Under the pieces are notes generated by a model. The model had not been told where the DNA came from and did not search any database. It was given only the letters and a program-made list of their open reading frames with translations. A DNA stretch of 64,000 nt from Sistotremastrum niveocremeum HHB9708 (taxonomy: Eukaryota > Basidiomycota > Agaricomycetes > Sistotremastrales > Sistotremastraceae), in contig KV419430.1 of NCBI GenBank assembly GCA_001630475.1, positions 27,031 through 91,030 of the forward strand. Reading direction: 5' to 3'. Position numbers and translations under genes: made by a program. Position 1 is the stretch's first letter, and every line of letters starts with the position of its first letter. Below are positions 1 to 64,000 of this stretch, in pieces.

Positions 1-3000
1 GGCCATCTCGAACAAGGGCTATCCGTGGAACGTATGTCGTTTTTCCATATGCCCGAATGCGGAACATGGACTAGCGATCCGATGAGGTACGGCGCGTTAC
101 GATGAACAGAGAACGCACATAATTTGACGAAGTGACCGAACAAATGTGGAGTACCCAAACCTCGTGAAATTGGTCTGCAGTGGATGCTTTTCAGGGGACT
201 GCGGGCTTTTGCAGCTAAGCCCCCATGAGAATCCGCTAGAGCAACGCGTTAAACCTTCGAATCTCCCACTGCACCGGTTACTGCTGCGAGCTCACATTCC
301 GTGAAACGGATTCGTGATGTCATCGCGGCGTCGGACTATATGACGGTTGCCTGATCATGACGACTGCGCTTGCATTCCATGAGTAAGCGGAGGGAATGGC
401 TCAATGTTGTCTCGAGAGGAAGTGAGGTTGGGACGGCTGTTTTCGGCATTCACAAGCCGTGCGAGTGAGGTCGATGAGATGGCTGGGTGTTCAAAAAGGG
501 TTATACGACAGAAAGACCGAAATCTATGCTCTCGGTAAGAAGCCGCCTTTTTAGTTTGTTGTGAATCGCGGTATCGATATTTCATGAGCTAGCTGGCCGA
601 CAAGTTCAGGAAAGGCGATGGGGAAAGCGATACAGTCCCGGGAGAAGTTGATGGTCCGACGCTGTTTCGAGTGGAGTCATTAGAGAGAATACATGAGCTC
701 AGCAGCTGATAACGAACCAAAGCCACAATTCTCATCCCGGGATGTGGTGTTCTGGCAACAATCTGAGTCCTCACTCCGTGGGCATCTTCGACTTGCAATG
801 TCGGTGGCATGAGCTACACGATCAGACAAAGTAGACTAGCGCATGGATTCAGCCACGCCAACTAGATTGTAGAGCCTTGAGAGACAGACTCGGCGGAAGA
901 GAGCAGAACTCTGGCAGTGATTGTTGCGACCCGCAATGCCACAGATCGAAGGTGCGAGGCGCTGACATGGGGACAGAAGCCACTATTGATTTATTCAAAA
1001 GTGAGGCTTCAGCTTGACCTAGAGAGAGTCGCATGAGATGAAGGGATGAGTTCGATTACTTTGCTCTTTACAGGACTGAATCTGTTGGACGAAAAAGACT
1101 GTTGGCCGATAGTTGCATCGTTGGTCCAGGGTTCTCCAGACCTACATCTGCGATCTCGTCAACGCTTTGGGTCTGGATAATCTGAAAGAACGTACTTGGG
1201 AGGTTGGAATATCTCGATTTTGCTGGAGATTGTCGGCGACGATGAGGAGCAGCATCCATCGGGACTTGAATTCGGATTCATCGACGCCTCCACCGACTCA
1301 GAACGCATCAGCCTAGCCCTGCTCCTGGCCCTCAGACACACATACTGGCACCCCTACAAGAACTGGGAGGGATCTACGAGTGTATGGATGAGTGAGCTTA
1401 AACCATTACCACCATGAAAACGACCAACCCGACTTGCAGCATTCTCGCAAAGCCTGGCAAGGAGCAGACACGCGATACATGAAATAAATTCCACAAGCCT
1501 ACTTCCCGTCGATCGAGCCGTCGGTCACGTCTGCAAGAAGGGATATGAAAGACATGAAGGACCCGAGCTACCAATGAATTAGCTGGGAGAGCAGTTCTAG
1601 TTTGTGCCTGTCCTTGCAGTGTCCTTGGTGTGTCTTCGTTATCGATGTTCGACTTCAAACCTTAGCTCATTCTTGTCTTCAGCTCAACAGCTACACCTTC
1701 GAAATCCTGCAACAATCTGTCGTCCTCTCTCGCAAGTCGACCGAGATCGCTTTACTCTTGCTTCTCGCCACATTGACTCAGAAGCTCATTGCCACCTCAG
1801 ATCGTACTGCCGATGTATGTATCAGAATCGCCAATATGTGCACGACTCACGAGAGTCTCGAAGATGTACCATATAATCTTAAAAAACTGGATGAAATGAG
1901 TACAGTATTTTTCCAATATATCGTCTCCATACACGTACTGAAGTTCTCCCCGCTTCATCAGAATCTCTAAATAACCTCGTACCTACGCCTCGATTCACGT
2001 ACACATGCTCTGTCCTGCGTGAGACAGCTTGTCATCGACTGAGGATACCCTCGAGCATTTATTCAGTCACGTGGGTCAGAACATGCTCCTCTATGGTAGA
2101 CACTAAGAAGCCATCTCTAGCCCATTTCCATCCGCTAGACTAGCCTCTCACAAAGGCTGTTGTCCGAGCAACCCGGGCCTTGAAGAGTGTGTATACGACG
2201 AAAGCCTCTCGAAACCATGCGGTTGTGGCTTGTGCCAAACGCAGACGCTTGCGACGGGTGATGCATGTTATCAGATATGGGTCTGGCCTCATATTGATGA
2301 GATTGTGGCTCCGGTCTCGTATGTTTTTTTTTTGATGTCTCATTCGCTCCTTGTTCTGACGAAGTGAAGCCATAGGTCTCCTACATGATTGCGGATCAAT
2401 ACTGGCCAGACCTTTCAGAGCAGGTTTTCTGTAGCATGAGCTTCCCTTCGAGTGTCGGAGTACGTTCTTGAAATACAGGTTTCACTTTTTTGAAGACGTT
2501 TCTGACCTTTCCGAAGGTCGGATTGCACTCGTCGACATGCCGCGAGCGCCGGGTGATCTGGGTGATGACACCGTGCATTGCCAAGGGCACAATGGTAGAC
2601 TTTTTTGACCTGTCTCATTCTATGCTCAGTCTAATTTATGCAATGCAGTTCTGCCTCGGTGATCCGAATGTCCAGCTCCCCGTGACTGGTTTATCGTCAT
2701 GTATAGGCGAACTCTCTGATTCTGCAGGATGAAGCGGCGGTCGAGCTGAGGCAAATCCATCGCGAGACACTCATTTGATCGATAATTCTGCTGAGGGAAG
2801 ACATCACCCTGGCATCAATTCCAAACTCGTCAAACTTCGGGGCCTGAATTGGATTTCTGGGACACAAAAAGAGCAGTAGAACAGTTTGGCAGGTAAATCG
2901 TTGATGGTGCTCTCATGCTGTCACGGAATTTACCTGCATATAGGAATCAATTCATGTCAAGTCTTGTGTGGTGCCTTCGCGGCTTGCTTACAGTAATGCG

Positions 3001-3636
3001 ACACCGAATCATCTTCTAGCTCATAATTATAACCCTGGATCTCTATATGCTCTTGCAGGTAGTCCGAACTGTGGACATTGAACGTCGGACACATTGAGTC
3101 TCTGTAGTTTATTTGGTGATTCGGTCGTGTTTCCTTTGCAATACTAGTATCAGAATTTCCGACGCCACGATGATGCACTGCAGTCGCTAGTAGAGGTCTC
3201 TCTGAGGTTGGTCGAGTCCGAGTGACCAACTCGCGCCGCATTCATCACGCAAGCCATCACGTCGTCCTCGCTGTCGTGACTCTCAGAGGTCTCATTCTGG
3301 CCCACTCAAAGTGATCAACGGTCCTACATCCTTCCCCCGTCGTGCGGCCACATCAGAACAGGCATTCAAGCTTTAGCTCGTGGGCTAGATCCCCTCTCTC
3401 CGCGTCTTGGGCACATCCTAAAGTCATCGTTCATGCAGGCATTCAAGATCCGTGTCGTCTTGTGACTTGGACCTGGAACCTCCACCGTCGCGTTCACCAA
3501 ATCAGCAATCGCAGTTTTACTCCAACGACCCTCATGAACGGCAATCTGCTCAGTCAAACGGGGCTGTCAACGAAGGGTCACTTGCTTCAAACATCCATGA
3601 CTGAGCTTCTCGTCGTCCTCGAGAAGACGCTGAACC
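1..3636. other. No recognisable gene
   Basis: Only short open stretches are present, on both strands, and none shows a recognisable domain, a coherent exon chain or a codon pattern that stands out. The longest plus-strand stretch, near 1602-1970, could encode about 120 residues but has no family resemblance I can name. This is probably intergenic sequence or decayed repeats. Confidence 0.5.
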
Positions 3637-3744
3637 ATGCGTCAGTTCTTTCTTCTCAGCTTGCTTGGCTTTGTTTCATCGAGATTGACTCACAAACGGC
3701 ACTTTGACAGTCGAGAAGTCGAGTCTCATATCGATGCTGCTCCT

Positions 3745-4868
3745 ATGTTGAATAACATGGCCACCCACTTGCGATTGGCCTCTTCAACCCTGGCTCAAAT
3801 ATCAAATATGCATAGGCCCATCAGCCGCCTTCCTGACGAGGTGCTTGGCGAAATTTTATTTTGTGTTCTGGCAGCAATCACCGGTGATTGTTACGTTATT
3901 GATCCTTGTGACTGGGAGCACCTCATGCATATGTACGCCTGGCCATGTTTTTTTCATTTCCTCTTTCGCAGTCTTTATCCCACACGCGCAGCTGTTCTCG
4001 CTGGTCTGCTATAATACGCGCCGACCCTCGGTTTTGGCGGACCATCGACTTCTCGTGGAATCAAGTCACAATAGAGCGTTATCTCTCCCGATGCAAAGAC
4101 AGTCTCCTTTCTCTGGTAATACCGACACACGACATACAGCTCTTTCAGTACAAACGTGTTTTGGCAAATATGGAACGTGCAGGAAACGTCACAATAATAC
4201 CCTATGACTGTCCGCCTGATGACTGCCCACACACAAAGCCGTCGCCAATCGTTGTCACACCCCCTCGTAGTCGCGCGTCAAGCATTGACTGGCTGGAGAT
4301 TGAAGCAGACAAAGTTGAGAGAGTACGATGTCCGGCAGAATTATTGATAGCCGCCGCGCCTCATCTAGCGAATATGGTGGTGAGCTGTCGACATCCTAGG
4401 CTTTTGGCACATTCTCTCCCTTCGCTACAACACCTATCATCCTTGACGTCCCTTGAGCTTTACCAATGCCGCCTAGAAAACAAGTGGCATCACATGTTCC
4501 CAGCTTCTCTTCGTCGTTTACGCATTGCGTATGCCTCAGCTGCTGGGCTAGGACCTCGCATTGACATGGTCAATATTATTCACTTTATTGAACACTGTGT
4601 GGATCTGATCTCCTTGGATATCGATGGGGCATCCATACTCCCTGCGCCAACAGCCCTTGCACTTGAAAGGAAAGGTACTATACCTGCCCTACAGCTCCGG
4701 AGCCTACTTGTGTCTGGCATGTCAGCATCCTACTGGGATCTCCTCTTTCATTTCATTCAAGCACCCTCTTTATCTGAGATCAGTGATACCTTCACTCCAA
4801 GCAATTTACAGCCTCTTGTTCCGGCCTTCCCAGTCATATGTGAGATACCGTCTCAGTCAGATCTATAA
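3745..4868 (+). CDS. F-box / leucine-rich-repeat-like protein
   Basis: This is a mushroom-type F-box protein, likely a substrate adaptor of an SCF ubiquitin ligase. Exon 1 encodes the F-box core RPISRLPDEVLGEILFCVL. A 59-nt intron (GT at 3933, AG at 3990-3991) restores the reading frame and joins it to CSRWSAIIRADPRFWRTIDF, the 'W..HICSRWR.IA...P.LW' pattern that follows the F-box in this family. The rest has irregular leucine-rich segments such as LTSLELYQCRLE and LISLDIDG. I chose the ATG at 3745 because it lies just before the F-box; an in-frame ATG at 3637 would add 36 residues. The reading frame stops at 4868, but a phase-matched open stretch with LRR-like sequence continues beyond, so the true 3' end may be an unresolved exon. 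Family assignment is confident; exact ends are not. Confidence 0.75.
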
Positions 4869-4907
4869 CGCCTCTCTTACCCCCCTACTCATGTGAATTA
4901 ATGGCAG

Positions 4908-5333
4908 AAGCGTCACAGGCGACAATCAAGTCCCGGTATCGTTACACCACTTTCCACATATTCGGGGCGCGAACTGCCGAAGACCTCATTGACAAGCAGG
5001 TTCTGGGCATCGCTGCCAGTGCAACAATTAGCCATCAGTAAATGCCGGCTCACCGGGGGCAATTTTGGTGGACTACAAGGCTGTGTGGACAGAATTGAAG
5101 GCACCAAGGGCCAGGTAGTTGATTTTGACGTTTTTCCAGTGAATCCTGAGGTCATGACCATCGGAGAGGTGGTGATTGAGCGGGACTGTATAGCTGGGCT
5201 TTGCTTTGATAGGACATGGTTTTTGTCAGACTTTTGTGTTTGTCGATCGATTCAATTCACCGATTCACTTTTCTACCATATACATTCGCTTTCGGTGCAG
5301 ATCCTGTGCAGGCTATGGCCCGAGCTCGCCTGA
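4908..5333 (+). CDS. Possible 3' exon of the F-box gene
   Basis: This open stretch is in the same frame as the preceding exon and includes QQLAISKCRLTGGNFGGL, which resembles the last leucine-rich segment of mushroom F-box proteins. A GTGAGA donor lies at 4840, but none of the nearby acceptors I tested keeps phase. It is therefore either a mis-resolved exon or the remains of a longer gene broken by a frameshift. Confidence 0.3.
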   Translation, partial: KRHRRQSSPGIVTPLSTYSGRELPKTSLTSRFWASLPVQQLAISKCRLTGGNFGGLQGCVDRIEGTKGQVVDFDVFPVNPEVMTIGEVVIERDCIAGLCFDRTWFLSDFCVCRSIQFTDSLFYHIHSLSVQILCRLWPELA

Positions 5334-5339
5334 GCATGT

Positions 5340-8300
5340 ACACGGCGTGATGCATGACCCTGACCAATGCTATGCCATCGTAATTTCAAAGAATTCGAAA
5401 GCACTAAAACACGGGATGTAGTCCCTCAGTACTCAGTCGCAGGACTTATTTCGAAACCCCAAGGAAAGGTCCTCTAATATCAGATAGCAACGTCGCGATC
5501 GAGCGAAAGTCACTGGTATAATAAGGATCCTCAACTTAACTCGATTTAGAAGGTGCCTTAGGTGAGTGCTTCGAGTTTTTACACCGACTGTCAGCTATTA
5601 TACACACGTATGGTCATTGCTCTCCACTCATATTCGCCGCCAGATGCCAAAGTATACATACGTGACTGTTAACCCTATACTCCGTCCACCAGTCGCGCAA
5701 CTTGCACGCTCTTGGTAAAGAGGAGTCTATGACCTGAGTATTGCCGTCTGAGCGGCCCGTCTCTTTTCAGTGTTCACCAATGTTATCTATCAACACATCT
5801 GAGAGTGAACACTTTCAATCTTTGCTGTTACTCGGTAAATGTATGATCAGCTTTGCTTTGTCGATTGAGCCACGAGTTATATTGCGGTGAGAATCAGACT
5901 ATCCTTCTGATGGTATATCCCATGGAGACAGTGATTCAGGGCTTCCCAATCATCATCGGACTGAAACCACTAGTACTGGTATATTATTGACTTGACGGCA
6001 TGCAAAGTCCGTGAACCGAGCTCGGGACCTTGTCATCGTGCGTATTATCTTTGGGAAGGAGAAGTCAGGGATAGGAAGGAACGAAGTATACAAACAAAAC
6101 TGACCGATGGATACAGCTCTCCAGAGAGTGCAAAATAACAGCGCTTGATGATAGAGATGCCGACATTGGTCTGAGGGACTCAGCGATCGAGATCGATCAG
6201 GTCGGACCACTGTGTGAGGGGACGGCTCAAAGAAACCATGTAGATCATTCCTCAGACATTGAGATTGAACGGGTAGCTACATCCATATTGATGGCGTTGT
6301 GGAGTTGAATAGCAAGCTTGGCTGAGCGGCGCTGAAGAATGGCAATGTCGGTCGATGACGTAGACATGGAGATGAGCACCAAACCGGAGGACTCACAAGA
6401 AGGGAGGTAGTCATCCTTGCGAGAGTGGAGAAACACCCGGTCGGGGCAGGGCTTTCGATCGAGTCTCGTGCGGGTACGATCGAAATGAGAAAGGGACCTC
6501 TAATTCGCAGGTCGGTGAACACGGCTTTGTGCGACTCTCTCGGACGACTAGTCAAGGCGTGAGAACCTTGGGTCAACGAGCTCGTGTTTGCGAGGACGTG
6601 TTCAGAAGCTCTGAGGGACTGAGAAGGAGGCTTTCGGAGCGTTGATGAGACTGGAGAGCGGCCACAACAGACTGAGAGCGTTCCTCAAAACATTCAACTA
6701 TTCGCGTTCTGAGAGCTTGCTTGGCGAATGTCTGTCCTTCATCGGGGACCTTATCCGGCTTCAAGACACCTGGCCAGTGATGGGAACAACCATCGTGCTT
6801 CTTAGAACATGTATAATGATCATGCGATGTCGAGCACGGCAATGGTCGCTTGGTTCCAGGCTGACGCGAAGGATATACTTAGTGAGGGGAGAGAAGCGCA
6901 AAGGCGAATGTCGACCGAGCGCATTTGAACGCAGTCAAGGACAATGTTTCATACCTGCGGGATCAAGAGGACGTTAGCGTTGATTCAAGTGACGCAGATT
7001 ATGACGTACGAAGTATAACCCCATTGAACGTTGACGGCGGGTCTCGATTCATCCGCCCTTTAATTTTTCATATAAACACGCTAAAATCTATGGGTTCAAA
7101 GATTCGCTTTCGACAATGTCTGGGAAAGGCTGGCATGACGTACAATGAGCAGGGTGGCTCTTTTACGATAGATGATTTCGATGGTAAATGCCGAATGGGC
7201 ACATTCACTTCCTTCTGTGACCACGGTGGGCACTGCGAAGGGGTCAGCGCAAGAGGGACGTGAGTGGATGTATTCGTACAGGGTTCGTTCTGATACAGAT
7301 ATAACGTTTCGACTATCCTGTAAGGTATGAATCAGCATGGTCAACCTGTAGAGCTCAGACACATAAATGCTGACGCTACTCGTAGCCCGACTCCGACGAA
7401 GCTTCTGCAAACGGCCGAGTTCCGATGTGCCATCAGAGGAGAACAACATGTTGAGGTATGCGGAACGTGATTGAGGTGCAAGCATTGAGAGTGATACTGT
7501 CATAGCTTCAGACAATCCCACGGCCTGAAGGCAGAGTGAATGGAGGATCAAGTCGAGACGTATCATGACGTACCAAGCACACGAGCGTACTCTTAAGGCC
7601 TGCTTAATGACCTCACGTTGGGGAAGACCGCCTAGATCGCATCAATTTTGCGTGATACCGGGAGCGATGTCTCTGGAGCTGGATTGGACGCCTGATACTC
7701 GCTACTGCGAGAAAAGGCACGACGCCGCAGAGTTTTCAGCAGGGACAACTGCAACGGACCCACCGTGCATGCCTAGGTTGCACACATGGTATGCATTTTA
7801 ATTTCCTTTAAGCGAGAAGTTCTGAATTGAGATTAGGACTAGTTGTCAGAGAAGATACTAGGTCGCTCGCACATCCTCTGTTTGCTTGCTGACATCTGAT
7901 TCGCTCGCGATGCTAAGTGGCGTCGTCATCTCGACGAAGATTGGGGCTCGCTCTTCACAAGGCTCTTCATCAACTTTGCATGTGCCTTCGGATGTCGTAT
8001 TCGATTGTTCTCTAGGCGGATCCGTAAGCGATTGCGCACGATGCATCGAGGCGGTCGAAAGAGGATTCGAAAAGAGTCAAAGGGAGAGAAGGACCACCGC
8101 AGATCCAACTTCTACAGGCCACTTAATCGAAACATCGAAACATCAGGACGGCAGGTACGATCGTGATAAATCACGACTGACCAAAAATTGCACCCTCGAA
8201 GGTATGATAGTGCATATGCGGGAGCCGCCACAATGATTCGAGCCGTGAACGTGTTTCGTCGATGAACGATGCTAGTCGAGCCCACAATGAGGATACATGA

Positions 8301-10240
8301 CAGATCGAAGCTAATGGGGCATTAGTTCTCAGGGAGACTGAAGAGTGAAGACATGACACAAGAGAAACACACCTTGAGCAGGCCTGGATGGCGGATGGGA
8401 CTTGGATAACTTGAGCCACGGACTGATTCGGCACCCTAGCTATTCTGATGTTGCGACAGGGAGATGTGAAATTCCACTCGAGATTTTGATGAGCACGAGA
8501 ACAAGACAGAACCCCATGGACGACGACATTGGGAACCAGATGTCGAAGATTGACGATATCCGTCGCGAGACGAGGCACATGCCAGACTGTAGCATCAGGG
8601 AAAGAATGCTGTAATAATAAGATGAGTGAAGAGCTCGGCAACGCATAGTTTTGCGAGAACGAATCTGAACGATACCTACCGCAAATCAAAAGTGACGCGT
8701 GTAACCCATTGACAGCGGCGATCTTGAGGGAAATTTGGTAGCTTTGCAAAAGAGTAGAGGAGGAGGATTCTGAGGTGTTGCATCGCTGCCGATGGATCTC
8801 TCTCGAGACATGGCGAGACTAATGGAAGATCCGACGAGTGCACAAAAAATGGATGACCTAGGGGATCTTGAGCCTCCGAAAGAATGAGCAGCTTGGATTT
8901 TGAACGAACGAAATCAAGGGTTCCTGAACAGCACTGGAATGCGCTGTCAAGCTGAGTCCTCATGATGCATGATGATTCACTGACACAGGTCCAGGACGAG
9001 GAAAAGACAGGCAGATTCTGGTTGAAATTCGGGTCGTCAGCGGTGCGTAAAATTCCGCCATCTCCGCGCATATCACCGTCACCCAATTTCGCCAACCTGC
9101 CCATGGAGTCCAAGCCATCAAATTTGCATCAAAACCCAAGGTCTTTCATTCAACCCAAATCCAATTAGTTTCTCGCAGATCTTGAGCGCTCCATCCAACT
9201 AGGGTTCGCAGCTTGCGAGGCTTGATGCCTTTTGGATGCTGTGTCGGCCAGACAGGATGGTCTTGTAGATGACGACCATGGCGCACGGACGGACAGACCA
9301 AGGAGCGAGAGAATAGACTTGATCAAGTATGTAATGGGTGTTCGAGCTTAGAGGGCTCATTGATTATTTTCTTCTGCAGTGTGTTCTTTGTATTTCCCTG
9401 GACTGTCGATGGATTTTATCAGAGGACTCCCGCAAACACACAATGCGATTAAGGGCTGGAAGCATCGCTTCCGTCTTGAAGGCAAATTAAGGCACAACCT
9501 AAGGCAAGCACGTGTGGAAAAGTGCTGCTCTGGCGCTCTCGACTGATCCATGGACGATCATCGCAGACTTCGTATGAATACCCTCAGTAGAGCAAGCCGC
9601 GACTAGGCTTTCTCTTGCTCTCGTATCACGTTCTCAACGGGCTGTTGAGCTCAGCCTGGCACACATGAGCTACCGGTCTCTCGCTTTTCACTCTGAGTCG
9701 AGTCGTGACTGCGTCGAGAAGTGCACGACAACGGCGAGACGCCTCAGGCTGAATTAACAGGGGCCGATAATGAAGATTGATTTCAGCCGCTACAAGCAGG
9801 GTGGTAGCTACCACTTTGGTCTCATCCTTCTCCTTATGGGGTATCTTGAATCCTCTGTTCAAGATTATCCTGTATGAGCGAACCTCCGTACGAGACCCGC
9901 TTTCACAATCTGGGGTGGTACAAGCGCTATATTGTAAGCTCTTGAATCCATCTGAGGTCGAAGATCATTTCTCAGAACTACATGTACAGATCCCGCCCGA
10001 GACGCAATCAGACACCAACAAAAGGTCTCTGTTAAGATCTATCACGGTCCTCCCTGCATGAGAGAAGTCAGACATAATATGACCTCTATATGGGTAAATT
10101 CTCCTGTAGTCTCGTATCACGGTTCTCTGGAATAACTTATTCTGTGGCGTATAGCTGGGCTATCTCGGACATCGAAGAGGCGGTTATGCTGCGCACTTAA
10201 ACAAAGCCGATCGCAGCAGTAATAAACGCCGAACTCGCAG
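5340..10240. other. No recognisable gene
   Basis: No domain or convincing exon chain was found. Two minus-strand open stretches, at 7096-7566 (about 156 residues) and 8171-9113 (two overlapping frames of about 145-190 residues), are longer than most random ORFs here. I could not link them by splice sites to anything known. The second could be a multi-exon minus-strand gene beginning near 9113. Confidence 0.4.
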
Positions 10241-10250
10241 AGTCATCCGG

Positions 10251-10360
10251 TATCACCGAGTCTCACTGAGTTTCACCGAACTACCGGTCTGTTTCATCGA
10301 CTTTCATCGAAGTTCACCGAAACTCACTGAAGTTCATCGAGATTCGTCGATAGTCACTGA
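10251..10360 (+). repeat. Exact 10-bp-period degenerate tandem array, part 1
   Basis: Units of the form NNTTCAYYGA recur with the GA dinucleotide every 10 bp. There are three units (GA at 10258, 10268, 10278), a break, then seven more (10299 to 10359). The unit sequence varies (TTCATCGA, TTCACCGA, TCACTGA, TTCGTCGA) while the spacing does not. Confidence 0.75.
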
Positions 10361-10877
10361 ATTTCTATGCGCCTCCTCGAATGTCTGTGAACTCAATTGA
10401 TATTCATCGCTTTTTTTCGACCGTCAGAGCGGATTTCCTCCATATTCTTCCATATCCTATATCTCATTTAGACGTGCTTCATGATTATAATCTCGCAGCC
10501 CTCATAAATTTGTAGCCGAGATCCAATCTCTTCACCAAGACGAATCGCTAGTCAATAATCATTAGATTCATTACGAGTCATTTGATTACTACCAGTAAGG
10601 TTGTTATCAAGGCTGTCTAGGAGTATGAATATTATTGATGATATAGAACTTCCGGAGACAAACTCATTCATGCCAATTGAGTCGTCATTGAAGTCACTAT
10701 GCGCTAGGGAGCCAGGACCGACTTTGTGGTACAATATGCACCCAAAGTACCTCTGAAAAATTCTTATAAGGATTCTTAACAGAATGTATACCACTCGCGA
10801 GCTCAGACTTGGTCGGGATTTGATACACAACGGCACCCCGATTCGCCCGACACTGTTTATGACATATGATAGGTGAA
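10361..10877. other. Spacer between the 10-bp arrays
   Basis: AT-rich sequence of about 500 bp. It holds a minus-strand open stretch of about 113 residues with no family resemblance. I see no terminal inverted repeats that would define a transposon around it. Confidence 0.4.
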
Positions 10878-11031
10878 GGTCATCGAAATTCACTGAAGTT
10901 CATTGAAAATTGGATAATATTTATCGGAGTGCAAATAGTTTCGCCGAGTCCCTCGGAGTTGCGGTGAAGATCTATTTTGGGCGATGATGTTCAACGAGTT
11001 TCATTGACTTTCATTGAATATCATTGACTTT
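10878..11031 (+). repeat. Exact 10-bp-period degenerate tandem array, part 2
   Basis: The same unit and orientation as the array at 10251-10360. There is a run of three units (GA at 10885, 10895, 10905) and a run of four (GA at 10996, 11006, 11016, 11026), each spaced exactly 10 bp. The two runs are separated by about 80 bp. Confidence 0.7.
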
Positions 11032-11039
11032 GCTAGCTC

Positions 11040-14000
11040 CGCGCGTATAACTCGATCGCAGGAGATCAAGAGACCATTATGTCATCGCACTTGACTACAT
11101 TGTCTTGTGAGTCCCTCCTTCAGATTCTATGACGCGTCTGAGACCGATTCGTCAAGATACAATCTGCATAGTGCGTTGGCCAGATAGATGCGGACTCCGC
11201 GGAGACCCTGTGCTCCGAAACCGACCCTGGAAGATTTCACCCCCTTCCACCACGTCGTTTACTGCCACAATATCTTTCAAATTAAGATAGCCGGAAACCG
11301 GACATCACGTCTGGGCCTTATCAGTGGGACAAAGACCAACGCCGGAATCATGCCGCTTATGGAGCTGTACGCACTTCCCGAAACTATAGATTTAGAAAAG
11401 TGTGACAAACGCAGCGCAGCATGGTCATCCCTGTTGAGACGGGGGAGTGGTTATATGTCGTAATAGAGTGATCAATTTCAAGAAGCCTAGAACGGTACGC
11501 TAATTCTGCGTCACATACACTGTTCGGATCATTTTAGAATATTCTAGTGGGCGGGCCAACTCAGGGCTAATATTTTGCTGAGCTGGGTTTTCGGGAGAGT
11601 GCTTTGCCGTCCAGCCATTGTCACTATTCCGGCGGTACGGTGTGTAGAAGGAATGATGCCGGAATTGTATGGCCATTCTTGTAATGTGGATAACATGAAA
11701 TAACACCTGACTACTGAGTGCTGAGTGTCTAAACAAGATGAACCGAGCGCCATCTTATGGAGAGACAAGGAATCGTACATTAGGAAACAATCAGCTTTCT
11801 CTGGTTAACCTTCTCATAGACGGATCGTGGCGAGAAGCACACTGAGTCGCGGGGAAAGAAGAAGAAAGCTGAAATCTTTCGAGAGAAAGACTAAGGGACG
11901 TCGTTTTTCACTTTCGTGGGGCTATGGTGACACCGAAATGCTTGATGATTGTGGACGATTTGATGTGATTGTGGGTCCTGGCCGTATACAGGAAAGCAAT
12001 GACCCGTAATCAAACAGAGTCGCTACTCAAAAGTCAGCTGATCGACGAAATGGCGAAATGGAGAAGATACACGCACTGTGTAGGAGCCCACGAAGCCACT
12101 TGACAAGCAAATAATATACTAGCCAAGGGAGACGTTTTCTTCCATGTCTCGACTCCAATGCAGTATATAATCTTCCAATAAAAATTAGAGCCCTAATCCA
12201 ATAGCTGCAGCCTGACTGCGAGGACGTGTCTGGCGAGCTGATGTAAAGTGGCTCACCAAGGTCCAGCAATGTGTAATCCTCCTCAAGTTCTACATCAGTG
12301 GGACGTCCCCACTATGGCATGAGATGTTGAAACCGTGGATTGCATGGACTTCTTGAGCTGCTCTAGGAATCGGGCGATCATATGGACTAGAGCGAAGCTT
12401 TCCGCATCGCCATCTGCGGCAGTCGAGCCAATCATTTAGTAAATTCACATCGATCTCTCTGAACCAATAGGTCTGAGAGGCTGAAGGGAGCCCTTCAATT
12501 AGAAATTGGAGTACGGCCGTATGTAGCCTGGTCAGTGAAGTTAGCTTCGGTCGATAAGCCAACGTCTAATCACTCACTGGATACACCTCAAAATACATAT
12601 GAGCAGACTGTACGCCTGGGGGCAGCTTGTAAATCCTCCATCCCATTGAAAAAGAAGGCAAAGTCATCTTGGGGCAGTCCTTCTCTCACGAACTTAGAGG
12701 CGAACCAGATGCTCGCGGTTCGTGAGTTGAGCGTTGCCCGAGGGCACTAGTACTAATTCGGCCAAACATTCTTCAGTACCGCGGGTTCTTCAGATCACGT
12801 GTATGTGTGGCTGACCGCTATGTTGTCCTTCACGAGAACAGCGGGCTAGCCTAACATCAGCACGAGATGGCTGACATGGCGAAGCAGCGAGGCTCGATTT
12901 CCGAGTCAGCGCTTCAGCGGAGCTTTCAAGGGGCAGGAATCAGTTGACCCTTCCCACGACCACGACCACCACGACCACGACCCACGTTCAATCTGTCAAA
13001 TGGATACACCTCTGGTCGTTGGTATGTGATCCTACTAGTTTTCTTCTTGGATGCTTTTGATTGTTGAATTGACATCCTTGATCAGGATGAATGTATCTGG
13101 GTCCGATGGCCAGCACGACGGACTGACTGTCAACCCTTTCGATTCGCGTGTTTCCCTCCAGATGTCAGAGCACAATGGTCCCTATCAGGTATGTGGTTCC
13201 ATTCGATACACTCGATCACAATATTTAGTCACGTCTACTCGTTTTGTAGTCCGCGTTATGCCACCACTTACGAAATCGACATGAACTTATCGATGCCAGA
13301 GTCGACTCGTCGGTGCCGTTGGTGCCTTGAGTGATGGCTATCTCGTATAGTTAGTGACCTTCATTCAGTAAATTTGGCTTGACACAGCCTCTGATTTCTA
13401 CGTCAAGGATAGCCCCGTCGTTCTGAGAAACCTTCACTGACACCCCTTATCTTTCACTTCTCAAAGGCCCTGCATGGAGCTCTGTGTCAACTCTGAACAT
13501 CGAGATACATCCGTCGGTCTGTGCTGCATCATCTACTTTATTCAGCGCGCTTACATCAGGTTTGTAGAATGGTTTGCATAGAACTATGTTTCTCCAGCGT
13601 TATAGATGATCCATCATCGCATGCAATGCCCTTCTCATTGTCTTTGAGACGTGAGGGTGACTGGCTCTGTGCAGCGAGCCCACACTATTCAATAGAGTAT
13701 CATGCGGCTTGTCGGATCGTGAGACTTCTGACTCCCGATCTCTCGTATTCCGCTTACTAAATTTCCAGAGACATGCATCGAACATCATCTCTATACAACC
13801 ACTTAACACTCATCATGGATGTGAATTCATTAGTTCTCTCAAATGACGAAGGTCAGTGGTCCCACATGATCGGTTTCTACAAGAGCGCTAAGACGTTCTA
13901 TCAGCCTTCTGCGGTCAGCAACAAGCCCTTGTCCCTGACTCCCGTGATTCCGCCAGACTTCCAGAAGGAAGTGCGCTCGCCGTCATCAAAGATCTCTTCG

Positions 14001-15304
14001 GAAGAATAAGGGGCTCAATCACACACGATGCCACCCATTTGTCTCTTCGGAAAGGTTTGAAAGCATGAGGTCGGTCTCATTTTGGAAACACGGAAATGAC
14101 AGAACCAACTCACTGATGGTCGCATTGCTGACTTTCAGCTTCGGATGTCTCGGCTCTGAGATATCGGTCGTGGTGAGTCCTAGCTCGAAAAGGCTTTGGC
14201 CTCTGTGTGCCGCTAACATCGTCCTTGATCCCATTTAGGACATGGCTCCCTATCCTCAATCCCACAACTTCGTCGCAAATCATGGAGTTGACCACGGTCC
14301 GTTTATAACAGTCATACCTTCAATGACGGAACCGATGAACTTCTACTGTTGGGACCCTACCGGATGAAGAACAAGTCGCAAGAGGCCTTTCCTTGCTGTC
14401 CGAGGAGCGTTGGACCTTCAGCGCTGTTGCTCGACTTCAAAGTTCACAATTGTACCCGAGATCCCGGGTTCGTGCGTTGCACTATCTGATAATGAGGCGT
14501 GAATGGTATGTACGAGCGTCCCTTGCACCTTCAGCTCCACAGAATTGACTTTCTTCACAAGGTACGCTAAACCTGCCAGTTGTCTATCAAAAAGAACGTG
14601 ATATTTGTGCACTGTCATTCCTAATTCCTGTGGACTTCCGCACCATAAAGGACGCATATGCTGGAGAGACGCACGCGATCTTGCTGCAGCCACCGAAGGA
14701 GGTTTTTTTTCGTTCTGGCGGATGGTCCGATCTCTTCGACACGCGGACTACTATGCGGCTTCCACCATGGGTAAGGACGTTCATCTTTCAGAGCTGCATC
14801 AAATACCAGGACAATAAGTGATCTAGGCTAGTGTTGTCTTCACCCACTCCATTCCTGTTCATCATTTCCGACCTCTCCCTCCATTGTTCTCCTGAATTCT
14901 ACATGTTTGTATCGGCACATATACATGTAGTATCCACGAGCCGGACCAATCTTCATCTTGTCATACTGTACATCGCCTGTTCAGATCGCCCACAGACCAG
15001 CGATTACCGTCTTTTACTATAACATGAGTCTAATGTTCGTGGCGGAAATGGACGAGCCGCAAAGACCTCCTAATGCCAGTGCTCAAGGCGCCAACCTGCC
15101 CGCGCAAGCGGCAACTCCGAGACGCTCTCTTCGCGACTCGGCTGGCTCCCGGGCCCTTTTTCCACCTTCAGCGTTGGCCTCTTCTTATCGCCAACCCTGC
15201 TGCATTTTCAGAGCACCCATCGTTTTCGTTCGAGGAAGGCAAGTCAGCCTCTACGCGTTTGAAACAACCGAAACACTAGCCCTGAAAGTATATTCAGAGT
15301 AGCC
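11040..15304. other. No recognisable gene; scattered candidate exons
   Basis: Short coding-like pieces with plausible splice sites occur around 13000-13300 (an ATG at 13000 or 13087, and an intron bounded by GTATGT and TTGTAG at about 13190-13251) and around 13800-14010, but no complete gene or domain emerges. A CCACGA-type simple repeat lies at about 12955-12986. The 14605-14820 area is open in two plus-strand frames without a recognisable product. Confidence 0.4.
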
Positions 15305-17854
15305 ATGGCGGCACGCTGTAGCCTCATAAACCTTCCACCAGCCCTTTGGGACGAGACGTACCAGTCTCAATATGACCTGAAGCAATTTGGCAGAGGGAAG
15401 TGAGTGGTTCCAGAAGTGCTATGCTTCATTGAGCTTACCAGTAGACAGTGCAATTGACGCAGAACATTGCAACGTCCCCATGAATCTTTTTGTGACCGGC
15501 GCGTCCGGGGACGCCAGCGTCGCCCTATCCGCAATTCTAGGAGTACGTTGAATCCTCCCTTTCAGTTTACAGCAAAGGACTGATCCCATGCAACTGTCAC
15601 TTTGGAAGCTCCCGACAGACCTGAGCCTCAGTCCAGCTCAACCACTTCGGATCACTATTTCATCGCGTCCCGAATACGGCCCGTTGACCATAACGATGAG
15701 CGTAGCACAGTGCACCGGGGTACAGGGTACCTTACCTACTCATTGTGTGCCCACAGTAATTGGCACTACTCACACCCTTGATGGTGTGAACGATCTTTTG
15801 AGAGCTGCAGAGGAGGCTTCGAAGTCAATGCCTGACGTTGCAAATCAGTTCTGCAACTTGATGTACTTGGACTTCCAGGTGGTTCACGGACCCACCTTCC
15901 AGATATCTGTTTTCCCGGGCTGTCAATCTCAGTGGTGGGATGATGTCGATGGCCGACAGCTTCGTCCGTTCTTTGAACAAGATCAGGGTATCTGGATTAT
16001 CGCCCTCAGTAACAGACGTACGTGTCATTGTTATCTGCTAGATGCCGACTGAGGATAACTTCAGCACAAAGCAAATTGTCGAACGCATCATACATGGAAT
16101 TGGCTGGCATGCGCGGCCCTGGTGGGCTTCACACAATATGTAAGGGTTGCCGTTGCTTACGTAATCTCGACCTGAGAACATCGTGTCCTGCTTGCCCAGA
16201 TACCACTCAGGATCGCAAACACGGGGATGGACCTATCGCAGAACCCCACCCCGATGTTTCCGTAATCACGCTCCCAAGGCCACGAGATGGATTATGGCAG
16301 CTGGCGGCAGTTGCAGCCCCCAATAATGCAAACGCGTTGTTGCAAAACGCCCCAGGAACTCAATACGGGAAGCAAATAAACAAATTTTGGCCATTTTTCC
16401 AACGGATCTTCAAGGCTTATCAGAGTCGAATCTCAGTAAGGTATCGTATAGTCTTTTTCGTCCTCTACTCTTGAGTTGTACTTAGACTTTATTCATAGAC
16501 AGTCTGAGTGCCGTCAAATACTTCGCACTCGACTGGCTCATATGAAACTCCTGTTCAAACGGACTGAAAACCCCGTCATGTCGCCGAGCATGTCCTCTGG
16601 TTTGGACAATTCCACGGAAAATGATTTTGAATGGCGCTGCAATAACCCCCTCGAAGGATTTAGTGGGGCCGATGGAATGGAGGTTGTTCTTGAAGCACTC
16701 CGAAATTCTAGTCTCCTATTCATCCCCATCAGTCGGGAGGCTAGTGAATATCTAATGGGTACCCAATCACATATGGGAGACCATTTGAACTCTCTTCGGA
16801 ACGGAAGCTATGTCATCTACGCGGATGAACTACGACAGTCAAATAACTCGTACGGATTTAATTGATTTATTACCTGTTTTCTCCGTTGACCTGTTCAATG
16901 GATTGTAGGATTTTAGAAGCCGTCAAGGCTCCAATGGCTCAGATCGAAGCACTCATGGACGCCCATCTGAGTCATCTCAGGATGATGGTAGATAATTCTC
17001 TTGCTCGTCAGTTCAATAGTCTGTTTGGTCCATCAATGAATGATGTGATTCATGGGTCAGTCATATTGCACCCCTTGGATTGTCTGTTCTGACTTCTGAG
17101 ACGTCTTATTAGATATATATTTAAGCCTGTTATCGAGCACAGCTTTGGCCAGACCAGGGCCATGCTTGAGTACCAATTTTCTAATATGTGGCGACGCATT
17201 CCAACCCAGATCCCACACCTGCCAGATCTCATTGCCCAGTGTAATACAACCGCAGCCCAATGCGAGGAAGCCATCCTGGTTTCTATCAGAACAGTGAGTT
17301 CTTCAACTCACTGCACTCCGTCTGCTTACAGTCTTTATAATCAAGGGACATGAGTCCAAAATGCTCGTTGAATCAGATCTGAATACTCTTCAGTCCCCCC
17401 CAACATCGCCTATTCTTCCCTCGGAGAGTGATTTTGATCATTCATTGAAACGCCTAGGAGGTAGGTTCAATCTTTGATGCCAATCGAGATATCGCTTAAT
17501 GACTGCTTGTGGCATGATAGCGTTATCGCTTGGCGATCCAGCCTACAATATCCTATGGAGACTGAGACGTGCAGATTATGAGTCAGAGGTTGCGTTAGGG
17601 GCGCGATTGCAGATCAGCTATCCGGCTGTTGTCGAGGCAAGTGATTTCCACTCCGGGTTTTGCAATTCTCCAACAATCACATTCTATAGGAATTTTCAAA
17701 TACATATCACTTGTTGATCAGTCGACACTTTGTGCAAGGAATTCAAGAAGGCGTTCGCGAGGGATTAAAGCGATGGCTGGCAAATCTGACTGATGAGGAT
17801 CGGCACCGCTTACAGCAGGAGTATGAAAGATACGAAAGGGAGTCCAACGTATAA
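15305..17854 (+). CDS. Dynamin-like protein with degraded GTPase motifs (copy 1)
   Basis: Ten exons give an intact 679-residue protein, close to dynamin-superfamily length: 15305-15399, 15449-15542, 15609-16017, 16065-16435, 16503-16849, 16909-17055, 17113-17293, 17346-17460, 17521-17636, 17690-17854. The order of segments follows a dynamin GTPase domain plus stalk. VTGASGDASVALSAILG (residues 47-63) sits where the P-loop and following helix should be, but the P-loop lysine is alanine. ISVFPGC (about 162-168) stands in for the DxPG switch. ELAGMRGPGGLHTIC (211-225) aligns with the stretch leading to the TKxD motif, which is absent. The C-terminal two thirds are helical and stalk-like. A paralogue at 35148-37723 shares intron positions. 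The third exon start uses an AAG acceptor, chosen because it matches the paralogue; a 30-nt intron would also keep phase. I infer a nucleotide-binding-defective dynamin relative. The homology is by eye and needs a profile search. Confidence 0.6.
17637..17689 (+). other. GC-AG intron in dynamin-like copy 1
   Basis: The exon ends in GAG and the intron begins GCAAGT, the classic non-canonical GC donor, ending in TATAG. Using the nearby GT at 17641 shifts the frame and ends the protein early. The GC donor keeps phase 0 and yields a tail similar to the paralogue, whose intron at the equivalent position (37470-37522) has an ordinary GTGAAC donor. Confidence 0.7.
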
Positions 17855-17954
17855 AAAGCGGGACACGCATGACATATCATCAGTGTCATTGAATGATCCT
17901 CAACTGTAACAGTTTCATATCACTCTAGTATAAGCAATAAGTTTTGTCACTGTA

Positions 17955-18248
17955 GTGTCCTTTGCTCGATCGCTAAATTTCTCAAACAAGGGAGAGCATG
18001 ATCCAGAGTTCCCTTGGCGCAACGCCTCCGATTCGAACGTACGCTCACTCAACGCCATTGAAGAATCCCTAAGTAAGGTCAGAACCGTGAGATCAGAAGA
18101 TGTCTGGGTAATCCACGAACTTGCCAAAACGATGCAAAAAGGATTGGACATTCGGAAAGTGCCTCGAAAGCGTGCTAGTGCGACCGGCCTCGTGCTGTCA
18201 ATCACGCTTGTAGAAATTCTTCGACTTCTGAATGGTAAGCTACGCTAA
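17955..18248 (+). CDS. Unidentified coding-like stretch
   Basis: An open stretch of about 97 residues containing NAIEESLSKVRTVRSEDVW and a following helix-like segment; its composition looks protein-like. It begins just after a TGTAG acceptor-like site and a GTAAGC donor lies near its end (18236), so it could be an internal exon. No ATG-started gene or family is apparent. It lies 100 bp downstream of dynamin-like copy 1. Confidence 0.3.
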   Translation: MSFARSLNFSNKGEHDPEFPWRNASDSNVRSLNAIEESLSKVRTVRSEDVWVIHELAKTMQKGLDIRKVPRKRASATGLVLSITLVEILRLLNGKLR

Positions 18249-18508
18249 TAAGCACATTCAGTATTTATTTATTTACCGTTTATGAACGATTCCGTACGTA
18301 CTGTTGAGGATGAGGGAGCAGAGCAGTTTTCATGATACTTGTGGAGCCGCCGATAGGTGGAATCGTCACACGCCCTCGCATTTTCATCTGAATAGGGGGC
18401 TCAATGGGTGAACAAGATGACCGTCTGTCTCGCTGGGCACAGAAGCGCGCATAGGATTTGTATGGACGCGAGATCAAAAGTCCATTTGTAAAACTTGATA
18501 AGGACGAG

Positions 18509-19252
18509 CTAGTGTCGCGGAGTCGAGCTTGCGCAGAGATATCTAGCTTCGGTACGATAGTCGAAGAGATTTTGGAAGGCTGCGTGCTGTAGCCTTACGA
18601 ATTGCGATGTCGGAGATCGACGTCGTCGAGTTGCCGTGATAGAGGAGCTCTGACAGCCCTGAGACTTTCTGGGCCAAGAGAGACATGATAGACGGGACAG
18701 GTGGTCGCGCTTGGCATGCCGACAGCAGCCAGAGAGCCAGAGAGGTTGACTAGCCTGGACGAACCTAGAAGAGGACAGGTTAGAGTTCCGCTTCTTTGGC
18801 TTATAGGTATCAAGGAGCAGAGAAAGTGACTCTCGACATACTGTATAACGATTTATAATGAGCATAGTGACGATCCTACAGACTCGCCGCACGAAAACCC
18901 GGTAGGTGTGTGGATGGCGTCGATGGCTCTTTCTTCGAGACATTGAAGCACAGTCAAATGACATTGCTCTCCAGGAATGTGTATCAAAGACGATTGAGCC
19001 TCGTAAAGGTGATGAACGGAATATGATCATGGAGTCGCACGTGTTCTCAGAAGTTGCGGACGCATAGTCCACCAGGTCAGATGCTTGGAACGAATGCCCT
19101 TTGATGAAAGCACCAGCAGAGATCCGTACAGTCTCGTTGAACGGTGCACTGTGCCAACGAAGGATATAAAGATCTGGTGCGAGAATGAGCGAGCCTCCAG
19201 TTGTCCAAGCCTTTGACAATGGTTCACCTACCCCCAAAATAAACTTGAACAC
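18509..19252 (-). CDS. Unidentified long open stretch
   Basis: About 247 codons are open on the minus strand immediately left of the 14-kb element. The first 100 residues (for example NETVRISAGAFIKGHSFQAS) look protein-like; the rest is rich in Arg and Ser and may be out of frame. The first codon is not ATG. No family is recognised. It may be an exon of a gene disrupted or bounded by the element insertion. Confidence 0.3.
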   Translation of the reverse strand: MFKFILGVGEPLSKAWTTGGSLILAPDLYILRWHSAPFNETVRISAGAFIKGHSFQASDLVDYASATSENTCDSMIIFRSSPLRGSIVFDTHSWRAMSFDCASMSRRKSHRRHPHTYRVFVRRVCRIVTMLIINRYTVCRESLSLLLDTYKPKKRNSNLSSSRFVQASQPLWLSGCCRHAKRDHLSRLSCLSWPRKSQGCQSSSITATRRRRSPTSQFVRLQHAAFQNLFDYRTEARYLCASSTPRH

Positions 19253-19293
19253 AAAGAGAACGGTTTCGAACGCCCTCTATGATGCCAGTTATC

Positions 19294-19370
19294 GGACAAA
19301 ACTCCGAAATTTTGCTCACTCCGACACTTAGAGGCGTCCAAAAACAGTGAATATCGATTATAATATGTCC
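19294..19370 (+). repeat. Left terminal inverted repeat of the 14-kb element
   Basis: It starts GGACAAAA and shares the ordered blocks ACTCCGA, CAGTGA, ATCGAT and TTATAAT..GTCC with the reverse complement of 33343-33449. Small indels separate the blocks, so the repeat is imperfect. The following 300 bp hold several TTATAACGCGTT-like motifs. Confidence 0.65.
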
Positions 19371-19504
19371 TAACCGTCTTTCACGGGTGAATCTCCATTA
19401 TAACGCGTTTTCATGAGTTAATGCACGTTATAATGCATGATAACGTAGGCTGGGTGCACTCTTCTCAGGCCGAAACTCGTTTTAACGCGTTAGTCTAGAG
19501 AATT

Positions 19505-19516
19505 ATAACGCGTTAT
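19505..19516. promoter_or_regulatory. Subterminal palindrome, left end
   Basis: A perfect 12-bp palindrome, ATAACGCGTTAT, present identically at 33248-33259. Paired placement near both ends suggests a transposase-binding site. Related motifs occur at about 19397-19410, 19480-19493 and 19631-19650. Confidence 0.5.
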
Positions 19517-19859
19517 TTTTTGCGCGCCATTTCACAAGCAGAGTTCCATTGAAGTTCTCTCAACCCAAATAACTCGAAATAATTCTACTGCAATGCCCGG
19601 CCATGCGTGCGGAGAGCCCTTGGGCTGACCATTAAAACGCGTTAAAACGCAACATAACGCTACCGCGACCGTTTGGCTCAGGTCACCCTGTGCCGGGCCG
19701 GCCGAACTACCCGGCCGAAGCCGACATTTCTCCGATATCTAAGAATAGCCAAATCACGCCATACTCGTCCGGCATTCCGCCATCCCGCCGTCCGTCTCGT
19801 GCTCATCGTTCCTCGTCTCTGTCGCTGTCCTCGCCGCCGTCCTCGCCGCCTATTGGCGC

Positions 19860-21672
19860 ATGGCCCAGATCCTCTCAAACTTCTTGAGAACATTTCAAGA
19901 CCTTCATGAAGAAGTGCGAGTGAGCATCCAGACGCACGCTGGCAACACCCAGGTGCTTAACCGCCTTCGTCTGCGGGTGTTGGAGTTTCAAGTCTCCGTT
20001 CGTCAGGTATGTACTGTACGTCCGTGTATTCTAATTACTCACGCGTCTGTAGAGTCACCGCTTTTTTCCTCCTGACCATTACCGCAACCTTGAAGACAGC
20101 CTGACCGTCTTCCTCACCGAGTTAGATGAGGCCTACAATACCTCGAATGCCCCTCCAGACGACCGTATCTCAGCCACCGAAATCGTTCATACTGGCCACG
20201 TTGGACGACCTCGAATCGAGATTGACAAGAATATCCTGGAGTATGCCCTGCAATTCAGTGGACCAGCTCGTCTCGGGAAGCAACTCGGCTGTTGCTCTCG
20301 AACCGTCCGTCGTCGGGCTCTAGAGCACGAACTCTGTGACCCTCAACCTCCTGTTCGTACTACTGTCACCCACGACGATGGCAGCGTCACCTTCACCTAC
20401 ACATCCTACACCGCCCCAATGTCTACAATCACCGACCAAGAGCTAGACGATCTGGTCTCCGATATCCTGCAACAGTTCCCCGCGTACGGACGTCGTCGCA
20501 TCAAGGCCGCATTGGCATTCAAGATGTACAAAGTCCCAGATACACGCATCCGCGAATCCACCGTCCGCCTTAAAGGCCCTCCCCCTCTCTTCGGTCATCG
20601 CCCCATCTCTCATCGACCGTATGACACTCCTGGACCTGGTGCACTCTGGCATAATGATGGTCAACACGGTGAGTTTAATTCGGGATAATGACCTAAGCAT
20701 CCCATTTAATTGTTGTGTCAGGTCTGATCGAGCTTAAGCTGGTGATTCACTGCTTCATCGATGGCTATTCTCGCCTTGTCCTTGGCATTCGAGTCAACAC
20801 GGACAACGAAAGTACAACTGTCCTTCGTCTGTTCCGTGACTGCGTACGTCTCCATGGTCTTCCCAGTCGCGTTCGAGGTGATCATGGGAAAGAGAACAAC
20901 GATGTCGCTCGTTATATGGAAGCGGCTCGCGGTCCTAATCGGGGGTCGTATATCTTTGGAAAGTGAGTACATATCCAGTCCGTTTGCCATTCACATCTCT
21001 AATCGTGTTTTCAGGAGCGTGCACAACACTCGAATCGAACGACTGTGGTTTGACGTTACGAAGGACTTTGGCGGAGGATGGAAACGCTTTGCTCGAGACC
21101 TGCAGGACAACGAGGGATTCGATCTTGACAATCCTGTTCATATCTGGCTCTTCCAATACCTCTTCTTGGACCAGATCAATCGCGATGCCATCGACTGGGC
21201 AAATCACTGGAACTGCCATATCATCAAGATGCCTCGCGGTCAACGTGACACTGCACCGAGAGAGCTGTGGCTGTTTGGCATGTTGCAGCATGGTCTTCGC
21301 GGTTTCACTGCCCAGGATCTCACACCTGCTGACATGTCCGCAGAAGACATAGTGCCAGCCGATCAGCTTCCTGACTTGCAACCCGTGGAGGATGAGGCAC
21401 CGATCGAGAACGTAGAGGAGTACGGGATAGATTGGGAGGTATTAGATGACAGGAGGTTGATGCGTCATATGGCAGAGGTTGACGCAAGAGAACAAGCGGT
21501 TGGCTTGCAGACGGTGACTGTCAGTTCCCCGCGCTGTCCGTTCACAGATGCGGAATTGGACGATCTGGATAAGGAGATCCATACCCAGCTGGATTCCTCA
21601 GACCCACGTGTAGACAACCGTCGGCTTAAATGGCGTATAGCTTTGGCATTGGTTTCGCCTCCCTCTCTCTGA
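19860..21672 (+). CDS. DDE integrase / transposase with HTH
   Basis: Four exons (19860-20006, 20053-20668, 20722-20962, 21015-21672) give 553 residues in phase throughout. After a helical N-terminus, HVGRPRIEI (98-106) leads into a helix-turn-helix with [12 protein letters not shown]. The integrase core follows: WHNDGQHG (D251), [23 protein letters not shown] (D308) and [11 protein letters not shown] (E343). All three acidic catalytic residues are therefore present, with DD34E spacing. This is the fungal stand-alone integrase-core family, which has the typical '..WHxDGQHGLI' and 'HNxRIERLW' signatures. It is expected to cut and join DNA at the element ends in the nucleus. The C-terminal 150 residues are acidic and variable. 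The start is the first ATG; longer open frames upstream lack an ATG. There is no internal stop, so the enzyme may be functional. Confidence 0.85.
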
Positions 21673-21775
21673 TACCGACTCGGTATTTTCGATTTAATGT
21701 TATATCATTGTCTGTTGTTTTGACATGTTAATCTCGAGCTGAAATCAGCTTACTTAAGCAGCTGAAACTTTTCCC

Positions 21776-23780
21776 ATGGTGGCAAAACAACGAAGGAAGG
21801 GCACTCCCCAGGGCTCGGCCTCTCAGGCAACATCAAATGGTTCGAAAGCCAGGAGTAAACCAGTCAGGTCACCAAAACCTCCCACTCGCAGGTCCGAAAG
21901 GATCGCCAAGGTTGTTTCAGGAAAGACTGGGGAAGTAGAAGATGCAGGAGTGGATGCTATGCCAGACGAAGACGAAGACGAACATCAGGCCTCCAGGTTA
22001 TCAACTCGTATGTTATATATGCGGCTCTGTTGGTCATCGCATTTGATCTGAGCCTTTATTGTCTAGTGTCTAGTTTGACTCCTAGTCCGGATGTCTCACC
22101 TCGGCTGCCCGCACGACCCTTGGGCACTGCGGCTGACCACAGCGCGTCATTTGAGGATAATGTTCCACAAGCGATTCAGACCAGTGTCCCGATGACCGTT
22201 AACGCGTCATTGGTACTATCTGTGCCACAGCTGAACCAGCCATCAGTCGAAACACGTGCGCAGACTGGAACACCTTCTCTGTCAGGTCAACCTAGCGCAG
22301 TCAACCAGGACACTCTCACTGGTGAGTTTCCAGTGTGATTATTCACTGGTTTTACTGACCTAGCGATCTAGCCGGAACCGCCCCTGATGACTATCATGTC
22401 AGCGAAGAGAAACAGGCTGAGGATCATTCGATCTCAGACTCTGATAGCGATACCTTCATTTCACCGGCAAATGCGACCTATTATCTGGGTCCTACACACG
22501 ACTACCGGGATCTTCACGCTGGCACACCACCCGGGCCACCCTCCCAGCCTGTCACGCCGCTTATGGACTCAGTACCTGCTGCTCTGCAGACAAGGGCTGT
22601 TTCGTTCGGATCGGCACCTGTCGAAGGAGCAGTTCTGGTCTGGGTAGGCTTGGATCTGGGCTGGTCAGAGCTCAGTGAAGCTTTCGTGTTGGCATCTCCC
22701 TCGGGCCACCCACACTCGTCATGTGACCTCTGGCAAGCCTTAGAAGGGACTCCCGCTGGCGTTCGCTTCGGTCGTCGTGTTCGGGCTATTCAAGAGGAAG
22801 TGATTGTTGCAACAAGTCGCCACCCGCTCTCGACCGACGATCCGCGCTTTCGGCAGGGAGCCGGTTTTCGTGCCCTCGGCTCTCTGGAAGATCTCCTCCG
22901 AGGTGACATTATGGACGTCATCTTGCCTGCAAAGGAAGATCAAGTAGTGACAACAATGCTCCAGGATTATTTTGACTCAAGCTCAGGAAAGGTTTATGTA
23001 ATGTATTTATTGCTGGAGGCGAAGCGTAGGACAGCGGTCGAAGTGAGTTGCACTTTTGCCCGCGAAACACGTTCGAAGACTTATTGCACGACGCAGTATA
23101 CGATTAAAGGGGAAGATGATCACGTTGTGACGCTCAAAGACCCGCGTGCGCTGCCCAAGAGTGATGATGCCGAGAATGCGCCAACCAATGGCTTGACCTC
23201 GGAAGCTCTGTCATATCTCAGCCAGGCATATCCCATCCTCTGGAAAGATGCGCAACGTCTCCTGGACCCCCTAGCCACATACGGAAGTGGTTATCGTCGG
23301 TATCACCAAGTGCGTCTCTTTCAGGCCTTCTGTGCGCATCTGGGTTTCCGGCCGAACTCGGAGGATCAGAGAGATGTAGTGTGTGGGGGAGTGGACTTCC
23401 ATTATAAAGGACTGGTAGAGTGGTGTGGTTTGCGGAGTGACAGTGTAGCAGGAGAGAAAGGGTCGGGCGGGTCCCTTCTCAATCGGTTGTCATTCGGCAG
23501 GCTGGTGGATGGGACGTTGCTGACGTTGCAGGGTCGTGAGCGGTTGGAGGGAGAGGAGCGCCGATTCTGCAGCATGCTGGAAGCGTTGACAAGGGTACCG
23601 GTGCTGGCAGTGAACGAAGATGTCATGGAAGGGCCGAGTACAAGCAATGGTGACATGCAGGGGGGTGTTCACACTCTGTCCAGAGCCGCGATCTCGGAGG
23701 CCCTCAGGCAGAAGCTTACCCCACTTCAGAGTCGTTTGAGGCAGGTAAAGAAGAGTGCAAAGGGGGGTATGGACGATTGA
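21776..23780 (+). CDS. Element-borne 631-aa protein of unknown function
   Basis: Three exons (21776-22007, 22067-22321, 22372-23780) read in phase to 631 residues. The N-terminus is very basic with RRSERIAK, suggesting nuclear or DNA association, and is followed by an acidic stretch (PDEDEDEHQ) and a Ser/Pro-rich linker. The C-terminal 400 residues look globular, for example DPRFRQGAGFRALGSLEDLL and CGGVDFHYKGLVEWCGL. No family is recognised. It starts 103 bp after the integrase stop on the same strand, so it is probably part of the same mobile unit. The second half is one 1.4-kb uninterrupted exon, which is strong evidence of coding. Confidence 0.7.
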
Positions 23781-24082
23781 TAAGGACATCTGGGGAGTAT
23801 TTTATTCTTAACTTGCGACCACGTGGCTGGTTTTCTTCACGGACTGTTATGGTAGTGGCTGTGTGCTTGCTAAGTCAGGCCTTAGTTTAAATATGGTATA
23901 AGGACTTGATTGTGGAAATTCTGCCTGGCAAGGACTGGTCATGAATTGTTAGGCTCGCTTGGTTCGTCGAAGAGCGTCGGAATAGAATGAAGAACCGATT
24001 GATTAATTGATATATTATTCGTAGATATGCTCGCAGATCTACAACACACCGACCTCGCACTCTTGATCCAGATTGGAAAGAC
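23781..24082. other. Spacer between the 631-aa gene and the Gypsy fragment
   Basis: AT-rich sequence of 300 bp without an open frame. It may hold the 3' untranslated region of the 631-aa gene and residual Gypsy flank; no LTR could be delimited. Confidence 0.4.
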
Positions 24083-25912
24083 TTAACTCACCATGACGAG
24101 AGGATTGGGAATGATTAGGATATCATCGGAGAGTCTGGAATAGAAGGGGACGAGTCGATTGGCACTAAAACGAGATGATATGACTGCACCGGTGAGTTCT
24201 GACAACACATATGCGCCGCCGACTGTTTTTCTGACTACGATGTAGGGTCCGATGTATCGAGGTTCCGTCTTGATTCCTATTCCTTTGTCTAGAATAATGT
24301 TGCGCACCAATACGATCATTCCGTGCTTGAAATCGAATGTCCTGAGTGAAGAATGAAATCGTCGAGAATATTCTTCGGATGAGACTTTGCGACGACGAAG
24401 GATTTGTTCGTGCATGCGAGCGAGGTCAGCGGGTCTCTTCTGGAGTTTGCGGGCACGTATTCCGACGATTTGGTTGTGTGAGAGTTGTCGAGTGATCGCT
24501 GGTCCGAGGAATGTGGCTTCGGAGATGTCGAAAGGAAGGGTGGGTTGGACTCCATGCGCCATTTCGAAAGGCGATTTGCCTGTAGCTTTACGAACTGTGA
24601 CTCGGTCAGACCAAAATACATATGGAGTNNNNNNNNNNNNNNNNNNNNNNNNNNNNNNNNNNNNNNNNNNNNNNNNNNNNNNNNNNNNNNNNNNNNNNNN
24701 NNNNNNNNNNNNNNNNNNNNNNNNNNNNNNNNNNNNNNNNNNNNNNNNNNNNNNNNNNNNNNNNNNNNNNNNNNNNNNNNNNNNNNNNNNNNNNNNNNNN
24801 NNNNNNNNNNNNNNNNNNNNNNNNNNNNNNNNNNNNNNNNNNNNNNNNNNNNNNNNNNNNNNNNNNNNNNNNNNNNNNNNNNNNNNNNNNNNNNNNNNNN
24901 NNNNNNNNNNNNNNNNNNNNNNNNNNNNNNNNNNNNNNNNNNNNNNNNNNNNNNNNNNNNNNNNNNNNNNNNNNNNNNNNNNNNNNNNNNNNNNNNNNNN
25001 NNNNNNNNNNNNNNNNNNNNNNNNNNNNNNNNNNNNNNNNNNNNNNNNNNNNNNNNNNNNNNNNNNNNNNNNNNNNNNNNNNNNNNNNNNNNNNNNNNNN
25101 NNNNNNNNNNNNNNNNNNNNNNNNNNNNNNNNNNNNNNNNNNNNNNNNNNNNNNNNNNNNNNNNNNNNNNNNNNNNNNNNNNNNNNNNNNNNNNNNNNNN
25201 NNNNNNNNNNNNNNNNNNNNNNNNNNNNNNNNNNNNNNNNNNNNNNNNNNNNNNNNNNNNNNNNNNNNNNNNNNNNNNNNNNNNNNNNNNNNNNNNNNNN
25301 NNNNNNNNNNNNNNNNNNNNNNNNNNNNNNNNNNNNNNNNNNNNNNNNNNNNNNNNNNNNNNNNNNNNNNNNNNNNNNNNNNNNNNNNNNNNNNNNNNNN
25401 NNNNNNNNNNNNNNNNNNGATGGTGTCGAGTCGTTGGAAATGGATATGGATTTCGGAGGAGGTGGGAATTCCGTCAGAGAAATTGGCGAGGACTGGGTGG
25501 ATAGTGAACGAAGGTACGCAAATAACCATTCTTCTGTTTCCTCTGCAGGCTCCAATGGATCTTCAGGAACTTGTGCTCGACGTGAGAAACCGTCCGGGCC
25601 TTGGTGACGAGATGCAGGGACGTGGCGAAGAGTGAAATCGAACAGGCGGATACCCGTAATCCAGCGGTTTGTTGCAGCATTAGGAGCAATATCAGGGTTA
25701 TTGATCATGGCTTTAATATAACTTGCGTCGACTTCGACAACAAGATCCTTGATACCAACGAGATAAAGTTTCAGCGAATGTAATGCACGGAATAAACCAT
25801 AAAGCTCGAGCTTAGCTTGGGTGTATCGTGACTCTCTTGCATCCAAGGCGATCGAACAGAATGTTGACGGATATCGTTTATTGCTGTATGGCGGCGGGAC
25901 TATCGCCGTCAC
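24083..25912 (-). mobile_element. Truncated Ty3/Gypsy retrotransposon pol fragment
   Basis: On the minus strand the upstream side of the gap encodes the RNase H region: ESRYTQAKLELYGLFRAL, then VVEVDASYIKAMINNPD and RHVPASRHQGPDGFSRR. Downstream of the gap lies the end of the integrase: TGKSPFEMAHGVQPTLPFDI and a GPY/F-type module, RYIGPYIVVRKTVGGAYVL. The reverse transcriptase that should precede RNase H is missing beyond about 25915, and no gag or LTRs are visible, so the copy is incomplete. A 790-N gap replaces the tether and integrase core. It lies between the second and third genes of the 14-kb element in the opposite orientation, so it is most simply a later nested insertion. Confidence 0.85.
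24629..25418. other. Assembly gap (790 N)
   Basis: A run of N inside the Gypsy pol fragment. The frame continues on both sides, but the gap length is not reliable, and any open frames drawn across it are artefacts. Confidence 0.99.
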
Positions 25913-26775
25913 CGAACGAACTAAACGCGTAGAGAAGTGGCACGAACGACGACTTACGATCGGCAGATCCAGCCCGGAGTCTTCTCGGTGAGTCGATCGT
26001 CCGCTTCGATGATCGACTTAGGACCGATCGAGACCAGCAGAATCTACAGCAGCATTACCATGAGGAGAGTACTATGAGGAGAGACTAGCACACCAATTTG
26101 AGAGCGAGTGGGGCAATGCCTGGGCGATTGTAGCGTAGGTTCATCTCGTCATCGACTGATGTGTCATCGGACATATCTCACCTCCAGTCCCGTGACCATG
26201 TTTGGCACGTGATCTGTTGCTCCCGCGATATTTAAGCCTGTTTGCCTCCGTGCGGAACCTTGGGCATCTCCTTGCTCACGAGCTGCAGAGCAGCTGATTC
26301 GTCTCAAGGCTCGTGAGTGGAGGAATGCTCAAACATATAAATCTATGACCTTCGGGGGCTCCGCGATCTCCCTAGAGTGGCTATGTGGTCGTCGGTGGTC
26401 CACATAGGACGACGGCTGAAACTGATGCGGTGAGTCTGACCACCAATGTTTTGCCCGCACTATCTGACTTTCCAAACATCCTGCCACATTCCCAAACCCA
26501 ATCCGGTCATGACTGGAAATATCCTCCGCCGCACCGAACATTTACTCCCGGCGATCGACTCAACCGAATGCCGGCCAGGGCTCGCCGAACATGCGGCGAC
26601 CTCATGTTGAGCTCAGTCCACCGAGCCGCGCTGAAAACCCATGTACGTTCGCCCTTCCTCTCTCTCCTCACTTTGTGATCGGTGTCCTCAGCCACGACAC
26701 CTCTCGCGATCCTAGAGAATGCCGGAGTTCGAGCAGTCCAATACATTCGTTCGACGATTGGTGCGTACCTGATTG
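25913..26775. other. Region upstream of the dioxygenase gene
   Basis: Contains a TATA-like GATATTTAAGCC at about 26228 and two short coding-like pieces (26570-26640 and 26692-26759) bounded by plausible splice sites (GTACGT...CCTCAG and GTGCGT...CTACAG). They may be 5' exons of the dioxygenase gene, but no combination I tried keeps phase into the main frame. Confidence 0.4.
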
Positions 26776-28503
26776 ATGACAACTCGGCACGTCCTCACAC
26801 TGCCCTTACTACAGCTGCGTTCCAAGAAAGAGTACGGCGGCATATCGAAAAATATGCCTGACGTATACTCTCTGGAGGAATTCAGCTTGGCTTTGGAAAT
26901 GCAGGAAGACCAGCCTGCGGACCCAGACCCTGCAGAGGACAACATCTTGCCAGACGAAGGTTCGACTATTGTATTCATACCCTGCGCCTCACTAACAGTC
27001 ACCGCTCAAGACGTACTTCAAGACTTTGACGATAATTTCATAGACGATCCTGACCCATATATGGCCCGGCCTGATGGACAGAACGGCGCTCCTATCCTTG
27101 GCAAACGCAGTAAGTCACATCCGGACTGCTGAAATATCCCTGGTTCTCACAAGTGCCCTCAGAGCTTAGTCATGGGCTTAGTCATGGAGCTCAAGAACGT
27201 CCCTATTCACTGGATCCCCGCCTGGCGTGGCAGGAACCTCGGCCTGTGGAGACGGGACAAATTGCTCGCAGGAACCGCCAGGACCGGCAACGTCACGCTC
27301 AACGTGCACTCCAATACGTTCATCAGGCTGACAAGCACACTCAAGATCAATTAAATATTGGTGAAGGAGCCCACACCAAGAGTGGTTATCTAGGGAAGAA
27401 AACTATGCCTAAGGTTCCCTCCGACCGCTTGCCAAAATTCAGAGCTGAGTTTCCGAGCTATGAAATATGTGAAGTTAGCGAACGGTACGTCTTCTAACTG
27501 TTCCCCTCACCACAGCTCTCATCCGGTTCTGCCCAGCGACACCACGGCCCTCTTAGACAATGCCGAACGTATCTTCGCCTTACGCACAGTGATCCCGAAG
27601 AACACACTAGTCCTGGCCCGTTTGGCAGAGGTCCTCAGAGCCGCCAAGAAATTACAAGAGGATCTCTCTGGTCTCTCGTCCAATCATACCCGTGGAACTT
27701 ACATTTCCGCCCTGTATGGATTTTCATTCGGTGGGGGCCAAACCGTAAGTTCACACGTCCATACGCATTTCGACTGTCCGCAGAATGACTGATACTGTTC
27801 TGTTCGCTAGGAACCACGAAACTTCCATCAGACAGCGCACACTCGATCTGCATGGAGACGTTTCTTACATAACGAATGCGTTGCCTGGATGATTAAATAC
27901 GCCATGAGTATGTGGCCCGCGCCTCTCTTGGATGACATTTTAACCTCCCTCGCAGGTCTCTTTCGAAACTGGTTTCCACAGCTTTGGGACCACTACGTCG
28001 AAATGCACCAGGCTGTCTGCTCGAAAGAAGAATATCGCTACATTGATATCCTTGCCCCCCGTTGCCCCTTCTTTGCCATGTCTCAGAACTTTGGACCACA
28101 GGCAGTGTCTGTGCGACACAAAGATATCAAGAACCTCGTGTCTGGTTTATGTCTCATCTTCGTACTCGGCTTGTTCTGTCATCAAAACGGGGGTCATGTA
28201 GTCCTACACGAGGCCAAGGTCCTTTTGGAAGCCCCGTGGGGCACTATCCTCCTCATTCCGTCAGCCTTGGTCACGCACGAAAACCTCAAGATTCTGGAAT
28301 CCGAACAACGCTATGTCTTCACTATGTATTCCGCTGGTGGCATATGGAGATATCGTGACCATGGCTGGATGACAGATATTGAGTACGCAGGACTGCACGG
28401 TGAACGTCCACCGCTGCATGAAAGTACGTGGCTGGATGGCCTCGCTCGCTTCATGACGATCAGTGAGCTTGAGGCGTCCAAGGTCGCACAGGCTGCACAA
28501 TGA
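26776..28503 (+). CDS. TET/JBP-like 2OG-Fe(II) dioxygenase
   Basis: Four exons (26776-27109, 27163-27484, 27516-27744, 27811-28503) give 525 residues. The C-terminal domain matches the fungal TET/JBP-like dioxygenase family: a GFSFGGGQT segment, then MSQNFGPQAVSVRHKD with the iron-binding HxD (H398, D400). LGLFCHQNGGHVVLHEAKV follows, then the distal histidine in IPSALVTHENL (H451) and the 2-oxoglutarate-binding arginine in EQRYVFTMYSAGG (R462). All key residues are retained. Such enzymes oxidise 5-methylcytosine or related bases, and in mushrooms the family is known to be expanded and linked to transposons. The N-terminal half is acidic, then basic (QIARRNRQDRQRHAQRA). The 27485-27515 intron is only 31 nt but is required for phase. 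The 5' end is uncertain; the ATG at 26776 is the first in frame. It is convergent with the next gene, with 118 bp between stops. Confidence 0.8.
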
Positions 28504-28621
28504 TGCTCCGCAATCACCTGCAACGTTCATAATGGAGACTGTTTGTTGTGGGTAGTGAGAGGGATATATAGGGGAATGACTGTAGACACAAATAGTAGGT
28601 ATATACTTTTAGCACTAGAAC
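28504..28621. other. Convergent intergenic spacer
   Basis: 118 bp between the stop codons of the dioxygenase gene and the minus-strand 1206-aa gene. Both transcripts must terminate here or overlap. AT-rich, with no hairpin of note. Confidence 0.6.
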
Positions 28622-31600
28622 CTACTCCTCCTCATCCGAGGCCTGACCCTCCCCTTTTTGAGCCTTGTGAATCATCTTGTCTATCTCACGACTTGCTTTC
28701 GTAAACTCAACGCCACCCTCGGAACCATATTGAGGGCGAGGTATGCCCACCTGGGTATGGAACCATATGTCAAACCATGTATGAACTCCCAAGGGCGGCA
28801 GCCCCTCTTTGCCTTCCTCCTTCTGTCGCAACACATTCCTCAACTTCCAATCCATGATGATTGTCCCTTCCGTGCTACATGTCATCCAATTAATGGGCTG
28901 ATCCACACGGAGGTCATCAGTTAACCTGGCCAATGCAGAGGAGTGCAACGGCGTACGGACCTCAGGTAATATTTCTTCGCCCGCCCGAATCACTCCCTTT
29001 TCCTTACCATAAACATGTCGAAAGACGAACTACACATGAGATTCAGCCCTGGACCGGTACGCAGTGACAATAGATCCTCACATTGAGATTGATGTGATCA
29101 CCAAGGGGCAACATCGGAGAGCCAGTCATCATCTCCAACAACAACCTGCACCGCAACAGCTTGGACTTATCTGACTTCACCACATCCTCCCCCAGCAGAT
29201 CAATGATCTTCTCGGTGTTCGGATGACCTTCGCCACAGAGATAACGTCGGAGGTGTGTGAGGAACCTATCTTCGTACTTCTCGTTTCTTGCGATTTGGTC
29301 TTCCGAAAAATCACCATAGCGTGCGGACACACACCGAACCACCTGCATCACCTCCTCCACATTTTTGACCGCCCGACTATACAGTTTCCCAATCAAACCC
29401 TTAACATTCGAACACTGCAACACAGGTCACTTCGATGTGTCAAAAGTCTTGGCAAATTGACCTACCTGAATCTCAAGGGAAGCTCCGCAATTCGTACACT
29501 TTGGCTTCACTTGTCTGGCTTCCAGGATCCATGCCAGACCATCACGCAACGCCATCAACTCGGAGCGATCCCTCACGGAGAGACGTTTCAGCATCAAACC
29601 GCAATAGAAGGACTTGTCCAAATCGATGAGCTCCTGCAGAGTAGGGTCTTTGGGGAACGCTGCAGACTATACAATTGTCAGTGAGCAGACTTTGGCACAG
29701 GAACCAGAGGACGTACATCCATATCACATTCCAGCAGCGATGAACGGAGACGGTCCACACCTAGCTCCTTTTCGGAGCGGCTGGGATTGACCAGCCAAGA
29801 GGTCCAAGCCTGAGCCACGGGTGCTAGTCCGGGGTCCAAATGTTCAATGAACAATGGATCGACACGAAGCACCGGCGAATCCAAGCCCACCAATAATAAG
29901 AACAGCAGAGCTGGGGAAAAAGGCAGTGGGGCAGTTTCTGTGCGGACCATGATAAGTGCGCACAGGATCCCAGTGACCACGTATTCCTCGTAACGCTCAC
30001 GGGGATCCGGACCATCAAGTGGTGACCACCGAACAGAGAAGAATGCGCCTTGTTGGCTAAACAAAGGAACCTTCTGCAGCTGGATCAGCAAGGCAGCGCG
30101 GAGCACATCCAAGATCGGCCCTTGGCCTGCGGAGTTTCGACTATTCCCCAAAACGTTCAGAATGGCGATCACAAGAGAGCATGGGGACTTACACATGAAT
30201 GGCCATGTTCTGGTTGATAATACCGGCCAACGGAACATATGCACAAGCATAGCCCAATGTTTGATCACGTAGATTAGGATCGTTCAATGGACGCAACAGG
30301 AGGCGAGTCCCTATATCTCTCAACACATCATCCCATTCAACTGGGTTGCGACCTGCCGCGTTGAACCGACAGAGCGCTAGGAGTATCTGGGCAGCCTCCT
30401 CTACCGTGGGCGCTGCCAACATGAGAGCATTCCAAGAATGGATGCCCGTAGACCATGCCTTAGTGATAGCCTCTGACCACAGATACACCTCGCCCGGCCG
30501 ATACAGCTTGAACCGCACTTGCAAATCCTGCTCTGTCAGGACCTTCTTGCCCGAGAGTACCTCCGGGGAGTCAATTCGTCGCCGGTGCGTTGGCCTGGAA
30601 TCTGCCTGATAAGACTTGGATGTCAAGCTCAAGCAGTGTAGGGACATAAGGGTTTGTCATACCGTATCTGGAGTTGGCGGTCGGTGGTGAATGACAATGC
30701 CTCCGGAGTCTTGACTCCCATCTAGGTCATCCCCGGTGAGATCAACCAATGTCCGTCTCCGGGAGTTGGGGACCTGTCCACAACACAATACTAAGCCATA
30801 TGAAGCAGACATACAGGCCTTGGCAGGCTCACCTGAAAAGGAGGCACATTGTTCAGCACTCTCGCACGGGCCAACGGGTAGTTTTGAACATTCTGGTGCT
30901 GCAAAAGGACCTTCAGCTTTACAATTCACTCACAGTCGGTTTCACCAAGAGCTCACCGTGGCATTGATTGATCCGGATGGAATGGGGGGGTCTGGGATTC
31001 GTACGGGTTCTGGGGCCACCGTCGATGTCGAAGCCTGAGTTGATGTGGTTGAGGAGGCAAACATGGAGCTATACTGCGATTCCATATCCTCCAAGGCGTC
31101 GTCATCTGTCTGCTTCAAGTGAGAAAACCTAAATATATATAATCTGAAAGCACTCCTACATCGCCAAACAAGTCCGGAGGCTCAGGAGCTTCAGGCGATG
31201 GAGGCTGTGGCGTACCGCCAATCGGAGGTGGCACGGGAGAAAGACCGCGCCAGCTAGGATCATCAAAATCCAGTGTCTATCGCCATGAGTTCGGTCAGAG
31301 CAGAGTACTGATAGTGGTAGCAACTCACCGAAGGCCTTAAAGCACGTTCCTCTGGGTTCATGGAACGAATGCGGAGCCGATCATCGTCCTCCCACTGCAC
31401 ACAATTCAAGTGATGGCAGGTTGGGTTGGCATCAGGTCGCCCGATGCCGCTGGCCACGAGGAAGCGGTTGGCAGCACATCGATGTGGGAGCACACTGTCT
31501 GGGCGGCGCTCTTCGCGGGGCAGGAAGTGATGAATCATGCCTGGCAGATCCTCATGAACAGCGACTGAATGAAGAGCATCAGTGGAAGAGCAATGCAGGG

Positions 31601-32990
31601 CGAAGACACAGCAGACGAACCTAAAAAGACCATGCGAGCGTCATCCACACCATCACCCAGCCAATTCGCAACGCTGAACTCGGGGGTGAAGAACATCTGT
31701 AGTGTCCAGGCAAATGTCGGCTGGCACCAGGTCTTAAATTTGACCTCAGGGCTCTCGGCCTTCTTGCTGCGAGAGGTGGTCGGTAACATCGGAACCAAGA
31801 GTTGCCAGTAATATTGTGAGGGATCCAGCGGGGCAATGGTCTCTTTAGGAGGGAGCCATCGAGTCTGAAAGAACAACTGTGCCAAGCGCTGGTGGATAGT
31901 CGCAGGGATGTTGCCAGGACCGTCCGACGCGACCAACTCCTTGCCACGAATACGAAAGACTAAGCCATGCTCCTGCATGGTCCTCTGGACTTGAGACAGA
32001 GCAGAGTTGCTGTTTTGGATAGTGTACTGATCACCCGCGGAAGTGAGCACAAGCCTGTCGTTGCGCACCTAATTGATGTCATGAACGGAGATGGAGAGGG
32101 GATGTTTATGAACACATACGTGAGCGGGCAGAAACCCGAAAGTCAGAGTACGGTCTAGAAGCGGTGTCACTGACTCAACAGTGGAGGTCGAGTCTGCTGC
32201 TTTACTGGCGGTCGGTTTTTTCTTGGGGCCGGACGAAGAAGCCACCCGCGGCTGCGGTTGAGCTTTTTTGGGGGGGAGATTGTTGGCAAGATGACGGAAA
32301 GAATCGGATGGGGACACCAGGAGGGGCTCGGTGGACGTGGACGGTTGCGCATGCTGGACAGCGGCCTTGTGACGGCGATTCTCGATACGTCCAAAATCCT
32401 TCTGCTTTTTGAGTGTCTTCACGGCGAAGGCATCGGCTCCTATTGGTGCACCAGATGAACCTGATGGAGGTGGGGTAGAACTGGACCACGGAGGATGAGG
32501 CAACGATTTCAAATAAACAAAGGACGACTAACCGTTGACGCTTGCGACAGTTTCCATGGGATGCCCACGTGGCTCCACACACACACCTCTGCTGGAGAAC
32601 AGGAGATCCAGCAGTCTCGGGAGTCTGAACGATGAAAATCAGAGAGGGGAGGGACGGTAAGAGTTCAACACGAGATACTCACCGCTTGAAAGCCGCCACA
32701 GTGATTAGCGACGTGACCCGCCTTGAGGGTAGAGCCGGTGAACTCAAGGATGGCCTGGATCTGTTCGACTGACAAGACGTGGTGTACGTAGCCATGACCG
32801 CAGGCTGCGCAGAGCTCGCCAGGACTCTCCGGCGTCTAGCTCGAGGATTAGCAGGCCCGACTGTCTTAAATAGGAAAATGCGTACCTCGGTGATGTCCTG
32901 GGTCCCGCCGACAGACGCGACAAAGCCCTGGCACGCGTCGCCGTCGTTGCAGCCAGGAATGAGACAGTGTTCTCTAGGAGGGAGTTGCAT
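28622..32990 (-). CDS. Large protein with N-terminal Cys/His modules and a HECT-like tail (tentative)
   Basis: Fifteen exons keep phase from the ATG at 32990 to the stop at 28622 and give 1206 residues. Exons (5' to 3'): 32990-32886, 32835-32683, 32624-32533, 32480-32120, 32068-31621, 31564-31329, 31276-31160, 31109-30957, 30898-30833, 30773-30663, 30605-30193, 30140-29717, 29666-29466, 29414-29082, 29029-28622. The N-terminus carries likely zinc-binding pieces: HCLIPGCNDGDACQGF (8-23), CAACGHGYVHH (44-54), HCGGF (80-84) and CVCGATWASHGNC (100-112). A Pro/Ser linker with VDLTGDD (587-593) follows. The C-terminal 250 residues contain CTNCGA, then KSKLLRCRLLLEMMTGSPML and EEILPEVRTPLHSSA, which recall the end of HECT ubiquitin ligases, but the catalytic cysteine position reads Pro. 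I recall mushroom proteins combining such Cys/His modules with HECT domains, so a ubiquitin-ligase-like role is possible but unproven. Confidence 0.6.
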
Positions 32991-33244
32991 GAGGGGTCTA
33001 GAAAGGAGGCACGAAAATTTACCATGGAGGAGTCTTCACTATATGTGAGGATCGAGAGTCGGATAGGCCATATCCGTAAATATTGGCGGTCGGGCCGACA
33101 GACAATCGTGACGGGTAGGAGTAAGCCGAGGTTGACAGTTAAAGTCGGTGAGCGGGGGGGACAGGGGGCGGGAGTCGGTCGAGCACGACTTGGGACCTGC
33201 TGTGCGGCGCGCGAGGGGTAAGTAACGCTGTGACCCGAACATGA

Positions 33245-33262
33245 GTGATAACGCGTTATCAC
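33245..33262. promoter_or_regulatory. Subterminal palindrome, right end
   Basis: A perfect 18-bp palindrome, GTGATAACGCGTTATCAC, whose central 12 bp are identical to the left-end palindrome at 19505-19516. Probably the matching transposase-binding site; it also lies upstream of the 1206-aa gene and could serve its promoter. Confidence 0.5.
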
Positions 33263-33342
33263 GGGTTCCGGAGATAAGCGGACTAACGCACAATAAATTA
33301 GAAATAATCTATTATTTCCAATTTTTATCCGTTTTAATGGAG

Positions 33343-33449
33343 GGACACGCATTATAACTGGGATTCATCGATTCTCACTGGTTATGACCAGTTTTAACTG
33401 TCATTCACACGTTTTAACGAGTTATCGGAGTACAAACTAAATTTTGTCC
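33343..33449 (-). repeat. Right terminal inverted repeat of the 14-kb element
   Basis: Read on the minus strand from 33449 it begins GGACAAAA and carries the same ordered blocks as the left end (ACTCCGA, CAGTGA, ATCGAT, TTATAAT..GTCC). The inner spacing is longer than on the left because of short insertions. Confidence 0.65.
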
Positions 33450-35081
33450 TATAAAGCGCACGATAGCCCTCACTATGTCCGTCTCCAGGTTTCTGCAGAT
33501 CGGATCTGATTAGTGACACTAATGTTCGCGAGACTCGGAGGAAGAGAATGACTCGGATGTACAGTACTGGTGGCGCCGAGCCGGGAACAGGCTGCCAGTG
33601 TCGTCTGCCATGTGCTAACTTCCAAGCCCGCTGTACCCAGTCTGCTGCTCGTTCGACGTCGCGTCTGTGCGTTTCTCTCCACTCGAGAACAGTAGGTCAT
33701 GGTCCATACATGTAAGTCTCTCTGGAGTATATCGTGTGAAGACAGTGACTGAAGCGGCAAGACAGGCTTTCAACCGCGGAAGAGAGTCCCCAAGATAACC
33801 ACTATAGTCGTCTTGTGCTCACCGTGAGCGACATGGAAGTCTCATGAGATCGTTCAGACGAAGAGCGCCCTCTGATATCGCTGGGATCGAAGACATCAAT
33901 CCCCACGACGCTGCTGAGTCCAGAGTCTTGACCAAGTCCGGGATACCAAGTCGCATATTTCTGAACTCGCTCGAGCCCAATCGCACCAAGCGCCGATGAA
34001 GTTATAGGTCAAGACCGGGTATATGAGAAAAACCCAGAATCAGTGTGTAGCAAGGCCTACGCTGCCTTCTGGTATGTGCGGTTCCTATCGCTTCGGTAGT
34101 TTTAACGAAATCAAAGACAGTCCGCGAAACATGTAGCAATAGACTATGTTTTGCATCTGCGACGTTTTGGCAACGAAGTAGAAAGCAGAGAGAACTACGA
34201 AAGTGTCCATCCTATTTCAGAGATATGGCTGGTCATCCTTGTCTCCTACCCCGTAAAGGTGCGACACCCTTTGTCATTGAAGCGTCGAGCGATTTGTTGA
34301 CCTTACTTTGGATAGACCAATGTACTCCGGCCTCTCCGAGTCCTCTTCTTCTGTGGCAGTCTAGCAATGAGATTATGGTCTGCTCAACGAGAGCTATGCT
34401 CGCCAATCGTCACAGTCTTTCAAAACCCTTTTTGTGAATGTTCTGCGTATCTCCCAAGTTGGGGCAAGAGAGAGATCTTCAGATCACTTTCGTTAAACAA
34501 TCACTCTCTCAGCCAGGTGTGTTGGAATCTGTTTTCTTTATCATTTTGGCCGATACTACACATGCAAGGCAGACTCGGAGTTGATCGACACTTTCTCTAG
34601 CTACTCAAAATGCGGAACAGTCTACCCCTACCATGTGTTCAAGCTGCCATTCCTGAGAATTTCATTTTCCGCGAGATACATGTGTGGTCAGGTGAAATTT
34701 TAGCGGCATATAAGGCGACCTGAGACGTTACTATCTAGGTTGATGCCGGACTCAAGGAGCGATACAACTGTAGATGCGACGAGTATGACTGGTCATCGGT
34801 CAGTCGTGTCACCCTTGCTCGATATCACAGGTTCTGAAGCTATTTACAGGAGCGAAGTCCATCGAGCCCTGGCCAGCGGAGCTTTGGGTCTTGGAAAACC
34901 CAAGTTGGCATAGAATGTCGTCGAACGCGTTTCATGAATGCTTTCAACTATATAACGTGTATATAGATACATAATCTTCAGAGGGTACTCGGATGATACT
35001 CCAACTCTACGTCGTGCTAGAGAACGACGCGTCCCAGTCCTGACCTTGCGTGCCAAGGCGCCGGTCTTATCCGAGGGTCAT
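33450..35081. other. No recognisable gene
   Basis: Flank to the right of the 14-kb element. Short open stretches on both strands (for example 33473-33760 minus) have no recognisable product. A plus-strand piece at 34225-34437 is open but short. Confidence 0.45.
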
Positions 35082-35117
35082 CCACCACCACCATCACCAC
35101 CACCACCACCACCATCA
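35082..35117 (+). repeat. CCA/CCATCA microsatellite
   Basis: A run of CCA triplets with two interruptions just upstream of the next gene. In one frame it would encode a proline tract, but no ATG precedes it in that frame, so it is probably 5' untranslated sequence. Confidence 0.7.
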
Positions 35118-35147
35118 ATCGGTGTCCTCAGTGCCATCCACTGCGTG

Positions 35148-37723
35148 ATGCCTCCGACTGCTTCAGGATCTGCCACACCATCAGCGCTCTCCGCTTGGGA
35201 TGCCAACCGCCTGAGCCTATCGACGCTCCCACGCGTCTACTATGAGGCCGTAGAAGCATCGTCACGCAGATTCCTGTGAGTCTTACCGACCTGATCAAGG
35301 AAGAATAACCCGGAAAAGTTCGTACTTACGAGGTTCTCAACAGAAAGTTTGAGGGAACAAAGGACGAGACGGAGGTGGAAAAGAATCACAGAATCCCAGC
35401 ATTGGCTCCCTGGAATCTCTCTTGTATTGGAGCAGGAAAGACATTTGCACATTTGGCCTCAATTTTGACTGGGGTGCGCCTACATGCTTTTCTTGCTTCG
35501 AAGTGCTCATTGGCATATGCGCCCTCTTCTCTAGGTTTATCTGTATAACGGGCTGAAGTTAGTGTGCCCGACGATATTCCACATCTCTGGCGTTGATGGC
35601 ATTGATCACGCCTCGAAATACTTGTGCAAAGTATATCGAGAGCAAACTTTCGACCGTTCTGGGATCGAATTATCGGACCCGGAGGTCACTGCCATCGGCG
35701 AGACGAAAGACCCAAGGCATGTCCGTGGCCTCATCAGGAAAGCTGAGGAGTGTATCATCGAGGATCATGGGGGTAGTCATCAGGCTGCCGAGCTCGACAT
35801 ACCCGTCGAACCTGTTACCCAAGGGACCACACTAGACCTCATCCACGTCTGTATCACTCGCGCAGGCGCACCCTCCGTAGCTGTTAGGCTGTTCCCAGAT
35901 GTAAATTCCTGCTGGTGGGAGAAGCCACAGTGGGAGAAGTCCTCATTTGATGCAGTCTATACCACCCTTCTTATCTCGAAGAGTATTCAAGGTGAGCATG
36001 CCAAGCTTTTCCCTTATCAGAAGCTGACCTGTGTCTCAATCTAGCAACCGACGAGGCGCACAATGAAAGGAGTGAAGCTGTGGCTCTAAAGATTGATTCG
36101 GAAAATAAAGCAACCCTTCGTAAGCAAACCGGTTTAATTTGAAGCAGGTATGATACCGTTCTTCCAGGCATAGTTGAAAAGAGACGAAAAGACAGAGTAT
36201 CCGACCTCGAATTTGCACACCCACACATCGTGCTGAATAGTCACACCGACAATACATATCGCGCAGACGCCAAAGATGACCCTGGTGCTTCATCGGACAC
36301 TAGAGCGACAACGGCAGAGCTTTCCGCAGACCCATATGCTCTACAATTAAGAGTCCTTGGGGCATTACTCATGAAGCCTTTGGTACAGTACGGCAAGGAC
36401 TGTATTGACAGGAGGTCTGTCTTCCTTCCGAATCAAGCAGACTTTCAGTCTGACTTCATCCATAGAAGGACGGATCTCGCCCAAACTCGAAGAGACCAGT
36501 TTGTGTTTTCTCATGCGGTTCTCGTGGGCAAGTATTATCAGGGTCCATCGCGATCCGCAAAGCTTAGCCGTGCCCAATCCACCCGCTTGGAAGAGGTCAT
36601 CGAGAATGTAATTGCGGGTTTTGACTGTGGCGAAAGTCTCAGCGAGCATCCAAGAATGCTCCTCGAACATCTCGTGCCCATACATCCTATTTCTCAAAAA
36701 CTTTTTGATTTCTTATCCACAATACTACCTCAGGATCATGAGGTTATGCAAAATCTGAATTTTTCAGACGACGATCCCAACAATTATCTCAATATCGACA
36801 AAATCCAAAAGGACCCAATGGAGTGAGTTCTTCTTGTACTACATTTTGCGGAGGCCCGATCTCCTGATATGGAATGAAAAAAGGTTAACCGAGTTATTCG
36901 AAAGAATCTACAATGATACTTCCAAAAAAATGAAAACCCAGCTTGAATTGTTCTTGGAGAATATTGGGGAGACTTTCCAGGCCGTCTTCATGGCTATGTT
37001 TCGGGAAGTGTTTGGGCCATGCATTGCCTCGGTCCTCAGAGGGTAAGTCTTCAACTGTTCATGAATACCATCTATGGTACCTCATTATACGACTCTGCCG
37101 ATGGCTATAGCTCGATACTGGATATTGAAATCAAAACATTCACCGAAAGAGCGATGGCTGAGGCAAACTCGGGACTCGAGCTGGCTGAACAGAAATGGAG
37201 GGAACCGACAACAAAAAAGCTTGAGGAAGTTATGAATGAAATCCGTCAATGTCGTGATGGTATTGCTGTCATACTCCAGTCCCAGGCTGAACAAGGTCAG
37301 TGTGTATTCCTCCAGATGTGTTGATGACCCTGTCACTTGTTATCAAGCCGAAGCACAAAGCATAGACCATCCAGCTATACGGCTTTTGCGTGATCTCCGC
37401 TCCGCCAATGATGATCCAGCACTGCGAAACCTCTTCGAGCTCAAAGCACGGTCAGAAAGCATGGTCGAGGTGAACGTTCACATTACCTTATTTGATTCAT
37501 GGACTAACGGCCAGAATTTCAGTTTCTTGCCGACGTTGTTGTTGAATTCCTCAAACATAAGTTTGTTGAGCCGGTCAGACAAAGTCTTGCTCAAAAGCTA
37601 AGGGAGCCGCCTGCACAATGGCTTGCAAATGTCGAATTGTCAAGAGAAGATTTTGACAAGGTGCAAGCAGAGTTACTCAGACTCAGCGGCAGCGATATGT
37701 CTTGTGATTCGGACCAGGAGTGA
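35148..37723 (+). CDS. Dynamin-like protein with degraded GTPase motifs (copy 2)
   Basis: Nine exons give 703 residues in phase: 35148-35275, 35344-35473, 35535-35991, 36045-36119, 36168-36822, 36884-37042, 37111-37295, 37348-37469, 37523-37723. A P-loop remnant GAGKT (72-76) is kept, followed by FAHLASILTG as in dynamin helices. Next come VRGLIRKAEE, then VAVRLFPDVNSCWW (about 201-214) in place of the DxPG switch. ALKIDSENKATLRIVEKRR (252-270) aligns with dynamin's 'A..VDP.G.RTIGVLTK.D', with TKxD replaced by EKRR. A long helical stalk-like half follows, including LENIGETFQAVFMAMFREVF. Copy 1 at 15305-17854 shares the start motif (LSTLP / LINLP), the WW after the switch and several intron positions. 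Expected to be a cytosolic or membrane-remodelling protein by family, but with hydrolysis probably lost. The homology was made by eye. Confidence 0.6.
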
Positions 37724-40429
37724 GACCTTGGTGTGTGTTTTATTCTGTTAGTTTATGTCAGTCAAGAGTAGTATACAACCCATAATTTTGCCAGCAACAA
37801 TTCAGTACGATCTCGATTTGCATTCCATAGCAATTGACCTTCATGTATGTAAGATTCTCATTATAATTAAGCCAGGGAATCTGTGTCGGACCGTCGACTT
37901 TGAAGTTCCGATGCAGACTCTCCGTCACTCTCGCTTCTCTCAATCCTTGCCCTAGGCGGCTAGGCCCTCCTATCACACATAACGTGTCCACAAACATATA
38001 ACCGGCACATGCCTTTCTGTGCCAATAATGAGTGAATCTGGCACGTGATACCCTGTTGAGCTCGTCTGTCTAGTCTGACAGTCGTCCAAGCAGCTCATAG
38101 TCATCAATTCTCTCGTCAAATTCCTTGTTGTCTCCGAGAGTCCCCGCTTTACGCGTTGCTGGATTCTTCGATCAGACACTGCTCGCCTTACGAAACATTT
38201 TCGTGTGCAGGGCTAGCCTTATTTGAGTGCCCTTCACATTCTGATAGCAGGATTCTGCGAGCGGCTTCATTTCTACCGTTTTGAGGGAACTTCTGATGCC
38301 TGTGATACGATAGCATTGGCACATCAGTTTCGTGGAATGGCCCGCTCTTCTCGTGCTCTACATTTAAATCTTTTAATACAATCATCGCCCTCAAACCGTT
38401 GTCGAAGAGAATTCCCCAACGGTACTCCAGAGCCTGCTGTTTGACTCTTGAAACCACTGTCAGCAAGAATCTATCTGGCCGGCGTACTACTCAACTGTGT
38501 TTGATCAGCGGAACTTTCCCCAGTACGTCGTCATTGGCTTCAGTATCACAGCAGTATCACTCACGACCTAGTTCAAGTTTCTTCAGGCTGAGAGCATGAA
38601 ACGCTCATGATTCATGGCTCCGACACGAGCAGCAGTTTCTCCGCGAGCCTCTCCTCGTCTCAACAGACTTGGCCTTCCATTTTGTCACGAACATCGACAG
38701 AACCGGCGCTGGCGTTGGTTCACCAACATGAAGAAACTCACTCGCTGGGATCGCTCAAGCTTTCACTCTCTTCTTTTAATCTCTCGGTGTCCTTACTGAA
38801 GTCTTATGAGAATGATGGCCCCTACGGTGGACGTTCCCGAAGCGACTTAAAGGAGACACTCTCGCAGTGCCTGAAGCAATGCCTTAGGCGAATGACTCTT
38901 GGTCCTGGCGAAACGACTATAATACTAATCATATTTAGATCGTGAGAGCTCGAAGAACTCGCTATAATCGCTCAGCTCGACAACAGGCTGCATCTATCAG
39001 TCCTTGTATCTGTCCAAAGGAGCAACAATTCCGGGATCGTCTGACAGCGTATCCATTCTTAGCTCTCAAAACTTCCGCAAGTACATCATGTATTATGTTC
39101 AAAAGCCATCGTCAGTCAGACCCGCCATTATGAAAATATCACTAACACCTCAACGATCTTCCAGCCAGATGCTCATCCAAGCCTTGACTTCGTTATCTCC
39201 GTACCGCGTTGCAAGAAAGAAGCGAAAGGAGGAAACCAGTCCCTCGCGATAAAGGACTCAAGAGGCGTTAAAGATGCAGATGCAGGCTTCGCTCTTAGCC
39301 CTTCAAGAAGCAAGGGATCAGCAAATGTGTCGCGTCCGTGCACACACTTCTCTCCTACCATCCTCGCGAAAATGAGTCAAGATTATGAGAAGCTAACGCT
39401 TTTCCTGCCAGATCTGACTTCAGCAGTGTTGCATAAATCAGACATAGCATTGAGTAGTAGCATTCAGCCAGTCTCAATGTTCTCGAAATCAAATCATGGA
39501 CATCAGCCCCGGATGCTCCAGCGCTCTCGAAATGTCCCTTTTTCATGCCGTTTTTTTACTTGAGATGAGCAGGCTGAACTCCGTCGGATATATGATCGGC
39601 AGACCGAGGCATGAACTGGCTAGACATCAATATTGTGGACGGACATGGCTACGTGGCTAGAATCAATAAGCCCTCAGATACGAGCAAAGTCTCTTCAAAT
39701 AGTCAACACTCGAACGGTTTATCGTCGTCACATCCTTCGGGCTCCTTCCACCCATAATGAATCACCCACGCCATTGATCTGTATGCAAGTAAGTTTGAGC
39801 ATGCAACGAGAGCGTAAGCAGCCAAAATGGATTCCAGAAGAGGCAGTTGGGCGTTTTAGATTGATGAAAGAGGCAGGGACGCTTCCCATTTCTCTAAAGG
39901 TTCGTTGTTAGAGAGAAATTGTGTAGAGAATGAAACGGCATGAAGCCTAGAATCAGAAGCGCTGATGTTTCTCTCTGATGTACTCACATTACAATTGCGG
40001 CGGATATAGTCCAAGAATGTGTTTTGACAACTGATGTGTGAGGTAGACGCCTGGTGGTGATGGTTGAAGAAAGCAGTTTTAGGCAGAAACGTCGGGATTT
40101 CACGCAGAGCGCGTTACGTCACGTGTCTGTGACAATCGCGACTATAATTCGGATCGCCCTGATCAACAGACAAGAGCATTGTGCCTCATATACACCGATC
40201 ACTCGCACTATACCAAATATCAGAATTCGAATGATGAGGGAGTGGAGAGTGGCACTTGCTCATTTATCTTCTCAGCGAATGATTCGGCATCATCATGATT
40301 GACTTACTGCTTCCTTGAAAAATTAACCAAGGAATCTTCAGCTCCCAAAACCCAAAGATGACTCGAAGAAGGAAAGAGACGTACGGATCCCAAGTATCAT
40401 ATTTAAGATTCGAAGTTTCATCTTAAACA
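37724..40429. other. No recognisable gene
   Basis: Several open stretches of 60-110 residues (for example 38607-38945 plus) show Ser-rich or random composition and no recognisable domain. No linked exon chain was found. Confidence 0.45.
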
Positions 40430-43400
40430 GCATTTGCCGTCGGATCCTGAAGCAGTCTCGTAAACCATCTCGCCGAACATCAATGTTCCCAAGTTATGTG
40501 AACGAGGGCCTGAACTTTCATCAGATATCCAGCAACAGGAGGGGTCACCGAGTGTGAATGAGTGGCCGTGGAAGCCCGATGCCGTCACCTGTCGTATGAA
40601 GTTGGTGAGCGTTTCGAAACAAGGGGGAGGGGAAGGATGAACAAATAATTGGATAAAGCTGCAAGCCTACGTGACAGAAGAGGTGGAAAGCTTGATGAGC
40701 TTGATCACTGTGGGAGTTAAGATCCCCTCTTTAGAGATGTTGATTTGTGAGGGAGCTCACGATCAGTGTGAGCGCCGAGCACATGTCTACATTCATGACT
40801 TCAGTCTCAACGGATGAGATTCAAATGTGTCTGATCCTCTGATTCGTACTCGATGTAACTTTACTTTATGTCATCAGAATTCAAATGAGCATGAGGATTA
40901 CGAACGAAGATTGCATATGCATCAGTCATGTAGATCGCAAGTCCTAGTGTTTGGATAGGGCAATAAGAACTCGAAGGTGCGCGAGAGTATGTATCGCCTA
41001 CAGTATGACTCATCTCACATAACATTGACCAAATCTGCTGATCTGAGAAGATTCGGAAGATCGAGATGCTGGAGATGCTAGTACGACGGGGCGAAGTGCC
41101 AGAATGAAGCACCGTCATCGTCAGTGTCATTGTGAGAACGAAAAAAATACTGTAGGGATGAAACTGAAAAGATAAGCCCAAACCATGCATTTTGACGGCA
41201 GCCTACCGCACACACGAATCAGTTCAATAATACGAGAATGGAAAGAGGGGCAAGGGAACGAACCTTCACATGAGGCGTAGATGTGGAATGCTTATCTTCA
41301 TCAGCCTGTACTTCTCCTCTATAATACGCAGCGGGGAACTGTCAGAAAATCGGAGAAAAGGAGATGAGGAATAATGAGGACGAAGGAGAGGGGGTTACCT
41401 GCTAGTCGAGATCGATCCCGTCGCATGCGTAGGTTCTTGTGTAATTCGGACCTATCGCATGAAGGTATGTGCTTTGGCAGAAGAAGCCACGAGAGCTGAG
41501 AAAGATCCCTGATCATGGGCTTAGGAAGGCTAAATAAATAGAAGCTTATATTATACCGTTGGTACGAGGTCTGAGATCGAGCGCACATTGAAAATTCATC
41601 CACCAATAGAGAGGTAGACCTTGTAAACCGGAGCCCTGGCTTTCAAAGCCGTGCTCTTCAACCAAAGAGGTTGTACCCAATGGACGTGGATTTTTCGACT
41701 GAACGTTCCAACGGCAAATTAAGAGAGAGACTGGCCAAAAATGTTGGAAAAAGCAAGGCATAGTCGACTTTGGTATGTGAGGTGAAGCACAAGCCACAGC
41801 CACCTCTGAATTTCACGGCAGCTTTGGAACGAGACGAGGAAACCTCAGGCGCGTATTTGGTGCTGTTTGGCAAAGCCTTCAATCGCACGCTCCGCTATCT
41901 TCAGCTTCTCTCCGTTCCAGCTTACTGTGAAGCTTTTTTTCAAAAATGGATAGGACTTTCCCCATGGGCAAATTTTCGGTGTCGAAATACCCGCAGAACT
42001 TGAAGAGGGCAGGCTGAGAACCCTGAAAAAGCAGAAGCCCCCCTCAATGCGTCTGAAAATTCCGGTACGTGCCATCGTGAACCTTGCTTCAGAAGACGAA
42101 TCAATGCCACCATTGAATTTTCTGCAGTGCACTACATTCCTTCGTTTATCACCCGTCCGGTCTCACAAGTTGTTGTTCCTCCTCGACTCTCACTCGCCAT
42201 CCTGGCTGACACTAGCATGGCAGTTGCCCTGGATTCTTTGACACCATCATCTACTTGGACTAGTCTACTATCAAGAAGAACCGTATGCGCCAGTGGTTGA
42301 TTCCACATGGATGTCACAAGCACAGTATCGCTGGCAATGGGTGTATCTCTGGCGTTCCATCGAAGATCGGGGACCTTGCGAGAGAACAGCGCCATCATAA
42401 TAGTGATCAGGTCAGTATTTATCCCCTGTAAGCTATAGCTGATGACCAATGTGCTAGTTCAATGCAGGACTCAACTTTGACTTCACACCAGTCAACCATA
42501 CCGAAGGATTTGCCCCTTCCTCTTCCCATCCTGAATGACAGAACGAAGTGAATCTATGAAACCTCAGAACTTACACGCCTTTCCTGAACCGAACTCGCCG
42601 AGGTAGCCTTTGAACTGAGACCACGTGTTCACTCTCTCCGCCAGTCATGTCACATTTACGTGGCTTGAGGGCTGCAGAGTGTCGGCGAATCATAAGCTGA
42701 AGCTCGGATCAGCCTCGACGGTCATTAGAATTTGGTCTGTCACAGTCATTCGGTCTGACCGATCAATCGCCTGGTTCAAACCCGACTCAGGACCACGGGT
42801 GATCGCTACAACATACCAACATACGGGGTGCTCAGTCTACAGGGTCAGCTTCGGGACATTCGTCTCAACTCGTCCATCCAGATCCATGACAGCCAAAACG
42901 TCCTCCCTAAATTTCCGATCATGAAAGCATACCAGCTCCGAAACCTGGATGCTACGTCGTGATATTGCGATGTCTCCTAGGAGCCACCGGTTACAATCAC
43001 TTGACACGTCCTCCATCTCTCGACGAGACTTGCGCCATTTTCTAGTGCTCGATGCCTTCTCCGTTTATCACGAGTCGGTTTTACGATCCGGAAGGGTGAT
43101 CGTGTCGATGAGCCCGCAACGCCGACTAGACCATCCAGGAAATGATCGCCGTGTCGAATTCCTGAAGAAGAAAGCAGACAGCCCGATGGTCTGAGCTCCC
43201 GAGGCTGCTCGCCAGGTTGAGCGAGTGGATCGTATCCTATCATCGATGGCGGAGATGGACCATGAACAACAGTCATGAGCACGTACGTGAAAGTCATATG
43301 ATCGAAGCCCGTCCCACCAATGATACTATCGACAGTCCGTGATCCAAAGTCCCAAGAGTGTACATTCGTGGAATTTTATGAATGTTTCTTGATCAAGCAG
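40430..43400 (+). repeat. Dispersed repeat of about 2.9 kb, copy 1
   Basis: Colinear with 61479-64000 in the same orientation, from the CAGCATTTGCCGTCGGATC area onward through matching tracts such as GCAGCGGGG..CT, TTTGGTGCTGTTTGGCAAAG and ACGAGACTTGCGCCATT. Identity looks to be roughly 75-85% by eye, with indels; copy 1 has about 370 extra bp near 42560-42940. Open frames in it are not conserved between the copies, so any gene within is decayed. The left boundary is approximate. Confidence 0.8.
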
Positions 43401-44507
43401 GACCGTTCATTAATCTGAAGATCGCGAAATCTCCCACCACTTTACCGCTCCGAACTAAACTCGAACATATCGGCTCCTTTAGAAGTTGATACGTTCCATG
43501 CGGGAGCCGAGACCTGAACTCTCGATCCCTTGTCGTCGCCATTCCGACTCATCAAGGCTTCGGAATTGTCTCATGACGCTCAGTGCGCATCCGCCGCAGT
43601 TTTTCCTGCCCACCGCCGCGCTCTTGACGTGAGTCAATGATCTGTGGTGACACTTTGATCGACTCTTCAGTGCGCTAGTTCGTGCGGCATTCAGGTAATT
43701 TCTTGACATCTGATGGTTTTTGTCGATCTGATTTATAAATTTTCTTCAGGTATACTGCCACTCGAGGAAATTGGTATCGACACGCAAGTACTGAGGGTGG
43801 CCTCAGGTTGGAACCAAATCGGGTGCTTAGTCATCGATGAAATATGCCCCTGCCTATCACATCCAATCCAAATCATTCGACTCGCTCAAGTCGCTCGAGT
43901 AGGTTTGAGGACTGCCAATGTCCAGCAATTTCGACGAGGATGAAAACTGGCGTATCCCTGTGAGTGATGAAGGGAGAGGCTGCACGGGAAGCATATAGTG
44001 TGGGGAATCGTCAGATCGACTGGCAACACTTGCGTCCCACGTAGGTTCGCTACCCCAGGATTAACGTGATTGCATTCGACGTGCAGTCTGGATTTGGACA
44101 TGTCTTGTTCCGAGCTAGTTTCCGTACGTCCCGTCATCAGGGTTAGACGGATAGGAATGTAAGCCGAAGTTAGCATGAACGGCATTAAGCTGATCAACGC
44201 TTCTCTACCCAGACCCCCAATATACCGACGATGGCCCAACATGTTTCGTCCTTCCTTGACCCTGTGAATGCTTCTTGAAGCTATTACTGTGCTCTGACCA
44301 TCGATCATGCTCGCCGATCGATTATATCGTGTCCAATTTCCCCGTTCAGCGAGACGCTCGAGTACAAGGGCAAATCCTACTGGCAAGGCTATCGTCTTCG
44401 TGGGATCTTTCAGAGGATAAAGACTGGCAGTCGCTCTGTGTCTCTTTCCACCAGGCTCAGACGCGCCGCAACCAGCAATCTCAATACCTTCTTGCCAACA
44501 AACTCTC
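43401..44507. other. No recognisable gene
   Basis: Open stretches on both strands (a 210-codon minus frame at 43886-44518 lies largely antisense to plus-strand open sequence) have no recognisable domain. A tRNA-like stretch at about 43500-43560 was examined and rejected. Confidence 0.4.
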
Positions 44508-45265
44508 ATGTCTAACATTCAAACACAAGGTTACGACCTCGGAGATCAAGGCATGTCGAGGCAACACAGCCCTCGCCAAAGCGATAGCGACCACGTACCA
44601 ATGGCCAAACAATCTCAAGACACTGCCCAGGAAGCCATCGATGCACCCACCTCAATATTAGAGTTTGGAGCGAATTTGGAGGATATACGTAGAGAGTTCA
44701 ACGACAAGCTGGATAGACTGGCGAATGAGGTTCTCAAAGGCAAGTCTAATTACCCCACGCTTCCAAGCATAGTAATATGAACCACGATTACAGGCAATAA
44801 GATTGCGGGTGGGGATCCCCAGTCCTGGTTATCTCAGTTGCAGGGCAAGGAATTTTTGTTCGAATTGTGGAAGAAGGTTGAAGCGCGCTTTAGATTGAAG
44901 ATCTCTGTAAGTCTGTCACGTTCCTCAGCATGAACACCACGATTCTCACATGGTCATCTTAGCCCTTCATCCTCGTAGCTTTGGCGTTGTTGCCATTCCT
45001 GCTTCTAATCTTCCGCACTCCCTCCTACCCGGTGTTTACCATCAATCTACCAAGCCTCCATACTGCCCTGCAACCGACCAGTCATCCTCTGTCAGCAGGC
45101 GCGATCACTGGCGGAGATCAATCGGGATCTCAACTTTCACGGCCATCACCGATCAGTCTTTACCCTACCAGCTCAAATCTCGTAGGGCGTCGGTCAAATG
45201 ACTACTCCATTAGTGGTTGCCGACAACAGATTGGCGCGCGACCTTGCGTCTACACTCGCGGGTAA
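44508..45265 (+). CDS. Small single-span membrane protein, unknown family
   Basis: Three exons (44508-44739, 44794-44906, 44963-45265) give 215 residues. The N-terminal 75 residues are polar and end in a helical segment, LEDIRREFNDKLDRLANEVL. Exon 2 continues with LQGKEFLFELWKKVEARF. Exon 3 opens with a clear hydrophobic span, PFILVALALLPFLLLIF (116-132), followed by a Ser/Pro-rich tail of about 80 residues. There is no signal peptide, so a type II or internal-anchor topology is likely. The first intron must use a GC donor (GCAAGT at 44740) because the alternative GT donor gives an immediate stop. No family is recognised. Confidence 0.6.
44740..44793 (+). other. GC-AG intron in the membrane-protein gene
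   Basis: The exon ends AAAG and the intron starts GCAAGT and ends TTACAG, 54 nt. This matches the strong AG|GCAAGT consensus expected for GC-AG introns. The next GT (44744) would produce a stop right after the acceptor. Confidence 0.65.
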
Positions 45266-48200
45266 TAGGCAGTTGTTAGGAAGTTATCGAACTTGCCGGT
45301 TACTTCTTCACGTAATGCTTGCATCTTCTTCGTCTTTACGGTTGTGTAGACATGATATTGGGTTTCTTCTCAGATGTTGATAGTTGTATTTTGTACTCTC
45401 TTGCTATGATAGGTACTCATTCCGTTCTCCGAGGCCTTAAGCCTCTCTGGAGGAATCTGCTGGGCCATTGAGATAATGTGCACCTTCATCCGAGTTGTAT
45501 GACTCACAGATCTGCATTTCTCGATGAGATCTTTCATCTTCGGCGTGGCCCTGTCTCTTCACAAGCTTTTAAAACCTGTTCATCGCATGAAGCCTCCATT
45601 TACGTTATCAACCATAGGTATGATAAGACACACCTCTTCATCGCCTATGTGATGTCGAACCGCCATCTCAACCTCTTTCGTCGAAGAAGTGTAATATGTT
45701 TCGTATGCTGTTGCGACAAGAGATCGTGTGAAAACGAGTTCCTTTTCCGATTCCATAGGGCGCAAATCTTCCGCACCCAAAGTTAGATCTACAGCCCATG
45801 AGCCAACGTCGGTGGAGAGTATTTTCTTTCCTACTGGCGACATACGGCATGGAAGTGCTAACTGTGGCCCGTATTGAGAATGCGATTTCAGTCGGCAAAT
45901 CACTGCCGCGTTGAGCGCGAATGCTACTCCTTGTGCTGGGTTGGATTCATCATGAAGTTGGTCAGACTTTCGATGAAAAGCCTCTCTCGTCCCCGAGTCG
46001 ACGGACTATCAGTGTCAGGCAAATCAATGCTGGTGAAAAGAGCATGGACGTGTCACCGGAAGGGCACCCCATCGAATTCCTGACAGGAAGAAAAGGACAA
46101 TCAGTTTACGACAGCATTCAAAGTAGGCAGTATCCTACACCCTCAGATCCTAAGACACAAGATTATTAGTAAGACTGTTTGGTTCAACTATTGAGATGTT
46201 ACTCACAGAAAACTTCCAGACGCAAACGATATCGCGGTGGATCGAAAGAAAGACCCAGATCTACTAAAGAGGATATTATGAACCCTTGAAGCTTGCCAAA
46301 CTAGCAAGATCTTACCTGAGCGACGCTACCACAGCTCTATCTAAAGACGCATCTACGGCAAAGTACTAAACGATATGCACTGCTTCGACAAGCTCATTAA
46401 ACGCCTACCGATGGTGGATTGCCCAATAATCTACCCATTCAATGCTTGAAAGGAAAGAGCCATGCTATTCCTCGAAGTTCGACTGTTGGATGGAAGATGA
46501 GTATAAGATATTCCTCTACAAGCGGTTTGGAGCAACTGACGATTTCTGGGGGCTCTAAGACGATCCAGATATCGCTATCAAAAGCGCCTAATGCACCGAG
46601 TCTCTCATCAGAGGATCCGGGTTGCTTTGAACCAATGTCACGAGGATCTAGCTCGCTCATTCCAAACTTTGATCGGGCGGTCAATGAATCCATGAATGGA
46701 TTGACGTCTAAGAATGATCACGGGTTGAGAACTTCAAGCTCGAAGATACTAAGACGATGCGCTCACCGTCCTTCGAAACTCTACAATAAGTATCCCAATT
46801 TCTGTTGGCAAAACCGACTTCATCGCTAGCATGCACGCTACGAATCTGCTTCGGGACAGTGTGGGCTAGGCCTCTTTTGTGGAGCGAGCCACTTGCGGTG
46901 ATGAGGTCCCTTTGGATACACACGAAATCCTATCACATATCATCCTGTTCGCAGTGCAAAAATCTGTGTGATATCGGTAACTCAAATTATGAGTGATGGT
47001 CCTGCTGATTATGCAATTTTAGAAAGTTTGTGGAACATAAACAGGGGACTAACCTTTTCCTTTGCCTGTCCAAGTGCCTGAAGATGGAACATCGCCTCGA
47101 TCATGACGCAGTTATCCGCTGCTAGGCACCCCAACATAGTATCCAGGCATCGGTCTCTTGTGACATGGTGAGTCGTGCACCTGTTTCAGATTGAAGTACA
47201 GGGCCTCTCCGAGGGATCCATCTTCCGTGCCAGTGTTCTCTCCAGACACTGACAGATCGTATCGAGGCTCTCCGAGGATCCAATCTCAAGGCAGGAATTA
47301 TCATGCGGAGCAACTTTTCCATCATGCTCGGTTGCAATCTCGTGATCGATGTCCTGCATGGCTCGCTGATTTCGAGTGAGATTTATGGAGAGTTGGAAGG
47401 GTTGATCGTTATTCACATTATATTATTGAGCTTCGTGAATCTATTCTGTGTTTAGAGAGTTTCAAGAGAAAGGTGGTGACATCGCACCAGGACCCCTAGC
47501 CGCCAAAGAAGATTTCCTGACACCAGCTTTTCCGCAAAGAAACTTTCGAAATCTCTGGGGACACCCAGTTCTAATATTGTGGTAGGAAGCGAGAGCTTAT
47601 TCGGGTCGTTTGATGAGTAGTGTAGTCCAGACCGTGAGGTAGGCGATTCTGACATTGAGAGCCGTCAGGATCGAGGATTGGATTATAATTCATTAAATAC
47701 CTCAAGCAATACCTGGAAAACCAGTCCAAATGAATGATACCACGGAGCTGCTCGAAAAGCGACGATGAAACGTTGTACAGAGATGCGGGACTAGAACATT
47801 GCAGAGGGTAGTTCAAAAGTTCGCAGGCAATACGCGCTTCAATATTGCTTTCACTGAACTTGTCACTTACAGTAAGCCTCAGTGTTGCCTTCGAGTCTGG
47901 CATCAAAAGCTTTGCGTCAACAGAACCACCTTGTTAATATGCAAAAGTCCTATTGACCTTCGGGCGAAGAAGAAGACGGTACGCCGAATACTATATTCTC
48001 AGCACAAGCCCCGACATTAATGTTGCGATTGCTACATCGATATTGTTGTACAGGAATGCACAGTCCGTTCGATTGATGACCCGGCCAAATGTCTTGGCTG
48101 ATGTGTCAAAGATACAAGAGATCTCCCTCTGAACGAGTTCCTCCATAGTCAGACCTGGGTGCGCTGAATTGGACGCCATACGTTCTTATCAGTGGCTTAT

Positions 48201-49176
48201 GATCAGCATCTCAGGCGATGTATACATCAAGACAGATATCGGCATCTTATTCTTAGCAAGAACTGCACTGGCAAGACTCCCAGTCCTGAGAAATTCCGTG
48301 CTGGGGGCAAGATCGTGGGCTCTCCATGACTATCGTGGACGGCTGCTGGAGGATTCTGAGCTTCATGACCAAGTGGAAAAGCCACCTGATATATTGAAGG
48401 TGAGTATTCAACGCCTTTTCACCTAGAAAGTTCCTGACGCCACCGTATCAGCGTGTTTAACACGTTCACAGCCAGTCTTTGATATCGAACGCCAATACTC
48501 ATCCTCCGCACACTATAGTCGCGGATTGAGGCTCATCATTAACAGGGATAGGCAATTACGCTAGGGTCTAAATTTGCCTCAAATCAGATGTTCCAGGATC
48601 GAAGAACGCCAATCCCGCGTCCACACTGTCCACCTCCGTCATCACAGGCGGCATGCCTCATGAATGCCATCAGATGCCCGGATTCAATAGGCCCCAAGTA
48701 CGCGCAGATCCACCACGGCGTGACCCATGACGCAGCCATCAAACCGCTAATCTCAGGATGGACCTGTCAACGTTCTACGAGGCAGATTTGTGCAGGAGAC
48801 ACGAAGCTCCCAGTGGGAAGATCATGAATACGGAGGACTTGAACGTAAGCATGGCGAGGAGATGGAATTGATTGAGACTATGCGAGTTGGCGAGCAGGGT
48901 GCAGGTTGGGATGTCAGAGTTCCTGGTGTTGCACCCAAGATTGAAGATGTTGCGAGGACTCGATGGGCAGGGCCAGACCTGGGTGCTCACAATGATGAGA
49001 CACGTGAAGGCCGACTGCAGATGACCTCTGATGAGATCGATGTTCTGCGTGTGCAAGACATCATTGGTTCGCGCGCTACTCTCCCTTGTCTCAGAAATGT
49101 TGATAACGAAGCGATTTTCTTTCAACTAGATTTTACAATGGCTTGTACAGTACGTTAGAAGACTTTGGTTTACAAT
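45266..49176. other. Candidate exons, no gene resolved
   Basis: Protein-like pieces on the minus strand suggest one or two unresolved genes. One runs from 48179 leftwards and starts MASNSAHPGLTMEELVQREI; further pieces lie near 47186-47416, 47060-47120 (NCVMIEAMFHLQALGQAKEK) and 46439-46693. Another lies at 45580-45903, with ILSTDVGSWAVDLTLGAEDL. A plus-strand stretch at 48790-49158 is also open. I could not chain them in phase and recognise no domain. Confidence 0.3.
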
Positions 49177-51184
49177 TCAAATCTCGACTTGTATGGTCTT
49201 AACTTTGGGCCGCTTGGAGGCTGGTCCTACGAATCGTGCCGCATAGTTGCCAGATGGCTCCTCCCGCTTTCTCCTCCTGTCCACAGATCCATCAATTCTC
49301 GGTGTCCATCGAGGGCGAAGGCGTTCGTATGCTCCAAGATCAGGAGGCCGACAACCGTCTAGATTACATCCACAAGGCCCATTGAAATCTGGTAGAACGC
49401 TTGAGATTACAGGCTTTCCCTCGATGGTGATTGTTTCTTCGTCGCTGATGACCATGTCCCCGTATGTAGGAACGTACGATATAAGCGCCGGCTGAGCATT
49501 GTCAGGAACTGATTATCAAGCTCAAACGGTCAGAAAAATGGTAGGGAGTGGAATTACATACAATGACGACGGCTGATCAAGCAAAGTCGCTTCTTTGGGT
49601 CTTCATGCAATAGCGCAGCGAGGAGGATTGCTAAAGGCTTGGTCGATTGGTTGCAAGGGTTGTTGTCCTTCCAATTCTTGGCAGGAGGGAGACCGTATGG
49701 CCAATTAATGAAGACGTAATGCCCTGCCACAGCTGCATCAATATATCCTGCCCATCCACAAGGAGGGTCTGAATTGATAGGTTCTAAGAAGAACTGATAA
49801 GTCTTCGATGCCGTCAATCATATTCACAAAGCCTACCAGTGATAAGTTTGAAAACGTCTCTCAGGGTCTTCCTCGCTTTCAAGACTGATTCTTGCAACTG
49901 CAACTCCAGCGTCTCAAACCGAGCATCTCGCGTGATGAGACCCGGGCCGTTCTCGTGAAACTCAGGCTCGTGTAATACTCTTGGCCAAGAGCCTGACTTG
50001 GTAAGCGGAAGGTCTTCGACCTTGATATTGCACAAAATAACTCTCGTGCCCTCACTATTGGGATCCGTGCGACGAATAGTAGCCCACACCGGATCTGGGA
50101 TGTTGTTATTCACGATCTCGACCGAAGGGTTCCGGGGCAAAGAAACATCATCGAGGAACTGATCTTCCTCGTCGTCTTCGGACACCTGCTCGTCCTCAGA
50201 AGCGTCTAACGTTACGGACCTAACGTCAGAATTGCCACTTTCAGGTGCCATCGAAGTCACGTCCACAGGCTGCTGAACAGGCTCAACATCTGCATCGATA
50301 GTCTCTGGTTCAGCACGCTCTGGGCCATGATCATTTAGATCGCTCGGAGGAGTCCCAGACATGTTGACAGTGATCGTAGCAGTTGGGTGAGGCATTTCGG
50401 GGCGTAATGCATCAGACTGCGGAAGACCAGTGCGTTGAATAGAGGGGAGGCGCATCTCATTCGTGAGAACTGCCAAAGGAACATTGCCTACAGCGGAAGT
50501 TGAGGATGTGAGAAGGTTCCAGAGCATGGGATTGTAGACTGACCAGAACTACTTGGACAGTGACGCGTCATAAAGTCCGCCCACAAACGCCTCGTATCGT
50601 CCTTGACCCCATCCAGGGCCGCGAAAGCGTCGGCCACTGTAGAACGGGTTACTCCCCAATGCTCGCAATAATTATCAAGGAGTTGGAGCATAAGAGCTGC
50701 AAGGAGGTTAGTCATGGCAAGGAATCAAAGGAGGAGGTTGACGCACCGGCAAGCTCTACGACATTGGGCGCGACGTATGTGGCTTCAATCGGAGGGCGCC
50801 AGTGATCAGGCCCCAAGAAGGTGATGTTTTGGTCAGAGCGAGGCTGCTGTTCGATCATCAATTAGTTTGATGCTCTGTTGGGAGAAAGGCATAGCTTACA
50901 CTAGTGCGATTCGACAGATGCGTAGCGCTACAAGCCCAATATCCATCAGACTTGTTGGTCCGCAGAAAGGATGCCACCGACCTTTGACCACCTTGGCTGC
51001 CTTCTTCGATCGGTCCCAAGGACATATCGTGAGGCGTCATACTTGATGGATGTTTGAGAGAAGAAGTGCGATGGACTGAAACTCCACTGACCAGGCTTTT
51101 ATACAGAATCAAAAGACGATTTTTTGCACTAAGCTCGGGACCGTCACAAGGGCGTCCGTTGATGTCACCCACGACTCCTCCCAT
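49177..51184 (-). CDS. 580-aa protein of unknown function, nuclear-like composition
   Basis: Six exons (51184-50900, 50846-50747, 50696-50544, 50487-49837, 49783-49562, 49508-49177) keep phase to a 580-residue product. The middle has an acidic run, EDEQVSEDDEEDQFLDD (about 277-293). A compact region follows with PCGWAGYIDAAVAGHYVF and NWPYGLPPAKNWKDN. The C-terminus has two basic clusters, RRRKR (548-552) and KRPKVK (569-574), that look like nuclear localisation signals. No family is recognised. An additional 5' exon with an ATG near 51480 is possible but was not phase-matched. The consistent phase across five introns is the main evidence that it is a real, intact gene. Confidence 0.6.
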
Positions 51185-51657
51185 TTTACGGTATGTCCAA
51201 TAGTCAGGAGGAATATTGGCAGATGGTCATCAATTGGGTTTCCAAAGGAATCTAGACAAGAGTTGTCACGCGCCGCAAATGTAGGTTCGCTTGCTGGAGG
51301 ACTCCATCGGCGGTTGTCGATTGAAGTGGAGGAGTCTTCTGGACATGAGAAGAACGAAGGTTCAAATAATACAGAGTACAGTACCATGATTTGAGCTGAC
51401 AGTTCTGCCTCAGTTCTTCGTTTTGGCAGCTCGCCAGTTCCTGGGACGCCGCCGTGTTCCTGAGTCTGGATTCCTGACATAGCTGTCCAACCGGATCTGA
51501 GGTCCGGTATCACCGTATCACCGCTCACTTCATTGGGAGAGAGTATGAGAAGAGGTCTGGATTGAACGTGACAGTCCCAATACAGTACTACTCTTTTCTG
51601 CAGCGTGCAGGCTATCTTCCAGGTCACATTGAAGTACACTAGTACACTGAGGGCCCC

Positions 51658-51918
51658 TTGTCCATCAATCGCGACTTCCAGCATGAACGTGAACCTGGTG
51701 ATCACTGTGATTCACTAATCAACTTCAAGATCAACTTTCGCTACATATATCTTTGGAGGGCTCGTGTTGAAGCTTATAGCGATCTGGAAGAACTTCTCAC
51801 TGCCTACCGGACCGAAAACATAAGAAACGTGCTCGATCCTCCCAAGAGTCATAATCGGGTTACCTTCGAAAAGTGGTGGAACAATCTGTTTGAGTTCAAT
51901 GAATCTGCAGCTTTATAG
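51658..51918 (+). CDS. Unidentified short coding-like stretch
   Basis: About 86 codons with a protein-like C-terminus (VEAYSDLEELLTAYRTENI and FEKWWNNLFEFNESAAL). It may be the last exon of an unresolved plus-strand gene. No family is recognised. Confidence 0.3.
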   Translation: MSINRDFQHEREPGDHCDSLINFKINFRYIYLWRARVEAYSDLEELLTAYRTENIRNVLDPPKSHNRVTFEKWWNNLFEFNESAAL

Positions 51919-53340
51919 GCCTTGCGATAGTTACGAATCAAAGTAGTCGACGTGGCTCATGTATCAGCCTTAGGACAGCCTATTATCATGTTTGATTCCA
52001 TCGTGCGTGTCTTGAATTTGCCGGAGCAGAACTTCTGAATACAGACCTCCGGGTCGACAGACAGATCTCGACTTCTTGTGGGTGGTGATATGTGAATGGC
52101 TTGATCGTTTGATCAATGTTTCAGATTATTCCTGGTATGAGATGAGCACTGATAGGGAGAATACCATGGCCTTTTGTACTTTGGCATCTCCGATTGGCTC
52201 TTCAGCCCCAGTTTACACGGAGGTTTCAAACATTCCAATGAATTGATCTCACAGCTGGGGATTTTCGGACAAATTAGTTATATTTAATACCAAAACATCC
52301 GCAACCTGAAACAAGAAAAGAGAGAGGACTGAAATACACCGCCCGAATATGTCCAGAGCTGTCTACGTTCAGTGGATCTGGTACCTATCCTGATGCATGG
52401 TCAAGACTCAGTAGGCCTCCTGAGACGGTCTTCGTCTGACGACTGGTGTGAACTCTCCGTAGTTTCAAAATAAATCTTACAGGCCGCCTGTCTCTGCGCC
52501 GCAGGTACATTCTCGGTTGGCTATAGAGTCGTTAACAACAAATCGGAGCAGCAGTCAAATAGAGACATACTTCGTGAATCGATGGATCACAACCTGATAC
52601 ACGGAGCAGGAGAAAACGGAACCTGTGGCTGGTCAACGTTATCAGCTCATAGAGCACAACGTGGGATACATTAGTGATCACGTACCAGAGCCTCTCCAGA
52701 GCAAAATCCCGATGGACCGGCCGTGGTGGAGGATCCCGACGCTGGAGGTAGGTTTCATCACTGGACTTGTTGCTGACATCGTGATAAGCTGACGAACAAT
52801 CAGGAGCGAAATGAAGGAAGCTCACATACCAATCCCGTTACTCCAGACATTGCAAAACACATCGTAATCTTTATGATTTGCGCATGTGAGTTGTGTGCAA
52901 TGACGATCATTGCAAGCTTCTCGAGCCATCAGTATATTGATATGTCAAAACATTGGAAGCAGAAAGAATAGCTTACTGGAAGTCATCGCACGAAATATTG
53001 CGATATATTGAGGAAGGATCGCGATAATCTGATACAGGGACTGCAGATCCAGGCATCTCAGTACACCCGCTGTCAAACAAAAACAAAGCTCACCTGGTGT
53101 GTTACCAAGGTGAACTGCAGCGGGCGACCGAGATGAAGATGGCTGCGGCCGGCTTAGGGCCATTCAGCGTCGGAGAGTCAGATCGAAGAGCTGTGTGCTC
53201 AAGCCATGCGCATGGTCTCGATTAAAGAGCTTAGAAGTGTTTAAAACAAGAGGAGGAGGAGAAGCAGCAGAGCAACGCCATCCGATATGAGGTAGATAGA
53301 GAAAGATGGAAGAAAGATGAGGGACTATTTTGTCAGTCAC
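51919..53340. other. No recognisable gene
   Basis: Minus-strand open stretches at 52532-52825 and 52945-53163 have no recognisable domain. The sequence from about 53160 onward grades into the repeated module described at 53341-53516. Confidence 0.4.
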
Positions 53341-53516
53341 CTTCTTCCTTTTATGCACCAGCAGCTCAACACACGGCATTTGGGATCGGAGTGCAACTGA
53401 ATTGAAGGCAGAAATCGGGATGTACTTTTAGAAAGCTCTTGGCATCCACGGAGATTGCATGAATTGGATTGGACCTCGACCATGAAAGGAAGGACGCGGA
53501 GGCTTACCGCTCAAAG
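53341..53516 (-). repeat. Repeated gene-derived module, copy A (left part)
   Basis: Homologous to about 58415-58590: on the minus strand both begin ATGCCAAGA..TTTCT and run on through CGATTTCTGCC and GAGCTGCTG. Copy A has an in-frame stop soon after the ATG, so it is a pseudogene. Interrupted on its right by inserted sequence from 53518 to about 54585. Confidence 0.6.
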
Positions 53517-53517
53517 T

Positions 53518-53780
53518 AGGGGTTCCCACGCACGAGATAACATGCGAGATAACATGAGTTATCTCGCGGGCTCAATCACGCTCTTTTGTAGGGCGTGTAA
53601 AATCTTCTCAATATTATCGTAGGAAGATATGAATATAAATGATTATATACCGTCTTTATACGATTAATTAATCGAGAGAGAAGCACCAGGTAGCCCACTG
53701 CGAGATAACACGAGATAACATGTGACTGTGACTGCGCGTGACGCGTGCAAGGGCCGAGCTTGCTGCCCTAGTGAACCCCT
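53518..53780. mobile_element. 263-bp TIR element (MITE-like)
   Basis: Ends are inverted repeats AGGGGTTCCC (53518-53527) and GTGAACCCCT (53771-53780). GAGATAACA motifs lie near both ends: GAGATAACATGCGAGATAAC on the left and CGAGATAACACGAGATAAC on the right. GAGATAACATGAGTTATCTC forms an inner inverted repeat. It is AT-rich in the middle with no coding capacity. No clear target duplication was seen. It interrupts the repeated module whose uninterrupted copy is at 58415-58900. Confidence 0.55.
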
Positions 53781-54074
53781 GCGTGCGAGCTCTCAACGTC
53801 CAAGGTGCTGTCAAAAGTATATTGAGTCGTCTATAGTATCTACCCTGTTCACTTTAGAAATTTAAAGCGGATTTATAGCCCATTAGCAACTGTAAAAATA
53901 AAGAAATCAGCGATGGCTGGTCGAATAAATCCCGGAAGCATTACACCAGTGTGTTATGGGCACGAAGAACTCACCACAAGATCGCTCCATAAGTGCTTGT
54001 CAATTCAAGCAGAGCGCGGGGCTACCAGCTTCCTGTCGTACCGGTGCATGTGGCGAAAAGGCTCCGAAAGGGGT

Positions 54075-54091
54075 CCGGGGCAGCGCCCCGG
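54075..54091. repeat. GC-rich hairpin
   Basis: Perfect 7-bp stem CCGGGGC / GCCCCGG with an AGC loop, in otherwise mixed sequence. No T-run follows, so it is not a bacterial-type terminator. Confidence 0.6.
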
Positions 54092-54504
54092 GCGAAAAAT
54101 GATAATTTGAGAGGACTAAAAGACCGGAATCACGTCAAATCTCTTTCGATGAATCTCCTGGCCCAGTTGGACTCCATCCATGAATTTATTGAGCTCGAAT
54201 TTTCCGCATATAGCCCATCCGAGCCTTCCTTGAGCCAGTCTTTTGGTGTATTCAAAGCCGCAAATGATACAATATATTCTACGAAGAGATTAATGAGGTT
54301 TGGCTCATATAAAAGTGGTGAACCAACGCAGTGACGGTAAGAAGATATAATGTTTACCTCCTTCACATGTTGAACCGCGCCGATAGGCGCGCGCGCGACA
54401 GCGTTTTAACTCCAAAAAAACACTCCAGAATACATTCAAAACCATGTTTGAATTCGCATAATTATGTATGATTTGATAATGATCTTCACAGAAAATGCTA
54501 CCCA

Positions 54505-54560
54505 AGTTCCCTTTCTCTCTCTCCCTTTTCTTTCTTTTCCTTTCTTTTTCTCTTTCTTTT
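54505..54560 (+). repeat. Pyrimidine tract
   Basis: About 55 nt almost entirely C and T (CTTTTCTTTC-type). It could be a simple repeat or part of the end of an inserted element. Confidence 0.7.
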
Positions 54561-54589
54561 CGGGCCGAAATACCCCCTTCTTTGAGGGG

Positions 54590-54900
54590 AAAACCGACGC
54601 GGAAGCAACTCGAAGCCAGAGTGGAGTAGACGCCCACGAAGCGCTCTCCGATTATTAGCCCAACGATTCTCTCCTCTCGATCATAGCCTCTACGCGGGCC
54701 AGACGCGATCGGCAAGGACGGAAAGTCCTTCCCGAGGTCCGAAGAAGATCGCTGCAAAGAAAGATGTCAAGGGGTCCGGGGGAGTCAGGAAAAAGCATGC
54801 CAGACACTCTTGATTCTTGCGATCCGAGCTCGATTGCTGGCCTTGATCGATCGAAGGCTTCTCGGATATCGTCGAATGCGAGAGGGAGAAGAAGAAGCGC
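54590..54900 (-). repeat. Repeated gene-derived module, copy A (right part)
   Basis: Resumes homology with about 58590-58840: shared tracts GAAGCAA.TCGAAGCCA, GTAGACGCCCA.GAAGCGC and CTCTCGATCA.AGCCTC. Together with 53341-53516 it forms one disrupted copy. Confidence 0.55.
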
Positions 54901-57900
54901 ACTGCGTCCATGTGGACCACCAGAATCCGCTTCTTTGATTACGGTCTACCATTGCTTGAGGATATGGGGAAAGAGAAGTCTCGAAGGCACACATAATTTG
55001 GCGTTCGATGGAAAAGGATGACACTCATTTTATGACTGTGCCAACGAGCGGAAAGCTTGAACGCAGAACGATGCTAATAGTTTCAAAGAGTCGCGTCATT
55101 TGGCCATGCAAAGCTTGGAAGAAAATCTGATGAAATGCGTATCAGCAGGGTGTAATGAGGAGATAGACACGAACGACGTACCAATTCACACCATTCACGC
55201 AGCAGCTTTTTGCCTCATCACGACACTGCCAAAACCACTGAATGCACTCTGTTAGACCGATGAGACTTGCGAGTACTCTCTCTGCAGAATTCGTCGCAAG
55301 CAGATATTGGGAGCTGTAGGACGAAACTGAATTGGCCATGAATGGATCGAGGAGCCAAGTGAGAAGAGGGGACTTGGGAATGATTCAGATAAGATCTCGA
55401 CGTAGTTGACGATGACGATAAAAGGAGTATGTAAACGCACTCGAAGAGCAGCTAAAGGCAGAAGAATGTCAGCATGGTCCAGTGTACATTTGAATGAAAT
55501 ATAGGAGCGTACCTTAATATTCACGAAGGCTGTAGTATCTGTCTCCACAGGTACATAATTAGCACTAGCAGTATCATCAAAAGTATCTTGCCAAAGTCAC
55601 AAAATTGCAACCCGTCCTTCGGCGCTGCAGAACATCAAGTCTGAACAACTGACACGACACCCGTATCTCAAGCAGTGTTATTCCATGATTTGAGCGAGAG
55701 GTATGGTATTATTGAGGGCGCCAATGAGGCTTAGTGTGATACGAACGGGGAGCAGACGCTTGACTCTTGACAGGAAGCCACCAATATCTCGCACACAATC
55801 TTTATTATGTATTATCCAAGAGACTAATACAAGATAATATGTGGATGAGAACACGTAAACGCATGATTTTCCATACCATCAAAAGCCTTCCAAACTCTGT
55901 CGCGGCCTAGAGCAACATGGCATTTCCTCAGAACAATAGAAGGTGCGCGGCGCTGAATCAAATGCTTGCGGAGACATGGCCTTGAATGGTGTCAGTGTGC
56001 CCTTATAGATGAGAAGTCAATGCGACGACAGAAATCGATGGGCTCAATTCCACGTACATCATGCATGGTGCTTCCTAGGCATCACCGATTCCATGATCTT
56101 GTCGCGGTCGAGAGACCGCAGCTGGAAAGTGACAGAAATGAGCGAGATAATGGCAATCAAACGGTAAAATGATTGTTCGTACCCACCGGGAATCCATCGG
56201 CATAGGAAGACTGGGTCCTGAGCGAGATCATCACGCACGCCGACAGAGAGTGACGCCTAGTAGACGGTCCGGGTGAAACTGTTTAACATCGCAATACTCA
56301 AAGGAGAGAGGACTCAGACCCGAATGAGGCGTGGCAATGTCACGCAGGAAAGACAGCAGGGATGTCCTTGAAAATATGAGATAGATAGAAGTGAGATGAG
56401 GGAATCGCACAGAACTCATCCGCCTTATATATGTTGAGAATAGTTTATTGGGACAAAGATTCATGTGGCAAGTATCGATAGATCGAACGGGAGGAGATCG
56501 GCGATTATTCTTAGACTTCTCTTGGCATCGGGAGAATTGAGATCGGAAGGCTTGACGTGGATTCAGACTGATTCAGTAGTCGGGGGATCTAGGACGATCG
56601 TCGTCTTTGTAGAAGTTCTCGGGCGGGCGTCGTAGGAAGACCGGATAGATCGGACGATCGAGATTCCGACGGGGCAGAGATCGTCAATTCTAAGATTACA
56701 GTCGGTGGGCACCCCAAAGCAGATCTCGTCCATCCGATGACATCTCCAAACTTCTGTAATACTTTTCCGGCTGAAAGACGCATCACACCAAAGTATTTCA
56801 CGAACAATCCATTTCAATATCCAGAACTATATATTACACAATAGTCTGAGACCGCGCTGATTCCCAATCCTACGGACCCCAATACCACATATCAACACCA
56901 TCTTTTGACTGCTTCCACCTCGACACCCTAACAGAGACCGCGGCATTGCATGGCGCAGAGATCCGGCAAAAGGAGGGTTCAGAGATTGTAATACACAGGA
57001 TTGGCTGCATGCAGAGCAAAACAAGAGAAACTGACATGGCGAGGATCCCGCGGGGGTCTCCAGCCGTCGCGATTTCGGAGAGCTAAGCCTTCCTGGCGAA
57101 TTAAGACTGCAGAGCAGATTAGAGCTGCGATAGAAATATGATATGTTAGAAGACGTGCCTTTTCTTTCACCGGATCAACCTCATCAAAACGCGAGTCAGA
57201 TAAGTTGATGATCTGAAGATAAAAGGTCTCACCAAGACTAAGCAATGCGCTAATAGCACTTGCCGAAGCGCAGTTCCATCCTGGAAATCGAAACGCTCTT
57301 ACGAATACTGGATATATGACTCAGTCAAAGAGAGATCAGAGAGTAGAATGAGAGCACTCACACGCTGGGGGCCGACGACCGTCCCTGCTGCCCAAGCAAT
57401 ACGTAATGGGCACAAGGAATGTTGCGTCGTCGAGCTTCAATCCTTGTAGACCCAGCAATCGACTAGAACATGGGATGGACTGCAGTTTGAACGAGATGGC
57501 GATAGGGAAGGGGAGGAGGTATGTGATGGATCCAAGAAACGATGTAATACGTTAGCCAGAGCGCTAGATGAGGTAGATGACGGAAAGATGAAGAAATCCA
57601 TCGCCGCCATTGTATCTTTATACATCTCGCCAGGCGATAAAGAAAGGGCATTCCTGAGCTTCGGAGCATACGCGTGGAAGATCCTTGGCACTCCCGAAGA
57701 TCGATCGATCGAACGAAGTAGGATCTTTTAGAGTGTAGTTGCAGTTCGGTTATAATCAATTTTGGCAAGCTCCCAGTCAATCACACCACCCGCTCCACCA
57801 AGTGCCAAGGATTTGATTGGTTGGAGCGTAGCTAAACCGTAACCAAAGTCAACTGCAAATACACTCTTTGGCAGCGGTCCGACAGGAGCGGACCTCAGAT

Positions 57901-58414
57901 CGAAGCTTGGAGAAAACCAGACGCCGAAGACGGGGGCAGGATCGGAATGATCGCGATCGATGGGGGTCGGGGAGCTGATCGGGGACGAACTGGACGAAAG
58001 CGAATGAAGAGGTTCCGACGCGAAAGATCCCATCTTACGAGATCCGTATCGCAAGGCACGGTCGATCAGGAGCGGGGAAGGATCAGGAAGGATCGAGGAC
58101 TGATCGAGGGTGGCTGGGAGCGGTACGATCTCGATGACGGGTTTCCGGTGGGAGGTGAGGATAAGTGTTTTGCGAGATAAATTTTCGAGATAATGAGCGG
58201 TTGGAAACTCTACAGAGTCACTACTCACTATACCATACGGAGGCCTCGACTATATGGATTGGTCAAATCCATTAATTGGAAGGAGCAAACGCGCAGCAGA
58301 CGCGACGACTTCACGAAAGAGGAAGCTAGCGTGACGTGACGTATCGCCTTTCGTGACAACGTTCTTTCGATGGCCCGTCTGCCTATAGATCTGGTCGTCT
58401 AATCCACTGGTCTC
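54901..58414. other. Decayed minus-strand gene-like region
   Basis: Protein-like minus-strand pieces lie near 57240-57020 (LGETFYLQIINLSDSRFDEV, then a hydrophobic helix), 56807-56589 and 58200-57728 (SVFAVDFGYGLATLQPIKSL). Related 'CTTGGCAT..CGAGA' motifs occur near 56520 and 57690, suggesting further diverged copies of the module at 53.4 and 58.5 kb. No complete gene could be assembled. Confidence 0.35.
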
Positions 58415-58900
58415 ATCTAACAGCAGCTCAGCACACGGAATTCGATCTGAGTTCGGAGCGCAATCGAATTCAATGATTGAATTGTAGGCAGAAATCGGAA
58501 TGTGTATTGAGAAAGTTCTTGGCATTTACCGAGATCGCGAACATCAATATTGGACATCTGAGATGGAACGAAGGAGCTGGCGGAGGGGGTTGGAAGCAAA
58601 TCGAAGCCACGAGTGAAGCAGACGCCCAAGAAGCGCCCTCCGAATCGATACCTAAAGATTTCTTCCTCTCGATCAGAGCCTCAACGCGGAACATACTCAA
58701 TCGCCAAGGGCTCGAAGTCATTCCGGAGGAGAATCATGATAAGAAGACACAACGAGTAGTTCGGGAAGATCAGAGCCGGAAGAAGACAAGCGAAACTGAG
58801 ATCCAAGCTCGATTCCTTGCCTCGATCGGACGGCAGGTCTCAAGAGGGACGAATATAGACGGGGAGAGCTTGATGAGATCATCGCATGAATGATTTGGCA
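58415..58900 (-). repeat. Repeated gene-derived module, copy B
   Basis: Uninterrupted counterpart of 53341-53516 plus 54590-54900. On the minus strand an ATG near 58525 opens MPRTFSIHIPISAYNSIIEF for about 91 codons. The upstream side contains ALIERKKSLGIDSEGASWAS. The function is unknown. Confidence 0.5.
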
Positions 58901-60803
58901 CGGAGTTTTCGGTAGACGACTGTTTGAAATGTTTCCCGATGGCAAATGAGAATGTCGACGGGGCGATTTGGATGTAAAATTCTCGAGCAAATGGAGGGGG
59001 TACTCAGGGGACTGAGGCACATGCTTTGCTGATGACGCTTGTATTGAACGATGTGCAATGCCAAGGAGTGGAAGGACGTGCACTCTGGATATCGAAAGTT
59101 GACATGAATGGCTGCCATCGGCCTTTCAGCAGACTACAATGAGCACAGGAGCCCGAGGAACGCACCAGTTCAAGCCCTTCACACCGCTCCCGTCTACCAT
59201 CAAATCGTCGTCGTCGAGCCCGAGCTTCGCTTTCTGAAAGAATTCGTTGAATGCGCCTTTGACGAAACTCGTCGCAAGCACTCTTCTCGATTTTGGCATG
59301 TTGAAAGAGTCTTGAGCTGTCGCTGCCGAGCCATTTCAAATCAGTAAATTCACCAAAAGTGTCCGAATGATCGGCTAACCATGAAACTGTCCAGAGAGGA
59401 CTGGCCAACGCTGACAAGCTGCCTCATTCATGACAGAGAATACAGAGTTTGCGATGTGGAGCTGGTTCCAAATCGAGATTGGGCGTTTTCAAACTCAGCT
59501 TGCGCGTTCCGGCTCTATTTCCTGGCTCTATTCTCTGTTGCTCTCATATCAACGCGATGTTGGACTATTAGAATCTCTGGCCGCGTGGATTATGTCAGAG
59601 CACTTCACATCTGTTACTGACTCAATAATCCAGGACAAAATCCAAGGTTACTGACTAAGATGGCGATCTCAAGGAAGGTGGCGGATAACATGGTAAAGAA
59701 AGAGATGTGACAACAACGAAGTGGCAGTATCAAGGATCGGAGGGTGAATTATCGACAGAAGAACGGAATTACGTGTCTGCGAGCCTGTGAGTGTTTATCG
59801 GACTTGATTTGCGTTGAAGTTTACGCGTGCCGGCATCCAACCTAAAATTTGAGCCCTCGAACCTCTCGGTGGCATCTTGCTTCTTCAAAGATCGTAGTCA
59901 TTCATCCAAGGAGTTGCAAGTTGAGCTCCTAGTGTTTCCGAGCTGCTTCTTCATGATGCTCAGTGATGTGAAGTGTAGAGTCGCATAGCATCCTGTATTA
60001 GTCATAGTCGCTGAATAATCGAGTCGTAAAATCACGCGCGCCCTATAGCATCCATGACGTCATCTCACCGTGATCCCGTTGACTTTCAAACACGCGTCAA
60101 CATCTCGTTCCCCTGCTATATCCTTGATTCCTCTCTTCGTGCCTGGCATCCCTACCCCAATCATTTATTAATGAACGTTCATTGGCGGGCGGTGAGGCGG
60201 GCCAACTCATTCTGGCCTCGCCTTGCCATCTACCTTGATCCTTGATTCTTTCGGATTCGCGACAGACGGCTCAAGTAGTACTTGGTGGTGGTCTTCGTAA
60301 GTGATTCTGATCTATATCATTCTGGTCACCGGAGTCGCACATCTAACGTACTGCCCTCGTCTTCAGGTGGAACTGCGCTCTGTATGTTATTTCTTCCAAT
60401 CTCTTCTATATCACCCTACTAATAGTCCTTCCCTGCATACTTCTCTGCATCATTCGACCTTGGATTGCTTCATTCCTCGGTCAAATGTCAGAGGTTTGAG
60501 GCAGGAGATTTCGCTCCCAGTCGTTAACAGTTGGCATGCCTCCGGCTGTCAGCCAATATCCAGTCTGCAGACTCTGGTCTCATGTTGTGGCCTTCATCAT
60601 TGATGTTGTGCGGCCGCGTCACAGAGATTCCCAGCTCTTCAGGAATCAGGACTGATGCGACGTACTTACCATATTCGTATTCGTATGTATTATTTCGTGG
60701 CGGTCAAGGTCAGAGATGGAAGCTGAGACAAATGCGGTCAACGAACTGTGGATATATCATGTTACATGAGGAACTCGTACTTGTAAGATTGTTCAAGCTG
60801 GGG
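58901..60803. other. No recognisable gene
   Basis: Open stretches at 59004-59417 (minus) and 60301-60603 (plus) show no recognisable domain; the latter has a short hydrophobic start. No exon chain was found. Confidence 0.4.
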
Positions 60804-61478
60804 NNNNNNNNNNNNNNNNNNNNNNNNNNNNNNNNNNNNNNNNNNNNNNNNNNNNNNNNNNNNNNNNNNNNNNNNNNNNNNNNNNNNNNNNNNNNNNNNN
60901 NNNNNNNNNNNNNNNNNNNNNNNNNNNNNNNNNNNNNNNNNNNNNNNNNNNNNNNNNNNNNNNNNNNNNNNNNNNNNNNNNNNNNNNNNNNNNNNNNNNN
61001 NNNNNNNNNNNNNNNNNNNNNNNNNNNNNNNNNNNNNNNNNNNNNNNNNNNNNNNNNNNNNNNNNNNNNNNNNNNNNNNNNNNNNNNNNNNNNNNNNNNN
61101 NNNNNNNNNNNNNNNNNNNNNNNNNNNNNNNNNNNNNNNNNNNNNNNNNNNNNNNNNNNNNNNNNNNNNNNNNNNNNNNNNNNNNNNNNNNNNNNNNNNN
61201 NNNNNNNNNNNNNNNNNNNNNNNNNNNNNNNNNNNNNNNNNNNNNNNNNNNNNNNNNNNNNNNNNNNNNNNNNNNNNNNNNNNNNNNNNNNNNNNNNNNN
61301 NNNNNNNNNNNNNNNNNNNNNNNNNNNNNNNNNNNNNNNNNNNNNNNNNNNNNNNNNNNNNNNNNNNNNNNNNNNNNNNNNNNNNNNNNNNNNNNNNNNN
61401 NNNNNNNNNNNNNNNNNNNNNNNNNNNNNNNNNNNNNNNNNNNNNNNNNNNNNNNNNNNNNNNNNNNNNNNNNNNNNN
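60804..61478. other. Assembly gap (675 N)
   Basis: A run of N at the left edge of the second copy of the 2.9-kb repeat. The repeat itself is the likely cause of the assembly break. Confidence 0.99.
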
Positions 61479-64000
61479 CGCAATCTCATATTAAAACGCA
61501 TTTGCAGTCGGATCAAGAAGCACGGTCTCAATCCGGCTGAACATCCATGTCGCGAGTCTTCTGACCGTGGGCCTGGAGTTTTACTTCCATTTGAGATCCA
61601 GAGACAGAATTGTTTGGTACAGGAAGGGTCGGTGAGTGTGTAGAAGAGGCCGTGGAAGCGCATTCCCATTACCTGTGGTAGGAAGTCAGTGAGCGTTCGA
61701 GAGTAGGATGGTGGGAGGGGAGGTCGAACAAACCAGGGAGAAAGCCGGACGACTACGTGACAGAAGAGTTTGGAAAGCTTAATTGATCTCGGTCACTGTG
61801 CAATGTAAGATACGCTCTTTAGAGATATTCGTTTGAGTATATGGAAGGGAAGTTACAATTACTGTGAGCGCCGAGACCATGTTTACATTCATAACTTCGG
61901 TATTGAAGGATGAAACTCAAATCAGTCCGATTCTGATTCGTACCCGATGTGAGCCTACAATATGTCATTAGAATTAGAATTAGCATGAGGATTAGGAGCG
62001 AAGTTGGACGTACATGAATCCTGTCCCAAGGACCAAGCAAACCGCAAACCCTGATGAGACAGATCAATGAAAATCCAAGAGAATGTGAGGGAATGCATCC
62101 GATACGGTATGAGTCAACTCACTTGCCATTAACCCGTCTGCCGATTTGGAGAGATTTGGAGAGATTCGGAAAATCGATGTGCTGGAGATGCCAGTGTGAC
62201 GAGGGTGCAGTGCTAGAACCAACTGCCGCCGCCGCCATCAGTGTCATTTTGAGTGAGCGAGATCACGGTGGGAGGATACTGACAACGTAAGCTCATATGC
62301 ATGCGGTTTGGACGCAGCCTACCGTATACACAGATCAGTTCAATGATACGAAGAGAAAAAGAGGGAGAAGAAGACAAACCTTTACATCAGTCATAGAGAT
62401 GACAATATTCTCTTGATCAGCCGGTACTCTTCCTCTATCATACGCAGCGGGGTACTATCAAAAATTTGGGAAAAAGGAAATGAGAGATAATGACGTCGAA
62501 GGAGAGAAGGGGGGTACCTGTTATTCGATATCGATCCCGTCGGACGTACGTTCTTATGTGATTAGGACCGATTGGATGAAGATTTGTGCTTTTGCAGAAG
62601 CAGCCACAAGAGGAAGCTCCTTGAGCTGGGGGATGTTGGTACGAGGTCTGAGACTGAACGCACATTGTAAAGCCATCCGCCAATAGAGAGGTAGAACTTC
62701 AAAACCAGAGCACTGGGTTTCAAGTCCGTAGTGCTCGACCACAATGGACGTGGGTTTTTCGACTGGACGCTCAGACGGCAAATTCGGCAACTTGAGAGCG
62801 AAACTGGCCAGAGATGTCGGAAAAAGCAGGATATATTGACAGCTTTGGGACGAGACGAGAAACCTCAAGCGCGTATTTGGTGCTGTTTGGCAAAGCCTTC
62901 AATCGCTCGTTTCGCTGTCTTCAGCTTCTCTCTGTTCTGGCTCAATGCTGGTACTGTGAGGCTTTCTCTCAAAAATGGATAGGTTTACCACAAAGGAAAA
63001 TTTCAGTTGTTGACACACCTGCGGAACTTGAAGAGGGCAGCTGAGATCATTGAAATCGCTTGATTCTTTTGGCCCCGTCAACTTCGTAATTCAGGGATAC
63101 CCATATGCAACCGAATACGCCCCCGTTATCTCGCTCCGCCTGATCTGTCGTTCGCTGACGGAGGGGCCATCAGGAATTGGTTCAGCGCCCCTCTTTCTGA
63201 TCCCCTTCGATAACGGCAGCAACCTTGGTCGCTAGTGGCAAATTCCACCTGGATATCACAAGCAGAACGAAGTGTCGCTGCCAGGCCGTAAGCGCATTTC
63301 TGGTGTATCATCAACGATCGGGGACAACGCGAGAGAACAGCGGGCCGTAGTCTTGATCAGGTCAGTCTCTTCTCCCTACAAGCTACAGATGATGACCAAC
63401 GTGATTCTTCAATTTAGGAGTCGACTTCAACTTTGACTTCACATCGCCCAACTTCATGGTCACATTGTTGGACCATACCGAGAGATCTGCCCCTGCCTCT
63501 TTCCAGAAGCGTAGACTCGAATTCGTGACCCTAATAGATGCTGTCTTCGTGATGTCGCGCTGTATCCTACGAACCATCGATCGCAATCACTGGACACGTC
63601 CTGCAAGTCTCGACGAGACTTGCGCCATTGTCTAGTGCTCGATGCCTTCTCCATTCATAAAGAGTTGTTATCGCGCTTTCGGCGGATGATTGTGTCAACA
63701 GATCTGTCAAGGCGACTCGACCATCCAGGACGTCCTCCCTATGTTGCATTCCCGAATAGGACAGCAAATAGCCTGACGGTCCCAGCTCCGGGATAAGCGC
63801 GGCAGGTTCGAGCGCAGTGGATTGTATCCTATCGTCGGAGGCGGAGATGGACTATGACTAACGGTCATGAGCACGTACGTGGAAGTCATATGAACACAGC
63901 TCCTTATGCTAATGAATCTGTGGCCAGTCCGTGATCTAAACGCCCATTGCGGTGTTCGGAGTATACATTCATGAATTCTGAATATATCTTCTTTGATCAC
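61479..64000 (+). repeat. Dispersed repeat of about 2.9 kb, copy 2
   Basis: Colinear with 40430-43400, same orientation, and cut by the assembly gap on the left and the window edge on the right. Shared tracts include CTACGTGACAGAAGAG, AAATTTTC after TGGATAGG and GACACGTCCT.CA. It lacks about 370 bp that copy 1 has near 42560-42940. No conserved reading frame. Confidence 0.8.

Follow-up and report, generated by a model that had tools for sequence, protein, structure and literature searches.

A 14-kb DNA transposon, probably of the IS3EU superfamily, carrying candidate anti-silencing passenger genes in Sistotremastrum niveocremeum

When an integrase gene, a putative dioxygenase gene and two large partner genes lie together between inverted, palindrome-rich sequences, do they form one mobile unit, to which transposon superfamily would such a unit belong, and what might its passengers do? 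The locus that raises these questions lies in a window (the whole stretch of DNA analysed) of 64,000 nt from Sistotremastrum niveocremeum HHB9708 (assembly GCA_001630475.1, contig KV419430.1, forward strand 27,031-91,030). Its copy is designated here by its contig, C37, and C23, C27, C17 and C13 are other contigs of the same genome (34.7 Mb), the one covered by all copy and linkage searches. The C37 element is a DNA transposon, and taken as a whole it is very likely a complete IS3EU cut-and-paste transposon of 14,188 bp with anti-silencing passenger genes.

The first-pass annotation had set the tips at 19294 and 33449 and had proposed searching for target site duplications (TSDs) and aligning several copies to fix the ends. 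No duplication was found around these earlier tips (offsets 19284-19299 and 33443-33459, the true left tip lying just beyond that range), and so a longer terminal repeat was looked for. Alignment by eye of the C37, C23 and C27 ends placed the tips at 19278 and 33465, 16 bp further out on each side, where a perfect 6-bp TSD, GCCCTC, absent from the earlier annotation, flanks the element. The inverted ends that had been described are indeed present, as imperfect 24-bp terminal inverted repeats (TIRs) beginning with TA and with 18/24 inverted identity (counted by hand), a value reached by none of 2,258,368 flanking 24-mer pairs, the best of which scored 17 (4 kb versus 4 kb, with every 7th position taken on one side). 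A perfect 6/6 TSD at fixed tips has a chance of ~2.4e-4 per element, and of 6e-8 for the C37 and C23 elements jointly. An automated scan of the window and of L035-L038 for TA plus a 6-bp TSD (≤4/16 mismatches) came up empty; since it overlooks even the true C37 ends, its outcome carries no weight for L035-L037. The palindromes said to mirror each other near both ends were likewise borne out, AACGCGTT occurring 5 times in the 1,048 bp of the ends, 0 times in 10,702 bp of interior (the Ty3 stretch left out) and 3 times in 45,000 bp outside. Table 1 lists the features.

Table 1. Positions of the C37 element's features within the window.
Feature	Position	Strand	Details and basis
Left TSD GCCCTC	19272..19277	.	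Same as 33466-33471; tips set by eye alignment of C37, C23 and C27 ends
Left 24-bp TIR TATGATGCCAGTTATCGGACAAAA	19278..19301	+	18/24 versus right end; 24-mer pattern search
Left subterminal palindromic array, AACGCGTT cores	19302..19660	.	4 AACGCGTT in left 582 bp
Transposase/integrase gene	19860..21672	+	Exons 19860-20006, 20053-20668, 20722-20962, 21015-21672; 553 aa; one model under both gene-finding settings
Orphan gene	21776..23780	+	570 or 595 aa by gene finding; 616 aa in hand variant with 22372-23780 as one exon
Nested relic, presumably Ty3/gypsy-like pol	24086..26017	-	Open frame; N at 24629-25418 in source
Putative TET/JBP-like 2OG-Fe(II) dioxygenase gene	26719..28503	+	Exons 26719-26760, 26815-27109, 27163-27484, 27537-27744, 27832-28503; 512 aa; HKD...H
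Giant gene: Cys/His-rich N-terminus, weakly HECT-like C-terminus without catalytic Cys	28622..32990	-	Gene finding; homologues on C23 and C27
Right subterminal palindromic region	33230..33441	.	1 AACGCGTT and 4 TAACG in right 466 bp
Right 24-bp TIR, minus strand reads TATCGTGCGCTTTATAGGACAAAA	33442..33465	-	24-mer search and end alignment
Right TSD GCCCTC	33466..33471	.	Matches 19272-19277

Gene finding recovered the four genes in the order first described. Their exons, earlier put at 25, number 36 or 33 depending on the setting, or 33 or 30 with a shorter dioxygenase model; models built with a strong coding weight were dropped for their implausible tiny exons. The tight spacing reported for the genes fails between the second and third, where a ~2-kb relic is nested, in whose open frame stretches resembling RNase H and an integrase C-terminus can be read; we take it to be Ty3/gypsy-like. 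The leftmost protein matches PF24764 rva_4 (E 3.4e-54), which we take to be the IS3EU transposase domain, and PF00665 rve (E 2.2e-5), and its DD34E triad (D251, D308, E343) is conserved in C23 and C27, which upholds both the intact integrase residues and the integrase-type transposase of a multi-gene DNA transposon that had been claimed. The adjoining orphan gene has no family match in Pfam or NCBIfam and no credible PDB match, and no second copy of it was found in the genome.

For the third gene, a shorter 5-exon model was used in place of one from a longer search range that runs to 28901 with 8 exons. Its assignment as a TET/JBP-like dioxygenase is weak and rests on sub-threshold matches: the best Pfam match of the last exon is PF12851 Tet_JBP (E 0.033; 13.8 bits versus a cut-off of 34.9), and this exon and its C27 counterpart, which are 56% identical, match an unrelated family, SOGP_2nd, about as well (E 0.29 and 0.056). 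No Tet_JBP match was obtained with the full spliced C37 protein at E up to 1, or with the C27 exon, and a six-frame genome search with PF12851, insensitive enough to miss the C37 gene too, gave 0 matches at E up to 10. In the PDB the full protein had no match and a two-exon profile one at chance level; no relatives of the exons were confirmed in viral and prokaryote collections, and PHROGs and NCBIfam yielded no matches. Of the intact catalytic residues claimed for this enzyme, the expected iron-binding pattern HxD...H can be read from the sequences, as HKD (C37) or HVD (C27) with a distal H, and it is the family match that is weak. These motifs exclude the HxE of the PE type, and the residues of the AG type (Gly/Ser at H+5, Asp at H+11) are replaced by Asn and Cys in both proteins, as judged by offsets from the first His rather than by alignment with CcTET. 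The enzyme might be no DNA demethylase and act on another base, RNA or protein, a possible though somewhat unlikely reading to which the weak Tet_JBP match, the similar score of another 2OG family (PF13640, E 0.1, below cut-off) and the missing counterparts of the CcTET residues for 5mC/6mA lend some weight, and which is opposed by the rank of Tet_JBP as the exon's best Pfam match and by the placement in TET/JBP of all the fungal-transposon dioxygenases treated in PMC12730594.

The giant gene encodes a protein of 1,147 or 1,238 aa depending on the gene-finding model, and its start was moved by hand from 33242 to a Met at 32990. Its C-terminus weakly resembles HECT ubiquitin ligases, to judge from PF00632 (E 0.077; 13.1 bits versus a cut-off of 23.9) and from its only PDB match, the Ufd4 HECT C-lobe (E 1.0-1.6), and appears to lack the catalytic Cys, a Pro standing opposite the Ufd4 Cys that we take to be the catalytic one. 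An alpha-kinase identity was ruled out, there being no PF02816 match; the genome has 11 alpha-kinase matches, none within 100 kb of any of its 20 rva_4 loci. A literature search found no HECT gene in IS3EU or related transposons.

Assignment to IS3EU follows from the combination of TA..TA termini, 6-bp TSDs and an rva_4/rve DD34E transposase, that is, from traits and domain matches, IS3EU transposases having been compared by description rather than by sequence alignment. TA..TA termini and a 6-bp TSD are the hallmarks of IS3EU (PMC10045372); such termini occur at both ends of C37 and C23 and at the left end of C27, and 6-bp TSDs in both elements whose two ends were read (GCCCTC and AAGCAA). 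If the element belonged instead to a sister superfamily, either IS481EU or some rva_4 group without a name, the deviation of the C37 tips from TAYGG would be accommodated; this is improbable, since the 6-bp duplication and TA..TA are IS3EU traits, and IS481EU, which has been reported from parabasalids, has TSDs of ~4, 15 or 25 bp.

The related loci bear on whether the genes travel together. C23 holds a complete relative of 34.5 kb, with tips matching those of C37 and its own perfect TSD, AAGCAA. A 24-mer tip search of the 34.7 Mb (≤2 mismatches) found six places, namely both ends of C37, both of C23, the left end of C27 and one on C17, the reversed control pattern giving 2 matches at ≤3 mismatches; the C27 right tip was not found, and for the ends of C37 and C23, DNA searches of the genome returned no further copies. 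Integrase, dioxygenase and giant genes co-occur at three loci, C37, C23 and C27, each with a matching left tip, and the three integrases split with 100% support from those of 9 other loci in a tree that took in 12 of the 20 rva_4 loci. That C37 is a composite, a small IS3EU beside unrelated host dioxygenase and giant genes, is very unlikely: no rva_4 match lies near 7 of the 9 loci elsewhere in the genome that hold the dioxygenase, and the orphan gene is not common to the copies, but a single tip pair with a perfect TSD encloses all the C37 genes, as one does all three common gene types in C23, and among the best candidates scored giant homologues occur only at the three integrase-clade loci. 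For C37 and C23 the enclosing tips and TSDs thereby refute a chance neighbourhood; on C27 only the left boundary was found. The four-gene unit first proposed comes down to three shared genes, which recur, linked and behind matching left tips, at other loci, the 5' orphan having been found in C37 only. Unlinked genes had been named as grounds for refuting that unit, and within this one genome they apply in part, to the dioxygenase. More than one capture of the dioxygenase gene is possible, since C37 carries it on the strand opposite to that in C23 and C27, and since the locus with the highest exon identity to it (77% over 183 aa), on C13, is among the 7 with no rva_4 match nearby. Least credible of all is that C37 is a KDZ, Plavaka, EnSpm or other known TET-bearing fungal transposon, for although such elements carry fungal TET genes (PMC12730594), its transposase is rva_4/rve with DD34E, its TSD is 6 bp versus 7-8 (KDZ) or 2-3 (Plavaka, EnSpm), its termini are TA..TA versus the CA..TG of Kyakuja and most EnSpm-like elements, and its four proteins show no Pfam match to a KDZ or EnSpm-like transposase.

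For the preferred reading, an IS3EU transposon with anti-silencing passengers, we propose that the left-end transposase recognises the 24-bp TA-ended repeats, the subterminal palindromes probably assisting, and that its insertion cuts are staggered by 6 bp, which would account for the GCCCTC footprint observed on both sides. The dioxygenase most likely oxidises 5-methylcytosine of the element, which would let it escape methylation-based silencing; the giant, which faces inwards from the right end, would serve as a conserved partner and might be a HECT-derived adaptor with a role in the ubiquitin system, the most speculative of these steps. Either the C37 copy would have gained the orphan or the other copies would have lost it; the Ty3-like element would have inserted later. 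Subterminal palindromes appear to differ between families, tips staying similar, and AACGCGTT and CAGGCCTG/CCTGATCA are candidate binding arrays for element proteins. More tentatively, the three loci could represent a distinct IS3EU lineage in which a TET-like dioxygenase of a fourth kind (HxD, set apart from the AG and PE types only) is combined with a HECT-derived Cys/His protein, the pair hitting silencing at the levels of DNA methylation and of ubiquitin/chromatin, the lineage's palindromes varying by family as if an element protein targeted the dioxygenase to its own DNA. Exact ends and TSDs place a putative DNA-mark eraser inside a mobile fungal unit, and a second, non-kinase partner gene is indicated, common to three related loci in one genome; self-directed anti-silencing can be put to the test in this element, the family-specific palindromes being candidate address labels.

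Among known systems, those Ginger1 transposons that contain OTU or Ulp1 offer a precedent for an integrase-type DNA transposon with ubiquitin/SUMO-system domains; these are protease domains located at the transposase C-terminus (PMC2836005), whereas C37 has a separate HECT-like protein. AG-type TET-bearing Kyakuja/Zisupton elements, including that of CcTET, also place an HxD...H dioxygenase in a fungal transposon, but their transposase is a different one and their TSDs measure 7 or 8 bp; at the offsets of CcTET Gly331 and Asp337, C37 has Asn and Cys. With the IS3EU/GingerRoot superfamily C37 shares an IS3-like DDE transposase, TA..TA and a 6-bp TSD, and differs in its 14-kb length and three further genes (PMC10045372). 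Closest are the IS3EU elements with TET/JBP genes described by Kojima (2025) in rusts (Pucciniales) and the truffle Tuber indicum, in which the TET gene lies between the transposase and an opposite-facing alpha-kinase at the other end (PMC12730594, the only report of an alpha-kinase paired with IS3EU that we found). Like them, C37 has TA..TA termini, a 6-bp TSD and a TET/JBP-like gene placed between a transposase at one end and a second gene that faces the opposite way; it differs in that the giant occupies the position and orientation of the alpha-kinase, which is not detectable in C37, in its extra orphan gene, in its HxD motif where the Tuber enzyme is of the PE type (HxE), and in its ends, TATGA/TATCG with 24-bp repeats (6 mismatches in C37; 18/24 and 21/24 identity, counted by hand) as against TAYGG..CCRTA and repeats >30 bp (PMC12730594). 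The combination, which had been thought undescribed, is therefore not new in kind: the basic pairing of IS3EU with TET/JBP is in print (PMC12730594), and the present gene set is close to it but not identical.

The 14,188-bp element on contig C37 (window positions 19278 to 33465; the window is C37:27031-91030 of the 34.7-Mb, 111-contig genome within which all locus comparisons were made) is a mobile unit with defined tips, target site duplications (TSDs) and an intact DDE triad. Short introns and the gene content suggest a fungal host, which the first-pass annotation took to be a mushroom. The first-pass annotation was right about its inverted ends but set the tips at 19294 and 33449, where no target duplication appeared at the offsets tried; end similarity reaches 11 bp beyond the motif GGACAAAA, and the TSDs lie there. 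This motif occurs upstream of the C37 integrase and of its counterparts in a complete 34.5-kb relative on C23 and a relative on C27 bounded on the left only, 450-570 bp before the start codon (that of C23 picked by eye). The genome contains 8 occurrences of its 13-bp form and 5 of a reversed control; of the 8, five mark the two ends of C37, the two ends of C23 and the left end of C27. Aligned by eye, the further 11 bp run outward up to a TA, at which both C37 flanks read GCCCTC and both C23 flanks AAGCAA. Six places in the genome fit a 24-mer tip pattern at up to two mismatches, the sixth being the orphan right tip C17:666024; three mismatches add four more, compared with two in all for the reversed control. 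Hand counting gives the tips an inverted identity of 18/24 for C37 and 21/24 for C23; the best of 2,258,368 flank pairs, with every 7th base sampled on one side, reached 17/24. DNA searches with the ends of C37 and C23 found no further copy of either.

The tip at C17:666024-666047 (minus strand) equals the C23 right tip in 24/24 bases on a contig with no rva_4 (PF24764, the family used to find integrase loci) or giant match, and is perhaps a deleted or non-autonomous remnant. A left tip with three mismatches at C34:334265-334288 (plus strand) has a weak dioxygenase match (C34:335097-335402) 0.8 kb away and may mark a decayed element, at a mismatch level where the control also gives two matches.

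Inside the tips, the C37 ends bear AACGCGTT palindromes, in whose place the C23 and C27 ends bear CAGGCCTG and CCTGATCA (4 and 4 in 585 bp at the C23 left end, 3 and 3 in 466 bp at the C27 left end, and 1 and 4 in 45 kb outside). Because the tips are similar while the subterminal motifs change, these repeats suggest a co-evolving DNA-binding factor.

Features of the C37 element (window positions; gene structures from a splice-aware model run under two settings)
Feature	Position	Structure	Basis
Integrase	19860-21672	4 exons, 553 aa	Splice-aware model, identical under both settings
Orphan gene	21776-23780	570 or 595 aa by setting; 616 aa in hand variant	Splice-aware model; hand variant
Ty3-like pol relic	24086-26017	Contains N stretch	Named by reading
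Dioxygenase-like gene	26719-28503	5 exons, 512 aa	Model with shorter range; longer-range model extends it to 28901
Giant		Opposite-facing; 18 or 16 exons, 1,147 or 1,238 aa by setting	Splice-aware model; start shifted by hand from 33242 to Met at 32990

Gene spacing, earlier described as tight, is not so throughout, since the Ty3-like relic intervenes. Another run of N, 675 bases long (window 60804-61478), has flanks without a clear coding frame by eye. E-values for the integrase are 3.4e-54 against rva_4 and 2.2e-5 against rve, and D251, D308 and E343 are kept in two relatives; its DDE triad is intact.

The giant begins with a Cys/His-rich N-terminus. In its C-terminal region the sole Pfam match is HECT (E 0.29 over 589 aa, 0.077 over 370 aa), spanning profile positions 35-71 of 306, and the sole PDB match is the Ufd4 HECT C-lobe (E 1.6 and 1.0), in the right order; both fall below threshold, and a Pro aligns with the Ufd4 cysteine. 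The predicted protein is termed HECT-like, not a HECT ligase. No alpha-kinase identity was detectable in it, and the 11 alpha-kinase matches in the genome all lie more than 100 kb from any rva_4 locus.

The last exon of the dioxygenase-like gene gives E 0.033 against Tet_JBP (13.8 bits, below the cut-off of 34.9) and E 0.1 against a further 2OG family; the full spliced protein has no Pfam match at E up to 1, the C27 exon has no Tet_JBP match, and the unrelated SOGP_2nd matches both exons (E 0.29 and 0.056), a gauge of noise. PDB searches gave nothing credible, and a genome search with PF12851 at E up to 10 found no match, missing the C37 dioxygenase too. The C37 and C27 exons, 56% identical, both carry HxD with a distal H and an R downstream. 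By the markers in PMC12730594, the PE type is rejected by HxD instead of HxE, and the AG type by Asn at H+5 and Cys at H+11 versus Gly/Ser and Asp. On these residues the protein is outside the AG and PE types, the two with which it was compared.

The 45 rva_4 matches in the genome group into 20 loci. The C23 and C27 integrases are 42-44% identical to that of C37 over nearly full length, and pieces of nine other loci 24 to 43% (the latter a single 148-aa piece of C46). In a tree of 12 of the 20 loci, aligned to the C37 protein, these three split from the nine others with 100% support, C23 and C27 being sisters (99%). The gene set proposed in the first-pass annotation recurs in part: integrase, dioxygenase and giant return at C23 and C27, but for the orphan no second copy was found among the best candidates scored in this genome, and seven dioxygenase loci lack a nearby rva_4 match. 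Among best candidates scored, giant homologues occur solely at C23:413676-414017 and C27:462043-462342 (36% identity) and the dioxygenase at nine further loci, beside the integrase at C23 (72%, best piece) and C27 (56%) and with no rva_4 match within 100 kb at the other seven (C13, C17, C57, C81, C99, C6, C34). The closest by best piece is C13 (77%), a similarity that speaks against a plain reading as a single stable unit. In C23 and C27 the orientation of the dioxygenase is reversed relative to C37, suggesting an inversion or a separate capture.

On contigs of known length, dioxygenase paralogues at C13:3156-4765, C17:2304-3574 and C6:1191579-1192533 (C6 ends at 1198364) are no more than about 6 kb from a contig end, and those on C57, C81 and C99 lie 10-17 kb from a contig start; these six, with no nearby rva_4 match, are possibly subtelomeric. 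About 25 kb between the genes of the C23 element (C23:386900-413600) is a candidate for extra cargo or nested elements. The C27 stretch read, which stops short of the right end, shows by eye a Cys-rich start like the giant's, then apparently another retroelement. For three more distant rva_4 transposases (on C6, C13 and C30), neither the dioxygenase nor the giant gave a credible match in the 10 kb read; these are apparently simpler IS3EU-like elements.

The transposase would move the C37 element by cut-and-paste, the dioxygenase could oxidise methylcytosine on it, the subterminal palindromes may act in recruitment and the giant in host-factor modulation. The element is real and well bounded; its novelty is moderate. 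Published work describes TET/JBP genes in 11 transposon lineages, among them IS3EU families of seven Pucciniales species and a single family of Tuber indicum (PMC12730594). IS3EU elements have TA..TA ends and usually 6-bp TSDs (PMC10045372). In the Pucciniales TET+ families the TSD is 6 bp, the TIRs exceed 30 bp and the termini read TAYGG..CCRTA; in every TET+ IS3EU element the TET gene sits between the transposase and an alpha-kinase that faces the other way (PMC12730594). IS3EU repeats are mentioned in Ganoderma (PMC8955403), and Ginger1 offers a precedent of OTU and Ulp1 domains (PMC2836005); no report of a HECT-like gene in an IS3EU-like element was found in the literature searched. The C37 element has the same superfamily traits and layout, but differs from published TET+ IS3EU in its end sequence, the lack of a detectable alpha-kinase, a dioxygenase apparently of neither AG nor PE type, and a HECT-like partner and orphan gene; it is therefore a variant within a known kind.
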